Program-made: the position numbers and the translations under genes | Notes under the pieces: model-generated | What the model was told of the DNA's origin: nothing | Seen by the model: the letters and a program-made list of their open reading frames with translations, nothing else | Database searches by the model: none | Source: a virus | Reading direction: 5' to 3' (one strand) | Virus record (IMG/VR): IMGVR_UViG_3300027699_000001 | Coordinates: 1-63,615 of that record | DNA length: 63,615 nt | Shown: in pieces, positions 1 to 63,615 of the stretch | How positions within the stretch are numbered: the stretch's first letter is position 1 | Layout of the letters: each line of letters starts with the position of its first letter

Positions 1-180
1 AAAAGAAAAATCAAAACTAGTATTTACTTGGACCATATCACCCCATATAATCCAAAACATTTTAGTGAATATTATATTCTGTGCTTCTCTAAAAGTTAGA
101 GCATTCTTTAATGTAACAAATTTTTTCTTTAAAATTTGCCAATTGTGATCTTTTTGACCTATATAAACTATATCATACAT
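1..180 (-). CDS. Partial glycosyltransferase-like protein (N-terminus only)
   Basis: The minus strand is open from an ATG at 180 down to the window edge, giving 60 residues that begin MYDIVYIGQKDHNW. The start lies directly against the stop of the next gene (stop codon 181-183), as expected for the last visible gene of the operon. The opening strand pattern (hydrophobic YDIVYIG, then a basic Lys-rich stretch and a Thr/Leu/Asn-Ala segment) resembles the N-terminus of GT-A-type proteins in this cluster, especially the one at 7133-8074. The catalytic part lies outside the window, so the function is inferred from context only. Confidence 0.55.
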   Translation of the reverse strand, partial: MYDIVYIGQKDHNWQILKKKFVTLKNALTFREAQNIIFTKMFWIIWGDMVQVNTSFDFSF

Positions 181-1476
181 TTAATATTTTCTACCATATC
201 TCATTTCATCAAATAATTTTAAAAATTTTACTTGGTGAGTTATTCCTAAATATTTTTCTCTATTAACTTTAGTAAATTCTTTTACTTGCTCTAATTTTTT
301 TTCAGTATCACAACTATCTCGTATGCGAATAAGCTCATCACAAATTAATTTTGCTCTTTTAGGAAAATCTAAAAATGTATCATATTCTTCATTGATAATA
401 TCATAAAACGTAAAATAGCCTTCTCTATTTAAATATTTAATAAGTTGACAACTTCCAAGAATAATAAAAGGTTTACCCATAGCAATTAATTGCCATATTT
501 CAAAATTTGTAAATAAAGAATTTATTTCATCCATATATTGATCATTTTTATGGGCTGCAAAACGAGGCGTTACTATAGTAAATAAACTATCTTTATGATA
601 TGATATATCGTCTTTTAAATTAAAATTTATTCCTTCTTCTTGTAATATAGAAATTATTTTTTTCTTCTTTTCTACATATTCATCATCTCTATAAAGATCT
701 AACAAATTAGGATCTTTATAATTTATTTCAAAATCTACAGGATGATAATTAATAATTCCTTCATTATCTAAATTATTTGCTATTAATTCACTGATGAGAC
801 TTAACCTATGTATAGAAGTATTTTTAGTTACAGAATAAAATAATTTTTTAGGTTTAAACTTATCTAAATCAAACTGCTTTATAGGTAAAATGGGTGCTCC
901 TAAAAAATAATTATAACCAAAATTTGTGTATTTTCTTTTACAAATTTTATCACAAATAATTAATCTACTTTCAATTTGCCACCAATCTAAAGAATAAGTC
1001 TTATAAGGTTGGAGTAATTTTTTATAAGAATTATTTAAATCACTTGTTACAATAAAAATATTATTATAAGAAATTCCTATAGATAAAAACTTATCTGCTA
1101 AATCTTTAACATATAATAATTCTTGCCTACCTTGAAACTCCAATCCTAAAAGTAAAAGTTTTAATTCACCTCTTTGTAAATATTCTAATGTTTCCCCAGA
1201 TATATTTAAATTAATACCTCTTACATCTACTTCTAAAGGATAAAATAAATTTAAACAAATATTTCCATCTGTAAATAATTCTATATTACAATCATTTTGC
1301 AACATTGTATAATAGAAACTAGATATTATTTTTACAATAGGTTGCTCAGAACCTGGCTCAAATCTAGGCTTTCCTAAAGGGAAAGGCCACTTCCTTTTAT
1401 CAATAAAATATTCACCAATACCATTTGGTACTGGCCCTTCTTTTGTAATTCGATCATAATAAAAATTAATCGGCAT
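181..1476 (-). CDS. Glycosyltransferase-like protein of unknown specificity
   Basis: This 431-residue protein lies inside the minus-strand accessory operon. Its ATG overlaps the stop of the SGNH-like gene by one base (TAATG). I do not recognise a named family with certainty. The C-terminal third has the layout of a GT-B-like nucleotide-sugar domain: FEIWQLIAMGKPFIILGS followed by KYLNREGYFTFYDIINEEYD (about residues 325-370). This matches the common phage pattern of a 'glycosyl transferase C-terminal' segment with G-x-PFI-x-LGS. The N-terminal half is alpha/beta and has no signal peptide. The neighbours encode other sugar-transfer and radical SAM enzymes, so a role in glycan or protein modification is plausible but inferred. 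Confidence 0.5.
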   Translation of the reverse strand: MPINFYYDRITKEGPVPNGIGEYFIDKRKWPFPLGKPRFEPGSEQPIVKIISSFYYTMLQNDCNIELFTDGNICLNLFYPLEVDVRGINLNISGETLEYLQRGELKLLLLGLEFQGRQELLYVKDLADKFLSIGISYNNIFIVTSDLNNSYKKLLQPYKTYSLDWWQIESRLIICDKICKRKYTNFGYNYFLGAPILPIKQFDLDKFKPKKLFYSVTKNTSIHRLSLISELIANNLDNEGIINYHPVDFEINYKDPNLLDLYRDDEYVEKKKKIISILQEEGINFNLKDDISYHKDSLFTIVTPRFAAHKNDQYMDEINSLFTNFEIWQLIAMGKPFIILGSCQLIKYLNREGYFTFYDIINEEYDTFLDFPKRAKLICDELIRIRDSCDTEKKLEQVKEFTKVNREKYLGITHQVKFLKLFDEMRYGRKY

Positions 1477-2429
1477 TAGTGCTTACGATAAGGTTGTCGC
1501 CAATCACGAGGATCATTTGGATCATAGTAGTTTGCAATATAATCGGCATCATCTTTACTAGGCAAAGTAAGTTCTTCCGGAACTGAATAAACTTTTGTTT
1601 TAGGTAATAAATCTAATTCAGTCATTTCTTTATCAAGAACTTCTGACCAAGCAATATGACCACATTCCTGAAAATGGTGCCATCTCCCATCTTTTTTAGG
1701 ATTGTGTCCTTTATTAATTAAATGCGCATAATAAATTTCTTCAGGATCAAAAGGATGCCGATAATAAATATCTTTTGCTAAAATATTACACCCTTCTAAA
1801 TCAAAAGATCTATCTTCTTGATTAAACTCATCAGGGAGAGGATGCTTAAGAACATCTTTTATTTTATGAAATGGTTTAACACATTCTACTGCATTAAACA
1901 TATAATATGATATATTTTTATCTCGCAAAAAAGAACGTAAAAGTTGATATTGAAAAAGATGATTATACACTTGAACATCATAAGGTTGAAGAGCTATTAA
2001 ATCTCTCCATAATTTCCAAAATTTTACAATTTTTTTATCTTGAAGTTTTGTCCAGTTTGGCATTAAATCAATATGCGCCGAAAGCAATTTTAAATTACCT
2101 TCATAAGGAAGTGCTAATCGAGGATAACCTGACCAGCCAATTAATGAAATTATCTCAGAAGGATCATATTGTGTTAATAATTGATTTACTTTCCTTACTG
2201 TATTTCTCATTATTGTTATATTATCTAATCCTGCATGACATACATTAACGTGACGTAAATTATTTTTTCTAGAAAGGTGTCCTGCAAACGAACGATATTG
2301 TTCTTCTCTACGTATTTCTTTACGAAAACGATGACCTTTTGGATAACCTTGTTCTCCTAAAATTTCAAATCCTGCAGAATGACTACAACCTGTTACTAAT
2401 AATACTTTAAGTTTAGATGTATCTACCAT
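1476..2429 (-). CDS. SGNH/GDSL hydrolase-like protein
   Basis: This protein has 317 residues from the ATG at 2429. A TTG one codon upstream is also in frame, but the ATG has a strong ribosome site (AAGGAGG, 7 bases upstream). The N-terminus has a beta strand followed by LLVTGCSHSAG (about residues 10-20), which fits the nucleophile block I of SGNH esterases (G-x-S-x-S). Near the C-terminus, DGRWHHFQECGHIAWSEVL (about 247-266) has the D/H...H pattern of block V. Such enzymes add or remove acyl groups on sugars. Because it sits between a glycosyltransferase-like gene and a radical SAM gene, acyl editing of a glycan is a reasonable guess. The start overlaps the upstream stop by one base (TGATG). 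Confidence 0.55.
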   Translation of the reverse strand: MVDTSKLKVLLVTGCSHSAGFEILGEQGYPKGHRFRKEIRREEQYRSFAGHLSRKNNLRHVNVCHAGLDNITIMRNTVRKVNQLLTQYDPSEIISLIGWSGYPRLALPYEGNLKLLSAHIDLMPNWTKLQDKKIVKFWKLWRDLIALQPYDVQVYNHLFQYQLLRSFLRDKNISYYMFNAVECVKPFHKIKDVLKHPLPDEFNQEDRSFDLEGCNILAKDIYYRHPFDPEEIYYAHLINKGHNPKKDGRWHHFQECGHIAWSEVLDKEMTELDLLPKTKVYSVPEELTLPSKDDADYIANYYDPNDPRDWRQPYRKH

Positions 2430-4513
2430 CAAAATTCCTCCTTGCTTACCATTAAATCACCACCACACAAACAATTTAAAGAAGAACACATTATTGGTCG
2501 ACGCAAAGCGTCCCAATCAATTACTTGCCAATTATCTAATGTACCTATAAATCCGCCTTCATGACAATTACCCCTTTTAATGCTTCCATCACGATCTATA
2601 AATAACGATTCTTTACCAATATGACAATTATAATTAAAAAAGTTTGTTTCTCCATTTCTAATAGGATCTTCTGATAATTCAAATACTTTTTGATCTTCAT
2701 TCTTATATTTAATAAAAATATCCTTAGCAGGGTGTTTTTCTCTACTATGGGTACCTCTGTGACGTCTTATATGTTTAAAATTATTAATAAATTCTAATTG
2801 ATCATCTGTATACTTTATATCACAAAGTTTAAAACCTATATTACCATACTGTTCATCAATAATAACTGCATCGATATTAGCTTTTGTTTCTTCTTTAATA
2901 CGTTCTAAAAAATCCATTGTTTGATCCCAGTATAACGGGTCTAACATTATTCTAGCTGTTGTGGGTACTAAACCTAAAGATATATTTAACTTTCTAATAT
3001 ATTCATCTTCAGTATTATTCGGAAACACCATTGCTGGATGAAAACTAGCACATACTTGTGTAACATATTTAAAAGTTCTTTCTATAAATTGCTCTGACCT
3101 TGTAAGATTCGTTGATAAATTTATATGATGAGAGTTGTTATGTACTTCTTTAACTAGTTGAGAGAAAAAAGGACTTAATGTTGGTTCTCCTCCACTTAAT
3201 GAAAAAATTATTTTACGGTTGTCATTTTCTATAGAATAAAAATTAAATAAATGTTTTAAAAATGGGAAAATATGATGCCAGTTATATTTGTGATTTTTTC
3301 CATTTTGAAGAATAGGTGGACAATAACGACAACTATATGTACATACATCATTTATTATCCAAGTAATTATACTAGTTTTAGGATTAAAAATTTTTTCTAT
3401 CTTTTTACCTACTACTGGTTTTGGTTTTTTCCAAATAGGTTTACGATGTATCGGCGTAGTAAATGGTGCTCTTTTATGGTAAACGTCTCTTGGAACTACT
3501 GCCATTGAATAAATGGTATTAAATTGTTTAAAATTATCATTTATAATACCTATACTTGGTAAATAAAATTCTTCACAATGTTCCCAAATCAGTTCCCCAA
3601 TCTTTATATACCCTTCTCGATTTTCAATAAAATTACCAAATTTAAATCCTAATTTTTCATTAACTTGTAAATCATGCCATTTAGTAGAATAGTAATATAT
3701 ATCCTTAGGATTGTCATTATCCGGAGATAATCTAACATGCACTTCATTAGACCAAGTTGTTTGTGGAGCAATTGCATTTCGATCTATTGCATCTTGATCA
3801 CCATCTATAACAATATGATGTAAATTTTTTCCTAAGGTGTTATAACCCAAACAAAAATCTCCAAATTTTAAAAATGGACTCATACTATAAAAATCTTCCG
3901 ATTCTAAAATAAAATCTGTTCTTGGATTAAAACTAATAGTCATATTACCACGAGTATTATATCCTTCTTCTACCGGAGTTACTTCATGTGTATGTATTAA
4001 TGAATTTAAAGTTAGAAAAGCACTATTAAGTTCTTCATTAAAAGTTATTCCTGGCCATATTTTTGCAAGGGGAGAATTTTCAGGTATTCTTAAATACGCA
4101 TCTCCCCACCAGTCTTCTTCTAATTTTTCTTCTAAACGTTCTCCATACCTCTCATAACATTCATGAAGCACATTGAGGAAATTATTATCTAACCGTGTAT
4201 TACCTCTTGAATCAATAAAAGTTTTAATTTTAGGAATTTGTTCGTCATAATATTCGTTTATTTTTTTAATAATAGTTTCTAAATTTTTTAAATTTTTATT
4301 CCTGTCGGGAGAAGATGTTTTAAATGCCCGATCTTTATAATCATGAGCACCGCTAGTTAATTCTATAAAATGCTCTAACCATTTATGTGCTATAGGAATA
4401 TCATATAATTGAAAGAACAAATCTAAGTAATCCCAAGTAGCAGGATCCGTTAATGTAATTCTTATTACAGGATCTACTACTACATCATTAAGTTTATCGT
4501 ATTCAATTTGCAT
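2429..4513 (-). CDS. Radical SAM protein with large N-terminal domain and C-terminal Cys cluster
   Basis: This 694-residue protein has the radical SAM motif CTYSCRYC (CX3CX2C, about residues 389-396), preceded by a strand (SIITWIIND) and followed by a glycine block (FSLSGGEPTLSP). These are the iron-sulfur and SAM-binding elements of the family. Residues about 630-690 hold five more cysteines (NYNCHIG, RGNCHEGG, MCSSLNCLCGG), consistent with a SPASM/twitch auxiliary cluster. The first 370 residues belong to no family I recognise. They contain many aromatic residues and histidines, including a HHIVIDGDQDA segment. SPASM radical SAM enzymes usually modify peptides or proteins, but the substrate here is unknown. 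Its start overlaps the end of the upstream radical SAM gene by 11 bases. Confidence 0.8.
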   Translation of the reverse strand: MQIEYDKLNDVVVDPVIRITLTDPATWDYLDLFFQLYDIPIAHKWLEHFIELTSGAHDYKDRAFKTSSPDRNKNLKNLETIIKKINEYYDEQIPKIKTFIDSRGNTRLDNNFLNVLHECYERYGERLEEKLEEDWWGDAYLRIPENSPLAKIWPGITFNEELNSAFLTLNSLIHTHEVTPVEEGYNTRGNMTISFNPRTDFILESEDFYSMSPFLKFGDFCLGYNTLGKNLHHIVIDGDQDAIDRNAIAPQTTWSNEVHVRLSPDNDNPKDIYYYSTKWHDLQVNEKLGFKFGNFIENREGYIKIGELIWEHCEEFYLPSIGIINDNFKQFNTIYSMAVVPRDVYHKRAPFTTPIHRKPIWKKPKPVVGKKIEKIFNPKTSIITWIINDVCTYSCRYCPPILQNGKNHKYNWHHIFPFLKHLFNFYSIENDNRKIIFSLSGGEPTLSPFFSQLVKEVHNNSHHINLSTNLTRSEQFIERTFKYVTQVCASFHPAMVFPNNTEDEYIRKLNISLGLVPTTARIMLDPLYWDQTMDFLERIKEETKANIDAVIIDEQYGNIGFKLCDIKYTDDQLEFINNFKHIRRHRGTHSREKHPAKDIFIKYKNEDQKVFELSEDPIRNGETNFFNYNCHIGKESLFIDRDGSIKRGNCHEGGFIGTLDNWQVIDWDALRRPIMCSSLNCLCGGDLMVSKEEF

Positions 4514-5762
4514 TTTCTAAAACCTTATAAAATTCCGGAAATGTTTTTTTAAAACTTGTATTCCGTATTTTGTCTAATTTATCTCGATAATCAATAAATT
4601 GAGGATATAAATCTGATAAATCTTCACTATCCATAAAATCTAATTGTGAAAGTATTTTTTCTCGCCACTGTTTATTATATTTTAACTCTTCAAAACTTTC
4701 CCATTTTTTCCTTATTTCAGATTTAATTGATTTAGGAAAAACTTTAATAGATAGGTATCTCGGCCAATGTACTGTTCCGGCATGAAATACTCCACTATGA
4801 TGTAAATGGCCTACTCTTTTAAATTTACTCTTAAGCATGTTTTCTGCAAACTCAGGTATATAATACACGTTCATTGCATGAATTGTTGCTAAAACTTTCA
4901 CATCAATATTGTCAGGTGTTTTATCTAACTTTTTAAGATTTCCAGAAATTAATTCCCAATTAGCCGGGTATCGTACATATTCTAAATGTTCTCCCCAAGC
5001 GTCTATACTAGCCATTACTTCTACAAACTTAAATTCCTTCCATAAATTTACTATTTCCTCAGAAATAATAGTTCCATTAGTATGATAACGCAATTCTATA
5101 TTTTTACTATAACCAAACTTTACTAAATTCTTTATTAACTGTAAATGTTCTTTTATAAGCAAAGGTTCGCCGCCAGCAAAAATAAGATGCCTTATAGTAG
5201 AAAACATTGGTTCAAAATCTTTCCAAAGTTTTTCTTTTTTATACCATTCAAATTGATCGGTATCTATATTTGATTTATGCTCCCAGTCCCATTTAGCATC
5301 TGTCTCTAAAATATCTTTAAGTTTTTTAGCATTACTTAACCACATACTACTATCTTGAGGACGACACATAACACATTGTAAGTTACAAGTATTACCTAAT
5401 CTTAAATCTAGAGTTATAAAATTTTCAGTTAGTGTTCCATCTTTCTTTGTAGATGATATTAATTCTGCAATTCTATCCTCTCCTAATTTATTTTCCCAAA
5501 GAACATTTTCATTTATTCTATGACTGCGAATACCTGCCGCTTCTTCTTTATAGCAATGGTCACATGCTGATACCTTTTCACCTTTTAACATTTTTACACG
5601 AGCATCTTTAAAATGCTCACTATTCCATATAGTATCAACACTATCCTTATTAAAATTTAACTTATGAGAATTCTGTGCTACACAACAAAGTAAAGCACTT
5701 CCGTCGGTCCAAGTCGCAATATGGGTCCAAGGTAAGATACAAAATGTTTCTGATTTATTCAT
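4503..5762 (-). CDS. Radical SAM protein with N-terminal twitch-type Cys domain (paralogue A)
   Basis: From the ATG at 5762 this gene encodes 419 residues beginning MNKSETFCILPWTH. A longer start at 5807 exists, but the shorter one matches its paralogue (MKNKSFCAMPFIG) and gives an 8-base ATGAATAA overlap like another junction in this operon. The N-terminus carries FCILPW, a CC pair and ACDHCYKEEAAG, the pattern of N-terminal twitch radical SAM proteins (auxiliary Fe-S site before the core). The core motif CNLQCVMC lies at about residues 126-133, followed by FAGGEPLLI. This family is found in marine phages and bacteria without a known substrate. It shares its architecture with the next gene, so the two probably arose by duplication. 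Confidence 0.8.
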   Translation of the reverse strand: MNKSETFCILPWTHIATWTDGSALLCCVAQNSHKLNFNKDSVDTIWNSEHFKDARVKMLKGEKVSACDHCYKEEAAGIRSHRINENVLWENKLGEDRIAELISSTKKDGTLTENFITLDLRLGNTCNLQCVMCRPQDSSMWLSNAKKLKDILETDAKWDWEHKSNIDTDQFEWYKKEKLWKDFEPMFSTIRHLIFAGGEPLLIKEHLQLIKNLVKFGYSKNIELRYHTNGTIISEEIVNLWKEFKFVEVMASIDAWGEHLEYVRYPANWELISGNLKKLDKTPDNIDVKVLATIHAMNVYYIPEFAENMLKSKFKRVGHLHHSGVFHAGTVHWPRYLSIKVFPKSIKSEIRKKWESFEELKYNKQWREKILSQLDFMDSEDLSDLYPQFIDYRDKLDKIRNTSFKKTFPEFYKVLENAN

Positions 5763-7143
5763 TTTTAAAATCATCCCAAACACTTGGATCCACTTGTAGT
5801 TTTTCATAATAAAGATCTAACTCCGATGCTAAATCGGGTATCAAGTCTTTAAAACTTTGTGAACGCTTTTTATCTAAAATGTCTGTCATTGTTAAAAATT
5901 GTTTATATAACTCGTCATGCTTTACATGTAACTCTTTTCTAAATAAAGAAATTATTCCATCAACACTTTCTTTTACTAAGTTATTACTAGAATAACGATC
6001 ACTACTATCTCTATATACTTCTAAATTTTTTGCGCCTATTTCTCGAATACTCTGAGGAATTATAGTTACATCTAAAAATGTTGGATGATTATTAATTAAA
6101 AAATTTACATTAATATTCTTTTTATAATCCTTGGATATACGATCGGCATAATACAAAAGATTATGACAATCTAAAATGTTATAAACTTGTACAACCGGTG
6201 TTATTCCTAAATCTACATTAGATAATTCTGCTAACTTTCTAAAATTCTTTTCAACATGGGACCATTTAGCAGGATATCTAATATAATCATTAACTTTTTC
6301 ATATCCATCTAAACTACAATTAATTTTAAGGCTCTTAAATTGGCTAACCAATTTTAAAAATTTATCAGTAACATTGGTACAATTAATATTAAAAAATAAT
6401 TCTATATCGTGATTATATCCTGCAGAAATACATTCTTCCATAAATCTATAATTATTTTCTATTAATGTCGGCTCTCCTCCTGTCATATAAACTTTTTTAA
6501 GATTAGGAATCATAGATATAATTTCATTCCATAAAAAATTTCGATCAAATACAGGTTGAACCTCTTTTAAATAAAGTGGATTTACTCCAAATTGATCTCT
6601 CCATACCTTAGAATATTCATTATATACACGACTATCAGCTTCTACACCACCTTCAAAAAGTTGGAAATGCTCTTTTGCTAACTGACTACTATTCCAAGGA
6701 TTACACATACGACATTTTAAATTACATAAATTTCCTAATCTTAAATCTAAATAAACAGGCGGCAATGATATTTTATAATTATTATCTATAGCTTCTTGGA
6801 CATAATTATTAAACATATCACCCAATCTATTCTCCCATTCTGCTGTCATCATCTGACGAAAACTTGTTGCACCCATTTCTTCTTGCTTATAACAATTAGC
6901 ACATGCTTCTAATTTTGTACCATTAAGCATTGCTTTTCGAGTTTCAATCATTGTATAACTGTTCCAAGATTCTAAAAGACTCGTATCTTCAATACTTAAT
7001 TTTTCTCCAAGCGTTTCGTCGATAGTAGGTTTTTCTCTTAAAATTGCTTTTGGGCCAAATGCTATACAACAGTATCTTGTAAAAGTATCTGTATTAAGCA
7101 TAAGACCGATAAAGGGCATTGCACAAAACGATTTATTTTTCAT
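5755..7143 (-). CDS. Radical SAM protein with N-terminal twitch-type Cys domain (paralogue B)
   Basis: This 462-residue protein begins MKNKSFCAMPFIG. Like its paralogue it has an N-terminal auxiliary cysteine set (FCAMPF, YCCIAFG, ACANCYKQEEMG) and then the radical SAM core CNLKCRMC (about residues 139-146) and YMTGGEPTLIE. The Cys-rich N-terminus most likely binds an additional 4Fe-4S cluster that positions a peptide-like substrate. It is about 40 residues longer than paralogue A, mostly in the C-terminal half. The start overlaps the upstream GT-like gene by 11 bases. It is cytoplasmic, with no membrane segment. The reaction is unknown. Confidence 0.8.
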   Translation of the reverse strand: MKNKSFCAMPFIGLMLNTDTFTRYCCIAFGPKAILREKPTIDETLGEKLSIEDTSLLESWNSYTMIETRKAMLNGTKLEACANCYKQEEMGATSFRQMMTAEWENRLGDMFNNYVQEAIDNNYKISLPPVYLDLRLGNLCNLKCRMCNPWNSSQLAKEHFQLFEGGVEADSRVYNEYSKVWRDQFGVNPLYLKEVQPVFDRNFLWNEIISMIPNLKKVYMTGGEPTLIENNYRFMEECISAGYNHDIELFFNINCTNVTDKFLKLVSQFKSLKINCSLDGYEKVNDYIRYPAKWSHVEKNFRKLAELSNVDLGITPVVQVYNILDCHNLLYYADRISKDYKKNINVNFLINNHPTFLDVTIIPQSIREIGAKNLEVYRDSSDRYSSNNLVKESVDGIISLFRKELHVKHDELYKQFLTMTDILDKKRSQSFKDLIPDLASELDLYYEKLQVDPSVWDDFKNE

Positions 7144-8074
7144 TATCTTTTATCTCATTATCTATGATATTAACTGTGGGTACTCTATCAGGATTACGAA
7201 AAACTTTTTTAAAAAATTTACTTTGACCTGCATTAAATGGGAGGGGATCAATAGGTATATTAGTTTTACGAACTAGCATTTCTCCTAGCTCAATTATCTT
7301 ATCTAATAAATTTTCTTCTTTAACTTTATTATTTTCCCACATCTCATTTAAATATTTAAAATTACGAACATTTATATAATCCCAATCCGTACACATAGTT
7401 TTATATAAACCATGTCTAGCACCATACACTGCCCACAATCCATTGTCTACATCTGCTCCTACCATTTGCCAAACCCATAAACGATGTAAATTTTTCCAAT
7501 GCCCTTTTAACAAATACGAACTATCTTTAGGTCTTACTCCTCTGTCAAGAGCCATTTTAACACCTTCTCGAAATCCGGCTCGCCAGGCTTGGTGAGGATT
7601 TTCATTATTATAAACATCTGAAAAACATGCATTTTGTTGAATATATTCTAAGTCCCAACAAAAATCTACTTGTGCATGAGGATTATCTGATGCTGCATTC
7701 TCATGAGTACGCATATTTAAAACATGTTTTTTTGGCCAACATTTTAATCCTCCATTGCCATACATTAGCCCATTAATAATATTATAACCACACCAACTTA
7801 TAACTGCATTCTCTAAATTAATATGTTCATCAAAATTAATTGACTGACGTAAAAATTCTTCTTTAATAATATTATCTCCATCAACAGTAATAAATCGATC
7901 TGTTTCTGAAAGATTGGCGCAGGCTTTGTGTGCTGAATCTGATCCTTCTACTCCATGAACTCGTTTTGCCCAAGGAACTTTAGAACATAAATCAGCATAA
8001 TTCTTTTCTGCATTTGGCTCATCATAACTCAAATAAATGATATCATAATCTAAAACTTTAAAAATTTTGCTCAT
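7133..8074 (-). CDS. GT-A-like glycosyltransferase domain protein
   Basis: This 313-residue protein has an N-terminal alpha/beta half: LDYDIIYLSYDEPNAEKNY, then VHGVEGSDSAHKACANL, and RFITVDGDNIIKEEF with a DGDN metal-binding motif (about residues 61-71). This is the usual DxD position of GT-A (family 2 type) transferases. The second half is Trp-rich (GHWKNLHRLWVWQMVGADVDNGLWAVYGARHG), which I recognise as a recurrent companion of this domain in marine phages but cannot name. It overlaps its upstream neighbour by four bases (ATGA) and its downstream one by 11. The donor and acceptor are unknown. Confidence 0.6.
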   Translation of the reverse strand: MSKIFKVLDYDIIYLSYDEPNAEKNYADLCSKVPWAKRVHGVEGSDSAHKACANLSETDRFITVDGDNIIKEEFLRQSINFDEHINLENAVISWCGYNIINGLMYGNGGLKCWPKKHVLNMRTHENAASDNPHAQVDFCWDLEYIQQNACFSDVYNNENPHQAWRAGFREGVKMALDRGVRPKDSSYLLKGHWKNLHRLWVWQMVGADVDNGLWAVYGARHGLYKTMCTDWDYINVRNFKYLNEMWENNKVKEENLLDKIIELGEMLVRKTNIPIDPLPFNAGQSKFFKKVFRNPDRVPTVNIIDNEIKDNEK

Positions 8075-8640
8075 TCTATTGTCCTATGATAATATTCTTC
8101 ATGTTTTACATAAGAATATAAACTAATATCTTTTCTGCTAATAGTTTTATTATTAGATTTTTTAATTGTAAAAATTTTATTATTAAAAAATCGTTCCATA
8201 GGTACTTCTAATACATCTAATAAAACATTTGGATTATTTTCTTCAGTTACATATATCTTTTTTATTTTATTCAGTTGCATAACATGAGTTAAAAATTTAG
8301 TATAAACACCAGTTAATTTTGCTCGTGCTTGCCATTCTTTCTTTTTTTGATTTTGAATAATATAAAATATATTATCTTTCATTAATTTAGTTTTAGTTTT
8401 AGGGAATTCATGAATACTTCTTGCTATATCAACTCCTAGTTCTTCTGACCTTATTAAATTAAATTCTCCATTAACTTTATCTAATAATATACGATGATCT
8501 GAAATACTAAACTCTCCAGAAACAAATTTTACATAAGTTTCTTGATCAACTTCTATATAACTATTAGTATTTTCTGGGGATAATTCATTTGTACATTGAA
8601 GAATAGTTCCGTATTCTAAATCATAATAAATATAAAACAT
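8071..8640 (-). CDS. Unknown protein of the accessory operon
   Basis: This 189-residue soluble protein starts MFYIYYDLEYGTILQCTNEL. I recognise no family. The first 90 residues look beta-rich; the middle (KDNIFYIIQNQKKKEWQARA) is basic and probably helical. There are no cysteine clusters, so it is not another Fe-S protein. It is sandwiched between two glycosyltransferase-like genes, with a one-base overlap (TAATG) upstream and ATGA downstream. It is therefore almost certainly co-translated with them. Confidence 0.6.
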   Translation of the reverse strand: MFYIYYDLEYGTILQCTNELSPENTNSYIEVDQETYVKFVSGEFSISDHRILLDKVNGEFNLIRSEELGVDIARSIHEFPKTKTKLMKDNIFYIIQNQKKKEWQARAKLTGVYTKFLTHVMQLNKIKKIYVTEENNPNVLLDVLEVPMERFFNNKIFTIKKSNNKTISRKDISLYSYVKHEEYYHRTIE

Positions 8641-9467
8641 TATAAAGACTCCAATCTTTTAAGAAATTTATCAGTTAAAAATTCTTGGTCAACATAATGA
8701 AGAACATTATTTTGTATATAATTCCCTAGAAGTAAAGTTTTATCATTTCTTAAATAACTCCCTATACTTTTTGTCCATTTCTCAGGAACATCATGCCATC
8801 CCTGTAGATGAGGTTTCATGTGAGTAAACGTAATAGTTGAATCTGATTGTGTTATTTCTTTTTCATTATTTAAAATTTTACTAGCTATACTGCAACATAA
8901 ATCTATACTGCATCCTTGCTGGAAAAGATCAGGAGCACATTTATCATAAAACAGTTCCCAATTTACAACTATTAATTCTAATAAAGTAAAAAATGAATGA
9001 GAATAATCACATTTTTTAAAATAATGAATTGCACTATAAAGATCTGGAAGATTGTTTGCATCAAATGTTTTTCTATAATGTCTACTAGTAACTATTTCAT
9101 TTCGAAAATTCCTAACATTACTAACAAAAAACAAATCTCTTTCTGAAAGAAAATTCCACCATTGTGAAATCTTATGTAATACTAACATATCAGCATCCAT
9201 AACAATAGTATATTCATATGGAGTTACATGATATACTTTCCATCTATTCTCTATTTTCCAATGACTCAATTCTGCTTGATCATTCCAGGGAATCTTAATT
9301 ATTTTATCAAAAACCTTTTGATATTTTTTTGGAACTTTATCATTAGTAATTAATGAAACTTTTTGATCTTTATTAAATTTATGAATACTTAACGCAAGAG
9401 CATACGCTTGCCGTACATAATCCGTATCAGGATTATTCTGTGCTAATATACAAAATCCTTTACTCAT
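8640..9467 (-). CDS. GT-A-like glycosyltransferase (DxD: VMDADMLV)
   Basis: From the ATG at 9467 the protein has 275 residues (MSKGFCILAQNN). An upstream in-frame TTG at 9479 is less likely, because the ATG gives the same 8-base overlap (ATGAGTAA) seen at 5755-5762. The fold pattern is that of family 8-like transferases: FCILAQNNPDTDYVRQAYALA at the N-terminus, an SLITND strand, and TIVMDADMLVLHK with the metal-binding DxD (about residues 86-97), followed by a Trp/Phe-rich acceptor half. It is paralogous in layout to the next gene upstream. The specificity is unknown. Confidence 0.65.
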   Translation of the reverse strand: MSKGFCILAQNNPDTDYVRQAYALALSIHKFNKDQKVSLITNDKVPKKYQKVFDKIIKIPWNDQAELSHWKIENRWKVYHVTPYEYTIVMDADMLVLHKISQWWNFLSERDLFFVSNVRNFRNEIVTSRHYRKTFDANNLPDLYSAIHYFKKCDYSHSFFTLLELIVVNWELFYDKCAPDLFQQGCSIDLCCSIASKILNNEKEITQSDSTITFTHMKPHLQGWHDVPEKWTKSIGSYLRNDKTLLLGNYIQNNVLHYVDQEFLTDKFLKRLESL

Positions 9468-10317
9468 TTTTAAACTCAATATCTATCATTCTATTCAAAC
9501 TAAATTTATTCATTACATGAACATTTGAATTAGACATAGTTACTCCGAGAAAATTTCCTGGAGGTGATGCTTCTATTACAAAAAATAATTTATTATCTTT
9601 TATTTCATATAAAACATCCTTGTCTGTTGATACATACATATTACCTGGAAGAACTTTTGGCCAATCATTTGACTGAAATCCATTTAAAATATGAATTGCA
9701 ATACTAAATGCAAAATCATTCCTATATAAACTTCCTGGAATTTGATATATTAATTTATAAAAACTCCAATTTTCTTTAATATGTTTAATTAAATTAAAAT
9801 AAGCTTCTGTCATTTTACTTTTTTTAAAATAAAAAGCAGTTGCCCATCTTAAATTTATAGATTTATCACTTACTCTATTAAAAGGTTGGAATTCTCGTTC
9901 TTTAAATATATCTATAGGATCTTTATAAATTAAAAAATCTTCATTTAACTCAAAACAATTTAATAAATCATTATTGCAAACAATAAAATCTACATCAATA
10001 ACTAATGTTTCGTCAAAAGGTGAAATATCATAACAATCTGGGCGAGTATGATTTTTCCACAACAATATTTTTTCTGTGTATGCTCCATCAAAAAATTTTC
10101 TTGTTTGATGAGTAGACAAAGTCTTCTTTAACTCAATTATTGAATCAATATATTTTTTGTAAAAGGGAAACGAATCTTTTACATAAGAAGAAGACTCTGT
10201 AGCTAACGCTACAGGTAAATTTAAATGTTCTTTTATTTTTTTAGCACAATAAATTGCCTGTTTTACATAGTCAATTTGTGAATTATTTACTGCAAATAAT
10301 AAAACTCCAGATTTCAT
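9460..10317 (-). CDS. GT-A-like glycosyltransferase (DxD: VIDVDFIV), paralogue
   Basis: This 285-residue protein opens with GVLLFAVNNSQIDYVKQAIYCA, matching the start of its downstream neighbour (CILAQNNPDTDYVRQAYALA). It has TLVIDVDFIVCNNDLL with the DxD at about residues 108-112. An HTRPDCYDISPFDETLV segment precedes the metal site, just as VYHVTPYEYTIV does in the paralogue. The pair probably arose by tandem duplication and then diverged. Its start overlaps the stop of the 115-residue gene by four bases. Confidence 0.6.
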   Translation of the reverse strand: MKSGVLLFAVNNSQIDYVKQAIYCAKKIKEHLNLPVALATESSSYVKDSFPFYKKYIDSIIELKKTLSTHQTRKFFDGAYTEKILLWKNHTRPDCYDISPFDETLVIDVDFIVCNNDLLNCFELNEDFLIYKDPIDIFKEREFQPFNRVSDKSINLRWATAFYFKKSKMTEAYFNLIKHIKENWSFYKLIYQIPGSLYRNDFAFSIAIHILNGFQSNDWPKVLPGNMYVSTDKDVLYEIKDNKLFFVIEASPPGNFLGVTMSNSNVHVMNKFSLNRMIDIEFKNE

Positions 10318-10661
10318 ATGTTTAATAAACCTTCAGATGTCCTTTTTTCTTTTAATTCATTAAACTTAATTAAGTATTCATTTACATTTGTAAAATAAAC
10401 ATTTAAAATTTTATCCAAAAATTCTTCTAAATCGTCTATTTCTATTGGAGTATTATTATCATCTACGAAAATAGCCGAAGTTTGATTTTTTTGTAATAAA
10501 GTATTACAAAAATTAATTAATTCTTTATTAACTACAAATTTACCGCCTCTTTCATAATATACAGAATTTTCTAAAAACTTTTCATATATTAACTTACGTT
10601 GATTATTCACCGTAACCATAAAATTAGAAAAATCTAGAGCTTTTTCAAGTCTTTCGTCCAT
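10314..10661 (-). CDS. Small conserved protein, first gene of the accessory operon
   Basis: This 115-residue protein (MDERLEKALDFSNFMVTVNNQ) is mostly helical and charged. It has a short central segment, FCNTLLQKNQTSAIFVDDNNTPIEIDDLEEFL. Similar small proteins occur in marine T4-like phages, but I know of no function. Its ribosome site is strong (TAGGAGG, five bases before the ATG), and the consensus promoter at 10694-10722 lies just upstream. This is therefore the promoter-proximal gene of the operon running from 10661 to beyond position 1. Confidence 0.65.
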   Translation of the reverse strand: MDERLEKALDFSNFMVTVNNQRKLIYEKFLENSVYYERGGKFVVNKELINFCNTLLQKNQTSAIFVDDNNTPIEIDDLEEFLDKILNVYFTNVNEYLIKFNELKEKRTSEGLLNI

Positions 10662-10680
10662 ATAAGCCTCCTATCTAAAG

Positions 10681-10695
10681 CTATACATTGTATAG
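10681..10695. promoter_or_regulatory. Palindrome over the transcription start, candidate operator
   Basis: CTATACA-T-TGTATAG is a perfect inverted repeat with 7-base arms. It overlaps the -10 box by two bases and covers the predicted start site of the accessory operon. This is the classic position for a repressor site. It could also form a weak 5' hairpin in the transcript. Confidence 0.45.
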
Positions 10696-10722
10696 TATAT
10701 ACTTAAGACAGAGAAATGTCAA
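10694..10722 (-). promoter_or_regulatory. Consensus sigma70-type promoter of the accessory operon
   Basis: On the minus strand, TTGACA (10722-10717) is followed by exactly 17 bases and then TATACT (10699-10694). The transcription start should fall near 10687. The -35 box overlaps the stop codon of the neighbouring virion gene. The start of the first operon gene is at 10661, behind a strong ribosome site. The bases before the -35 box (ATAGGTTGACA) also occur at the promoter at 61227. Confidence 0.75.
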
Positions 10723-11762
10723 CCTATATTTTGAAGATTTACATATGTAGGCGTAGCAACTGTAACTCCATCTACTACTGATGCTCGTACTTGAGTCATT
10801 GTAAGACCCAAATCTCCTGTAACTCTGTCATCTACATTACTACCGTCTGTATCAGCATCATTCCATTCAAATCTAAAAACAACAGAATTAGTTGAGAGTA
10901 ATTTAGCTTTTATTGTAAAATTATTTTCTGCGTAATTTGGAGCTGATCCTGATTTTGAAAAAATGTCTTGATAAGATGTAGTTAACTCATGAAACCCTAT
11001 AGCTGATGCAACTGTATGCGGCCCTGTAGCAGTAGTAGTTGTACTATGCACTTTAAAAGAAATAATTCCAGAATTTGTTATAATTGCATCCCAATCTACA
11101 TCTTTTTGATTGGTGGATTCATTTGTTAATGCAGAAGACATATTTATAACACCTCCTGTATTAAAAAAGTGACGTCGATGATCTTGGGTAGTTGCTGCAA
11201 TATCGATTCCATCGTCAGTTTTACATATATATCCGCCGGCAAAAACTAATTGAAATTCTGCACTTAATCCTGCAGCAGGCCAATCAGAAGTATATGACGC
11301 ACCTGTATCAGCCGATTGTACTTTTGTTTCTAGAACTGTTTGTGTAGCATGTACTGTTAAATGATCTACTTCAATTGCAGGAATAAGCGGTGGAATATCA
11401 TTTACACCTTTTGTAGCATCTGGATTAACAACTGTAAATGTATCTGGTGTTCCTGGTGTACGCTGAACAGTGTCTCCTGATCCTGTATTTGACTCATCTG
11501 CTCCTATAATATTTCCGGATACTATCTGATTAATTCCAATGGATGTATTAAATTGATGCCCATATACCATATTAAGATCTGTAAATAATCCACCCCATTG
11601 ACCTGCGGTTATATCATCTACGCCGGCCGGTGCTACCATTCCAGTATTAGCCATAGCTTGACCATAACCTTTATCACCTGATCCTATGCCTAGAATAAGA
11701 TTTATACGAGTAACAGCGTCATTATGTTCAGTAATTTCAACATTATCACCTGGTGAAACCAT
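10719..11762 (-). CDS. Virion/fibre-type structural protein (paralogue 1)
   Basis: This 347-residue protein is rich in Thr, Ser, Gly and Asn, with low Lys and no cysteine clusters, typical of beta-rich virion appendages. It shares a block order with the gene at 11830-12732: NLILGIGSGDKGYGQAMA near the N-terminus, then VDHLTVHATQ, RRHFFNTGG, FHELTTSYQDIFSKSGSA and a C-terminal TGDLGLTMTQVRAS. It has a strong ribosome site (AAGGAGATATA). An AATAAATA late-type motif lies upstream. It is probably a tail or fibre component; its exact location is unknown. Confidence 0.7.
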   Translation of the reverse strand: MVSPGDNVEITEHNDAVTRINLILGIGSGDKGYGQAMANTGMVAPAGVDDITAGQWGGLFTDLNMVYGHQFNTSIGINQIVSGNIIGADESNTGSGDTVQRTPGTPDTFTVVNPDATKGVNDIPPLIPAIEVDHLTVHATQTVLETKVQSADTGASYTSDWPAAGLSAEFQLVFAGGYICKTDDGIDIAATTQDHRRHFFNTGGVINMSSALTNESTNQKDVDWDAIITNSGIISFKVHSTTTTATGPHTVASAIGFHELTTSYQDIFSKSGSAPNYAENNFTIKAKLLSTNSVVFRFEWNDADTDGSNVDDRVTGDLGLTMTQVRASVVDGVTVATPTYVNLQNIG

Positions 11763-11791
11763 TATATCTCCTTGCGAATAAAGTACTCATA

Positions 11792-11799
11792 TATTTATT
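11792..11799 (-). promoter_or_regulatory. Late promoter motif AATAAATA
   Basis: This minus-strand AATAAATA fits the NATAAATA late consensus of T4-like phages. It would give a leader of about 24 bases before the ATG at 11762. Confidence 0.45.
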
Positions 11800-11829
11800 C
11801 AAACAATGAAATATATTAATTTTATTGAA

Positions 11830-12732
11830 TTATAATTCTACTGTATTAGAATATGTTGGACTAGGAACTGAAACATAAATTCCGGACGCACGGCGTTGGG
11901 TAATAGTACTAGTAAGAGTTCCTGTAACATTTTCGTCAGGAGTACCACCTGAATCATCTTGGAATCTTATATCAAATTCTATAATTCTACTATCAACTTC
12001 TTTTGCTGTAATTCGAAACAAATTTTCATCATAATTATAAGCAGATCCTGATTTTTGAAATACTGTTTGGTGTGTACTTGTTAATTCAAAATTTCCTATA
12101 GCACTAGGTGTTCCATTACCAGAACTTGTAGTTGCATGTATTGCAAAAGATACTATCCCTATACCTGACAATAATCCTGCCCAATCTGCATCTTTAGACC
12201 CTGCACCATTAGATAATTGTCCTTGAAATCTAACCTCTCCACCTGTATTAAAAAAATGTCTACGAGCATTATCAGTAAAAAATGTTACTTGAAAAGTATG
12301 TATAACAGTACCATTCCAGTCTTGTGTTCTAGTACTAGAAGTTGCTGCTTCAACAGATGCTTGAGTATCATCGCATAAAAGTTTATCAGATTCTACAGAA
12401 TCTACTATACTAATAAAATCATTATAGCCTTTTAAACTATTTGTTCCACCGCCAGATAATACCACATCATCTGCACCAATTCTATCTGTAATTTCAACAG
12501 TTGCTATATTAGTTAAACTACCTGATTGATGTGCTCTACATTTATCTATATCAGTTTTAAGATTTACCATTTTTTCAGCAGTTATTACTGAATTAGCTGA
12601 AACAACATTACTTGATAAAACTTGACCATACCCTGTATCTGTAGATCCTACTCCTAAAACAGTTTCAACACGGCTTTGTAATCCATTATATGTTGCAGCC
12701 GTGATAACATCTTGAACACTTACAGTAGGCAT
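11830..12732 (-). CDS. Virion/fibre-type structural protein (paralogue 2)
   Basis: This 300-residue protein is clearly paralogous to the neighbouring 347-residue protein. It has VETVLGVGSTDTGYGQVLS, ARRHFFNTGGEVRFQG, GNFELTSTHQTVFQKSGSA and a C-terminal VTGTLTSTITQRRAS. It is beta-rich and low in charge, and is probably a component of a tail fibre or tail surface. A perfect TATAAATA late motif stands 26 bases upstream of the ATG at 12732. The second copy lacks a roughly 50-residue insert present in the first. Confidence 0.7.
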   Translation of the reverse strand: MPTVSVQDVITAATYNGLQSRVETVLGVGSTDTGYGQVLSSNVVSANSVITAEKMVNLKTDIDKCRAHQSGSLTNIATVEITDRIGADDVVLSGGGTNSLKGYNDFISIVDSVESDKLLCDDTQASVEAATSSTRTQDWNGTVIHTFQVTFFTDNARRHFFNTGGEVRFQGQLSNGAGSKDADWAGLLSGIGIVSFAIHATTSSGNGTPSAIGNFELTSTHQTVFQKSGSAYNYDENLFRITAKEVDSRIIEFDIRFQDDSGGTPDENVTGTLTSTITQRRASGIYVSVPSPTYSNTVEL

Positions 12733-12757
12733 GGTGCAATCCTATTATAATTTTGAA

Positions 12758-12765
12758 TATTTATA
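12758..12765 (-). promoter_or_regulatory. Late promoter motif TATAAATA
   Basis: This is an exact match to the T4 late -10 element on the minus strand, overlapping the stop codon of the upstream gene. It predicts a leader of about 20 bases for the gene starting at 12732. Confidence 0.65.
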
Positions 12766-14275
12766 CTTTGAGTATGCATTCAACTAGTTTCTCTCTTTCT
12801 TCATTATTTGTTTCTAAAGAAATACCAACCATTCCACTAGTTACGTTAGTTGAACAAACTCCATCATTATAAACATACACTGATTGACCTTTATCAACAG
12901 GTCCTGTAACACGAACTGGTAAGCGTCCTGTTAATCCTATTGCTTGACCTTCACTGTCTCCGTTCATAAGATAAGCAGGTGATTCAGAAATTACACCTAT
13001 ACACATATCTTCAGAAGATGCTGCTGTAGTTTCCCCTTCACCACCAACTGCCATTGCAGTTCCTGGTGGATAAAGTGTATCAGTAGTATATTTTTCTGCC
13101 AAGTCAGCATATTGTGCTTGTGTTGCTATACCTACAAAATACGCTGCTTTTAGTGAACCAACTGGTATTGTTTGAGAATTTATTACTTCTTCTACAGACG
13201 TTCTTACTGCAACAGTTCCTGAACTTGATGTTTCACTTCCTGTTCTATTAGTTCCACTTACAACTAGTGCTGTAGCTTTTTCTGCTAATCCTGTAAAATT
13301 GTCTGCATAAACATTATTAAATTTATGATCAGTACTACCTAATGTTACAACTTCTGTAGTAATTTCATCACTCTGTAACCCTGGAATTACAGAATTTGAA
13401 TACATTCTTAACGGATTTTTTACAACTCCTAAGCTATTCTTTGCTTTAAATGAAATGAGTGTTCCTACTTCATTAGCAAATACAGCTTCATTTCCGTTTT
13501 CAATTAAAATTCTTAAATCATTAGAATCACCTATAGCAATACCTATATCTGCAAATTCTGCTAAACTAGTAAATTCTGCATTTCCAGTTTGAAGGAAGTT
13601 CGAAGCTTCTACTCCTCCTAATTTCAATGCATTTGAAGATGTACCCCAATAAATATGATCAGTTGATGTAACACCTCCTGTAGCATTAAGAGTGTTTATT
13701 AAAGTAAAACCTTTCTTGATTCTATCAAAACCTGGAATAGTATTAGCTGGATCTGTTAAATCTATTGTAAACTCTAATGAACTTAAAATTATAACTACTT
13801 CATCATTTACAATACCTTTAATAATTGCACGAGTAGCTCCAGTGTCATCTTTTACTGTACTACTTGTCCATTGTGTTAAAGAATCACCTGCGTCTTGGGG
13901 TCCGACGAGGATGAAATCTGTTCCATTAAATGCATACAATTGTTCATTTGCTGTATCCCACCAAAAATCACCTTCTGTTAATCCTGATGGAACTGTAGCA
14001 CTTACTTCTGCACCACCTGTAGTACGAAATTTTGTACCATCATAAAATTTTAATTTTCTTACGGAACTATCAAACCATATCTGTCCTGAAAGTGCTTTGG
14101 GTGGAGGAGTTGCTCCCGAAAAGTTTTCTAACAAAAATACAAAATTTTCATTTTGTATCTCCCCATACCCAGCATAGTTTTTACCAACTAATTTTATATC
14201 AGTTGTTTGGTCAATAGTTCCATCTTCAACAACTGTTAGCTGGGTATTATTATATCTGTCAATTGTGTATGCCAT
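12761..14275 (-). CDS. Fibre-type structural protein with shared N-terminal module (1 of 3)
   Basis: This 504-residue protein begins with a module of about 110 residues: a DGTIDQTTDIKLVGKNYAGY segment, then ENFVFLLENFSG, SGQIWFDSSVRKLKFYDGT and GDFWWDTANEQLYAFNGT. The same module starts the two following fibre genes and probably attaches them to a common site. The rest is beta-rich and ends in a domain (about 390-500) with AEKYTTDTLYPPGTAMAVGG and VRVTGPVDKGQSVYVYNDG, similar to peptidase-G2-like or fibre-tip domains of other phages. That similarity is from memory and unconfirmed. Confidence 0.7.
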   Translation of the reverse strand: MAYTIDRYNNTQLTVVEDGTIDQTTDIKLVGKNYAGYGEIQNENFVFLLENFSGATPPPKALSGQIWFDSSVRKLKFYDGTKFRTTGGAEVSATVPSGLTEGDFWWDTANEQLYAFNGTDFILVGPQDAGDSLTQWTSSTVKDDTGATRAIIKGIVNDEVVIILSSLEFTIDLTDPANTIPGFDRIKKGFTLINTLNATGGVTSTDHIYWGTSSNALKLGGVEASNFLQTGNAEFTSLAEFADIGIAIGDSNDLRILIENGNEAVFANEVGTLISFKAKNSLGVVKNPLRMYSNSVIPGLQSDEITTEVVTLGSTDHKFNNVYADNFTGLAEKATALVVSGTNRTGSETSSSGTVAVRTSVEEVINSQTIPVGSLKAAYFVGIATQAQYADLAEKYTTDTLYPPGTAMAVGGEGETTAASSEDMCIGVISESPAYLMNGDSEGQAIGLTGRLPVRVTGPVDKGQSVYVYNDGVCSTNVTSGMVGISLETNNEEREKLVECILKV

Positions 14276-14312
14276 TTTATTTTTAACCCCTAATATGCTA
14301 CATATTTAATAG

Positions 14313-14320
14313 TATTTATC
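14313..14320 (-). promoter_or_regulatory. Late promoter motif GATAAATA
   Basis: This minus-strand GATAAATA lies in the 49-base gap before the ATG at 14275. The predicted leader is about 32 bases. Confidence 0.5.
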
Positions 14321-14324
14321 AGCA

Positions 14325-16091
14325 TCATGGATAATTACTCGTGTTCGCATGCGTCCAAGAAGACCCATCGCTGGTAAAAGTCATAGTATATCTAGCAGGG
14401 CCCGAAGGATGCCAACAATGTATAATAGCTGTTGCCCCATTTTTTGTACTAGAAGGATAAACAACGTTTAAAACACCTTGAACATCAACTGTTGGACCTA
14501 CATTCGTTCCTGGGACAAAGGGATTATTAAATCCTGTTATATCTAAACTTAAACCTATATTATCTGCATCTATTTGTGCATCTACATAATTCTTTGTTGC
14601 TACATCTTGAGCAGAAGTTGGATCTGTAACTCCTGCAATTTTCTTACTATTAACAGTAATAGTACCTTGACTTACTATTTGAAGTGGACTAGCAGTTGTA
14701 GTAATTGTACTTCCGTCTATAGTTACATCATCTACTGCAAGAGCCGTTAATGTTCCTACTTGTGTTAACCCAGTTGCTGAGGTAACAGTTGAAGAAAGAG
14801 TAGTTTGACTTAAAAGAAGTGCTCCATCTATTTTATATTCAGGTGTTGGATTTAAAGCATGTGTTATTAAGTTAAAATCTTGGTTTGATGTCCAACTATC
14901 TGTTGCATCTATCCAAAATAGTTCTTTGTCGCCGCCACTTGATCTAATTGTTAATCCTGCTCCATCGACAGCGGCATCATTACTTATAGTACTATCATCT
15001 AATATACCTAATTCTATATTTTTATCTTCAACTCGCAAAGTTGATACATTCAAATATGTAGTATCACCTTGCACTAATAAATTTCCGGTAACTGTTAAAT
15101 CACCAGTAAATTTACCAGCTCCTGCAACATCTAATTTTACAGTAGGTGCATTATTAAATACTCCAACTCTTTCATTAGTTGCATCTACATATAAACCTGA
15201 AACAAATGTGTTACCAACACGTACTTTTAAATTAATATCAGTATTTTGTTGCTGAGTTTCTAATTCTACTTCTTGAGTGCTAGGATTTGTTTTTAAAAGT
15301 CCATATTCATTATCACCAATTCCTATTGCTAAACCATTGGTATTTTTAATAGATAATTTACCTGAAGTTGATGTAGCTTGATCTGTTCGCATAAAATTAG
15401 CATCTGTAAATTCGTTTCCACTATCATCTACTAATCCTTTTGAAAAAGTAGCTGTTCCATTATATATAAAAGCAGAAGTAACTGGATTAAATCCTTGTTT
15501 AAAAAGTTGTCTTTTTGGAGTTTGTGTATCAAGAGGATCTTCTGGATATCCCGGAACACCATTAACTACATCTGCATAGTATTGACTATCTGCAAACACT
15601 CCTACAAGTGTGCCACCTATATATAATTTTAAAGCTGTTTTTGTAACATTAACTGTAGTAATAACTGATTGTACTTCAAATCCAGTTTTTTGCTGTCCTG
15701 CTTTAAACTCTGGGCCTACTAAAACTAAATCTGTTCCATCATGAAAATATAATTGATTATTATCATTATCTATCCAAAGATCGCCTGCAACTAAACCGGT
15801 TGGTTGCTGACTGCTAACAATAGGACCGCCTGCTGCTTTAAACGTTGTTCCATTATATAATTTTAAACGTTGCTCACTTGTATCCCACCATAACTGTCCT
15901 GTTATAGGAATTCCTGGAGCGGCAGAACCCGAAAAGTTTTCTAATAATTTAATAAAATTTTCATTTAAAAATTCACCAAAACCCTTATAATTACGTCCAA
16001 CTAGCGTTAAATTAGTTGTTGTAGTATCTATTTGTCCATCAACTAAATCAATTAGTAGATCACCATTAGTTTTATTCAGTCTATAACTCAT
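14325..16091 (-). CDS. Fibre-type structural protein with shared N-terminal module (2 of 3)
   Basis: This 588-residue protein has the shared N-terminal module (NGDLLIDLVDGQIDTTTTNL, ENFIKLLENFSGS, GQLWWDTSEQRLKLYNGT). The middle contains the fibre repeat pattern KLDVAGAGKFTGDLTVTGNL and TTYLNVSTLRVEDKNIELG, common in phage fibres that carry 'VTGDLTVTGNL' strands. The C-terminus (CWHPSGPARYTMTFTSDGSS) is a short beta tip. The start overlaps the preceding stop by four bases (ATGA), with AGGAG six bases upstream. Confidence 0.75.
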   Translation of the reverse strand: MSYRLNKTNGDLLIDLVDGQIDTTTTNLTLVGRNYKGFGEFLNENFIKLLENFSGSAAPGIPITGQLWWDTSEQRLKLYNGTTFKAAGGPIVSSQQPTGLVAGDLWIDNDNNQLYFHDGTDLVLVGPEFKAGQQKTGFEVQSVITTVNVTKTALKLYIGGTLVGVFADSQYYADVVNGVPGYPEDPLDTQTPKRQLFKQGFNPVTSAFIYNGTATFSKGLVDDSGNEFTDANFMRTDQATSTSGKLSIKNTNGLAIGIGDNEYGLLKTNPSTQEVELETQQQNTDINLKVRVGNTFVSGLYVDATNERVGVFNNAPTVKLDVAGAGKFTGDLTVTGNLLVQGDTTYLNVSTLRVEDKNIELGILDDSTISNDAAVDGAGLTIRSSGGDKELFWIDATDSWTSNQDFNLITHALNPTPEYKIDGALLLSQTTLSSTVTSATGLTQVGTLTALAVDDVTIDGSTITTTASPLQIVSQGTITVNSKKIAGVTDPTSAQDVATKNYVDAQIDADNIGLSLDITGFNNPFVPGTNVGPTVDVQGVLNVVYPSSTKNGATAIIHCWHPSGPARYTMTFTSDGSSWTHANTSNYP

Positions 16092-18121
16092 GCAATGCTC
16101 CTGCCTGTATATATAATATAATTAATAATTAAATGTGGATTCATTACATCTAAACTTTGTCCTAATACACCCGACTCTACACCGCCACTATTGGGCAAAT
16201 ATTGTCCACCATTGGTTGCAGCTGGTCCATCTCCTAAGAAAGCTCCTGTATCACCTGGTGTAGACGTCACATTATTAATAGCATAAAACTGTGTAAGTGC
16301 GTCTCCTTTTAAATCATGAACGTGATCGGGTAAGTTTGAAACAGCAATTCCTACAGTTTCAGCACCATCTTGTGCTCCTAAAACATCTGCAGATTCATTT
16401 ACTATAACATCGGCACTTGTTCCGCCCATATCATCTTTACCTATAGGCATTCTACCTCTTAAATCAGGAACTTTAAAATATCCTGCTGTTACAGATGCTT
16501 CACTACCAAAATTATAAGCTATTGCAGCAAAAAGCTGTGCATATTCCGATATAAGATATTCAGTACCATCACAAAATAGCCAATCTTCTGGTGCAGCAAT
16601 TCCTCCATAAGGTAACATAACTCCTGCAGGATTAATAGGAACTGCATTAAATAAATTTGCTCTTGTTAATTTATGAAGACCAACAGTTCCTGAAGTTCTG
16701 TTTATAAGAATTTCATCATCTGCTTGTGAAGTAGTTGCTGAAGTTTTTCCTGCAATAATATCATTACTAATAGTTGCATTAAAAATTTTTGTAGCACCAC
16801 CTACTTGCCCGTCAAATACAAAATCGGGAGCTGTTACATCTCCTGTTAATTGAAATGTTGTTGCTGATGTTAATTTATCAGCAGAACCTGCTCTACCTGA
16901 AACAGTACCGCTTACATTTCCTACTAAATTACCTGTAAATGTTACAGAATGAATATTTTTCCATTTTACAGCACTTGTTCCTAAGCTATAAGTGTTATGT
17001 AATTCAGGCATTAAATCTCTTAATGTTGTTGTTCCTATAACATCAAGTGTTTGCCCTATGTTTACATTTTTTGCAACTCCTAAACCACCTTTGGTTATAA
17101 CACTACCTGTTCCTATAGTAGAACTATCAGTAGTATCATTAATATTAAGAGTACCACTTGCTTTTACATTACCTGTTACATCTAATGCTTCGTCTGGTGC
17201 TGTATTATTAACACCTAAACGTAAATTTGAATCTATTCTTAATACAGTTTGTAATAAACCAGCATTTTTAACACGAACGTCAATATTAGATCCTTCAATT
17301 TGGTGTTGAATAATACCTGCGGATCCTTCTACTCCAATACCTAATTCTGCATTAATACCATAATTTATACCTGTATTATTTTGAACATTTATTGGAAATA
17401 ATGTAGTACTAGTTATATCTCCTCTTAAAAAATTAGCAGCTAAAATTTCTTGACCTGATACTACTAAACTTTCTGCTTTTTCTGCTACACCTCTATATTT
17501 TAAAACACCGGCCCCTGTTATATCTTTACTACTTAAATTAATTCCAGGATAAATTACTGAAAATCCTGTTATAACTAATTTTGGTGTAAAAGTACTAGTT
17601 GAAATAATAGCAGCGGGTTGGGCAAGAACTTCTAATACAATACATGTATATGTAGTATTATCTGTACCTATAATAGATATTGCTCTTGGTCCAGTTGATA
17701 ATCCATCACTAAATTCAGGACCTACTAAAACCCAAGCTGCACCAGAATACAAATATAATTGCTGGTTATCTGTGTCTACCCATAAATCCCCTGTTTGAAT
17801 TGTTGCAGCTTCGCTACCCACTGGTTCACTAATTTGTTTATATATACCTGCAGCAGATACCCAATTTACTCCATTAAAAACCTTAAGTGATTCTAATGTA
17901 GCAGTAGTATCATACCATAATTGTCCTTCTACAGCTCTTGCAGGTTCAGTAGTATGTGCAAAATTCTCTAATAAATGTAAAAAGTTTTCTGCAATAGCAG
18001 AACCATACGCTGTTGTATTTCTTCCTGGAATAGAAAGAGTAGTTTCTTGATTTAAAGTTAGATCTTCTACAGTAATTGAACCTTTATTTGGTTCATCTGT
18101 ATATGGAATAGTATACGCCAT
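16088..18121 (-). CDS. Tail fibre with C-terminal phage tail-collar domain (3 of 3)
   Basis: This 677-residue protein starts with the shared module (EPNKGSITVEDLTLNQETTL, ENFLHLLENFAHT, GQLWYDTTATLESLKVFNG). It carries the VTGNVKASGTLNINDTTDS fibre repeat in the middle. Residues about 500-570 match the tail-collar domain: GVMLPYGGIAAPEDWLFCDG, AIAYNFGS and FKVPDLRGRMPIGKDDMGG. The end (HVHDLKG through MNPHLIINYIIYTGR) is the usual C-terminus of collar-domain fibre tips. It is probably a receptor-proximal short fibre. Confidence 0.85.
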   Translation of the reverse strand: MAYTIPYTDEPNKGSITVEDLTLNQETTLSIPGRNTTAYGSAIAENFLHLLENFAHTTEPARAVEGQLWYDTTATLESLKVFNGVNWVSAAGIYKQISEPVGSEAATIQTGDLWVDTDNQQLYLYSGAAWVLVGPEFSDGLSTGPRAISIIGTDNTTYTCIVLEVLAQPAAIISTSTFTPKLVITGFSVIYPGINLSSKDITGAGVLKYRGVAEKAESLVVSGQEILAANFLRGDITSTTLFPINVQNNTGINYGINAELGIGVEGSAGIIQHQIEGSNIDVRVKNAGLLQTVLRIDSNLRLGVNNTAPDEALDVTGNVKASGTLNINDTTDSSTIGTGSVITKGGLGVAKNVNIGQTLDVIGTTTLRDLMPELHNTYSLGTSAVKWKNIHSVTFTGNLVGNVSGTVSGRAGSADKLTSATTFQLTGDVTAPDFVFDGQVGGATKIFNATISNDIIAGKTSATTSQADDEILINRTSGTVGLHKLTRANLFNAVPINPAGVMLPYGGIAAPEDWLFCDGTEYLISEYAQLFAAIAYNFGSEASVTAGYFKVPDLRGRMPIGKDDMGGTSADVIVNESADVLGAQDGAETVGIAVSNLPDHVHDLKGDALTQFYAINNVTSTPGDTGAFLGDGPAATNGGQYLPNSGGVESGVLGQSLDVMNPHLIINYIIYTGRSIA

Positions 18122-18125
18122 CTAG

Positions 18126-18740
18126 TTATTCCTCATTGAATCCAGTTAGACTTTGTACCCTTACTGTATAATCAATTTGTACTAGTCTATTAAGTGACTT
18201 TTGTACAGGATGAAAAATAACATGGGTTAACAATCTCCCTGTTCCACTTGTATCATATGCTTTTAAACCTAATTCGTCGAAAACATACAAACTAGCATTA
18301 TCTGTAGCAGTATCAAATGCATCTTGTCCACTAGGTTCTCCGTAATCTAACAAACATGTTACAAGGACATCTGTATAATTTGTACCACTTACATGTCTTG
18401 TTTCTATTTTATTTCTAACAGGATCTAGATTATTAACACTTCTATCATCTACTACTTTTGTAAAAGTTTGATTATATAAACTAGCATTAACTCCTGTAGA
18501 ATTTGGAGTTAGATACGTAATTATTCCGGTAGGATCTACACTAGTTCCTCCGTTTCCAAAGCTCATTTCATGAATCCAGCCTTCTCCGCCATTTCCTATA
18601 CTTTCTGCAAGACTTAAACTCATGTTTTCGTAATGAATTGCATTACGTTTGTCTACAAATATGTAATTGGAAACTGGGTCATAAATTTTTATATAACCTT
18701 GCAGTAAAATTCCGTTCATTTCTTTAAAGTTGTCTCTCAT
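18126..18740 (-). CDS. Virion structural protein (baseplate/fibre-associated), unnamed
   Basis: This 204-residue protein starts at the ATG at 18740 (MRDNFKEMNGILLQG), with an AGGA ribosome site six bases upstream. An upstream in-frame TTG at 18755 would remove that site. It contains GYIKIYDPVSNYIFVDKRNA, SIGNGGEGWIHEMSFGNGG and LLTHVIFHPVQKSLNRLVQI, a conserved layout in marine T4-like phages next to the giant tail gene. Function unknown. The downstream fibre gene begins five bases after it. Confidence 0.65.
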   Translation of the reverse strand: MRDNFKEMNGILLQGYIKIYDPVSNYIFVDKRNAIHYENMSLSLAESIGNGGEGWIHEMSFGNGGTSVDPTGIITYLTPNSTGVNASLYNQTFTKVVDDRSVNNLDPVRNKIETRHVSGTNYTDVLVTCLLDYGEPSGQDAFDTATDNASLYVFDELGLKAYDTSGTGRLLTHVIFHPVQKSLNRLVQIDYTVRVQSLTGFNEE

Positions 18741-18757
18741 TTTATTTCCTGTCAATG

Positions 18758-18765
18758 TATTTATC
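18758..18765 (-). promoter_or_regulatory. Late promoter motif GATAAATA
   Basis: This minus-strand motif overlaps the 3' end of the giant gene. It would start transcription about 12 bases before the ATG at 18740, just ahead of its ribosome site. Confidence 0.5.
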
Positions 18766-21700
18766 GAGGTAGGTCAACACTTGTAGCACGTAAGAATCTA
18801 CCTATATCATTATCTGCTTGACTCAACGGTGTTCCTTGTTCTGACCATATTTTCCCCTGTCGTCTAATTACTATAATTTTTTGATTTTCTGCTGGTACAT
18901 TTAGTAAAGTTAAAGCACTACTTTGTAACGTAAACTCTGCAGCAAGTGTTATATCTCCTTCTGGACTATCTTGTGCAGTTAAAGTTTCGAAATTATACGA
19001 CGATATTGCATTTTTTCGTAACCGTTTTCCAGCAACAAATACTTCAAATTCATTTATACTTTGTGGAACAAAATCTAGTTCAAAAATACTAGTAGTTCCG
19101 TCTCCTGTAAAAATAGTAGTTATAGTTTCATCTTTATAAGGTATAGATGAATTTGAACCTTGCTCATATACTTCTGTACCACTAGAATGTACTTCTTTAA
19201 CACCAGTTCCTAATGTTCCTCTACGTAACTGCTTTAATGCATTACCATCTCTTATAAAATATTCTATTCTCTCTCCATTTATCCAAATAACACCTGGGTA
19301 TGGACTTCCAGAAGCAGGCGCTGTTAAGTCATCGTCTGCTATTACTTCTATTGTTTTATCATACCAATTTAAATCTTTTAAAAGTAGGTAATTTTTAGTA
19401 CCATCAATTCTCTTATAATGGTTTCTATTAAGCATATCTTTAAATTGACGCCAACCATGTTTTGTTATAACAGTAGGATTACCAAAATGCAATGTTTCTA
19501 TTACATCATCTTCTTTTGGTTCTTCTAGTAACCTAACATAACGTCGATTCTCTGTTATTCTATAATCTACATTAGGCATAAGAAGATTACCATTTAAAAT
19601 TACCCAAACATATTTTGCATCTACAGCGGGCGTTCTTAATTCAATTAATCCTGCTCTAAGATTATTTAAGAAATAATAATCATCTGATCCTACCGTAAGT
19701 TCTGTTTTTTCTTCTATTTCAAATTTTTGTCTATCAAAGTTTTGATATGCATTATTACTAAATTGATAAACTTTAATTGTATCATTTATATCATAAGGAC
19801 TATCTAAATATAAAACTCCTGGAGTAGAAATAAACGATTGAGCAGAATCTGCATCTGTTTCATGATACCCAAATCTATATTCACCTTCGGAAATTATAAA
19901 CACTCCTAATGTATCTCCTACTTCCCCTATACTATCATCTAACACTATAGCACTACCTCGTTGTTGATCTACTGGAAATGCATCATCAAAACTATCCGCT
20001 CCTACAAATGTCCATTGATCAGGATAAGAAAGTTTTATTTTATTAAGGTAAACTTCAACATTATGATTCTGTAAAGTTCCTATTGGTGCTTGCCACAAAT
20101 CTAATTGATATTCTTTACTTGAAGTCATTGTAAAAGTTTGATTATATCCTGCATTAAGTATCTTATCTTTTACTTGAACAAGGGTATAAAATGCACTAGG
20201 TTCTTGACTAAAGGGGGTTTGACTTAACTCATAAGTCGTAGTACTACCATCTGATATAAATTCGTCAATTGTAACTTCACTAAACACTTCTTCATTCGCA
20301 GCAGTTCCTAAGAATAATGCATATCTAACAACATCGCCTTCTCTAAGTGGTTGTGCTAATACAAGTTCAACATTATTAGGATAACTGCCTTCACTTTTTA
20401 CAATAACACTATCTAATTTAACGCCATTACTACTTGCAATAAAATCTATATTTTCTGACCATCTCACATTAGTTTCAAAACTATTTGAACTTCCATCACT
20501 AACAAAACTATCAATATCTAATATTTGTAAACCGGAAGGTTCAACTAATGTTAAATTAATTCTCGCTCCATCTGCTGGAGGAATGTTAAAAATTACTGTA
20601 GAATTTTTATAATCTACAGTAAACTCTATTTCATGACTACTATCACTTGAAAGACTACTAGGAATAATATCAGAATTTATTTTTACAAGCAATGAAGAAT
20701 CTGTAAATGGTGTTTTACCTATTTCATACACAGTTGTTACACCATCTCCTACATGATTTTTATTAATAATTATACTACTACCTGTAGTAGGTCTTTCAAA
20801 AACTGTTATATCTACTGCATCTAATACTTGTCCCGGAATAACTTCTTCTGGGCCTTTTGAAGTAGTAGGTGTAATAAAACCATCACCGTCTACATTAATA
20901 TCTTCTGCATTTAACCCTGTCGCAGTAGTATATAAAAGATTGCCGCCGGATAATGCAGTATCAAAACTTTCTGGGTCGGAAATAAAACTTCCATCGCTAG
21001 TAGTTTTTCTTAAAACAATAATATCGTCAGCTTGCGTTGGAATTTCTAGTTCCTGTAATTCAAGTGTTTGGGTAGTTCCATCTCCTGTAATACTTCGCAT
21101 AATAGCATTTGGATTTTCTACTAATGTTGAATCTGGATCAATTGTCCAATTAGGATCATCTAATCTAATTCCATTTCGATATAAATTATATACTACACTA
21201 GCTTCTAACGGCTTACTAAGTTCTACACTTATTGTAGAACCGTCTAATACAAAAACTTCATCTTCGAATGTAGTATCATAAGTATCCCATGAATCTGTAT
21301 ACCAAGGATTAGAATCCCAACCTGATGTTCCTCCAAATTCAAAACTTTTAACTTCTACTCCTCCATAATCTATTCCATCCATTAACTGAGCTAAGTCTTT
21401 ACCAAATTGACCAGTAGTAGGATTATAAAATAAACTAATTCTATCTTGTGCTTGTAATAATTCTACAGGTTTTTTATAATTAATTTTAATTTCTTGACCA
21501 TTAATTGGAGGAATTACAAATTCTATTCTTCCATAATATCTATCATATCCTTTTGTAGTATCTAAAATGTTTTTATAAGTATATTCGCTTTGTAATGCTA
21601 ACGTATCATTAATTAAAACTTCAATAGTGTTTGTTCGCATATCCATTGGAAATATAAGATTAAAAACATATGTGCTACCTGTTCCTGCAAAGGTTTCAGT

Positions 21701-24700
21701 TTCATTAAGGTTTGTTATTACAAATACACCTGTTACTCTATCAAATTTAACAATAGTGTGCATACTTCTAACTAAACCTTCACCTATAACAGCAACTAAT
21801 CTAGCACCAGTACCATCTCCATTAACTTCAATAACCGGTGCGTTTAAATAACCCGACCCTGGTTTAGTTACTTTTGCTGATACAATTTCACCATTAGCTC
21901 CTAAAGTTGCTATTGCTTTTGCACCAGACCCTACATCTGCTATAGTACTGTCGCCATCACTAAAGATCAAATCTGGTGGGAATGTATAATTTTTGCCGCC
22001 ATCAGCTATTTTTACTGAAATTACTTGATAAGTTAAATTATCTAACCAATTTTTGTTTGGATATGTACTTAATTCTGGAGTTTTTCCTACAATAATATTA
22101 TCTATTACTTTTGCAGTATGCGGAATAATTGCTTTTGCAACATTACTATAATTAGGTGACAAATCAAAGTCAGTTATTAAGTTTTTACTAGGTTCTAATG
22201 CATCATAATCACTTACATATTCTCGTAACTTAGTTTTAAATGGTTTAACTTCTTCTAAATATTCTTCATAACTAGCCAAGTTATCATTTTGAAAGGTAAT
22301 TTTTTCTTCAAGATTTCCTACATTGTGCTTTGCTTTTACAAAACTTGTTTTAAATGCCCAATCTACATAAGATTGTTCTGAGAAAACATAACGTATACTA
22401 GATAAGAACATATTATTATATTCTACAGCTAACTCATCAATAAACACTTTATCCCGTAACGTTTCTAATATTTTTCTAGTTTCAGAAACCGGTTGATTGT
22501 CATAAAATTTTGTATCATAGCTTACACTATCATAACCTATTGTTGTTGCACTATCATATAAACTAGACAAAAACTTTAATGTTCCACTTTCTCTACCTAC
22601 AGTTTTATAATTTATAGTATAATCAATAAAATCTGCATCATCTATTTTTTCTAATAAAAGCCAGCCGCCTGATCCTATATTAGCTATTTTAACTATATCT
22701 CCAGTGTCATCATCTAATCCTTGTAACTGATGACTTGCATCTATTAAATAATCAATTGTTGTAAATTCATTATAACCTGTATCATACCAATCTACATAAT
22801 CCCAAAATAAAGAAACATCAAATGCTTGACTTTGTATTCTTTCCCAATCCGTATTGGCAGTATTTCTTTGATATAATGCCCATTTACCTTGCAAAGTGGA
22901 ATCACTTTTTACTAAAACTGTAAATTGTCTGACACTTATACTAGTAGTACTAGTATAATTCTGTCCTTCATTAATAACAGCAACTTCAGTAACAGCACCT
23001 ACACTATTAATTGTTAATTGAAATTTTGCATCAATTCCGTCTCCTGAAATTGTGTATGTAGGAGTTACAAGATAACCTCTACCAGGCTCTGTTATATTAA
23101 CTCTTATAATTTTTCCATTAGAAACTACAGGTTCTAATAAAGTCTTCGTAATTTTAACTGTACCTACACTATCTAATTCTTCTAAAGTACTAATCGATGT
23201 ATCAAATACATAACTACTTACTGTAGGCTCTGGTTCTTTAGATGATAATCCTGTAATATCTTTATCATCTATGATTAAATTCTTTAACAATATTCCATTA
23301 ATTCTTTCAATTAATTGTTTAAGAGCTTCTTCTCTATTAACAAACCAAGTTTGTCGAGGATCATTTAAAATTCCATATTTTTCTCTCGGAGATAAATTTA
23401 AAGCTGGAACTGGCCTACCAAAATCATCATATCCTACTAAACTATCAAACCACTTACGTTCAATATCTTTATTAGGTTTACTAGTCTCTAGTCCTTCTGT
23501 GAATAATTGGTATTGATTATGAATATTAATATTTTGATTTTCAATAATCCAATACTCAGTACTAAATGCTATATCTTTTCCTTTAATAAGATTATCACAA
23601 TTATGTATAACAAAACTACTAGGACTTATAAAATTAACAAATTTAAGACCTTGAGCTGCTGGATCCTTAATATAATTTTCAACGTCTGCACAACTAAGAG
23701 TGCGGAATTCTGCATCAGGTACAGTTGCTTTTGCATTAACCCAATAATAATACATGTTTGAAAAAGTTTGAGATACTGAATCATACTCTCGCATAGCAAC
23801 AAACATGCTATCACCATATTTAGATTTTCCACTAACTCCTTCTGTTATACCTTCTTCTGTATCTGATAACTCATCCCATTCTGATGGAAGATACTTAGTT
23901 CCTACCCACTCATAAACTTTTATAGAATTTCCAGGGAATAATTTATTCCAATTATTAGTACTATAAATTGTATTCTCTTGATATGGATTTAAAAATCTTG
24001 CTTTATCTAAATCCCACCATAATTGATTTACTTGATATTTCCCCCAAGTATTTGTGTTACTGACAGTAACATCGCTTGCCAATAAAGATAGATCTTCATT
24101 AGTTAAATTATAAACAGCAGGGTCATAATATAATTTATATTTTAATTCTTGATCTGCTATTCCTGCAATTTTTCCTTGAATTGGATCAATACAATCTAAA
24201 TATGTTATAAAATCATTTGTTTTAGAATCATAAAGGAAAAGTTTCTTTATTTTATGAACATCTACAGTATCTTTAGGAACACGATGTTTTTCCCATATTT
24301 TAGTTGAAGTTATTTTTCTATAATCACTAATTGATCCAATATAATTTGTATCAACAGAAACATCTGGTAAACCGATATACACATGATTTTCATTCACATA
24401 TAAATTAGTACCAAACTTACTAACAGATAAATTTTGTGTTGTAGAATCTACTCTTTCAAAAGCCAACGGTTGACCATATACCATTGTATCATTAATTTTT
24501 TCATACAAATATACAGTACCAGTATCTACATATAGTTTAGCAAATGACGTAAAATCATTATCAAAAACAGTTTGCGGTACTAAAGGTGCCTCTGGATCTA
24601 AATTAGTATCAAAGGTAGTATGACCTATAAAATCTGTATTTTTAGCAGTTATGGCTAATGTATCCTCTCCAAATGCAACTTTTATTCCAAACAATTCTAC

Positions 24701-27700
24701 TTTTTCATTATTGGGACTATTAAGTGTTTGATTAAGGACATACTCTCCATTTACTTGAGTATAAATTAATACTTTTCCTTGTGTAATCTTAATACTATCG
24801 TCTAGCGGAACTCCTATTGCGAGCATTGCGCCGTCTTTACTAATACAAATATCATCACCAAAACCTATATTAGGATCAGGTGCAAGTATTGTTTGATGCC
24901 TTTGGTAATTGCCATTAAATGACCTATAAATTACAACTGCTTTTGGTTTAGCATCCTGATAATCAGCAATAACTGTTAAAATTTCACCATTATTTGTAAC
25001 ATCAAATTTAGTTCCAAAACTATATAAACTACCTTGGTCTAAAACGGTACTAGGATCTGCGCTATCAAAAATAGGAAGTATTTCTGTATTATTAGGAACA
25101 TATCCTAAATAATCTAATGGAGTAGTTACTTGCGTCCATTCTGTTGAATCAAAAACTTTAGCATCCAAATTACTTAATGCTTTAAAAATACTACCATCTA
25201 AATATACAAGATCATCAGTATTATAACTAATGCTAGGTAAATGTGTTCCTTGGAAACTTTTCTCTTTTCCTAATTCCCAAGCCCATGTATTTCCACTTAA
25301 ATCTGTTCCGTTTTTAATAAAATAAATTCTTCCTGGGAAAACAGTACTATCTTTTGTGTCGCTGCCTGCTTTTACAAACCCTCTATATAAATCTGTATGT
25401 TGTGTTAATCTAACATCATTACCTAAGTAAAAATAATTTTCTGCTTCGGGAACTGTAAACGCATTAGTAAACTTAAATCGATTTGTAATTCCTGTTTCGT
25501 AAATACTAAACATTCCCTGGTGAGTAAACCCACTAGCAGTCGATGTTGAATCCACAGGAATACTATATGTATTAGCCCAGTCATTATTATCTGCAGAAGG
25601 AACATTTGGTAAAATAGGTACACCCTGTACAGTACCTTGATTATAAAACCAATATTCTACATCCGTTAAAATATTTTGGGAGGGTAACGGAATATTTGAA
25701 CCATTATCTACTACAATTAGCTTTCCTATTCCTTCTGAACTTAAACCTAAAGATTTATGTTGTATCTCTCCCATTACACGATCAACTTGATATATAGGAT
25801 CTGGATCACCCGGGGTAGCAAGAAACTCTATTTCTGCAACATCACTAAATTCTGCTCCATTAGACCAATTACCTATTACATTATTAACAAATATTGTTAC
25901 TTCTAATGCACTACGTTGATAAAAAACAACTTCAGCAGTAGCATTGGTTGTAGTATCTCTTACAGTATCACCTATTCTAGGCTCAAATGGATCTCCAAAA
26001 ATAGTAAATTTTGTGAAATCAAATGTTATATAACCTTCCCATAATTGATCTACTGTAAGTGTTTTATTAAGATCAGTATAATTTAAATTCACTAATGTAG
26101 GATCATTTTGAAAACCATTACTATACCTTGCTAAAGATGGCATATAAAATCTAAATTGATCATCTACAGATAACGTATCAGTTAAATCTTTAGGTGCTCT
26201 TATAATATATTTAGAACTTAATATAGGATTAGTTTCTCCGTCGGGTCCTGGAAAACCTTGATAACTTAAAACTTTAAAATAACTTCCTAATGTATCTTGA
26301 CTAGATTCAACAGTAGAATTATTATAATCTAAAATATTATAATAAAATTTATTTGTTACTGTACTATCTGTTATAACATCGCTAAAAACTAAACCTTTTC
26401 CTTCATCAGATGTATTACTAAACACATTATATGTAGGAACATCTATCCACCAATAACCTCCATACTCTTCAGAAACATCTATTGTTTCTACTGGAGCTGC
26501 TATTACATACTCTCCAATAAAATCTCCACTTTCTAAAAACAAACTATCTGTTGAATTAATTGTTCCGTTTACATTGTTAATATAGATAGTAAGGTTATCA
26601 TCTGCTTCATAAGTAAAAACCACTATTCCATGACCTGTTTGTGTTTCTACTTTATCTCCAAGTACTGGCTTATTTGTAAAGGCAGTAAGATATAAAACTA
26701 AATCAATCTTTTTCTGAACTACATGTGTGCCTGTTAAAAATGTATCATTTATTTCTGGTATAAGCCCTGCAAACGGTTGTCTTAATATATAATCATCTTG
26801 AAATTGATTAGCTATTGTAAAAGTATTCCATTCTAAAATAACTTCATCATTTACATCTACTCCATCATACATTACTTTAGGAGCTCTTATTAATAAATGA
26901 TCTGCCGTTGTTGTTGTAAATGGATATCTTCCTGTTAATAATCCAGGTATTTGTTCCGAAGTTGATGTAATATTTCCTATAGTTTCTATTAACTGAGCAG
27001 TGCTAGTAAAACTACCAAATTCTATAAAAGAAGTTTCTGGCACTATTGCTGCCATAGCTGTCCATAACTTAAAATTATAATGTACTATGTCTCCAAGAGT
27101 ATATGCTATTGAAGGATCATAGTCACTTTTATATCTAGTTTTTAAATTACTTGCATTAGGAGAACCTACAATTAAATATTTTCCGTCTAAAGACAAATCT
27201 AAACTCGCACCAAATTTTTGTAAATCTGGTTGGGTTAATTGATCAAAATACGCTATATTAAATACTTCTGTACTTGTATGTTCTGTATTAACTATATAAA
27301 ATACATTATTATATTTTACTTGATCTCCAACTACAAAAAGTATATCAGAAAACCATAATTTAAATCCTGTTGCAAAATCTTCTTCTGGTACTATAATTTG
27401 TCGTAATATAAAATTACCATTGCTAGAAGCTCGCCTATAATAATAAACTTTTCCTTCGTCTTCTTCGGGTGCTCCAACTACTAAAGCAGTATTACTTAAA
27501 TTTGTTGATAATGTTGTACCAAATTCTGAACCTGCTGTATCAATAGAACTACTAAGATCTTGTAATTTATTATATGCTTTATTATTCTCATACACAACCC
27601 ATCTATTTGAATCATCATTATCTAACCAGAATAAAGATTTTGATTCAGCTAATGTTTGTGCAAGAATATTTAAATTCTGTAAAGTATCTGTTCTTACAGA

Positions 27701-30700
27701 AACTAATTTACTTATTTTCCCTTTACAAGACTCTACACTTTCTACTTCTTCTGTAGTTTCAAAAGTAATCTTATTTACAGTTACATCTTTTACTTTATAA
27801 AATGCACCTATTGCAGCAGTACTTTGCGTAACTGTTGCATAAGAACTATCTGCTGGGTCTAATGTTGTAGAAATTAAATCATAAACACCTAGCAACTCAC
27901 CTTCAACAATATCTTTTGGAGTAGAATTTAAAACAACTACAAATTCTGTGTCTCCTCCTTCTACTGCTTCAATATCCAAGTCAGTATCAGCATGCTTATA
28001 CATATTCCATGTTAACTTATCATTTCCTACCCAAATATAATTTCCCTTATTACATTCAGCAAAGTTGATATCTAGTATAGAATCATAAGTTTCGACAATA
28101 AATTGCACATCTTCTGAATTTACATATCCACTATCATTTGTAAAACCTTTATCTGGTTCAATATACGTTTTAGGGAATGGACTATGATTATAATTTTTTG
28201 GTTTAAGAAATGTTTCAAATGGTCTAATTCTATAAATTAAATCTGCTTCAGTTCCTGTTATAGTTTCTACTAAATCTATTGGTTGGGGTTTTAATCTAAA
28301 ATTACTTTCATCAAGAATATATTGAACTTCTTCAAAACCTTCAGCTGCTCCATATTGTCCGCGCTTAATAGCCCATTCTTCATAAAATTGTAAACTATCT
28401 TTATCTGCAGAACTTAAAACATCAAAAAGTTTTGTTAATGCGTTTTTTGTTCCCTTATCTTGAATATAACCTTGATAAAACTTATATTGACTTACATCAT
28501 CATTAATAATATTCTCTAAATAAGTTCTTTTTTGATATCCTATTAAATGTTGAGCAAGTTTTTGTTGATCGGTATCAAAATTATCACTATCTAAATCATA
28601 AAAATCAGCAAATTGATTTGTTTTATATTCAAAGTTTGGAATGAGTTGTGAAGAAGGTTTATCGTCTAATCTATTCCAGTCTTTATCAATAAATTCTTCT
28701 TTACCTGGAATCTTACTATTTGCTGTATAAAAAAACTCTTTATGTTTAACAAGCTCTCCTATAAAGTAATCTCTATATGGTTCCCAATCAGTTATTCTAG
28801 ATTCATCATATATAAAACCCGGAATATTAAGACTTCCATCCCAATCGGTTGTTCGATAACCTAAAACCTTTATTCGTTCTTGTCTATATCCTGGTTCTGG
28901 ATCATAAATTGTATCTTTAAAAACAGTTTTATTATCTAATAATACAACATGTTCTTTTTGAACTAATTGTAATTTTATTGAAAAAATACCATCTGCTGTA
29001 TTTTTAGGCCTAAGAATAAATTCATTAGGATCTTGACGATCCACTATAACAAATTCTTCTGTTAATTTTTTACCATCTACTTTGAGTAAAGTATAACCAA
29101 AAAATGTATCAAAAATATTATCTACAACAGCATTCTCTGATTTAAATTTTAATTGACTTGCGCCTGGACTTAGACTTATAAGAGTTCCTTCTGCCCAACC
29201 ATGTGTAGTCCAAAATGCAAACTCTTTACAAGATGTTTGCCAGTTATCTATAACAGAACCGTCTCCTCTAAAATTGTCAAAAACAAAACCTAATGACTCT
29301 AAATACTTGCCATACCCTTGTAAAAAGTCTACAACTTCTTGAATTGTTAGTAAAACTGTACCATAATCTAATTCAGATTCTATATGAGTGTTAAATTCTG
29401 TTCTAAGTGTAATTTCTCTTCCTCCCTTAGTTGGAAGAATAGGAAGGCTAGCAAAATTTTCAATACTAAAATTAATAGCAGATGTATGTGCTTTTGTAGC
29501 TCGATAAAACTTATTATTAAATTCTACTATTGCTCCAGCAGCATAAAAACTTTCACCTTCAAATTTAAGAACTGGTTCTGACACACCGCCTATGGTAATT
29601 ACAACATCATTATCTAATGAAACTGCTTTGAAATATTTAAATGAAGGAAATATATCATCATATCCTTTTATTTTAAATCCATTTTCTTTTATTTCTATCA
29701 TTACACCACTATAATTAATAGTTTTTACAGGGGTACTTTTATTAAGAAAAATTGAATAATTTTCTTTAGGAACAAATACATTTCCTTCATTTAAAGGGGT
29801 TCTACTATCTAAAATTAATTTAAATTTATCTTTCTCAGTAAATCCACCTATTTTAAAACCTATTTGATTTGATATATTTTTTAAATTAGATTGATATGTA
29901 GTATAAGATTTAACAACACTTGATGCCATATATCCCGCTACATAATTTATTAATCCAGAAGTATAAGTTTGAGCCGCATCCACATGTGTATTTGGAAATA
30001 CTAAATTAGATAATTTAATATGATTTTTGGTTGCGTTATATATAATCTGTTTAGCAATATTTTTAGTCTGACGTTCACGATCTAATCCTGTTGCTAAAAC
30101 TTTACAAGGCTGGCTTAAAAACCAACTTGTTATTAACGAAAAAGGATATTCACTACTGCGTCTCCAAGCAGTTTCAATAGGGGTTTCGTCTCCGAATTTA
30201 AATGGATTTTCGATTGTACCTGAATTAAAATTTTGGGCAAACCCGCTGAGATTTGGACTTATTATGTTACCTACTGAATCTACTGGTATAAATGTTGTTA
30301 GTCCAGGACGTAAATAATTTTTTAATATTTTAATTTTTTTATTAGGTTCTCTAACTATTCCATTTTCTAGATCACTCCACAAAATTAAATTATCACTTGT
30401 ATAAGGAGGAACACCATATACTGTTTCCCACCATGTAGGCTTTAAGGTAAAACCAAGCATTTCCCAAGGATGTGAATGTGGACGATCTGTATCAAATGCT
30501 TTTTTATAAACGCCTCGCCAAAAACCAGGAATACTAGTACCTAAGGGTGATGACATAGAATTATAATTAAATGTAAAACTATTTGTTCTTTCAAAAAATG
30601 GATTATCTGTATAATCGTCATCTACTAATTTTAACCATTCGATAAAATCAGATAACATAGGACGATTTGATTCTTCTCTAGTATATGCTGTTTTTCTAAA

Positions 30701-33700
30701 AGTTCCTTCTATAAAATCATGTATATCAAATAAAGCTGTATCGTATTCTACTTTTAAATTATTAAAAATTCTTAATTCTAATTCTAATATTAACTCATCT
30801 CTGTAATCTTTATAAGCAATTATTTTACTTCCATCGTGGCCCTGAATTACAGGAATACCTTCAGTCCATAAAGAAAAATCATCTGTATTATTAGCAGCAT
30901 AATTTGTAAAACTATCAGGCATCCAAAAAGTTTTAAATAAGCCTTCAATTATAAGAGAATGTGAAGAGCCTGTTCCATTATGTTCTGTTAAATCTGCAGA
31001 TGATGCAGCAGCCTCAGTTGTATATAATGGATAAAACCAACCTATTTTCCTTTTAAATGTTTCTGTAGTATTTTCTACATATCCATATATCTTAAAAGGA
31101 CCAGTACCTGTTGGCACTATACTTTGATATGTTGTGTCTATAAAAAGTTCTGGCTCATATTTAGGATATAATCCTAACTTAGTTGGAGTTGGAGGTACAT
31201 AAGATCCATTAGTTGTTTCATATTCATAAATGTCTAATAAATCTCCTTTCACTTTTGAAGCTGTAACTACACAAAAACCTTCACTATTAAAAGTATAATC
31301 TTTACTATGAATTAATTGTTTTGAATTCTTATAAACTTGTACTGCTCGTCGACTTGAATTTTCTAAAGTAAACGGTTGGCTAAGTGCAAAATATATTTGT
31401 GATGAACTTTCTATTTCATGGGTAGTCTTTTTCACCGATCCACCTGGTACCATATCTGAAAAGTAAAATGGCATAGAATTAATTTTATCTTTATTAATTT
31501 CAGTTAATATTTTTTCAACATGATCTTTTATTGGTCCTTCAAATCCTAAATCATTAGCTACTTGTAAAAACAATCTTTTAAATTTAGCATATTCTTTTCT
31601 AGCAAATCGAATTGCTTGAGGCAAATTTGCATCTCTGTTTAATAAATGATACATAGCTAAATTTAATGGTGAGCTATGTTTTACAAAACGTTTACCTAAA
31701 TTAGTTACAAAACCCAAGTCTCTTAAATTACTTGCACCTGGAAATATTCCTGAAAAATCAGTTAAACCTTCTACTATTGTAGAAACATGATCATTTACTT
31801 CACCTAATGTAAATTCATTAAGATTATTGTTTAACGGGTTTCTTTCTAAATTATTAGGTATTTCATAAAAACCGTTATCATTTTTAACTGCACTAGAAGT
31901 TGTTTTAATTACAATATTATCTCCTAATACAAGTTTTTTAGTGTTAATGCTTTCTAAAAAAGTAATCTCAACAAAATTATTAATAGAAGTTTCTAAAGTA
32001 TAATCTATATCTTTAAATTTTAAATCATTGTTTAAAAATACAGTAATATTTAAATCAGTTAAACTTGCACTATTTTCATATACATCTATTTCAAATTTAT
32101 TTAAAGTATTATCATATACATATTGACGTATCACAGATTGCTGACTTAACGTTGATGCTTTCTGCCAACCATTTCCTACTTTAAAAGTTTCTCTATTACT
32201 ATAAGTTCTAAGAAATCCTATATCTGTATCTTTATAATATAATTTATTATCTATTTGAAACTCAATAAATTCATTTAATAAATTAAAATTAAAAGTAATA
32301 TCTCCTACATTTTCTATAGTTCGATGATATAATGCTAAACCAACTTCAGTGTCAACAGTACCAGTACCTTCTTTATAACTAAACACTTTATTCCCAACAA
32401 ATGTTGTAGAATCATATACTGTTTCGTCATTAAAACTATAACCATTTTCATCAAAAATTTCAAATAATGGCGCTTGATTAACTTTAGTTTTTGTTTGAGC
32501 TTGCTTCCATTTCGTGCCATCATAATAATACATCAATCCTTTATAAGTATCACCATTTTGAATTAAAACTACTTCGTCCTCTAACGGTTGTGTATCTGTA
32601 ACATCTATAAGAGAAAGCTGCCTATTAGATGCCCTACCTGAACCATCTGCAAACGTAATAAATTTTACTTGAAAAATTCTACCATATACTAACAGATCTG
32701 GATCACCTAAGAAAAGTATTCTCATTCCATCAATAAGATCTACTCCATCTATATTATAACCTGAACTTCCCTCTATAATAGAAAAAACATCTGTAGTAAC
32801 TGTATCTAATAAATCTACATTTCCTTTAGTCCAAGTACCAAAATTATACAATTTCAATCCTGGCTGAAATTCTATAATAGGCCTCTTTGCTCTTTGTAAC
32901 TGATCTAGCTCTGCTGGCTGATCATTTAAACTAGCACTTAATTCAACAACAGATTTATGAAACCATCTATTATATCTACTCCAAAGGTTTCCATCGTTAC
33001 TGGCTCTATTAATAAGAAAATAATCTCTTACTACTGGATAACCTATTGCTTCATCAAAAGGAAGCCGATCGAAATTTGCATTATCAAATTCGAATGAAAC
33101 TTTATCAACAAATGCACTTGGAACAGTTAATGTTTCTTCAGGAATAAGAACTATTTTATCTCCTACGCCTTCTACATAAAATTCTCCAGTAGCATATTTT
33201 GCAGGAACAACATCTCCTATAAAATGTATTTTCATTCCATTTGATAATTCAAATCCAGCACCAGTTGTATATGTTTTCTTTCCTAAAATTTCTGCTTCAA
33301 CATCAATAAAAGATGCTTCTTCAATACCTGCTACTTTTATTAAACCTGCGGCTTCGATGTCATTATCAGCTACATACCATAATTCGTTTGAAGTAGAATC
33401 TGTAGGAATAATTTGAACTACGCCCGTCTCTACTCCTTGTTCAGATATTTCAGTTTCGATTAAAAACTCGTCATCTAATGTACGTTTTGTTCTTACAGTA
33501 AAAGGTAAACCTGGGGTGTTTATTTCAAACTTATATGTAACTCCTCTATATAATTTTATAGTAGGATTCTGCGTTAACCCATCTGGTGTAAAAACATATC
33601 CAAAATTATCTTCATTGTCAGCTATTGTTACTGTATAGGTACTTACAACTTCAGTAGTTTGGCCTCGAACGGCAACACTTTGTGGGCCATTAGACAACCA

Positions 33701-34150
33701 ATAATATTCTCTAAAATTAACAAACTTATCCCAATCTATATGAGGATCCCAAGAATAATATTCTTGTGTACTAATAATACTATGATCTTTTAAGGTAGGA
33801 TTAAAACTTATTAATTGAGAAATGTAATCATTATAATCTTCATAAAATTCTATATTATCTAAATCATCTTTTATAATAGTTGCTGGTTCAAATTGATAAT
33901 CTTTTCTATTTTGGCTTATATCTCCAATATAATTATCTTCTTGATTAAACGATTTAGCTGTTTCTCTTCCAAAATACCCATTAAGTTTTTCTGCAACACC
34001 CGGTTGCATTAATTGATCTAAAGTACTAGATAAAAATTTACTATTAGGTATTGTTCTAAAATACCTAGGCAAATGAAATTCGCTTTTTCGTTTGGCGTTA
34101 TCGTCTCCAACGGGCGATGGAAAATCTTTTTGATTATTTTCGAATGCCAT
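18761..34150 (-). CDS. Giant virion structural protein, 5129 residues
   Basis: One uninterrupted frame of 15.4 kb starts at an ATG with AAGGA eight bases upstream. Visible parts, in order, are as follows. An N-terminal segment (1-150) has many Tyr/Trp residues. A cupredoxin-like beta module lies at about 165-280 (TIKLYRGVTYKFEINTPGLP). Carbohydrate-binding-type modules (YFIGELVKHKEFFYTA, YTLGDIVHYNFKLWTA, NTDDLVYLDGSIFKAL) are scattered from about 1740 to 3000. FG-GAP-like propeller repeats (FGTTLSTNLSNTALVVGAP, FGASLDLSLDGKYLIVGSP, FGDDICISKDGAMLAIGVP) run from about 2200 to 3260. Two GxGY repeats lie at about 3680 and 4110. Repeats of a GDGTTxxFEL module fill the last 900 residues, which end with GTPLSQADNDIGRFLRATSV. 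It is most likely a tail or baseplate appendage that contacts the host surface. Confidence 0.85.
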   Translation of the reverse strand: MAFENNQKDFPSPVGDDNAKRKSEFHLPRYFRTIPNSKFLSSTLDQLMQPGVAEKLNGYFGRETAKSFNQEDNYIGDISQNRKDYQFEPATIIKDDLDNIEFYEDYNDYISQLISFNPTLKDHSIISTQEYYSWDPHIDWDKFVNFREYYWLSNGPQSVAVRGQTTEVVSTYTVTIADNEDNFGYVFTPDGLTQNPTIKLYRGVTYKFEINTPGLPFTVRTKRTLDDEFLIETEISEQGVETGVVQIIPTDSTSNELWYVADNDIEAAGLIKVAGIEEASFIDVEAEILGKKTYTTGAGFELSNGMKIHFIGDVVPAKYATGEFYVEGVGDKIVLIPEETLTVPSAFVDKVSFEFDNANFDRLPFDEAIGYPVVRDYFLINRASNDGNLWSRYNRWFHKSVVELSASLNDQPAELDQLQRAKRPIIEFQPGLKLYNFGTWTKGNVDLLDTVTTDVFSIIEGSSGYNIDGVDLIDGMRILFLGDPDLLVYGRIFQVKFITFADGSGRASNRQLSLIDVTDTQPLEDEVVLIQNGDTYKGLMYYYDGTKWKQAQTKTKVNQAPLFEIFDENGYSFNDETVYDSTTFVGNKVFSYKEGTGTVDTEVGLALYHRTIENVGDITFNFNLLNEFIEFQIDNKLYYKDTDIGFLRTYSNRETFKVGNGWQKASTLSQQSVIRQYVYDNTLNKFEIDVYENSASLTDLNITVFLNNDLKFKDIDYTLETSINNFVEITFLESINTKKLVLGDNIVIKTTSSAVKNDNGFYEIPNNLERNPLNNNLNEFTLGEVNDHVSTIVEGLTDFSGIFPGASNLRDLGFVTNLGKRFVKHSSPLNLAMYHLLNRDANLPQAIRFARKEYAKFKRLFLQVANDLGFEGPIKDHVEKILTEINKDKINSMPFYFSDMVPGGSVKKTTHEIESSSQIYFALSQPFTLENSSRRAVQVYKNSKQLIHSKDYTFNSEGFCVVTASKVKGDLLDIYEYETTNGSYVPPTPTKLGLYPKYEPELFIDTTYQSIVPTGTGPFKIYGYVENTTETFKRKIGWFYPLYTTEAAASSADLTEHNGTGSSHSLIIEGLFKTFWMPDSFTNYAANNTDDFSLWTEGIPVIQGHDGSKIIAYKDYRDELILELELRIFNNLKVEYDTALFDIHDFIEGTFRKTAYTREESNRPMLSDFIEWLKLVDDDYTDNPFFERTNSFTFNYNSMSSPLGTSIPGFWRGVYKKAFDTDRPHSHPWEMLGFTLKPTWWETVYGVPPYTSDNLILWSDLENGIVREPNKKIKILKNYLRPGLTTFIPVDSVGNIISPNLSGFAQNFNSGTIENPFKFGDETPIETAWRRSSEYPFSLITSWFLSQPCKVLATGLDRERQTKNIAKQIIYNATKNHIKLSNLVFPNTHVDAAQTYTSGLINYVAGYMASSVVKSYTTYQSNLKNISNQIGFKIGGFTEKDKFKLILDSRTPLNEGNVFVPKENYSIFLNKSTPVKTINYSGVMIEIKENGFKIKGYDDIFPSFKYFKAVSLDNDVVITIGGVSEPVLKFEGESFYAAGAIVEFNNKFYRATKAHTSAINFSIENFASLPILPTKGGREITLRTEFNTHIESELDYGTVLLTIQEVVDFLQGYGKYLESLGFVFDNFRGDGSVIDNWQTSCKEFAFWTTHGWAEGTLISLSPGASQLKFKSENAVVDNIFDTFFGYTLLKVDGKKLTEEFVIVDRQDPNEFILRPKNTADGIFSIKLQLVQKEHVVLLDNKTVFKDTIYDPEPGYRQERIKVLGYRTTDWDGSLNIPGFIYDESRITDWEPYRDYFIGELVKHKEFFYTANSKIPGKEEFIDKDWNRLDDKPSSQLIPNFEYKTNQFADFYDLDSDNFDTDQQKLAQHLIGYQKRTYLENIINDDVSQYKFYQGYIQDKGTKNALTKLFDVLSSADKDSLQFYEEWAIKRGQYGAAEGFEEVQYILDESNFRLKPQPIDLVETITGTEADLIYRIRPFETFLKPKNYNHSPFPKTYIEPDKGFTNDSGYVNSEDVQFIVETYDSILDINFAECNKGNYIWVGNDKLTWNMYKHADTDLDIEAVEGGDTEFVVVLNSTPKDIVEGELLGVYDLISTTLDPADSSYATVTQSTAAIGAFYKVKDVTVNKITFETTEEVESVESCKGKISKLVSVRTDTLQNLNILAQTLAESKSLFWLDNDDSNRWVVYENNKAYNKLQDLSSSIDTAGSEFGTTLSTNLSNTALVVGAPEEDEGKVYYYRRASSNGNFILRQIIVPEEDFATGFKLWFSDILFVVGDQVKYNNVFYIVNTEHTSTEVFNIAYFDQLTQPDLQKFGASLDLSLDGKYLIVGSPNASNLKTRYKSDYDPSIAYTLGDIVHYNFKLWTAMAAIVPETSFIEFGSFTSTAQLIETIGNITSTSEQIPGLLTGRYPFTTTTADHLLIRAPKVMYDGVDVNDEVILEWNTFTIANQFQDDYILRQPFAGLIPEINDTFLTGTHVVQKKIDLVLYLTAFTNKPVLGDKVETQTGHGIVVFTYEADDNLTIYINNVNGTINSTDSLFLESGDFIGEYVIAAPVETIDVSEEYGGYWWIDVPTYNVFSNTSDEGKGLVFSDVITDSTVTNKFYYNILDYNNSTVESSQDTLGSYFKVLSYQGFPGPDGETNPILSSKYIIRAPKDLTDTLSVDDQFRFYMPSLARYSNGFQNDPTLVNLNYTDLNKTLTVDQLWEGYITFDFTKFTIFGDPFEPRIGDTVRDTTTNATAEVVFYQRSALEVTIFVNNVIGNWSNGAEFSDVAEIEFLATPGDPDPIYQVDRVMGEIQHKSLGLSSEGIGKLIVVDNGSNIPLPSQNILTDVEYWFYNQGTVQGVPILPNVPSADNNDWANTYSIPVDSTSTASGFTHQGMFSIYETGITNRFKFTNAFTVPEAENYFYLGNDVRLTQHTDLYRGFVKAGSDTKDSTVFPGRIYFIKNGTDLSGNTWAWELGKEKSFQGTHLPSISYNTDDLVYLDGSIFKALSNLDAKVFDSTEWTQVTTPLDYLGYVPNNTEILPIFDSADPSTVLDQGSLYSFGTKFDVTNNGEILTVIADYQDAKPKAVVIYRSFNGNYQRHQTILAPDPNIGFGDDICISKDGAMLAIGVPLDDSIKITQGKVLIYTQVNGEYVLNQTLNSPNNEKVELFGIKVAFGEDTLAITAKNTDFIGHTTFDTNLDPEAPLVPQTVFDNDFTSFAKLYVDTGTVYLYEKINDTMVYGQPLAFERVDSTTQNLSVSKFGTNLYVNENHVYIGLPDVSVDTNYIGSISDYRKITSTKIWEKHRVPKDTVDVHKIKKLFLYDSKTNDFITYLDCIDPIQGKIAGIADQELKYKLYYDPAVYNLTNEDLSLLASDVTVSNTNTWGKYQVNQLWWDLDKARFLNPYQENTIYSTNNWNKLFPGNSIKVYEWVGTKYLPSEWDELSDTEEGITEGVSGKSKYGDSMFVAMREYDSVSQTFSNMYYYWVNAKATVPDAEFRTLSCADVENYIKDPAAQGLKFVNFISPSSFVIHNCDNLIKGKDIAFSTEYWIIENQNINIHNQYQLFTEGLETSKPNKDIERKWFDSLVGYDDFGRPVPALNLSPREKYGILNDPRQTWFVNREEALKQLIERINGILLKNLIIDDKDITGLSSKEPEPTVSSYVFDTSISTLEELDSVGTVKITKTLLEPVVSNGKIIRVNITEPGRGYLVTPTYTISGDGIDAKFQLTINSVGAVTEVAVINEGQNYTSTTSISVRQFTVLVKSDSTLQGKWALYQRNTANTDWERIQSQAFDVSLFWDYVDWYDTGYNEFTTIDYLIDASHQLQGLDDDTGDIVKIANIGSGGWLLLEKIDDADFIDYTINYKTVGRESGTLKFLSSLYDSATTIGYDSVSYDTKFYDNQPVSETRKILETLRDKVFIDELAVEYNNMFLSSIRYVFSEQSYVDWAFKTSFVKAKHNVGNLEEKITFQNDNLASYEEYLEEVKPFKTKLREYVSDYDALEPSKNLITDFDLSPNYSNVAKAIIPHTAKVIDNIIVGKTPELSTYPNKNWLDNLTYQVISVKIADGGKNYTFPPDLIFSDGDSTIADVGSGAKAIATLGANGEIVSAKVTKPGSGYLNAPVIEVNGDGTGARLVAVIGEGLVRSMHTIVKFDRVTGVFVITNLNETETFAGTGSTYVFNLIFPMDMRTNTIEVLINDTLALQSEYTYKNILDTTKGYDRYYGRIEFVIPPINGQEIKINYKKPVELLQAQDRISLFYNPTTGQFGKDLAQLMDGIDYGGVEVKSFEFGGTSGWDSNPWYTDSWDTYDTTFEDEVFVLDGSTISVELSKPLEASVVYNLYRNGIRLDDPNWTIDPDSTLVENPNAIMRSITGDGTTQTLELQELEIPTQADDIIVLRKTTSDGSFISDPESFDTALSGGNLLYTTATGLNAEDINVDGDGFITPTTSKGPEEVIPGQVLDAVDITVFERPTTGSSIIINKNHVGDGVTTVYEIGKTPFTDSSLLVKINSDIIPSSLSSDSSHEIEFTVDYKNSTVIFNIPPADGARINLTLVEPSGLQILDIDSFVSDGSSNSFETNVRWSENIDFIASSNGVKLDSVIVKSEGSYPNNVELVLAQPLREGDVVRYALFLGTAANEEVFSEVTIDEFISDGSTTTYELSQTPFSQEPSAFYTLVQVKDKILNAGYNQTFTMTSSKEYQLDLWQAPIGTLQNHNVEVYLNKIKLSYPDQWTFVGADSFDDAFPVDQQRGSAIVLDDSIGEVGDTLGVFIISEGEYRFGYHETDADSAQSFISTPGVLYLDSPYDINDTIKVYQFSNNAYQNFDRQKFEIEEKTELTVGSDDYYFLNNLRAGLIELRTPAVDAKYVWVILNGNLLMPNVDYRITENRRYVRLLEEPKEDDVIETLHFGNPTVITKHGWRQFKDMLNRNHYKRIDGTKNYLLLKDLNWYDKTIEVIADDDLTAPASGSPYPGVIWINGERIEYFIRDGNALKQLRRGTLGTGVKEVHSSGTEVYEQGSNSSIPYKDETITTIFTGDGTTSIFELDFVPQSINEFEVFVAGKRLRKNAISSYNFETLTAQDSPEGDITLAAEFTLQSSALTLLNVPAENQKIIVIRRQGKIWSEQGTPLSQADNDIGRFLRATSVDLPR

Positions 34151-34167
34151 TCTTAACTTCCTTGAAA

Positions 34168-37100
34168 TTAAACACTTTGAATACCAGCTCTTGTTGATGT
34201 ACTAGTTGTTACTACACTACCTCCTAGTGCTTTTAATCTGCTAGCAGTTACGGCGTCAATTATTTCTGTATTATCTACTGTAGCACCACTAATAAAAATT
34301 TCATCAACTTCTGCTTTAATTTCAAACAGACTACCAAAAACTTGGTTTTCTTGTTTAGGAACAATTAAGAATGTTACTAAATCAGGAGCAAGATCAGACA
34401 TTACATAACTTCCTAACTCTGAAAAGTAAAACTTTTCACCAAAGTCCCAATTTTCTAATGCAAAAAATTCATTAATAGCTGCTATAACTCGCGATTTAAT
34501 ATCGTTGTCATTTAAAACTATGTTTGGATTTTTTACTATTTTAAAAATTGATTGTAAATCGTCTGAAGCTTTATCTCCAAAAAGTATTTTATACTTAACA
34601 GGATGATAAATTATTTCATCACTTAATGATTTAATTTTATTTAATTGTTCACTATAAGATAAAAATAAACTATCAGAACTAGCTGGTAATGGTTTCGCTC
34701 CTGTGCCCGCTAAAAACAATCTAAAATTAGTATCATATCCTTTAGTTAAAATATAAACATCTATAATATTACTTGCACTTGGATCGATTCTCGAACTATC
34801 ATCAGCAGCATGTTCATAATGAAATGAAATTTCATCTCTTCCAATCCTAGCTCGATAGCTACTTGTTTCTTCTAATATTCCTGTAGTACTGTTATATATT
34901 TTAAATAAATCAACACTAGTAAAATAAAATAATTGACTATTAGAATAGGTGCTTAAGGCTTGCAAATAAGATTCACTTTCTAATACTATTACACTTATAG
35001 AACTACTACTAACATAATTGAAATCTTCTACGCCATCAGATGTTATAACTTTTTGTTGAAAAATATATTTGGTTAACGGAGAAACAGTTTCATTAACTAT
35101 TGTTGAAAAAATATCTGGATCGTCTACAACACCATCATCATCTGTATCAAAAAAAGTAACTTGTATTTTTTTACTATCTACATACCCTTCAGCATCTCTA
35201 TATTCTTCTGTAAGCTCCCAATCAAAATCTACAGTAAATGGATTTACATCATCAGGTTTAGTATTAATATTTAAAACACTTATTCTATCTTTAACAACTT
35301 TCCCTGTTATATTATTATAAATCTTATCTGTTGAATCAAAATAGAAACGCATTTCTTGATCACTCTCAAAAATGTATCTTAATGCACGATTTGTTATTGT
35401 ATACGATTCTGTGTTGGTTTCAAATAATAATAACCAACTTGAATCTAACTGTTGATTTGATACATCTCCTTGCTTACCTGTACTAAAAGGACTAATAACA
35501 TTTAAATTATTTTCTGTTACAATTCTCCATGACTGCGAGTCTGTACTATATCTCAATCCAAACGTTTTATAAGCAAAAACTTGATCAATTAATTGTGTTG
35601 CAACATCTTGTTCTAAAGAAAAAGCAAGTCCTGGACGTACTTCTGCTAATATAGAATCTGATGGGATAATATCATTTAAAAATACAGGGCCTATTCCTGT
35701 CGAAGCAACAACTGTTCCATCTCCTGATACTTTCGAAACTTTAACCCAACGATAATCTATAACTCCTTTCTTTCCTTGGAAACTTCCTGAAACTACTTCA
35801 TTATTTAGAAAAGTCTTACCTGTTGGTGGTAAAAATTTAATCAAAGAACCCGGAACTACTAATTTTAAAAGTGAAGTAGTAAATGTTCCTAATTGGGATT
35901 TTAAACCATCAGTATTTGTGAAATACCCTGTGCTTAAATTAGTAGCTGATGTTGATTGAACCCATTTAATTCCTAAATCCTCTAATGGAATTTTAGGAAA
36001 TTCTCCATAATAATAATTTCTTAATTTTTTATCTTTTAAAATGGGTTCTATATTATTTACAATTGCACCTTCTATATCTGTTTTGGTAACAAAAGTAAAA
36101 GCTGTTTGAGGATTAATATTTTCACGATATATAACACCATCTGTACCATATAAACTTGTTTTACTATATTTTCCTGTAGCATCTATTAAATCAAAATATC
36201 TAGATATACCGCTAGCTGTTCTATTAACGGATTTTACTTTAATAATTTCTTGGCTAACTCCTAATGGTGAGATTTGATAATCTTCAGCAGTAACCATTCT
36301 ATTTTGTGTATAATACGTAGCAGGTGCATTTGTCTTTATATTTGCATTTGTTTCACTAGTAGTTGCATTATCTACTGTATTTTTTAATTCATACGTTATA
36401 GTTAAAGTTTCTACTTTATCTAATTTAGAAAGATAAGGAATAGTAACATTAATTCCTTGCATATCATCTGGTGTAACTATAACACGTTCATTTTTACTTA
36501 CTCTATAAAAAACCCGGAAAGTACCTTTAGGTAAATTTCCAAATGTACCATCTGCAAAAATTAAACTAATACGATCATCTACACGAGTTAATACAGCATA
36601 AATGTTTCTAAGTTTTTTATTTACACTATTGTAAATTACATTATTACCTTCAACCGATTCTACCTTTGTCCATAGTTCTGATTCATTTCCAAAACTATCT
36701 AATTTATAAAGCCAAACATCTGTTTCATTAATATTAATAGCATCAATTGCAACAACCTGACTAGTACTTGGATTGTTTACTGTAAAAACACCTTCATCTA
36801 TTACACCTTCTCTAAATTGACTAAAAAATCCGCTATTACTACTAGCAGGTCCTCTACCATCATCTCTATGTAAAAATGCAAAATTATTTCCTGGAAACGG
36901 TGCTTCTTCTGTTATTATACTAGCAACAAGATCAGTTGATACAACTTCAAATCTTACTGCACGACCGTCTACATTTTTACTAAATCCATAAACTGGAATT
37001 TCTTCATTAGTACTAAGCAATCTATATTGATCAGTAGGAATTGCATTAGCAGTTCCCCTTTTTATAGGTCTACCAAATTTGGCATTAGCAGGCAATGCAG

Positions 37101-37584
37101 AATTTATTACTTTTATAAATTGTTCATACCAATCAGGATTTGTAGGATCATTCCATACAATTGTCTGACCTGTTAAATTTACATTATTTGAATCAAGTAT
37201 CTCTTCTGTAGTAACAATACTTTCAAACTTTAATAGACCATTTGCACATTGATTACGCTTTGGGTTATATGAAAGTAATCGTGCAAGACGTAACACTGAT
37301 TCTCTGCGCTCTGCAAGTTCTAAATAATTTTCTCTTGCGTTTAAATCTACACGGAAAGAAATATTTTGACCTAAATAAGCAATTAAATCAATTAATGCTA
37401 GATATTCACTAGATTCAATATAATCATTAAAATCTTCAGGATAATTTTCCCGAAGGTAATTTATCATAGTTCGTCTTAAATTATCAAAATCATAACTTTG
37501 AAAATCTGCATGACGGAAGGACTGGTAAACACGTTTCCAGTCTTCTGCTAATAACAATCTGTTTTGTCTATCCGTTGCCGACAT
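34168..37584 (-). CDS. gp6: Baseplate wedge protein gp6-like
   Basis: This 1138-residue protein has a gp6-type N-terminus: MINYLRENYPEDFNDYIESS, LIDLIAYLGQNISFRVDLNA, then ENYLELAERRESVLRLARLL. This region forms the inner wedge ring that links tail tube and baseplate in T4-like tails. The C-terminus (DIKSRVIAAINEFFALENWD and FYFSELGSYVMSDL) also matches gp6/baseplate J-like proteins. T4 gp6 has about 660 residues; the extra length here lies in a beta-rich middle (about 450-930). It has a good ribosome site (AAGGA), an AATAAATA motif upstream, and gp25 next in line. Confidence 0.85.
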   Translation of the reverse strand: MSATDRQNRLLLAEDWKRVYQSFRHADFQSYDFDNLRRTMINYLRENYPEDFNDYIESSEYLALIDLIAYLGQNISFRVDLNARENYLELAERRESVLRLARLLSYNPKRNQCANGLLKFESIVTTEEILDSNNVNLTGQTIVWNDPTNPDWYEQFIKVINSALPANAKFGRPIKRGTANAIPTDQYRLLSTNEEIPVYGFSKNVDGRAVRFEVVSTDLVASIITEEAPFPGNNFAFLHRDDGRGPASSNSGFFSQFREGVIDEGVFTVNNPSTSQVVAIDAININETDVWLYKLDSFGNESELWTKVESVEGNNVIYNSVNKKLRNIYAVLTRVDDRISLIFADGTFGNLPKGTFRVFYRVSKNERVIVTPDDMQGINVTIPYLSKLDKVETLTITYELKNTVDNATTSETNANIKTNAPATYYTQNRMVTAEDYQISPLGVSQEIIKVKSVNRTASGISRYFDLIDATGKYSKTSLYGTDGVIYRENINPQTAFTFVTKTDIEGAIVNNIEPILKDKKLRNYYYGEFPKIPLEDLGIKWVQSTSATNLSTGYFTNTDGLKSQLGTFTTSLLKLVVPGSLIKFLPPTGKTFLNNEVVSGSFQGKKGVIDYRWVKVSKVSGDGTVVASTGIGPVFLNDIIPSDSILAEVRPGLAFSLEQDVATQLIDQVFAYKTFGLRYSTDSQSWRIVTENNLNVISPFSTGKQGDVSNQQLDSSWLLLFETNTESYTITNRALRYIFESDQEMRFYFDSTDKIYNNITGKVVKDRISVLNINTKPDDVNPFTVDFDWELTEEYRDAEGYVDSKKIQVTFFDTDDDGVVDDPDIFSTIVNETVSPLTKYIFQQKVITSDGVEDFNYVSSSSISVIVLESESYLQALSTYSNSQLFYFTSVDLFKIYNSTTGILEETSSYRARIGRDEISFHYEHAADDSSRIDPSASNIIDVYILTKGYDTNFRLFLAGTGAKPLPASSDSLFLSYSEQLNKIKSLSDEIIYHPVKYKILFGDKASDDLQSIFKIVKNPNIVLNDNDIKSRVIAAINEFFALENWDFGEKFYFSELGSYVMSDLAPDLVTFLIVPKQENQVFGSLFEIKAEVDEIFISGATVDNTEIIDAVTASRLKALGGSVVTTSTSTRAGIQSV

Positions 37585-37606
37585 TATTACTTTCCTTAAT
37601 TATAAC

Positions 37607-37614
37607 TATTTATT
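37607..37614 (-). promoter_or_regulatory. Late promoter motif AATAAATA
   Basis: This minus-strand motif lies in the 58-base gap before gp6. The predicted leader is about 17 bases and includes the AAGGA ribosome site. Confidence 0.45.
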
Positions 37615-37642
37615 TAATACAATAAACAGAGCATATTATAAA

Positions 37643-38092
37643 TCATGTTGTTAAGAACCCTGCCTCTTCATCAAATGTTAATCTTAATGTTTCTGATATA
37701 TTATAAGGCAAATACGTTAAAGTACATTCTATCTGAATACCCTTTTCATATTCATCAACAATTATACTATCTACATTGGTCCTAGGATCATTATTAATTA
37801 TTTTTTGAGCATTTGATGCAATAGCATCTTTTAGTTGTTCAGTTAATGGCTCAAATAAAGCATCCCAAATAATTGTTCCAAATTCTGGATTACTTAATTT
37901 TTCTCCTTGACGAATATGAAAATGGTTTATTAAATCTTGTTTAATCAAAGAAATATCATACAGTGTAAAACTAGAGTTTTCTGGATTAACAGTACTTAAT
38001 CCTCTATATGATACTTTCTGAGAAGTAACTTCAAGGCTTTTATTTCCCGGAACTACTATTTCTGCATAAATTTTCTTTTCTAATGTACTCAT
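37643..38092 (-). CDS. gp25: Baseplate wedge protein gp25-like
   Basis: This 149-residue protein has the gp25/sheath-initiator fold signature: FTLYDISLIKQDLINHFHIR, GEKLSNPEFGTIIWDALFEP and a C-terminal IQIECTLTYLPYNISETLRL. In T4-like and other contractile tails this wedge protein starts sheath assembly. The length is close to T4 gp25 (132). It sits next to gp6, its partner in the wedge core. Confidence 0.88.
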   Translation of the reverse strand: MSTLEKKIYAEIVVPGNKSLEVTSQKVSYRGLSTVNPENSSFTLYDISLIKQDLINHFHIRQGEKLSNPEFGTIIWDALFEPLTEQLKDAIASNAQKIINNDPRTNVDSIIVDEYEKGIQIECTLTYLPYNISETLRLTFDEEAGFLTT

Positions 38093-38113
38093 AACAATAT
38101 TTACCTTACAAAT

Positions 38114-38416
38114 TTACCCCTTTCCGTTTGCAAATACATCAGTAGAGCTAGTTTTAGCTGCATTTGGTACCCAACTAGCATGTCCTCCAGTAGCATCATT
38201 TTTTCGATGAACTGGTATATTATTAACAAGTACATTAGGAGAACCCACAGCGGCTGGATCACCGCATGCTGTTGTGTCACCTATTCGTACTGTCTTTTCT
38301 TTATTAGTAAATACATCCGGACTACCTGTAGCATATGCTGTCTGATGAAACGGATTTGGTGTAGGTGATGCATGACCTACATGTACATCTTTGTTTATTC
38401 TAACTACTCCTGGCAT
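38114..38416 (-). CDS. PAAR-repeat spike-tip protein
   Basis: This 100-residue protein consists of PAAR-type repeats: VGHASPTPNPFHQT, GSPDVFTNKEKTVRIGD, ACGDPAAVGSPNVLVNNIPV and GGHASWVPNAAKT. PAAR proteins fold into a cone with a metal ion held by His/Cys and cap the needle of contractile tails. The gp5-like spike is the adjacent upstream gene, which fits a direct contact. The ribosome site (AAAGGAG) is strong. Confidence 0.88.
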   Translation of the reverse strand: MPGVVRINKDVHVGHASPTPNPFHQTAYATGSPDVFTNKEKTVRIGDTTACGDPAAVGSPNVLVNNIPVHRKNDATGGHASWVPNAAKTSSTDVFANGKG

Positions 38417-38437
38417 TAATTTCTCCTTTGCTACTTC

Positions 38438-40171
38438 TTATCTTGGTGGACCGCCTTGCGCCGTTATCGTTTGATTAGCGGTGTTTATAGGTGGTTCAGG
38501 TTGTGGTTCGCCACAATCTTTCTTAGATGGATCTTTCTTTGCTTGGTTTTCTGCTGCAAGGTCTAGTAATTTAGTTCCATCTTGAAATGTTTGACCAGCA
38601 GTTGAAATCTGCCTAGGAGTATCATTTATTCTTTCTTCTAGGTCTTCAGGCATTCTAACACTAGTAGCACTATCATTATCTGTCTTATCCGGAACATGAT
38701 TTACAGGATCATAATTTTCATGTCCAGCCCAGGGTTCTTTTTGAGGAACTCTTAATGGAATCTTAGATAGCATAGCGGATTCTGCAGATCCAGCTATAGC
38801 TGCTACAGGACCATTCATATGAATTTCTGTAGCAGTTTCTGTAATATTTGCTCCAGCATTATTATGAAAATTTGACCCAGATGCAATCATAGTATTTGCT
38901 TTAGCTTTAATTTGTATAGAACCTCCGACTGCTTCTACAAAAGTAGAATCTTCAGATTTAACATTTATAGCAGATTCTAGTGATTGTATATAAAAAGTAT
39001 TTTGTGCTTGAAAATGTATTTCACCTTCTTCGAATCTGTCAGGTATGTGCTTCTGCCTAGAAGCTTCTATTTCTTCATCTGTAAATCCTGCTGTTCCATT
39101 AAGATGCCTAGCGGCACGAAGATTAATATCTCTTTTTGCATCTAAATTAATATCTCTTTTAGCAGTTACGTTTAAATCATTTTCTGTATGAATACTCACA
39201 CTGTCTGTTGCATAAACATCTATTTTTCCATTTGATGTTAATTCTAACCAAGTCTTACCGTTAGCACTTCCAATATAAATTAAATCTTCTGTATTATGCA
39301 ATAAAATTTGATGGCCTGTTCTTGTTCTAAATCGCACTAATTCATTAGCAGGCAAAGTAGGATCGCCGCCTTTTTCTTTTGCTTCTACATTTACATATTC
39401 AGATTTTGTAGTACTTGCAGGACCTTTGCGAAGTAAAGAAGCATTACCATCATCCATAACAAATGATGTTCCTCCTAACCTACTAGATGCTATAATAGTT
39501 TGTTCACCACCTTTACCATATTTTCCTTTAGGAGCGCCTGGCCGGCGATCATAAGGTCCTGGTGTACTCCAACCAAATACTGTGCTAGGTAATTCTCGCC
39601 TAGCACTTGACGTAGAAATACCTCTAATAGTATCAGAAATTAATCCATTAGTATCTAATACGGTTTTAAAATCTGTATTAACAGGTTTAACAAATTGTGT
39701 AGGATCTTGACCTTTTTGTTTTTGACGTTTATTATATTCACCTACAGGTAACATTTTTGTTTTATCATCTGAATTATAAGTAGTAGCAGGATTTCCAGGT
39801 ACCATAAAATTCATAAATTCGTCAGGTACACAACCTATCCAAAATCCATTTGCTCGATTACCTTCAACAAAAGTTACTAAAACAGTAGTTCCTATATCAG
39901 GTGGTATTGCCCAAAGTCCATAACTTTTCTGTGTATTTTGAAAACCATCATTTTTAGTAACATCTTTAAAAGGCGTTGCTCCAAAAAAAGCAGGCAAATA
40001 ACTTACTTGAAGAATTTGTCCTGTTCCTGAAGTAGTATTTCCTGATTCTGATAATTTTAATAGTTCTACTTCTAATCCACCCATATACTTGGTATCAAGG
40101 TGACTAATAACAGTTGCCAAATAAGGACCACCCTGTACATCAACACTTGGAGTTCTTGTATCTTGTGCCAT
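38438..40171 (-). CDS. gp5: Central spike/hub protein gp5-like, without lysozyme domain
   Basis: In this 577-residue protein, residues 15-125 form the gp5 OB-fold domain (PYLATVISHLDTKYMGGLEV; GLWAIPPDIGTTVLVTFVEG; GFWIGCVPDEFMNFMVPG). The C-terminal half shows the VgrG/gp5 beta-helix pattern (KIDVYATDSVSIHTENDL, NVTAKRDINLDAKRDI, INVKSEDSTFVEAV). T4 gp5 carries a lysozyme between these domains. Here the linker (about 130-240) has no glycosidase-like E-D-T arrangement that I can see, so the spike is probably purely mechanical. The adjacent PAAR protein would form the tip. Confidence 0.8.
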   Translation of the reverse strand: MAQDTRTPSVDVQGGPYLATVISHLDTKYMGGLEVELLKLSESGNTTSGTGQILQVSYLPAFFGATPFKDVTKNDGFQNTQKSYGLWAIPPDIGTTVLVTFVEGNRANGFWIGCVPDEFMNFMVPGNPATTYNSDDKTKMLPVGEYNKRQKQKGQDPTQFVKPVNTDFKTVLDTNGLISDTIRGISTSSARRELPSTVFGWSTPGPYDRRPGAPKGKYGKGGEQTIIASSRLGGTSFVMDDGNASLLRKGPASTTKSEYVNVEAKEKGGDPTLPANELVRFRTRTGHQILLHNTEDLIYIGSANGKTWLELTSNGKIDVYATDSVSIHTENDLNVTAKRDINLDAKRDINLRAARHLNGTAGFTDEEIEASRQKHIPDRFEEGEIHFQAQNTFYIQSLESAINVKSEDSTFVEAVGGSIQIKAKANTMIASGSNFHNNAGANITETATEIHMNGPVAAIAGSAESAMLSKIPLRVPQKEPWAGHENYDPVNHVPDKTDNDSATSVRMPEDLEERINDTPRQISTAGQTFQDGTKLLDLAAENQAKKDPSKKDCGEPQPEPPINTANQTITAQGGPPR

Positions 40172-40188
40172 TTTATAACATCAATCCT

Positions 40189-42720
40189 TTAAGTATATAT
40201 TGCTGCTGCCGTGCCAGGATCATTATCAATTTTATTTTCTTTAGTTCCTTGAGTAATAAGAGCATTGCCGCCTTTGGTTCCTTTAGATTTCATATCTACT
40301 TCTTGATTCCGACGTCTTATCATAGTTAAATTCTGAGTAAACTCACCACCACTCCAGGAACTAGCAACTTGAATTACTTGATATAACCCACTAAATGCTT
40401 TAACTGGTTGTTGTCCTATTGATGGAAATTCCATAAAACCTTCATCTCCATAATCAAAAGGAGTTCTAAAATTTAATCTAACATCTACTTCACAATTTTC
40501 ATAATTCATACTACCGTCTTTAGTTATATTAATATGAGAAGTTGGTTCGGCTATGTAATTTCCCATGCCGCTGTCTGCTAGATAATACGGATCTCCCCAA
40601 ATTTTTAATTCTACTTGAATTAAATCAGCGGGACTATCTATTACTGCATCATTAAAATTTCTTGCAAGTTGGGTTTCTACATGTTCTTTGCCGCCACCGC
40701 CTGATTTTCCTGTTGAATTAGTATGTGTATCATCCACTTGTGCAGAACCTGATTTAGAAATTTTATCACTATCACCTGTGTTCGATTTAGAAAGATAAGG
40801 GAATGGTCCAGCGACCATTTCTGCTTGTCCTGCTTTTTTTTCTGCGGCTGTATTTTGACCTCGTGCTGCACCTATAGCTACATAATATGCAGCATCAAAT
40901 CTAATATCAAAATCTAATATATCTTTATTTTCACCTGTATAGATATAATTATATTCTTTAGCTGCTTCTCTATTTAAAGCTGTTAAGTCAGGTTGCGCTT
41001 TACTTGGAGCAGCCCATTTACTTGCACTTACTTTATAAGGCAATACTCTATAAACAAAAACCTTAGGTGAATCTCCTTTAGCGTCTACTGTTTTTGAATC
41101 AGCTATATTATATACTTGTGCATCAATTTTAAACCAATCAACCATATTATATTGATCTGGCTGTTCCATTCTATCTTTAATCGATCTACCCCATTCACTA
41201 GCAAGCACTACCTCCTCTATAATATCTTGAATCTTTTTTCCAGGTGGAAATTGAAAAGTTCTAACATCTGGAGAAATTTGACATTTGCTTCTACATACGG
41301 GTGTAAATCCAGGAGCGCCAGGTGGCTGCGGCTTCTGATTGTCTACTTTAGCAGTATTTGCAGCAGTAAAAGGAACATTACCTGACTCGTTTGCAGCTTT
41401 TACCATTTTTGATTTACCTATAGGATTAACATTACCTGGTTTTTCTGCAAATGTTCTAATAGCTTCACCTACTTCTGATCGTGTAATTGTAATACCTAAT
41501 AATTGATCTATCTTTGCTTGGAAGTCTGCTGGAACAGGACTATTTAATAAACCTCCTACACTTTCAAATAATTCTTGTTTTCTTTTTTCATCTACAGTTT
41601 TAATAGTTCCTTCTCCAACAGAAGTTGTTGCTCCAGCTGTTGTATCCGATGTTCCACCTAACATAGATTCATTACGACTACTATTTTTAGTAGGAAACAT
41701 TATTACATATTTGTCTGCTTTTGGTATTTGTTTTGCTTCTTGGCTTTTAAGTAATCGTGTATTCAAAACTGTTGCTAAACTTTCTGCTCCGGTTTGTAAA
41801 ATTTCTTTAACCGTACTACCTTTTAAAGATAAATCAGTTTTAACTTGTTGAGTTTTATCTGCAAAGGCTTTATGATTATAAGGTACTGCTGTCACTTCAT
41901 ATGTACTTCCTTGTTCTGTTACACTAAACTCACTTCCAACAAGTTTAACAGGAAAATGCCTCTCAGAATTTTTTGCTTGTTGAGAATTGCCATCATCATC
42001 CCAACCTACAAATTTTACAGACAACAAATAAGGAGCTACTAAATAATTTTTATGACCTGCTGCTATGGCTGCTACTTGCAATGTTTCATTAAACATTCCC
42101 ATACTATAAGGTTCAAAAACTTTAAAAGTAAAACCTACAGCTCTTGATTGTCTAGTTGCTTTATTATGAGAAATTACACTTTCTATTTCTACATCATCTA
42201 TATAATATTCTACTGCTCCTGATCCCATTCCTCCTGGAGGGCCTGTTCCACTTTCCTGTAATGTTTTTACTTTGTCACCTCCAGTACCTCCACTTCTTAA
42301 AATAATATGCTCTGGTGGCTTTTGCCTATAACTAAAATCAGGTAAATTTAAATCTTCTGTAGTTAAACACGACAACGTAAAAATAGAACTATAACTTACA
42401 AATTTTTCTAATTCATTTTCCCAGGGTGGTTCAGCACCACTTCTATCACCTGGGTGTCCTTGTCCGGCTGTCGAAACTGCACTTTGACCCCCAACGTTAT
42501 TTGAAAAATTTGTAAAATTATCTACACCAGCTATAGCACTTTTCAGTTCAGTTACTGCTCCTTCTACAGAACTTAAAACTCCATTAGGAGAAATATGTGC
42601 TGAATTTAATATATCACCTGATATACGCACAGCTTCTGCACCGGCTGCTCTTGCAGTAGTAACTATCTGACCGGTAGGAGTTTTTACTAAACTTCCAAAA
42701 TTATCAACTTGAACAGCCAT
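40189..42720 (-). CDS. Large baseplate hub/virion protein, gp27-position
   Basis: This 843-residue protein sits between the gp5-like spike and the gp53-like wedge gene, where T4-like phages of this type encode a hub protein. It has a beta-rich N-terminus (YYIDDVEIESVISHNKATRQ; VGFTFKVFEPYSMGMFNETL; LLSVKFVGWDDDGN) and a C-terminal domain (PADLIQVELKIWGDPYYLAD; FSGLYQVIQVASSWSGGEFT; QNLTMIRRRNQEVD). The C-terminal part resembles the hub proteins that form the trimer above the spike. There is a low-complexity linker at about 640-680 (Gly/Ser/Lys-rich). The gp27 equivalence is inferred from position and layout. Confidence 0.6.
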   Translation of the reverse strand: MAVQVDNFGSLVKTPTGQIVTTARAAGAEAVRISGDILNSAHISPNGVLSSVEGAVTELKSAIAGVDNFTNFSNNVGGQSAVSTAGQGHPGDRSGAEPPWENELEKFVSYSSIFTLSCLTTEDLNLPDFSYRQKPPEHIILRSGGTGGDKVKTLQESGTGPPGGMGSGAVEYYIDDVEIESVISHNKATRQSRAVGFTFKVFEPYSMGMFNETLQVAAIAAGHKNYLVAPYLLSVKFVGWDDDGNSQQAKNSERHFPVKLVGSEFSVTEQGSTYEVTAVPYNHKAFADKTQQVKTDLSLKGSTVKEILQTGAESLATVLNTRLLKSQEAKQIPKADKYVIMFPTKNSSRNESMLGGTSDTTAGATTSVGEGTIKTVDEKRKQELFESVGGLLNSPVPADFQAKIDQLLGITITRSEVGEAIRTFAEKPGNVNPIGKSKMVKAANESGNVPFTAANTAKVDNQKPQPPGAPGFTPVCRSKCQISPDVRTFQFPPGKKIQDIIEEVVLASEWGRSIKDRMEQPDQYNMVDWFKIDAQVYNIADSKTVDAKGDSPKVFVYRVLPYKVSASKWAAPSKAQPDLTALNREAAKEYNYIYTGENKDILDFDIRFDAAYYVAIGAARGQNTAAEKKAGQAEMVAGPFPYLSKSNTGDSDKISKSGSAQVDDTHTNSTGKSGGGGKEHVETQLARNFNDAVIDSPADLIQVELKIWGDPYYLADSGMGNYIAEPTSHINITKDGSMNYENCEVDVRLNFRTPFDYGDEGFMEFPSIGQQPVKAFSGLYQVIQVASSWSGGEFTQNLTMIRRRNQEVDMKSKGTKGGNALITQGTKENKIDNDPGTAAAIYT

Positions 42721-42721
42721 T

Positions 42722-43024
42722 TTATACTCCTAATGTCTTTGCTAAATTAGAACTTTTAGGAAGAAAAATTTTAACTCCAGGAAGCATATCATATATAGGA
42801 TCTTTAATTATATCCATATTTCTCTGAGAAAAAACCCACCAAAGTTTAATAGTGCCATACAAGTCATAAGCTAACAAATCTGGTCTATACATATATTGGT
42901 TTTCTATTGTATAAACAATATCATCAGCCTCTGCAGGTACAGACCTAATACTTAGAAGATCTAAATATTGACTATTAACTATTGCTGTATTAGTCCAGGG
43001 ACTTTCTTCGTCATAAAATGCCAT
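42722..43024 (-). CDS. gp53: Baseplate wedge protein gp53-like
   Basis: This 100-residue protein has the pattern DDIVYTIENQYMYRPDLLAY, DLYGTIKLWWVFSQRNMDII and PGVKIFLPKSSNLAKTL, which is the conserved core of gp53-type wedge proteins, including the LysM-like end. T4 gp53 is about twice as long, so this is the short form usual in marine relatives. Its ATG overlaps the stop of the tube-cap gene by one base and has no ribosome site of its own, suggesting coupled translation. Confidence 0.75.
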   Translation of the reverse strand: MAFYDEESPWTNTAIVNSQYLDLLSIRSVPAEADDIVYTIENQYMYRPDLLAYDLYGTIKLWWVFSQRNMDIIKDPIYDMLPGVKIFLPKSSNLAKTLGV

Positions 43025-43911
43025 TAAATAAATCCACTCTTATCATAAATGTAGTCACCTTTTACAAACTTATCTAAACTAAATTTAGTAGTTGCTCGTC
43101 TGCTGTACAGAGGTTGAGCTGCTACAGTAATATTGCTTCTTATAGGAACCCAACTAGATTTTGAACCTACTGGTACTTCCATATAATCTGTTTGAGGACC
43201 TAGCTCACATGTAAACTCTGTAAGAATAACAGGAATATTATTAAAAACATAATCTCCATAACCGTTTAATTTAACTACAGGTGGAGGATTCCCTTGGTTT
43301 GCAGATTCACCATATGCCATTTTTGTAACAGAACGCAAATAATGCATAGCTGCAATCCAATATTGTCCTTCTAATGAATTTTCTATTAAAAAATCTCCCA
43401 TTATTGTTATACTATTCACTTGACTGTTCTGGTAAGCGAAATAAGGATAATTACTATGTACAGGAGTAATTGACTGATATGCAGCAGAATGTTGCATCAT
43501 TATTTGTGGTGTGTACGGGAATACTAAACCATTGGTTTCGAGCAACGGCTTAATAATAGGGGAACCTTTCATTGTAGACGGTAATGATAATCTAACTCGC
43601 CAATCTTGCGGGCCTCTGCCCACTGTAGCTGAAGCAAAACCTAAATTAGGAAGCTCTGCACCAGCAAAAAGATTAAGTGATCGTAATGCCTTTCCAAAAC
43701 CAGTATCAGAAACAAAATCAGAAACATTTTGTTTAACTGTATCAACTATGTTTTCGCCTACTCTTAATGCTGAACCTACTGTATTTGCAACAGATGCTTG
43801 TGCAACTGAACTACCTGCCCCTGGAATATTAACCCGAGACGGATTTGATCCTCTTCTAGTAAAACCTGGCGGACCTGTTGCTATTCCGGTATCTGAAAAA
43901 AGTTCTGGCAT
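43024..43911 (-). CDS. Tail tube cap/initiator protein (gp48/gp54-like)
   Basis: In this 295-residue protein, the first 100 residues are Gly/Ser/Ala-rich. The second part is a tube-type beta domain: DWRVRLSLPSTMKGSPIIKP, TNGLVFPYTPQIMMQHSAAY and SITIMGDFLIENSLEGQYWI. This fold occurs in tail tube and tube-initiator proteins of contractile tails. In marine T4-like phages this position holds the gp48-like cap that links baseplate and tube. I cannot separate gp48 from gp54 here. The ribosome site is GAGGA. A weak late-type motif (ACTAAATA) lies about 22 bases upstream. Confidence 0.6.
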   Translation of the reverse strand: MPELFSDTGIATGPPGFTRRGSNPSRVNIPGAGSSVAQASVANTVGSALRVGENIVDTVKQNVSDFVSDTGFGKALRSLNLFAGAELPNLGFASATVGRGPQDWRVRLSLPSTMKGSPIIKPLLETNGLVFPYTPQIMMQHSAAYQSITPVHSNYPYFAYQNSQVNSITIMGDFLIENSLEGQYWIAAMHYLRSVTKMAYGESANQGNPPPVVKLNGYGDYVFNNIPVILTEFTCELGPQTDYMEVPVGSKSSWVPIRSNITVAAQPLYSRRATTKFSLDKFVKGDYIYDKSGFI

Positions 43912-43940
43912 AATTTATTCCTCTTCTATACATTATTTAG

Positions 43941-43969
43941 TTGACAAAATTAACTACATATATTATAAT
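43941..43969 (+). promoter_or_regulatory. Consensus sigma70-type promoter of the gp55-gp47-gp46 operon
   Basis: TTGACA (43941-43946), a spacer of exactly 17 bases, and TATAAT (43964-43969) form a perfect consensus promoter. Transcription should begin near 43976, about 15 bases before the gp55 start. It lies in the divergent gap between the minus-strand tail genes and the plus-strand operon. This makes the late sigma factor gene dependent on the host polymerase. Confidence 0.85.
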
Positions 43970-43990
43970 ATACATTAACTTGGAGCAACG

Positions 43991-44827
43991 ATGAAAAAAA
44001 TAAACTATTTAAACAACAAGGACATACTAGCAGAAATACATAAATCAAAAAATACATTTAATAGCTATATAGATCCTGAATATCATCAATTTGATATAAT
44101 TTTACTTAGCATAGAGAAAATAAACATAAGAACTATTGCTACAGCAAAAAGAAATAAAGCAAAAAGATTAGGTTTACAAGAGTATGATACTAGAAAAAGT
44201 CAAGGAGAAAAACTAAAACTTGCAGATTGTGAAAAAGATTACAAAAAAATAAAAAAAACTGACGTAATTTTTAGAATTATGACTTTTGATCATATTCCAG
44301 AAGAAAAGGGTCGTAAAAAAAATCCAAAAACTATAGCAGACACCAAAGTTAAACTTAATTTCCCTCCATTTCAACACTATAAATTTAACGATGACAATGA
44401 ACTCGTTGTTATAGGCAAAAGTCATTGGATAGGAGGTATGGATAATGGATATTTTTCAAAAGATCAAGGCCAAGCGACAGATAAACTTGCTACTATGTGG
44501 ATGAAACTATGTGATAGGTACGCTACTAGAGGAAATGTTCGAGGATATACTTATAATGATGAAATGAAAGGGCAAGCTATTTTACAACTTGCTCAAATAG
44601 GTTTACAATTTGATGAATCAAAATCAAATAATCCATTTGCTTATTATACGGCTGCTGTAACAAATAGTTTTGTACGTGTTATTAACTTAGAAAAACGTAA
44701 TCAAAATATTAGAGATGATATTTTAGAACAACATGGCATGGATCCTAGTTATACTAGACAACATGCAGGAGAATGGGAAGCAAATTTAAAAAGAGAACAA
44801 GATTCTCATATTAAAAAAAATTATTAA
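43991..44827 (+). CDS. gp55: Late-transcription sigma factor gp55
   Basis: This 278-residue protein contains the gp55 core at about residues 160-250: LATMWMKLCDRYATRGNVRG, YTYNDEMKGQAILQLAQIGL and NPFAYYTAAVTNSFVRVINL. It corresponds to sigma region 2, which opens late promoters. T4 gp55 has 185 residues; this one has a longer, Lys-rich N-terminus. The C-terminus (ANLKREQDSHIKKNY) lacks the hydrophobic-acidic clamp-binding tail known for T4 gp55, so coupling to the sliding clamp may differ. The ribosome site is GGAG, and the gene directly follows the consensus promoter. Confidence 0.88.
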   Translation: MKKINYLNNKDILAEIHKSKNTFNSYIDPEYHQFDIILLSIEKINIRTIATAKRNKAKRLGLQEYDTRKSQGEKLKLADCEKDYKKIKKTDVIFRIMTFDHIPEEKGRKKNPKTIADTKVKLNFPPFQHYKFNDDNELVVIGKSHWIGGMDNGYFSKDQGQATDKLATMWMKLCDRYATRGNVRGYTYNDEMKGQAILQLAQIGLQFDESKSNNPFAYYTAAVTNSFVRVINLEKRNQNIRDDILEQHGMDPSYTRQHAGEWEANLKREQDSHIKKNY

Positions 44828-44859
44828 ATTAATAACAAATATTTAATGGAGAATTAATT

Positions 44860-45870
44860 TTGTTCAAAAAAGCAGCGGTATTTACCGATATTCATTTTGG
44901 TTTAAAAAGTAACAGTAAAATTCACAATGACGATTGTGAAGATTTTATAGACTGGTTTATTAAACAAGCCTTAGATAACAATTGTGAGACAGGAATTTTT
45001 TGTGGAGACTGGCATCATAATAGAAATAGTATAAACCTTACAACAATGAAGGCCACAATTAAATCTTTAGAAAAATTAGGCAAGGCTTTTAAACAATTTT
45101 TTTATTTTCCTGGGAATCATGACTTATATTACAAAGATAAACGTGACATACACTCTATAGAATTTGGTAAACATATTCCTGGTATTACTGTTATAAACAA
45201 AATTACAAAAAAAGATAATGTTGCTCTAATTCCTTGGTTAATAGGAGATGAATGGAAACAAATAGAAAAAATTAAATCAAAATATATATTTGGACACTTT
45301 GAATTACCTAGCTTTTATATGAATGCTATGATACAAATGCCCGAACATGGTGATTTACGTGCAAAACATTTTGTAAATCAAGAATATGTATTCTCAGGAC
45401 ATTTCCATAAACGTCAACAAAAAGGTAAAATTCATTATATTGGTAACGCTTTCCCCCATAACTATGCAGATGTATGGGATGACGAGCGAGGTATGATGAT
45501 ATTAGATAAAGAAAATAATAAAGAACCCGAATATATAGATTGGCCAGATTGTCCAAAATATCGTACAACTACTTTATCTGCACTATTAGATCCTGATCAA
45601 AAAATTATAAAACCTAAAATGTATCTACGTGTTACTATTGATGTTCCGATATCTTACGAAGAGGCTAGTTTTATTAAAGAAACATTTTCAAAACAACACA
45701 ATTGTAGAGAAATTTCACTAATTCCACAAAACATAGTTGAAGAAATATCTACTGAATTAGATATTGCGCAATTTGAAAGTGTTGACCAAATAGTAGCTGG
45801 AGAAATTTCTGCTATTGAATCTGATTCTTTTAATAAAACTACATTGCTAGAGATATATAACGAATTATAA
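44860..45870 (+). CDS. gp47: Recombination nuclease subunit gp47 (SbcD/Mre11-like)
   Basis: This 336-residue metallophosphoesterase has all family motifs: FTDIHFG (DxH), FCGDWHHN (GD), FPGNHDLYY (GNHD), IFGHFELP and FSGHFHKR (GHxH), which hold two metal ions. With gp46 it forms the nuclease complex that processes DNA ends for recombination-dependent replication. The only sensible start is a TTG at 44860, eight bases after GGAG; the next in-frame ATG would remove the first catalytic motifs. The next gene follows after one base. Confidence 0.9.
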   Translation: MFKKAAVFTDIHFGLKSNSKIHNDDCEDFIDWFIKQALDNNCETGIFCGDWHHNRNSINLTTMKATIKSLEKLGKAFKQFFYFPGNHDLYYKDKRDIHSIEFGKHIPGITVINKITKKDNVALIPWLIGDEWKQIEKIKSKYIFGHFELPSFYMNAMIQMPEHGDLRAKHFVNQEYVFSGHFHKRQQKGKIHYIGNAFPHNYADVWDDERGMMILDKENNKEPEYIDWPDCPKYRTTTLSALLDPDQKIIKPKMYLRVTIDVPISYEEASFIKETFSKQHNCREISLIPQNIVEEISTELDIAQFESVDQIVAGEISAIESDSFNKTTLLEIYNEL

Positions 45871-45871
45871 T

Positions 45872-46339
45872 ATGATAGAAATCAAAGATAGCGTAAATGA
45901 TTTTTTTAAATGGGTTAAGGGTTCCAAGCTAGTTGAACTTAACAACATAGATGTATCAGAGGATCCTGTAAGACCTGAATTAACATTAAGTTTTAGAATT
46001 ACACACGGTAGAAAAATATTTGGACTAAAATATAATAATGAAATTGAATCAATTGCTTGCGTTGCAATATGTCCTGAAATACCATATACGGTTAGAGAAA
46101 TGGATTATATGTCAAGAATAGGTGGTAAAATTGTAATAGCATATACGATATGGTCAAGAAAAAAAGGTGCAGGTAAAGAAATTGTTAAAAAAATAAACAA
46201 GTGGACAATAGAAAACAAGTATGAAAGATTAGTAACTTTGTCTCCATTAACACCGATGGCTACTCATTTTCATATTAGCAACGGTGCAAAACAAGTCCAT
46301 ATTAATGACGAAACTCAAAATTTTGAATATACATTATGA
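45872..46339 (+). CDS. GNAT-like acetyltransferase fold protein inserted between gp47 and gp46
   Basis: This 155-residue protein has RIGGKIVIAYTIWSRKKGAG followed by KEIVKKINKWTIENKYERLV and a C-terminal HFHISNGAKQVHINDETQ. The order (strand, basic G-x-G loop, helix, strand, late 'xxNGA' segment) is like the acetyl-CoA-binding half of GNAT proteins. The pyrophosphate-loop match is loose (KKGAGK), so the family call is tentative. The gene ends in a four-base overlap with gp46. Its first six residues (MIEIKD) are identical to those of gp46. Confidence 0.5.
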   Translation: MIEIKDSVNDFFKWVKGSKLVELNNIDVSEDPVRPELTLSFRITHGRKIFGLKYNNEIESIACVAICPEIPYTVREMDYMSRIGGKIVIAYTIWSRKKGAGKEIVKKINKWTIENKYERLVTLSPLTPMATHFHISNGAKQVHINDETQNFEYTL

Positions 46340-46353
46340 TAGAAATTAAAGAT
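45872..46353 (+). repeat. 18-base direct repeat at the starts of the GNAT-like gene and gp46
   Basis: The first 18 bases of the GNAT-like gene (45872-45889) and of gp46 (46336-46353) are identical except for one base and encode the same MIEIKD. The range given spans both copies. Confidence 0.7.
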
Positions 46354-48108
46354 CTTACTGTTAAAAACTTTATGAGCGTGGGTAATCAAACTCAAGCTAT
46401 CGATTTTAATAAAGATCAACTAACGTTAGTGCTTGGCGAAAACTTGGATCAAGGAGGTGACGATACAGGAAGTCGTAACGGTACAGGAAAAACAACTATT
46501 ATTAATGCATTAAGTTATGCCTTGTACGGCCAAGCACTAACAAACATTAAGCGTAACAACCTTATTAATAAAACTAATGGTAAGGGGATGTTAGTTACGC
46601 TACATTTTACAATAGAAGGAATAACTTATAGAATTGAACGAGGTCGCGGACCCAACTTACTTAAATTTTTTATTAATAATCAAGAACAAGAGTTAATTGA
46701 TGAATCACAAGGGGATAGTCGAAAAACCCAAGAAGATATTAATAAAATAATATCAATGTCTCATGATATGTTTAAGCATATTCTTGCTTTAAACACTTAT
46801 ACTGAACCTTTTTTAAGTATGCGTACAAATGATCAGAAAGATATTATAGAACAATTATTAGGTATTACTATACTTTCTGAAAAAGCAGAAAAACTTAAAG
46901 ACCAACTTCGTATTACTAAAGAAACAATTACAGAAGAAAAAATAAAAATAAATGCAATAGAAACAGCTAATTCAAAAATTGAAGCTACTATTAAAAATTT
47001 ACAAACTACCCAAAAAGCCTGGCTATCAAAAAAATCTGAAGATATTAAAAAATTACAATCAGGTATTAATGAATTAGAACAATTAGATGTTGATGCAGAA
47101 TTAAATTTTCATGAAAAATTAGGAAAATGGTCTGAACATAATAATAAAATTACGGCTCTTAAAAAAGAATTAAGCACACTAGAGCCTGCACTACAACGTG
47201 CTAACAAGTCTGTTGATAAAGTGTCTAAAGATATCGCAGGATTAGATAATGCAATATGTTATGCATGCGGACAAGAACTTCATGATGATAAAAAAGAAGA
47301 AATTTTATCTAAAAAAACTAAAGAACTAGACGATGCAAAATTATATGCTCAAGAAATTAACGTAAAACTGTCTACTGTTGTATTAGACTTAGAAGAAATT
47401 GGCGACATTAATAAAAAACCAAATACTTTTTATGAAAGTATTAAAGAAGCATATGATCATCGGAGCAATGTTGATAATCTTAAACAATCTTTATTAAACA
47501 AAGAAGAAGAACAAGATCCGTATGAAAAACAGATAGAAGAATTAAAAACTGAAGCAATACAAGAAATTGATTGGGCAATTATAAACGAGCTTGATCTATT
47601 TAAAGAACATCAAGAATTTTTATTTAAACTTTTAACAAATAAAGATAGCTTTATTCGAAAGAAAATTATTGAACAAAATTTATCTTATTTAAATAATAGA
47701 CTTGCTGGTTATCTTAATAAATTAGGTTTGGCACACCAAGTTTTATTTCTTAATGACTTAAATGTTGCAATTACGCAATTTGGACAAGATTTAGATTTTG
47801 ATAATTTGTCACGAGGTGAACGGAATCGATTAATTCTAGGATTAAGTTTTGCTTTCCGTGATGTCTGGGAAAGTTTATATCAACATATTAATTTATTGTT
47901 TATTGATGAATTAATCGATTCTGGAATGGATGCAGCAGGAGTTGAACACTCGTTGGCTGTACTTAAAAAAATGGGGCGCGAAAGAAAGAAAAATGTATTT
48001 TTAATTTCACATAAAGACGAACTAATAGGAAGGGTTAATCATGTTATGAAAGTTATAAAAGAAAACGGCTTTACAAATTATGAAAATGATATAGAGATTA
48101 TAGAATAA
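46336..48108 (+). CDS. gp46: Recombination ATPase subunit gp46 (SbcC/Rad50-like)
   Basis: This 590-residue protein has the Walker A motif GSRNGTGKTT (about residues 46-55). A long coiled coil is broken by the zinc-hook motif CYACG (about 310). It also has the signature LSRGERNRL (about 491) and Walker B LLFIDELIDSG. It pairs with gp47. The length matches T4 gp46 (560). The gene starts inside the stop of the GNAT-like gene (ATGA) and ends one base into the next start (TAATG), showing coupled translation. Confidence 0.93.
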   Translation: MIEIKDLTVKNFMSVGNQTQAIDFNKDQLTLVLGENLDQGGDDTGSRNGTGKTTIINALSYALYGQALTNIKRNNLINKTNGKGMLVTLHFTIEGITYRIERGRGPNLLKFFINNQEQELIDESQGDSRKTQEDINKIISMSHDMFKHILALNTYTEPFLSMRTNDQKDIIEQLLGITILSEKAEKLKDQLRITKETITEEKIKINAIETANSKIEATIKNLQTTQKAWLSKKSEDIKKLQSGINELEQLDVDAELNFHEKLGKWSEHNNKITALKKELSTLEPALQRANKSVDKVSKDIAGLDNAICYACGQELHDDKKEEILSKKTKELDDAKLYAQEINVKLSTVVLDLEEIGDINKKPNTFYESIKEAYDHRSNVDNLKQSLLNKEEEQDPYEKQIEELKTEAIQEIDWAIINELDLFKEHQEFLFKLLTNKDSFIRKKIIEQNLSYLNNRLAGYLNKLGLAHQVLFLNDLNVAITQFGQDLDFDNLSRGERNRLILGLSFAFRDVWESLYQHINLLFIDELIDSGMDAAGVEHSLAVLKKMGRERKKNVFLISHKDELIGRVNHVMKVIKENGFTNYENDIEIIE

Positions 48109-48314
48109 TGATTGAAGACGACACACATGATCTTCTTACTAAAGCATACTTAGAATATTTTAAAGCAAATGATGCTTTTGAATCTAGATTTTCACATCGA
48201 ACTCATGCTGCAAGTCGAAAATGGTTACGAGAAATACGTAGACTTGCTAAAATTCGAATGGAAGAAATACACGCAACATATAAAATCAAGAAAGAGACTA
48301 AAAGAAATAGGTAG
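48108..48314 (+). CDS. Small basic protein, conserved next to gp46
   Basis: This 68-residue protein is basic and helical: LTKAYLEYFKANDAFESRFS, then RKWLREIRRLAKIRMEEIHA. Short proteins of this pattern follow recombination genes in marine T4-like phages; their role is unknown. The start overlaps the gp46 stop by one base. An overlapping frame in the same region only extends the next gene upstream and is not needed. Confidence 0.65.
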   Translation: MIEDDTHDLLTKAYLEYFKANDAFESRFSHRTHAASRKWLREIRRLAKIRMEEIHATYKIKKETKRNR

Positions 48315-48327
48315 CGGTAAGTACCAT

Positions 48328-48750
48328 ATGCATTGGACTTATAGGGGTAAATCAGTAAACGAATTACCTGAAGAATGCGAAGGCTTTGTTTATCTAATTA
48401 CAAATCTTACCAACAATAAAAAATATGTAGGCAAAAAACTAGCAAAGTTTAAAACAAGCAAACCACCTCTTAAAGGTAAAATAAATCGAAGGCGTGGATA
48501 CAAAGAAAGTGACTGGAAAGACTATTGGGGTTCTAGTGATCATTTAAATGCAGATGTTTTAAAATTAGGCAAAAACAATTTTACTAGAGAAATTTTACAT
48601 TATTGTCCTAGCAGAGGCGTTTTAAGTTATCTAGAGGCAAAGGAACAATTCGACCGTAAAGTATTAGAAACAGATGAATACTATAACGGTATTATTAACG
48701 TACGAGTAGGCAGTTCAAAAATTCTTACAGAACATCTAAAAAACTCATAG
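48328..48750 (+). CDS. GIY-YIG endonuclease-like protein
   Basis: From the ATG at 48328 this gene encodes 140 residues. The GIY-YIG motif is visible as GFVYLITNLTNNKKYVGKK (Y...10...YVG, about residues 16-35). The conserved basic and acidic residues follow in RGYKESDWKDYWGSSDHLNA and a downstream Glu in YLEAKEQF. Proteins of this type are annotated in T4-like phages as putative homing or Seg-like endonucleases. It is free-standing and directly precedes the gene-free structured region. The ribosome site is weak. Confidence 0.7.
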   Translation: MHWTYRGKSVNELPEECEGFVYLITNLTNNKKYVGKKLAKFKTSKPPLKGKINRRRGYKESDWKDYWGSSDHLNADVLKLGKNNFTREILHYCPSRGVLSYLEAKEQFDRKVLETDEYYNGIINVRVGSSKILTEHLKNS

Positions 48751-49104
48751 GCAAGATACAGAACACTGTTTGATCGAGGTTGCTCGATCCACCTTGAGGA
48801 CATAGAATTCTATGTTCAGATGCTGGTGATGTTCAATAGGCTATATGCTCCTAAAAACCCTTTGCAGAGGAACGAAGCAAGGGATAGCGAGAATCTGCGA
48901 TAGCAGTATTTTCGTAATGTCGACGTAGGTTGGGAAAGGTCAGAGCCCGAGGAGCAAGTCAAATACCTACTTCCGATCTCGTCTATGCAAACTCACATGA
49001 AGCGAGAAGATGGAATCTAATAACAGGTTCCGTCTGACTAAACAATCTACATGAAACTTAACTGCTTTATTCAAATAAAAAGTGTTAGAGCAAAGCGAAA
49101 ACAC
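48751..49104 (+). ncRNA. Candidate structured RNA, family unknown
   Basis: This 385-base stretch without a gene has much higher G+C than its flanks (30 of 60 bases in 48901-48960). Several stems are visible: 48772-48778 with 48783-48789 (7 bp, GTTG loop); 48798-48805 with 48810-48817 (8 bp, AATT loop); 48895-48898 with 48903-48906 (GATA loop); 48925-48930 with 48965-48970 (GTAGGT/ACCTAC); 48938-48944 with 49033-49039 (GGTCAGA/TCTGACT), which crosses the previous stem as a pseudoknot; and 49009-49015 with 49028-49034. The segment AGCAGT (48902-48907) can pair with ACTGCT (49061-49066) to close a domain of about 165 bases; this competes with the GATA hairpin. Strand is assumed from the neighbours. 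No promoter is clear. Confidence 0.5.
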
Positions 49105-49124
49105 AAATGAGCGTTAGCTCATTT
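49105..49124. terminator. Hairpin at the end of the structured region, possible two-way terminator
   Basis: AAATGAGC, GTTA, GCTCATTT form a perfect 8-bp stem. It lies between the structured region (plus) and the 3' end of the convergent small gene (minus). The U-tract is poor on both sides, so termination is uncertain. Confidence 0.45.
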
Positions 49125-49135
49125 ATAATATGTAA

Positions 49136-49336
49136 TTAATGTAAATCTGGATCACGACCAAAGCCTGGTCTTACTGTTGATGTTTTAACAATCTGATAAA
49201 AAAATTCGCCTTCCGGATCATTACTTTTTAAATTTGCTATTGTAGGCATAATTTCTCCATAATCGTAGACATTACCCACTTCTTCTATAATTATTTGGTT
49301 AGGAATCCGCTTAAAAATTGTATAATGTTCTTGCAT
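49136..49336 (-). CDS. Small conserved protein ending in GRDPDLH
   Basis: This 66-residue protein contains DYGEIMPTIANLKSNDPEGE, then FFYQIVKTSTVRPGFGRDPD with a final LH. Small phage proteins with the same layout (short beta segment, NDPxGEF, then a GRDPDLH end) recur in marine T4-like phages. Function unknown. It is read against the surrounding genes and converges on the structured RNA. Confidence 0.6.
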   Translation of the reverse strand: MQEHYTIFKRIPNQIIIEEVGNVYDYGEIMPTIANLKSNDPEGEFFYQIVKTSTVRPGFGRDPDLH

Positions 49337-49364
49337 CGTAGAATTATTTAATTTATTTAATTCA

Positions 49365-49372
49365 TATAAATA
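49365..49372 (+). promoter_or_regulatory. Late promoter motif TATAAATA
   Basis: This is an exact late -10 motif, about 27 bases of leader before the ATG at 49405. It indicates late expression of the repeat-bearing membrane protein. Confidence 0.6.
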
Positions 49373-49404
49373 CTACTAGATAACTTTATGGATCATAATA
49401 TATC

Positions 49405-50895
49405 ATGCAAGTAAACGAAATTACTGTCACTTCTCGGGAAATAGCACTTTACGAAGAAAAACAAAGGCTTATAGTACTTTACGAAGAAAAACAAAGACTT
49501 GATGAAAAAGAAAAACAAAGACTTGATGAAATAGCACCTTTTATTATTGGTGCAGGTGTTATCCTAGGTAAGCTGTTGATTGCTGCAGGTGTTTCTTACA
49601 TATCTATAGCTGCGGTGCAAAAGATGGTTGATATGTGGCGGCGTTGGAAATTCCAACCCCCTGCTAATGCTATTCCTGACAAATTGAGAATTAAAACTGA
49701 AGGTGTAGGCAAGCACAAAGGTAAATTTTATTGGTGGCAATTTAATGAATCCGAGGGAAAGTGGCGCCGAGTAAAACGTGGTGTCTTTGGTTGGTCGATA
49801 ATCAAGGGGGGAAAATCTAAGACCATGGCGGCTTTTGCAGACCAGCTCGAAAACGCATTAAGAAAAGTCCATTTGATTCACCCGTCCGGTATCGGCGGGA
49901 CTGGGTGGATAAATGCTAAAGCAGTTACTAAAGAAGCGTTTGATTATGCTTATGTAATGTCTCAAGCACAAATTAACCAGAAAGATATGATGACAGCAGA
50001 TGATGAGGCGTTAAAAAAATATAATAGATTAGCAGCCCAGAGCCATAAAGCGAAAGCGTTTAAAGCAACTGCTAGATATTTGAAACATATTGCTCCTTGG
50101 CTTCTATTAATAACTCCTTTCCTTTCTACTATAACATACATCCTGACTTCACGCTCACTTGCAATGAATTATTGGCATCAATATCAAGATCATTTGAAAT
50201 GGAAAGAGGCTGGCAAACCAGAAGATCAAGAAAAAGGAATTAATTTCGCTACATATGCACAAAGAATAACTGATATTAGAGCAAGTGCTGTTATATTCTT
50301 TACGGCAGCAGTAAGCGGCGCAAGTATTGTAGCATTAGGCACAGTTGTTGGAGGTATAGGTATAAAGCTCTTGGGATTGGGTTTAACCAAAGCGGGGGCT
50401 GCGAGTCGCGGAGATGACGTAATAAAACAAGAGTTAGATAAGAAATTTAGAAAACTAGCTGCAAAATACGGAACTAAAATACCCATAGTTAGAGCAGCCC
50501 TCTATTTAAGTGTTCTAGCATTTATACCTATAGGATTTACAAACACAGGAAAAAAATGGTTTTCAAGTCTTCTTACTGATTTTACATTTTTTGGATTCTT
50601 TGACGTGCCTTACGTTACTGACCCGCAAGGAGGTGTACGCTCAGATATTTCAAATTTCGTGGATGATAAATTCGAATGGATGTTACTTAATTGGTTTGAA
50701 ATGTCTGCCATAGAGTTTTGGGGACCGCATGGTTTGGCAGACCCTGGGGAACAGTCTTCATATGCTGCTGATGTTGATCAACAGAAGAAAGATGAAGATA
50801 TCCGGACAGGAATTGAGGATGGCCGACTTATTCCAACTACCGATTCTGATGGCGCGTATCCTGACGGTTGGCTCGATGACGCACCTAAAGAATAG
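49405..50895 (+). CDS. Membrane protein with N-terminal tandem repeats and LxE sites; candidate internal/ejected protein
   Basis: This 496-residue protein belongs to no family I recognise. The first 45 residues are charged tandem repeats (IALYEEKQRL, IVLYEEKQRL, DEKEKQRLDE) with four L-x-E motifs, the T4 prohead protease recognition pattern. Hydrophobic segments follow at about 47-75 (IIGAGVILGKLLIAAGVSYI), 230-250 (APWLLLITPFLSTITYIL), 295-325 and 365-385 (ALYLSVLAFIPIGF). The Trp/Lys-rich part (about 80-150) is soluble, and the C-terminus is acidic. It is expressed late, judging from the TATAAATA motif. A capsid-internal protein that is trimmed and then enters the host membrane would fit, but this is inference. 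Confidence 0.55.
   Translation: MQVNEITVTSREIALYEEKQRLIVLYEEKQRLDEKEKQRLDEIAPFIIGAGVILGKLLIAAGVSYISIAAVQKMVDMWRRWKFQPPANAIPDKLRIKTEGVGKHKGKFYWWQFNESEGKWRRVKRGVFGWSIIKGGKSKTMAAFADQLENALRKVHLIHPSGIGGTGWINAKAVTKEAFDYAYVMSQAQINQKDMMTADDEALKKYNRLAAQSHKAKAFKATARYLKHIAPWLLLITPFLSTITYILTSRSLAMNYWHQYQDHLKWKEAGKPEDQEKGINFATYAQRITDIRASAVIFFTAAVSGASIVALGTVVGGIGIKLLGLGLTKAGAASRGDDVIKQELDKKFRKLAAKYGTKIPIVRAALYLSVLAFIPIGFTNTGKKWFSSLLTDFTFFGFFDVPYVTDPQGGVRSDISNFVDDKFEWMLLNWFEMSAIEFWGPHGLADPGEQSSYAADVDQQKKDEDIRTGIEDGRLIPTTDSDGAYPDGWLDDAPKE
49441..49524 (+). repeat. Tandem repeat, 30-base unit, two and a half copies
   Basis: Units at 49441-49470 and 49471-49500 differ at two positions. A third, shortened copy (24 bases, 49501-49524) keeps the AAAAACAAAGACTT end. 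The repeats are in frame and encode the EEKQRL-type units of the N-terminus. Confidence 0.85.
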
Positions 50896-51085
50896 GCATT
50901 CCTGTTTTTTTAACAGCTTCAATATTTTCTAATACTATATTACTAACAATTTCTAAATCTTCTAAGTCTGTGTCACACAACATAGTATGACCATCTAATC
51001 CTCCGCGCATATACCAACAGAGTTTATATACTTCATGTTTTATTTTTTTAATATCATTTTCATAATTTTCCGATAAGGCTGGCAA
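50885..51085 (-). CDS. Small conserved protein with CWYMRGG motif
   Basis: This 66-residue protein is predicted helical: ENDIKKIKHEVYKLCWYMRG followed by GLDGHTMLCDTDLEDLEIVS. The C-x-YMRGG core recurs in small proteins of T4-like phages; the function is unknown to me. No in-frame ATG exists; TTG at 51085 is the only usual start codon before the motif, and it has no good ribosome site. The 3' end overlaps the convergent membrane-protein gene by 11 bases. Confidence 0.6.
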   Translation of the reverse strand: MPALSENYENDIKKIKHEVYKLCWYMRGGLDGHTMLCDTDLEDLEIVSNIVLENIEAVKKTGMPIL

Positions 51086-51105
51086 GTCAGAATCAGAGAC
51101 CTGAA

Positions 51106-51936
51106 TTAGCGTTGATCGAAAAAATTTGAGTAATCGATTTCAATGTCAATTTGATATTTGTGCTCACAAGCTGCACATACTACATCAGAAGGAGGAACAG
51201 TCCAAACAGTATTATTTTTTATAATTGTACTTTCTACTTTATTATAAAATTCTTTTTCACTATTTTTTAGAAAATTTAAAATATTATTATAATTAGATTC
51301 GTTTTCTTCTTCTCCTAATACTTCAACACTTGTAACACTAGTACATATTGATTTAAACTTTAATTCACTAAGTTGATCATAAATTTTTTGTAATTCTTTA
51401 GCTTGATCTTCTTCACTTTCAATTGTAGGAATAACTTGAACTATTTGTCTTTGAAGTTTAAAATTAATTTTATTAATATCATTAAATTCTTTATAATTTA
51501 AAGGTGCAAGTTCAAAAGATACATCATTTATTTTACAATTATCTATATACTCTTGAGTTAAAAAATAATCTATAATAGATTGTAAACTTATTGCATAGGT
51601 ATTCTCTGCACTACAATTTTCACAAGCAGAATCTATATTCATAGTATCACCATAACTAGCCATTCTTATAGCACTTAATATTGCATAAATGTCCACTGAT
51701 GGCACTTCCCAAGCATTTTTAATTTCAGGAACACAGTTTTGAATTATACTAACAGTAGTATTGCCACTAAACAATGCATCTGGTGTTTTAGTTGATATTT
51801 CATCACTTGCAGTCATACTATATACTGCTAATTCTTCTGACTTAGCTATTGCATTAGGAGGATACCATCGCCCCTTGCTAGGTAAATCTATATAAAGTTT
51901 TGGCTGTCTTTGATATTTTTCCAATATATTTGGCAT
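51106..51936 (-). CDS. Baseplate hub protein, gp26-like, with possible zinc site
   Basis: This 276-residue protein has an N-terminus (KLYIDLPSKGRWYPPNA; VYSMTASDEISTKTPDALFS; CVPEIKNAWEVPSVDIYAIL) matching the T4-type baseplate hub family as I remember it. Two cysteine pairs, CENC (about residue 108) and CAAC (about 256), could bind zinc. It is on the minus strand, surrounded by plus-strand genes, and starts in the gap that also holds the late promoter of the tape-measure gene. The ribosome site is AGGAA. The hub assignment is moderate; it might be an assembly factor rather than a virion part. Confidence 0.65.
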   Translation of the reverse strand: MPNILEKYQRQPKLYIDLPSKGRWYPPNAIAKSEELAVYSMTASDEISTKTPDALFSGNTTVSIIQNCVPEIKNAWEVPSVDIYAILSAIRMASYGDTMNIDSACENCSAENTYAISLQSIIDYFLTQEYIDNCKINDVSFELAPLNYKEFNDINKINFKLQRQIVQVIPTIESEEDQAKELQKIYDQLSELKFKSICTSVTSVEVLGEEENESNYNNILNFLKNSEKEFYNKVESTIIKNNTVWTVPPSDVVCAACEHKYQIDIEIDYSNFFDQR

Positions 51937-51947
51937 ATGGTTTCCTA

Positions 51948-51955
51948 GATAAATA
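51948..51955 (+). promoter_or_regulatory. Late promoter motif GATAAATA
   Basis: This plus-strand motif lies in the divergent gap, about 44 bases of leader before the ATG at 52005. It is the likely late promoter of the tape-measure-portal operon. Confidence 0.5.
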
Positions 51956-52004
51956 GATATAGTTATGCATTATTTAGTAATGTAATAATACCTAGGAAAA
52001 TTTT

Positions 52005-54362
52005 ATGGGAACAGAAGCAGAAGTACTTTCGAAATTAACAAAAAGAGTTGATGAATTAGGAAAGGTAGTATCAAATATAGGTACTAAAGGCAAGGAAGCA
52101 GCAAAAGGTATGGTTGGTGTTGCTACAGCTTTTGCTACCGGCAAACCTACTATTTCTAGTACATTAGATTCAATGGGAGGTTTGGGCAAAAATATTTCTC
52201 CTATTGCAAAACATCTAGAAAAACAAGTAGGTATGTACCAGCAACTAACACGAGGTGGTGTACATTTTAGTGGTAAAATGGAAGTTGCTGGTGAAATGGC
52301 AATAAGTGCTGGCCTAGATATGAAGCAATTTGGTGGATTAATTGAACAAAATACTGAAATGTTTGCTGCGATGGGTAATACCGCGCAAGACGGTGCGAAA
52401 AACTTCTTTAATCAATTAGAAAATCTTAGGAATAGCACAGATGGCTATGGTCAAACATTACGTGCTCTAGGTGTTAGTTACGAAGAACAAGCAGAAAACA
52501 TGGCTATGATTCAAAATTTTGAAAACATGTCTATGCGAAAAGGGTTTTCGAGTGATGCGAAAAGAAATGCTGCAACTGTGGCATTTAGTCAAGAACTAGA
52601 TCTTTTATCAAAATTAACAGGTAAACAATCTGATGAACTAAAAAAGGGCATGTCAGAAATGATGCGGTCAGGCGACTTTAAAGCACTTCAAATGGGAATG
52701 GGTGCCGATATGCAAGCGGCATTAACAACAGGTGCTGAAGAAGCCAAAGAAGCGGGCATCGGCGACTTATTCAAAGATATGATGATAAGAGGCTTTCCAA
52801 GCAAAGATCAGTCAAAACTAGCTGGATTGTATGGAGAATCTATGGCAGTTATGCAGAAAATGAAAGCAGCTCAAGATGAAGGCAATCATGCTGAATTTAA
52901 TAGATTAAAAAGTCAATTGTCAGCTGCAACACTTAAAGATCAACTGGCTAATAAAGAACTTGCTCAATTAGGAGGCACTACAGGTGTTACGCAAATTGCA
53001 TCAGCAGCATTAGCAGAAAGTGGTGCATTTCATACTACGTTAAGAAATTTATATGCACAAAAGACAAGAGAACTAGGACGAGCATTAACTGGTGACGAAG
53101 TTGATGAATTAACAGCAAAAGCTAGAGCTACGGCGAAAAAAGAACAAGACAAGCAAATTGTTGAAGTACCAAAGCAAGTAATAGGAGTAATGATTGAAGC
53201 TCAAAATGAAATGGTTAATATAGCAGCAACAACACAAAAAGAAGCTACTGTAAGAATTTATAGTGAAGTAGCAGATGCAATGGGCGGAACTTTAGCTAAA
53301 ATTAAAGCCTGGGATCCTGCTGCTAAACTAGATGAGGGTATTAATGTAGCTGTAGATTGGTTTAACGACTTTTTCACAAACGAAGGTGGCCCCGAAGCAG
53401 ACCTTGCAGTTTCTCAAGCATCACGCCTAGGTCCGGAAGGTGCTGATCTTGCCAACAAATTACAAGAACAAATTGATATTAGAGATAACGCAAATCAATC
53501 TTCTGCTCCAGGCGATGTTGAAGCTGCCGTTGCTGCTTCAACAAGGATAGCGGAATTACAAGCACAAATTAAGACAGAATCTACAAAACAGGGGATTACT
53601 CCTCCTAATACAAATCTTCCTCCGATTAATACCCAAGTAGCTAGCTCACTTCAGGCGATTCTTCAAGAACTATTAAATTGGACACAAGGCGGTCCCCCAG
53701 AGGGGCAAACAGGTTCACCTGGTATGAAACAAGCAGTTTCCGAACTTTCTTCATTAACACAAAATTGGGGTACTGGATCTCTTGCAATGCTTCATGGCGA
53801 AGAAGCAATAATAACCAAAAAACAACTTGCAATGATAGATTCATCTTTTAACGAATTATTTTCTAGAACTGCTTCTATGGAACAGCCTAAAGATTCAAAC
53901 GCCGAAGAGATCAAGAAAAAGTTTGCTTATGCAATGGCACAGCCTAAAGATCCAATGGCCGATCTAAAAAGATTAGGTATAGATCCTACAATGGGTGCTA
54001 TGCCATCCACCGGAACTAACGTTACTGATCTTCAAGGAGCGGTAAATACAATGTCAGCGCAGGACAGGCAGCGTTATATCATGCAGAATAAAGATCTTGC
54101 TCAATTAGGAGGTACTACTAGTACTACATCCGCAGCAGCAGATGCACTAGAATCAAGCAACAGTATGTCAGATTTACTAAGAGTAATGCATGAAATGAAA
54201 GATGCTTTAGCGACAGGTGATAATGAAGGATTTAAAGAAATGAAAAACTCTTTAAATGAAATGACGAAATTAGCACAAGTTCAAAATAGAATTGCTGGAA
54301 AACATTTGAAAGTAGGTAAAGGAATGGTTGGTGATCTTTTTGCAGGAGGACCTAGAGTATGA
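52005..54362 (+). CDS. Tail tape-measure-like virion protein
   Basis: This 785-residue protein has long helical stretches rich in Ala, Gln and Lys (residues 1-420), followed by a Gly/Pro/Asn linker. A typical tape-measure end, LAMLHGEEAIITKKQLAMID (about 593-612), resembles the 'LHGxEAVIP' segment of many tail proteins. The module ELAQLGGTTGVTQIASAALA (about 320) recurs as DLAQLGGTTSTTSAAADALE (about 697). It starts at a late promoter with AGGA before the ATG, and its stop overlaps the portal start (ATGA). It could be the gp29 analogue, which I cannot confirm. Confidence 0.6.
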   Translation: MGTEAEVLSKLTKRVDELGKVVSNIGTKGKEAAKGMVGVATAFATGKPTISSTLDSMGGLGKNISPIAKHLEKQVGMYQQLTRGGVHFSGKMEVAGEMAISAGLDMKQFGGLIEQNTEMFAAMGNTAQDGAKNFFNQLENLRNSTDGYGQTLRALGVSYEEQAENMAMIQNFENMSMRKGFSSDAKRNAATVAFSQELDLLSKLTGKQSDELKKGMSEMMRSGDFKALQMGMGADMQAALTTGAEEAKEAGIGDLFKDMMIRGFPSKDQSKLAGLYGESMAVMQKMKAAQDEGNHAEFNRLKSQLSAATLKDQLANKELAQLGGTTGVTQIASAALAESGAFHTTLRNLYAQKTRELGRALTGDEVDELTAKARATAKKEQDKQIVEVPKQVIGVMIEAQNEMVNIAATTQKEATVRIYSEVADAMGGTLAKIKAWDPAAKLDEGINVAVDWFNDFFTNEGGPEADLAVSQASRLGPEGADLANKLQEQIDIRDNANQSSAPGDVEAAVAASTRIAELQAQIKTESTKQGITPPNTNLPPINTQVASSLQAILQELLNWTQGGPPEGQTGSPGMKQAVSELSSLTQNWGTGSLAMLHGEEAIITKKQLAMIDSSFNELFSRTASMEQPKDSNAEEIKKKFAYAMAQPKDPMADLKRLGIDPTMGAMPSTGTNVTDLQGAVNTMSAQDRQRYIMQNKDLAQLGGTTSTTSAAADALESSNSMSDLLRVMHEMKDALATGDNEGFKEMKNSLNEMTKLAQVQNRIAGKHLKVGKGMVGDLFAGGPRV

Positions 54363-56101
54363 GTTGGAAAAAATATTTTACACCTGTAACAATTGAAAAT
54401 CAAACTGGAACTTATTCACCTTTTAATAGGTTAAACACTAGTTCTCAAGCTGGACCTGCACGAACAAACTATTCTTCTTATCTACCTGATGTTTATGTTG
54501 GTAGTCCAAATCGTGTTGAGCGTTATGGCCAATATAATACTATGGATTTAGATTCTGAAGTTTCTGCTGCATTAGATATTCTTGCAGAATTTTGTACACA
54601 CGAAAACAAAGAGAATTATACTACTTTTAGTTTTATTTTTAATAAACAAGCAACAGCTTCGGAAATTAGTATTTTAAGTCAATATTTAAAACAATGGAGT
54701 AATCTTCAAAATTTTGAAACTCGAATGTTTAGAATTTTTCGAAATGTTTTTAAGTATGGTGATCAAATTTTTATTAAAGATCCTGAAACTAAAAAATGGT
54801 TTCATGTTGATCCTGCTAAATTATCACGCATAATTGTAAACGAATCAGAAGGTAAAAAACCAGAACAATATATTATTAGAGATGTAAATCTTAATTTTAG
54901 AGAACAAGTTGCTACAACTCCACATCAAACTACAGGCAACGTTACAGGAGGTGGTAGTGGATACATAGCAGGCGGTGTTCGCGGAATGGTAGGAAACTCT
55001 CAACAACAATCAGGTTCTAGGTTTTCAACAGATGAACAGGAAATTGCTATTAATGCAGAACATATAGTTCATTTAAGTTTATCTGAAGGTTTAGATAATA
55101 ATTATCCATTTGGTAATTCGTTACTAGAACAAATTTTTAAAGTATATAAGCAAAAAGAATTATTAGAAGACGCTATTATTATATATCGTGTACAACGAGC
55201 ACCAGAAAGGCGAGTATTTTATGTTGACGTAGGAAATATGCCTACTCACCTTGCTATGCAGTTTGTCGAGAGAGTAAAAACTGAAATTCATCAAAGACGT
55301 ATTCCAAGTCAAACGGGTGGCGGCGCTAATGTTATAGACAGTTCTTACAATCCTTTAAGCATTAATGAAGATTATTTCTTCCCACAAACAGCAGAAGGTA
55401 GAGGATCTAAAGTAGAAACATTACCCGGTGGTACTAATTTAGGTGAAATTGACGACTTACGTTATTTTACTAATAAACTTGTACGCGGTTTACGGATACC
55501 TTCTAGTTATTTGCCTACAGGAGCAGACGATGCTACTAGTTCTTATAACGATGGAAGAGTGGGTACAGCATATATACAAGAATTACGCTTTAATAAGTAT
55601 TGTGAACGCTTACAAGGACTATTAACAGAAGAATTTGATAAAGAATTTAAAGTTTACTTGTTAGAAAAAGGCATAAACATTGATACATCAATGTTTGATT
55701 TAAAATTTCATCCACCTCAAAACTTTGCCCAATACAGACAATCAGAACTTGACAATGCTAGAGTTCCTACGTTTACACAAATGATGTCTGTTCCTTATGT
55801 AAGTAATAGATTTGCATTAAAACGTTTCTTAGGAATGTCAGATGAAGAAATTGCTGAGAATGAAAAATTGTGGAGAGAAGAAAATGAAGAAACACTTATA
55901 CCACCTCAAGAAGATGCTACAGGAGAAATGAGGGGTATTGGAATTAGTTCAGCAGGAATTTCAGCAGATATAGACGGAGCAGAAGATATTCTTGATGCAG
56001 ATGTTCCTCCTGAGGAAGGAGGAGAAACGGCACCACCTGAAACTGCTACAGCAGGCGAAGGACCAGCAACACCTCCACCAGCTGGCGAACAAACGATATA
56101 A
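54359..56101 (+). CDS. gp20: Portal vertex protein gp20
   Basis: This 580-residue protein is recognised by LPDVYVGSPNRVERYGQYNT, MDLDSEVSAALDILAEFCTH, KDPETKKWFHVDPAKLSRII and RRIPSQTGGGANVIDSSYNP, all conserved in gp20. The portal ring forms the DNA channel at one capsid vertex, binds the terminase and later the neck. It is somewhat longer than T4 gp20 (524) because of a Gly/Pro/Glu-rich tail (about 530-580) and a Gly-rich insert near 200. Confidence 0.93.
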   Translation: MSWKKYFTPVTIENQTGTYSPFNRLNTSSQAGPARTNYSSYLPDVYVGSPNRVERYGQYNTMDLDSEVSAALDILAEFCTHENKENYTTFSFIFNKQATASEISILSQYLKQWSNLQNFETRMFRIFRNVFKYGDQIFIKDPETKKWFHVDPAKLSRIIVNESEGKKPEQYIIRDVNLNFREQVATTPHQTTGNVTGGGSGYIAGGVRGMVGNSQQQSGSRFSTDEQEIAINAEHIVHLSLSEGLDNNYPFGNSLLEQIFKVYKQKELLEDAIIIYRVQRAPERRVFYVDVGNMPTHLAMQFVERVKTEIHQRRIPSQTGGGANVIDSSYNPLSINEDYFFPQTAEGRGSKVETLPGGTNLGEIDDLRYFTNKLVRGLRIPSSYLPTGADDATSSYNDGRVGTAYIQELRFNKYCERLQGLLTEEFDKEFKVYLLEKGINIDTSMFDLKFHPPQNFAQYRQSELDNARVPTFTQMMSVPYVSNRFALKRFLGMSDEEIAENEKLWREENEETLIPPQEDATGEMRGIGISSAGISADIDGAEDILDADVPPEEGGETAPPETATAGEGPATPPPAGEQTI

Positions 56102-56104
56102 ATA
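56097..56104 (+). promoter_or_regulatory. Late promoter motif TATAAATA inside the portal stop region
   Basis: This is an exact late motif, but transcription would begin almost at the ATG at 56110. The next gene would then be leaderless, or the motif is chance. Weak support. Confidence 0.3.
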
Positions 56105-56109
56105 CTAAC

Positions 56110-56355
56110 ATGATACTACGTGAATTATTTTACTTCAATAAAGATACGCTTCAATCAGAAGAAGACGATCGTTATGATCCCGATTATGATCAATCAATAT
56201 TAGATCCTGATGATACTCGTAAAACACGTTTAACTTTGGGAGACATCTCAAGGGCAAGAAAATCAGCAGAACTACATAAAAAAGAAAAATCTAAAGAATT
56301 AGATTTAGTAAGACAAATGTATGGAATTGCTGCGCAGGCTGCTGTTGGTGTTTAA
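56110..56355 (+). CDS. Small acidic/basic head-operon protein
   Basis: This 81-residue protein starts MILRELFYFNKDTLQSEEDD and has DPDDTRKTRLTLGDISRARK, then a Lys-rich helix. Proteins of this layout sit between portal and prohead protease in marine T4-like phages, in place of T4 gp67-type core proteins. The function is inferred from position only. Confidence 0.6.
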   Translation: MILRELFYFNKDTLQSEEDDRYDPDYDQSILDPDDTRKTRLTLGDISRARKSAELHKKEKSKELDLVRQMYGIAAQAAVGV

Positions 56356-56360
56356 CTTAA

Positions 56361-57104
56361 ATGGCCAAACTAAATAAGGCTGATTATACAAAAGAAGCTT
56401 GGCGAAAATTAAAACAAGAAAAAAAGTTAGAAAAAGCTGCCAAACGAGCAGCAAAAGCAGAAGCAAAAGCAAAATCTCAAAAACTTAACACAACTCCCCA
56501 TCAAGAATGTGCCTTTGTTTTAGGCAACGGTCTAAGTCGACAACCCGTTAATCTTTATTCTTTGAAATCGTATGGTCCTATTTATGGTTGTAATGCAATA
56601 TATAGAGACTTTGATCCAGACTATCTTGTTGCTGTTGATGTTAAAATGGTTTTAGAAATTAATCGCGTAAAATATCAAATTAAAAATCCCAATGTCTGGA
56701 CTAATCCTAATAAAGCATATGATACTTTTCCTAATCTTAGTTTTTTTAGTCCAAGCAAAGGTTGGAGTTCTGGACCTACTGCATTATGGTTTGCAACTAC
56801 ACACGGACATAAGAAAATTTTTATTCTTGGCTTTGATTTTACAGGAACAAATGGTGGAAAACATTTTAATAACATTTATTCAGATACAGAAAATTATAAA
56901 AAATTAAGAGATGGTCCTACATATTATGGAAATTGGTTGAAGCAAACTGTTGACGTTATTAGAGAAAACCCTAGCATAAATTTTATTAGAGTTATAGCAT
57001 CAGATAATTTTTGTCCCGACGAACTAAATAATTTTAACAATTATAAGACCATTCGATTAAAAGAATTCGGTAAAATTTTTGGATTTTCAGTAGAAGATCC
57101 TTAA
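56361..57104 (+). CDS. DUF115/sialyltransferase-fold-like protein in the head operon
   Basis: In this 247-residue protein, a Lys/Ala-rich N-terminal helix (about 1-45) leads into a Rossmann-like domain: CAFVLGNGLSRQPVNLYSLK, YGPIYGCNAIYRDFDPDYLV and SSGPTALWFATTHGHKKIFI followed by LGFDFTG. This order (GNG-x-S near the N-terminus, N-x-x-YRDF, then SG-x-x-A-x-x-A and LG-x-DF) recalls DUF115 and family 42 sialyltransferases. A sugar-nucleotide enzyme between portal and protease is unexpected. The basic N-terminus could bind DNA or the capsid core. Confidence 0.5.
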   Translation: MAKLNKADYTKEAWRKLKQEKKLEKAAKRAAKAEAKAKSQKLNTTPHQECAFVLGNGLSRQPVNLYSLKSYGPIYGCNAIYRDFDPDYLVAVDVKMVLEINRVKYQIKNPNVWTNPNKAYDTFPNLSFFSPSKGWSSGPTALWFATTHGHKKIFILGFDFTGTNGGKHFNNIYSDTENYKKLRDGPTYYGNWLKQTVDVIRENPSINFIRVIASDNFCPDELNNFNNYKTIRLKEFGKIFGFSVEDP

Positions 57105-57204
57105 ATTGCTCATTTTGAGCCTATATTACACCTGATTTACCCGAAATATTGTAAATATATTAGACAGCCTTACCATAGGTAAAATATTTTTAAGGAGACA
57201 CAAA
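57105..57204 (+). other. 100-base gap with two small hairpins
   Basis: The gap between the Rossmann-like gene and the acidic core gene holds GCTCA-TTT-TGAGC (57108-57120) and TTACC-ATA-GGTAA (57170-57182), the second followed by AATATTTTT. They could attenuate transcription or protect mRNA ends. There is no promoter motif of good quality. Confidence 0.35.
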
Positions 57205-58167
57205 ATGGCAGATCCAAAGAAATTTGAAGAAATGCTTGAACGCCTAATTAATGAAGATAAAGCAGGTGCAGAAGAGCTTTTCCATGAAATCGTAGTTGAG
57301 AAATCACGCGAAATTTATGAAACACTTTTAGAAAAAGATCTAGAAGATGATGAAGAAGTTGATGAAACTTCTAAAGAAGATGACGACGATGTCGAAGAAG
57401 CTTCCAAAAAAGACGATGACGAAGTTGAAGAAGCTTCTGATTCCGACGATGACGACGAAGTTGATGAAGATTTTGATCTAGACGAATTTGAAATTGACGC
57501 CGATGTAGATGCCGATGCACCAGTACTAGGAAGCGACGAAGACGCAACCGATGATATGATGGCTGACGTTGAAATGCCTGATGAAGAAGGTGAAGAAGGC
57601 GGCGAAGAAGAAATTGAAGATCGTGTAGAAGACCTTGAAGACGCACTTGACGAGTTAAAAGCTGAATTTGAAGAGCTAATGGCTGGTGATGCAGGCGGCG
57701 AAGAAGGCGAAGAAGAAATGGGAGACGAAGAAGGTGCAGAAATGGAACTACCTGGTGAAGACGATGCCGGAATGGAAGTAGAACCAGAAGAAGCTATTGA
57801 AGTACCTACTGAAGCTGTAGAAGATGACGAAGACGAAGTTGAAGAATCAAAAGCTCCGATGTCTGATACAGAGCAGATGCGCGAATATGTTGAAAAAGTA
57901 ACAGCATCAATGGGCGATGACGGTGCAAACACCAAGTCCGTAGTAGCTGGTGCAAATGACATGGGCGGTTCTGCAAAAAACTTGGCACAAGGTAAAGAAG
58001 AAAGCGGACGTTCTGCTCCTTCTACTACTGAAGAAGACTTTGATAACGTAAACGTTCCAGGTGGAAAGGCTGCTAAGTCATTGTCAAAAAATGCCAAAGG
58101 CCACGGCGCTGAGAAAAAAGGCGCAGGCGAAGAAGGTTCTACTAATAAAAAGTCAATTGTTGCTTAA
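57205..58167 (+). CDS. Highly acidic prohead-core-like protein
   Basis: In this 320-residue protein, roughly residues 45-220 are mostly Asp and Glu (runs such as DEEVDETSKEDDDDVEEASK). The first 40 residues are helical (KFEEMLERLINEDKAGAEEL) and the C-terminus is Gly/Lys/Ser-rich. It lies just before gp21 and gp22, where T4 encodes the core proteins gp67/gp68. Extreme acidity is typical of internal scaffold or core proteins that are degraded during maturation. It has a strong ribosome site (AAGGAG). Expression at high level is likely. Confidence 0.65.
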   Translation: MADPKKFEEMLERLINEDKAGAEELFHEIVVEKSREIYETLLEKDLEDDEEVDETSKEDDDDVEEASKKDDDEVEEASDSDDDDEVDEDFDLDEFEIDADVDADAPVLGSDEDATDDMMADVEMPDEEGEEGGEEEIEDRVEDLEDALDELKAEFEELMAGDAGGEEGEEEMGDEEGAEMELPGEDDAGMEVEPEEAIEVPTEAVEDDEDEVEESKAPMSDTEQMREYVEKVTASMGDDGANTKSVVAGANDMGGSAKNLAQGKEESGRSAPSTTEEDFDNVNVPGGKAAKSLSKNAKGHGAEKKGAGEEGSTNKKSIVA

Positions 58168-58194
58168 TTAGTGGAAGTAATTTAAGGATTTTGA

Positions 58195-58818
58195 ATGCGG
58201 AATTTATGTGAGACCTTAACATTCGATCAAGCACAGATGGTCGTTGAATCTGCCAATGAAGGCAAAGACCTTTTTATGAAAGGAATTTGTATTCAAGGAG
58301 GTGTACGCAATGCTAATCAGCGTGTATATCCCGTGAATGAAATTGGTAGGGCTGTCAAAACCCTTAACGATCAAGTGACGGGCGGATATTCGGTTTTAGG
58401 TGAAGTCGATCATCCAGAAGGACTTAATATTAATTTAGATCGTGTAAGCCATATGATCCAGGAAATGTGGATGGATGGCCCAAACGGTTATGGGAAATTA
58501 AAAATACTACCTACCCCGATGGGACAACTAGTTCAAACAATGCTTGAAAGCGGAGTTAAATTAGGCGTTTCATCGCGCGGTAGTGGTAATGTTACAGAAG
58601 ACGGTTCGGGAGAAGTTTCCGAATTTGAAATTATTACTGTTGATGTTGTGGCTCAGCCCAGCGCACCAGGTGCATATCCTACTGCAATTTATGAACAATT
58701 AATGAATTCTAGGGGAGGATATCAGGCATACGAATTAGCAAAGGCAACAAGACACGATACAAAGGCCCAAAAGTATTTAAAAGAATCGCTGATTAACTTA
58801 ATCGGTCGACTCCAATAA
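58195..58818 (+). CDS. gp21: Prohead core protease gp21
   Basis: This 207-residue protease has GEVDHPEGLNINLDRVSHMI with the catalytic His, and KLGVSSRGSGNV with the catalytic Ser, typical of the T4 gp21/herpesvirus-assemblin fold. It digests the scaffold and trims head proteins after L/I-x-E. The length equals that of T4 gp21 (212). Start ATG with AAGGA upstream. Next gene: scaffold gp22. Confidence 0.92.
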   Translation: MRNLCETLTFDQAQMVVESANEGKDLFMKGICIQGGVRNANQRVYPVNEIGRAVKTLNDQVTGGYSVLGEVDHPEGLNINLDRVSHMIQEMWMDGPNGYGKLKILPTPMGQLVQTMLESGVKLGVSSRGSGNVTEDGSGEVSEFEIITVDVVAQPSAPGAYPTAIYEQLMNSRGGYQAYELAKATRHDTKAQKYLKESLINLIGRLQ

Positions 58819-58833
58819 CTAGGAGAAATAAAC

Positions 58834-59964
58834 ATGTTGGATGCACTAAAAACTCTATTTGAAAACGATGTTGTTTCAGAAGAAGTGCGCCGCGAGATCG
58901 AGGAAGCATGGGAAGCAAAGGTAAAAGAAAATCGCCTTGCTGTTACTGCTGAACTTCGTGAAGAGTTTGCTCAGAAATATGAACATGATAAGCATGTAAT
59001 GGTGGAAGCTATTGATGCTTTGGTTTCTGAGAAATTAGCAGAAGAAATGAAAGAGTTTGCAGATGATCGCAAACAATTAGCTGAAGCTAAAGCAAAATAT
59101 GCAGTAGCAATGCGTGAAAATGCAATTGTACTCAAAGAATTTGTTTTAAATTCATTAGCTAAAGAAGTTTCTGAACTACACGAAGATCAAAAAATAATGG
59201 CTAACAACTTTTCAAAACTCGAGGAATTTGTGGTAGACTCCTTAGCTAATGAAATAGCTGAGTTTTACGAAGACAAAAAAGACGTGGCAGAAACTAAGGT
59301 ACGCCTTATTAAAGATGCCAAAAAACACTTGACTAAAGTTAAAGAAAACTTTATTCAACACAGTGCAAAAACAGTATCTAAAACAGTTGACAAAGCCCTA
59401 CGTGGCGAAATTACTCAACTTAAAAATGATATTGAAGTTGCACGTAGAAATGATTTTGGACGTAAAGTCTTTGAAGCATTTGCAAATGAATATGCCGGAA
59501 GTTATTTAAATAAAAAATCCGAAACTGCTAAACTTTTAAAAGTTATTAATACAAAAGATAAGCAACTAGCAGAAGCAAAAACATTTGCTGTAAAAGCTAA
59601 GAAGGTAGTGGAAGCACAAGAGAGACAAAAAGACTCACTTATCGAAACTGCAAAGCGTAAAGAAATTATGAATGGTTTAATTGCACCATTGAGCAAACCT
59701 CAACAAGAAATTATGACAGACTTACTGGAAAGTATTCAAACTAGCAGACTACAGTCACAGTTTGAAAAATATTTGCCAACAGTTATTGATGGCGAAGCAC
59801 CAGAAAAGCAGAAGAAGGCTAAATTGATAGAAGGCAAAGAAATTACAGGCAACAGAGAAATAGTAAAAACTAGTAAAACAGTAGACGATTCAAATGTCAT
59901 TGATATTAAACGTTTAGCTGGACTTATTCCAGCCGGCGAGACTCGTTTAGCTGGGATAAATTAA
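58834..59964 (+). CDS. gp22: Prohead scaffold protein gp22
   Basis: This 376-residue protein is almost wholly helical and charged, with coiled-coil stretches (VKENRLAVTAELREEFAQKY; KSETAKLLKVINTKDKQLAE) and a C-terminal VDDSNVIDIKRLAGLIPAGE. It lies between gp21 and gp23, the fixed T4 order. It forms the internal core that shapes the capsid and is then degraded. It is longer than T4 gp22 (269), with an extra repeat-like segment (VLKEFVLNSLAKEVSELHED / KLEEFVVDSLANEIAEFYED). The ribosome site is AGGAG. Confidence 0.9.
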   Translation: MLDALKTLFENDVVSEEVRREIEEAWEAKVKENRLAVTAELREEFAQKYEHDKHVMVEAIDALVSEKLAEEMKEFADDRKQLAEAKAKYAVAMRENAIVLKEFVLNSLAKEVSELHEDQKIMANNFSKLEEFVVDSLANEIAEFYEDKKDVAETKVRLIKDAKKHLTKVKENFIQHSAKTVSKTVDKALRGEITQLKNDIEVARRNDFGRKVFEAFANEYAGSYLNKKSETAKLLKVINTKDKQLAEAKTFAVKAKKVVEAQERQKDSLIETAKRKEIMNGLIAPLSKPQQEIMTDLLESIQTSRLQSQFEKYLPTVIDGEAPEKQKKAKLIEGKEITGNREIVKTSKTVDDSNVIDIKRLAGLIPAGETRLAGIN

Positions 59965-59974
59965 GGAGAAAATA

Positions 59975-61144
59975 ATGTCAGAACTACTAGAAAGTCGCTG
60001 GCAGGATACCAAAGGTGCCCTTCTTGAAGGCCTTATAGGCACAAAGAAAGCCGTTATGGCAACTACTCTGGAAAATACTCGTAAGTATTTGTCAGAAGCT
60101 GCTACTGGTGGCGCTACTTCTGCCGGAAATGTCGCAACTCTTAACAGAGTTATTTTACCCGTTATTAGACGTGTAATGCCAACCGTTATTGCTAACGAAT
60201 TAGTTGGTGTTCAGCCTATGACAGGTCCCGTGGGACAAATCCACACTCTGCGTGTTCGCTATAGCGACACCAATGATAATGTAGTAGCTGGTGAGGAAGC
60301 ACTTTCCCCATTCAAGATTGCTACAGCATATTCAGGTACTGGTACAGACCCAGCAGGCGTTGCAGATGCAACGGCTACGTTAGAAGGGTCAGCTGGTCGA
60401 AGAATGTCAATCCAGATCATGAAGCAAACTGTTGAAGCAAAAACTCGTAAGTTGTCAGCTCGCTGGACTTTTGAGGCTGCTCAGGATGCACAATCACAGC
60501 ATGGTATTGACGTTGAAGCAGAAATTATGGCTGCTTTAGCACAAGAAATTACCGCTGAAATTGATCAGGAAGTTCTCAATAGCCTAGGTACCCTAGCTGG
60601 TACGGCTGCTGAAACATATGACCAAGCTGCTGTAAGTGGTACTGCTACTTTTGTTGGTGATGAACATGCTGCTTTAGCTGTTCAAATCAATCGCGTTAGC
60701 AATTTAATTGCACAACGTACACGTCGCGGTGCAGGTAACTGGTGTGTTGTTAGCCCATTTGCGTTAACAATTCTACAGTCTGCAACAACTTCAGCTTTTG
60801 CACGTACCACAGAAGGTACTTTTGAAGCTCCAACTAACACAAAGTTAGTAGGTACTTTGAATAGTGCAATGAAAGTATATGTTAACACATATGCTGCTGA
60901 TAGTGCCGACGTATTGGTTGGTTATAAAGGTTCAAGCGAATCTGATGCTGCTGCATTCTATTGCCCATACATCCCATTGATGTCAAGCGGTGTAGTGTTA
61001 GATCCTAGTTCATTCGAGCCAGTCGTATCATTTATGACACGATATGGTTACGTTGAGCTTTCTAACTCAGCAAGTTCGCTAGGTAATGCTGCTGATTACT
61101 TGAGTAAAGTAGCAATTACTAACGCTAACGTTAGCTTCCAGTAA
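59975..61144 (+). CDS. gp23: Major capsid protein gp23
   Basis: This 389-residue protein has MSELLESRWQDTKGALLEGL at the N-terminus and GNVATLNRVILPVIRRVMPT, MTGPVGQIHTLRVRYSDTND and RTRRGAGNWCVVSPFALTIL downstream, all hallmarks of gp23 in marine T4-like phages. A gp21 cleavage site is visible as KYLSE/AATGG, between E41 and A42, which would remove the N-terminal propeptide. It is shorter than T4 gp23 (521), as in cyanophages. It has an ideal ribosome site (AAGGAGAAAATA) and a strong terminator about 35 bases after the stop. Confidence 0.95.
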   Translation: MSELLESRWQDTKGALLEGLIGTKKAVMATTLENTRKYLSEAATGGATSAGNVATLNRVILPVIRRVMPTVIANELVGVQPMTGPVGQIHTLRVRYSDTNDNVVAGEEALSPFKIATAYSGTGTDPAGVADATATLEGSAGRRMSIQIMKQTVEAKTRKLSARWTFEAAQDAQSQHGIDVEAEIMAALAQEITAEIDQEVLNSLGTLAGTAAETYDQAAVSGTATFVGDEHAALAVQINRVSNLIAQRTRRGAGNWCVVSPFALTILQSATTSAFARTTEGTFEAPTNTKLVGTLNSAMKVYVNTYAADSADVLVGYKGSSESDAAAFYCPYIPLMSSGVVLDPSSFEPVVSFMTRYGYVELSNSASSLGNAADYLSKVAITNANVSFQ

Positions 61145-61178
61145 AATGTAAGTTAACAGTTACTTAGGTAACAGAATT

Positions 61179-61208
61179 AAGAGTGACTTCGGTCACTCTT
61201 TTTTTTGG
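61179..61208 (+). terminator. Strong intrinsic terminator after gp23
   Basis: AAGAGTGAC, TTCG, GTCACTCTT form a perfect 9-bp stem with a UUCG tetraloop, followed by a T run and a second T-rich stretch. It closes the head operon. A smaller hairpin (GTTAC-TTAG-GTAAC) precedes it. Confidence 0.93.
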
Positions 61209-61226
61209 TTTTTTTTCCAAAATAGG

Positions 61227-61255
61227 TTGACAAACTAATATAGATCATGTATATT
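61227..61255 (+). promoter_or_regulatory. Consensus sigma70-type promoter of a small RNA gene
   Basis: TTGACA (61227-61232), 17 bases, TATATT (61250-61255). The start is expected near 61262. The bases before the -35 box match those of the promoter at 10717 (ATAGGTTGACA). It is isolated from the upstream operon by the strong terminator. Confidence 0.8.
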
Positions 61256-61261
61256 AGTACT

Positions 61262-61508
61262 TGTAATGAGGACGCTCATTACACGGGTTGCAGGGAAGAG
61301 GTGTAGTCGAAGCACCGAACCTGGCTTGTCAGGGGTAGTACCCAGGGGCCTACTCGAAAGAGAACGGTTTCACATTGTGCCTACTAGCACAGGACAAGGC
61401 GTTGCCGCAAAATCGAACAAGGGATTTGGACGGCAGCTGGAGGTAATCCCAAGTCCTTCACCCACCTTTTTTAGAAAGGGCCTAGTACTATTTTGTACTA
61501 GGCTTTTT
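61262..61508 (+). ncRNA. Free-standing structured small RNA, family unknown
   Basis: A transcript of about 245 bases is bounded by a consensus promoter and an intrinsic terminator. It is GC-rich (33 of 60 bases in 61321-61380) in an AT-rich genome. Stems: 61262-61270 with 61275-61283 (9 bp, GACG loop, at the very 5' end); 61284-61289 with 61318-61323; inside it 61300-61304 with 61312-61316; 61376-61380 with 61387-61391; and 61401-61407 with 61431-61437 (7 bp) enclosing 61410-61414 with 61423-61427. It is not tRNA, and I see no tmRNA, RNase P or 6S features. An open frame across it (61266-61547) spans the terminator and resembles no protein. Confidence 0.75.
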
Positions 61509-61512
61509 CTTT
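61480..61512 (+). terminator. Intrinsic terminator of the small RNA
   Basis: GCCTAGTAC, six-base loop TATTTT, GTACTAGGC form a perfect 9-bp stem followed by TTTTTCTTT. Confidence 0.92.
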
Positions 61513-61557
61513 ATTCCTTTCTCAAAAAATCATTGCATACACATTAGTTCTTTGTAT

Positions 61558-61565
61558 GATAAATA
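61558..61565 (+). promoter_or_regulatory. Late promoter motif GATAAATA
   Basis: This plus-strand motif lies between the small RNA terminator and the next virion gene. The predicted leader is about 32 bases before the ATG at 61603. Confidence 0.55.
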
Positions 61566-61602
61566 CTTTATCAATGAGAGTATACCGCATTAGGATTAAA
61601 TA

Positions 61603-62640
61603 ATGTCAAAAATTTTAAGAGTAGGAAACGGCGACTATAAAATTTTAGTTAAACAAGGAGGTAGTATCACGTTAGATACTACTGATAATGCCCTTGATAA
61701 AACCGGAACAGTTGTAGTTACTGGTAATTTAGAAATTAAAGGAACAACAACCACTGTTGATTCTACCATAGTTACCATTGCAGATAATATTATTGTTCTT
61801 TCTAAAGATAATGTTGCTGCTGGAATTCCTGCTAGTTTAAATTATAGAAGTGGAATAGAAATAGAAAGAGGAAGTTTATTAAATTCCCGTGTAGTATATG
61901 ATGAACAAATAAATTGGACAACAGGTGGTTCTTCAGGTGCAGGAACTTTTACTTTTGAACAAGGAGTTACAACAATTCCTATTAAAGCAAGTGGAATGTT
62001 AAATTCAGGTAGTATCTATTTACAACCCACAGGCGGAACTGTATCTGTAACAAATACTACAAATTATGAAGAACGAGTATATTTTTATGACGGCGGCGTA
62101 GTAACTGATCCTGGAGATGGAATTGTTATAAGAGATGACGACCATTTACCTAATGCAAAAGGTATAGCAGATTATGTAACTTATATTTTAGCCCAAGGTG
62201 CATTTCAAGATAGGATAGAAGAAGGTGCTTATGGGGACGAAACATATGTAGAAACTAAAGATTTTAGTGAAACAGGATTAGAAAGTAATGTAGAAATTGG
62301 CGTAGATGGTAATGCAGTAGGTAACTTTTATTCTAATAGAATAGACTTATTTGATGTAAGAATTGATGCAAATCGAATCTCATCAACAGCTAGTAACCAA
62401 AACTTAATACTAAGTGCTCCTGGTACAGGAACAGTCCAAATTACAGATATTTTAGAAATGTCAGAAACGCCTCATGCTGATGATGTTTCGATTGATCCTG
62501 GAACCCCTTCAGACGGAATAAAAGTTTATTCTAAAACACAAGCAGGCGGCGGCACAGGATTATATTTCGCAAATAAAAGTGCAACCGCCGACGAAATAAT
62601 AAGTAGAAATAGAGCATTAATTTTTAGTATGATATTCTAA
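61603..62640 (+). CDS. Fibre/virion structural protein
   Basis: In this 345-residue beta-rich protein, the N-terminal half contains the fibre repeat GTVVVTGNLEIKGTTTTVDS then IVTIADNIIVLSKDNVAAG. The C-terminus ends EIISRNRALIFSMIF, an ending I know from other marine phage virion proteins found after gp23. It has an AGGA ribosome site and its own late promoter. The location in the virion is unknown; fibre or head-decoration roles are both possible. Confidence 0.65.
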   Translation: MSKILRVGNGDYKILVKQGGSITLDTTDNALDKTGTVVVTGNLEIKGTTTTVDSTIVTIADNIIVLSKDNVAAGIPASLNYRSGIEIERGSLLNSRVVYDEQINWTTGGSSGAGTFTFEQGVTTIPIKASGMLNSGSIYLQPTGGTVSVTNTTNYEERVYFYDGGVVTDPGDGIVIRDDDHLPNAKGIADYVTYILAQGAFQDRIEEGAYGDETYVETKDFSETGLESNVEIGVDGNAVGNFYSNRIDLFDVRIDANRISSTASNQNLILSAPGTGTVQITDILEMSETPHADDVSIDPGTPSDGIKVYSKTQAGGGTGLYFANKSATADEIISRNRALIFSMIF

Positions 62641-62651
62641 GAGGAAACAAA

Positions 62652-63014
62652 ATGGCAATTATCAATTATCAACTAACCACAGCGCAACTAAATGCAGTGA
62701 CAGTACCTGCTGCGAAACAGTATGCAATTACAAATATAATGGTTTGTAATACATACGATCCAACAGGAGGAAGTCCAGAGCTTCATGATGCAACTTTTAC
62801 AATGCATTTAATTCCAGATGGTGATTCGTTGACAAATGCGGTAACAACTGTTATTAAAGTCCTTTCATTACCTGCAGGAGAAACATTTACATTCGATTCA
62901 GAAAAAATCGTTTTAGGAGCAGGAGATATGTTATCTTTTACTGCTACTTCAGAAACTCCTCCGGGTGCTGGACTTACAGACTTAGCAGTTACAGTTAGTT
63001 ATTTGGAAGTTTAA
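62652..63014 (+). CDS. Small beta-rich virion protein
   Basis: This 120-residue protein has a beta-sandwich-like pattern (QYAITNIMVCNTYDPTGGSP; ATFTMHLIPDGDSLTNAVTT; VLGAGDMLSFTATSETPPGA). Such short proteins recur beside fibre genes in marine phages and may be decoration or fibre-associated subunits. The ribosome site AGAGGA is good. The next gene starts one base after the stop codon. Confidence 0.6.
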   Translation: MAIINYQLTTAQLNAVTVPAAKQYAITNIMVCNTYDPTGGSPELHDATFTMHLIPDGDSLTNAVTTVIKVLSLPAGETFTFDSEKIVLGAGDMLSFTATSETPPGAGLTDLAVTVSYLEV

Positions 63015-63015
63015 T

Positions 63016-63615
63016 ATGCGTTTAATAAAAGCTCAAAATACAAACTTGAGAACTATTTACGGTAAAGGCGTTAAGTATGACGTAGATGATCAAGTTATAA
63101 TTGATAGCACAAACACTGTTCTTATGCCTAAAGGAACTACAGCACAACGTCCTACATCTCCAAATAACGGACATGTTAGGTACAATACTGATGATAACCA
63201 ATTAGAAGCATATCAAAATGGTGCCTGGAGAGAAATTCGTTTCAAAGAACCTAATCAAGATCCTAGCATTGTACAACAAAACTTAGGTAATGGTGATGCA
63301 ACTATTGTACTTTTTGGTCCATTAGATAGTCAAGATACCGATTATCCTGCGCCCGCAGCAGCTCAAAATGTTCTTGTATTTGTAGAAAATGTTTTTCAAG
63401 TATCTACTACTAACTACACTCTTGTACAAAATCCTTCTACAACTAACACTGGACAAGAAGTTGTAGCAGGTGCATTTGTAGTATCCACAGAATATATTAT
63501 TACAGTAACAGGAACAACAGACTTCACTCTTATAGGTGCAGCCAATAGTAACGTAGGTACAGTGTTTACAGCAACCGGTGCAGGTTCTGGCGACGGCGAA
63601 GCAAGACCTACTGGT
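63016..63615 (+). CDS. Partial fibre-type structural protein (N-terminus, runs off window)
   Basis: An open frame runs from the ATG at 63016 to the window edge: 200 residues with no stop. It starts MRLIKAQNTNLRTIYGKGVK and contains AQRPTSPNNGHVRYNTDDNQ followed by LEAYQNGAWREI, the usual attachment-type motif of phage fibres. Then come NVLVFVENVFQVSTTNYTLV and a TDFTLIGAANSNVGTVFTAT module, common in large marine fibre proteins. The true length is unknown. Confidence 0.75.
   Translation, partial: MRLIKAQNTNLRTIYGKGVKYDVDDQVIIDSTNTVLMPKGTTAQRPTSPNNGHVRYNTDDNQLEAYQNGAWREIRFKEPNQDPSIVQQNLGNGDATIVLFGPLDSQDTDYPAPAAAQNVLVFVENVFQVSTTNYTLVQNPSTTNTGQEVVAGAFVVSTEYIITVTGTTDFTLIGAANSNVGTVFTATGAGSGDGEARPTG

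Follow-up and report, generated by a model that had tools for sequence, protein, structure and literature searches.

A manA-family RNA, probably a stand-alone gene, in a large T4-like marine phage

A 2010 report described the manA RNA in marine metagenomes, in cyanophages, and in two gammaproteobacteria, presenting it as a possible riboswitch in 5' UTRs (Weinberg 2010, PMC2864571). A figure legend in that report marks its pseudoknot as uncertain (PMC2864571), and later work is described as having improved the family structure. Rfam labels the family Cis-reg, and manA has been a riboswitch candidate for over fifteen years. Our literature search found no ligand or function for manA, and no paper that treats it as a stand-alone RNA.

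Other structured RNAs share parts of this setting. The glutamine riboswitch (RF01739) and freshwater-2 (RF02980) occur, as structured RNAs, in the region downstream of gp23 in relatives of the locus described here; they are separate families, with freshwater-2 placed farther from gp23, in the direction of the next late gene. ROOL and GOLLD are also phage-carried and found near tRNA genes. They resemble our RNA as large structured non-coding RNAs in their placement only, as they are much larger and of unrelated structure, and neither gave an Rfam match in the window. The wcaG RNA (RF01761) appears in the same 2010 report, again from marine metagenomes and cyanophages, and sits beside manA in S-CREM1, but it belongs to a different Rfam family, which is not matched anywhere in the window. 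Finally, the HK022 put RNA is a structured phage RNA placed right behind an early host-type promoter; put is small and acts in cis on the polymerase, whereas the RNA described here is followed at once by a terminator.

We compared these systems with a locus in a 63.6-kb viral contig from IMG/VR, referred to throughout as the window. The contig belongs to a large T4-like phage, and its gp23 is 67 to 73% identical to those of phages with mostly 280- to 470-kb genomes. The major capsid protein gene gp23 (59975-61144, plus strand, as are all features of the locus; Pfam PF07068, E = 1.4e-99; PHROG major head protein) is followed by an intrinsic terminator with a 9-bp hairpin and a T run (61179-61200), which would insulate the RNA unit on its upstream side. 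The unit begins with a sigma-70-type promoter (61227-61255), TTGACA (61227-61232) and TATATT (61250-61255) being separated by 17 nt. This promoter matches the consensus at 11/12 positions and is one of only three sites with at least 11/12 on both strands of the whole window. At the predicted RNA 5' end, hairpin P1 (UGUAAUGAG-GACG-CUCAUUACA, 61262-61283) forms 9 bp around a GACG loop (-10.3 kcal/mol, z = -6.5), and the unit ends in an intrinsic terminator at 61473-61510 (up to 16 pairs, -23.7 kcal/mol, T-rich tail). Outside it lie a T4-like late-promoter motif, GATAAATAC (61558-61566), found in the same place in relatives, and the gene that this motif would serve, encoding a probable structural protein of 345 amino acids (61603-62640; matching PHROG 15769 and, weakly, a structural-protein PHROG).

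The RNA body (61262-61515) has a minimum free energy of -100 kcal/mol against -73 +/- 5 for shuffled sequences (z = -5.35); no shuffle out of 200 reached that stability. GC content is 53% in the RNA and 32% in the window. These results agree with a sequence-only reading of this stretch, which had described a complete small transcription unit behind the gp23 terminator, comprising this promoter, a 9-bp hairpin at the start, and a GC-rich folded body. It had also given the terminator 9 bp; the strong intrinsic terminator is there, but its stem reaches 16 pairs. The same reading saw no believable protein, in line with our rejection of a 93-amino-acid open reading frame (61266-61547) that spans the RNA and its terminator. 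Its frame is unconserved, and relatives have shorter longest stop-free runs in shifted frames.

A second contig, L093, repeats the region with 99.6% identity over 9.7 kb and an identical RNA, so the RNA region is not an assembly accident. L093 seemingly comes from the same phage; past the 9.7-kb match, only 82% identity is seen over 1.1 kb, a divergence suggesting that the sequence near 53363-53934 of the window is a variable segment. Elsewhere in the window, gp55, the late-transcription sigma factor gene (43991-44827), is directly preceded by TTGACA-17-TATAAT at 43941-43969, the sole 12/12 sigma-70 promoter found. Strong host-type promoters are scarce in the window, where they mark genes with early or middle functions. 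No tRNA or tmRNA was detected in the window.

The only Rfam match within the window was manA (RF01745), which covers the structured core at 61265-61469 over the full model (1-192 of 192) with 64.6 bits against a cut-off of 55.2. The earlier statement that the RNA matches no recognizable family was therefore wrong, and we rejected an unknown family as its identity. Our own covariance model, R1, for which E-values are rough, matched 61262-61467 with 123 bits. Judged by these models, the window RNA is a divergent member of RF01745; most cyanophage copies score 145 to 196 bits as manA, and those of ACG-2014f and S-CREM1 score 90 to 97. It shares with the family its helices, conserved 3' hairpin, closing helix, and marine phage setting, and covariance score, compensated helices, and pseudoknot all place it there. 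It differs in being diverged and free-standing, flanked by a promoter and a terminator of its own; the family was described in 5' UTRs. The placement before a regulated gene that the Cis-reg label implies was found neither in the window nor in its clade, where a terminator and a late promoter intervene; this bears on the functional label, not on homology.

Relatives were collected from 80 gp23 loci taken from IMG/VR. A covariance model was needed because plain BLAST of the RNA against phage records detected no homologue; its matches were promoter-like, apart from a short chance match in S-SSM7. We built the model on 20 copies, the window and 19 relatives downstream of gp23, and it found 24 matches among the gp23 loci, window included. 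Two DNA patterns inside the RNA body gave 112 further loci, and all 112 match the model. Excluding cut-off copies left 85 distinct stretches containing 24 non-redundant RNAs of the window type; overall, the collection comprises about 85 distinct relatives of the window type and about 120 of the cyanophage type. Apart from the 20 model-building sequences, which were first chosen partly by promoter, the window-type set was gathered by RNA-body patterns and model, not by promoter or terminator. The 112 pattern-found loci are without that bias and show the same promoter. The search for homologues behind gp23 that the sequence-only reading had proposed was thus successful, and the homologues covary (below). 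Of the 45 gp23 loci whose downstream sequence extends 1.3 kb or more, 17 carry the RNA, making it common there but not universal. Beyond phage records, the pattern search of bacterial genomes matched only three contigs, one from a Prochlorococcus single cell and two from metagenome-assembled genomes labelled Gammaproteobacteria, which we read as viral. Pelagibacter phage HTVC008M gave a weak model match (18 bits) that overlaps an annotated gene.

To examine the fold across relatives, we used the Rfam manA structure, which was not derived from these sequences, on a sequence-only alignment of 20 sequences. With this structure, 77% of alignment cells were paired, compared with 37 to 51% when it was slid by 1 to 3 columns, a control that retains the relatedness of the sequences. 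Both sides had changed in 38 of its 49 pairs, a value no shuffle reached, although shuffle counts among related sequences are not probabilities. RNAalifold on the sequence-only alignment gave 35 pairs, of which 30 show one or more compensated changes. In the long-range closing helix, 61284-61288 pair with 61460-61464; 90% of its cells are paired, and all five pairs carry a compensated change. The last conserved hairpin (61439-61459) is paired in 100% of cells in alignment A1. A hairpin at the position of P1 is predicted in 24/24 non-redundant relatives with differing sequence, and support is poor for the small inner helix 9 (48% of cells paired).

The loop of the last hairpin, AAUCCC (61445-61450), pairs with GGGAUU (61421-61426) in a predicted loop-loop pseudoknot that covaries across relatives. 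The pairs GGGAUU-AAUCCC of the window become AUGAUC-GAUCAU, AGGAU-AUCCU, CUGAU-AUCAG, CUCGGU-ACCGAG, CUGUA-UACAG, UAAUGUA-UACAUUA, and others elsewhere, and covariation as high was reached in 0 and 3 of 5000 permutations. In L050-type copies the pseudoknot is weak, with 3 pairs. We do not claim it as new, and it may equal the one marked in 2010. Together, the extensive covariation and the pseudoknot indicate that selection acts on the RNA.

In the window's clade, the RNA mostly lies 0.1 to 1.3 kb downstream of gp23, and its transcription signals are conserved as expected of an independent small-RNA gene. Its own promoter, ending a few nucleotides before the RNA, scores at least 9/12 in 23/24 non-redundant copies (2.8% at random positions) and 10/12 in 22/24 (0.2%), and a terminator falls within 80 nt of the RNA 3' end, usually at 5 to 10 nt, in 19/24 (2.8%); these null rates were taken at random points of the same contigs, and for AT-rich intergenic DNA they would be somewhat higher, though not close to 80 to 96%. 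The sole non-redundant clade copy without a promoter, in L188, lies 12 nt after a tRNA-Asn and faces an opposite-strand open reading frame. The next gene is preceded by a T4-like late promoter (ATAAATA) in 73/79 relatives (null 2.1%) and in 19/22 non-redundant ones. That gene belongs to one family in most clade copies (65), while the window's differs, and several relatives have a freshwater-2 leader motif before it. The RNA is therefore fenced off on both sides and, because the next gene has its own late promoter, is not the leader of that gene. This supports the earlier proposal of an independently transcribed non-coding RNA using a host-type promoter among late genes.

We consider it probable, with moderate confidence, that the window stretch is a stand-alone manA-family RNA gene of a large T4-like marine phage, most likely trans-acting and early. 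Comparative analysis of the predicted elements demonstrates family membership, conserved structure, the unit's own promoter and terminator, and its separation from the next gene. In the proposed mechanism, host RNA polymerase carrying a sigma-70-type factor would transcribe from about 61262 to about 61512, yielding an RNA roughly 250 nt long. Behind its 5' hairpin, the core would be held shut by the long-range helix, with a kissing loop joining the last two hairpins to lock the fold. This structured RNA would be stable and made early in infection, and would most likely act in trans through a bound protein or by pairing with other RNAs. We infer early timing from promoter type alone, as the promoter is of the host-type class that includes the 12/12 site of gp55 whereas the promoter of the next gene is late-type, and trans action from the isolation of the unit. 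If the RNA does stand alone, the label of the manA family needs revising.

Against this reading, a promoter before and a terminator after an RNA is also the layout of an attenuating riboswitch. As a riboswitch, the class given by the 2010 report (PMC2864571) and Rfam, the RNA would sense a metabolite and decide passage through the 61473-61510 terminator into the next gene. Such an expression platform should pair with the terminator arms, but in 19 relatives we found no antiterminator pairing between these arms and the RNA above chance, and the late promoter of the next gene in the clade also speaks against it. The cyanophage-type copies offer a riboswitch more room. There, a same-strand gene usually follows closely, recurrently gp32 (23 copies) or talC (14), otherwise thyX-like (9), mannose-6-phosphate-isomerase-like (2), or one of about 20 other families, as named from the sequences and not by profile scan. 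A terminator was found in only 24/104 copies with the test used here. Since many copies run directly into same-strand genes, which fits a cis element and counts against the stand-alone reading, a role in cis is possible for the cyanophage copies. However, these downstream genes span more than 20 families with no common pathway, and other copies lie in tRNA arrays or precede an opposite-strand gene. On balance, we regard a riboswitch or attenuator as an unlikely explanation of the window RNA.

Some of these other copies adjoin tRNA genes. The RNA of S-CREM1 occupies almost precisely the space separating tRNA-Leu from tRNA-Asn, that of ACG-2014f is flanked by two tRNAs, and in L026 and L156, tRNAs follow it. 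Placement in tRNA arrays fits stable RNAs, not leaders. We also inspected fifteen copies in records of cyanophages and single-cell viruses. In P-TIM68, the gene after the RNA is on the opposite strand. Five of the fifteen copies lie directly behind gp23 or a gene annotated gp24, so the post-gp23 position is common to cyanophages and the window's clade. The cultured cyanophages P-HM1 and MED4-213 carry their copy after gp23, with a terminator behind the RNA.

Reading the sequences directly, we found a TTGAC-type promoter adjoining the RNA in all fifteen copies except that of P-HM2, which has a clear -10 and a weaker -35. Among metagenomic cyanophage-type copies, 111/114 have the promoter, and in the three without it the RNA comes after a tRNA (L312, identified by ARAGORN) or after a sequence resembling a tRNA 3' end (L335 and L261, by eye). 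A position immediately behind a sigma-70 promoter is thus the one near-constant feature of the family, which makes a put-like effect the most interesting rival. By analogy with HK022 put, a phage precedent (PMC9378689), the nascent RNA would bind its own RNA polymerase and promote read-through of pauses and terminators, and a location in front of diverse early genes or tRNA arrays would suit such a role. In the window's clade, however, read-through seems unwanted, given the strong terminator within 10 nt downstream and the next gene's own late promoter, and copies with opposite-strand neighbours also argue against it. The window RNA is, in addition, larger and more elaborate than put. We therefore hold this explanation to be improbable. 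More improbable still is a transcript made for DNA-level work, such as replication priming from a strong promoter by analogy with T4 origins, with the fold only shaping the primer; a strong isolated promoter, a short transcript, and a position that varies between phage genomes would suit it, but the covariation and pseudoknot reveal selection on the RNA itself, and neither a terminator nor copies in tRNA arrays would be expected.

The reading as a stand-alone, trans-acting RNA gene may extend to the family. It is conceivable, at somewhat less than even chance, that the entire manA family consists of structured, trans-acting RNAs linked to a promoter, and that T4-like marine phages carry promoter and RNA together as a movable cassette behind gp23, in tRNA arrays, or at the head of early operons. 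If the RNA stands alone, ligand searches would be the wrong experiment, and protein or RNA partners and the effect of deletion would matter instead. As the family spans T4-like phages of the ocean, including cultured cyanophages, this can be tested in existing isolates.

Several further elements were observed around manA copies. In several cyanophage copies, the -35 falls within a terminator-like hairpin belonging to the upstream gene, and a T run and then an extended -10 come next (GAGGGTGCTTGACACCCTCTTTTTTTATGCTATAAT). Such a fused terminator-promoter upstream of manA, with TTGACA inside the hairpin (GAGGGTGCTTGACACCCTC-T7-ATGCTATAAT), occurs in L206, L207, L211, L212, L226, and others. On the downstream side, a conserved terminator-like element, GACCTAAGATGCAACT(n)AGTSGGGCAGATGGTC, lies about 10 to 60 nt after manA in L249, L229, L254, L237, L262, L245, and L260, usually with a T run next. 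It follows many cyanophage-type copies and has no separate Rfam match, and its conserved internal loop exceeds the needs of a terminator. In L126, L139, and L155, a GC-rich, apparently conserved block (GAACTGTAACWAGAAAGGAGACYCRCTAGACAAGAA...) without an Rfam match replaces the terminator 0 to 260 nt after manA and is possibly a further new RNA.

The S-CREM1 records (L197:2032-2068; 10531-10567) also contain an abiF RNA between tRNA-Asn and tRNA-Gly, right after manA; this tRNA array therefore holds other non-coding RNAs too. Permuted tmRNA (Rfam alpha_tmRNA and tmRNA_permuted) was matched on two manA-bearing viral contigs, at L155:887-1189 (minus strand) and L188:2223-2589 (plus strand). These are possibly phage-borne permuted tmRNAs, with predicted tags ANDNYAPEMALAA and ANNNFAPSEIALAA.
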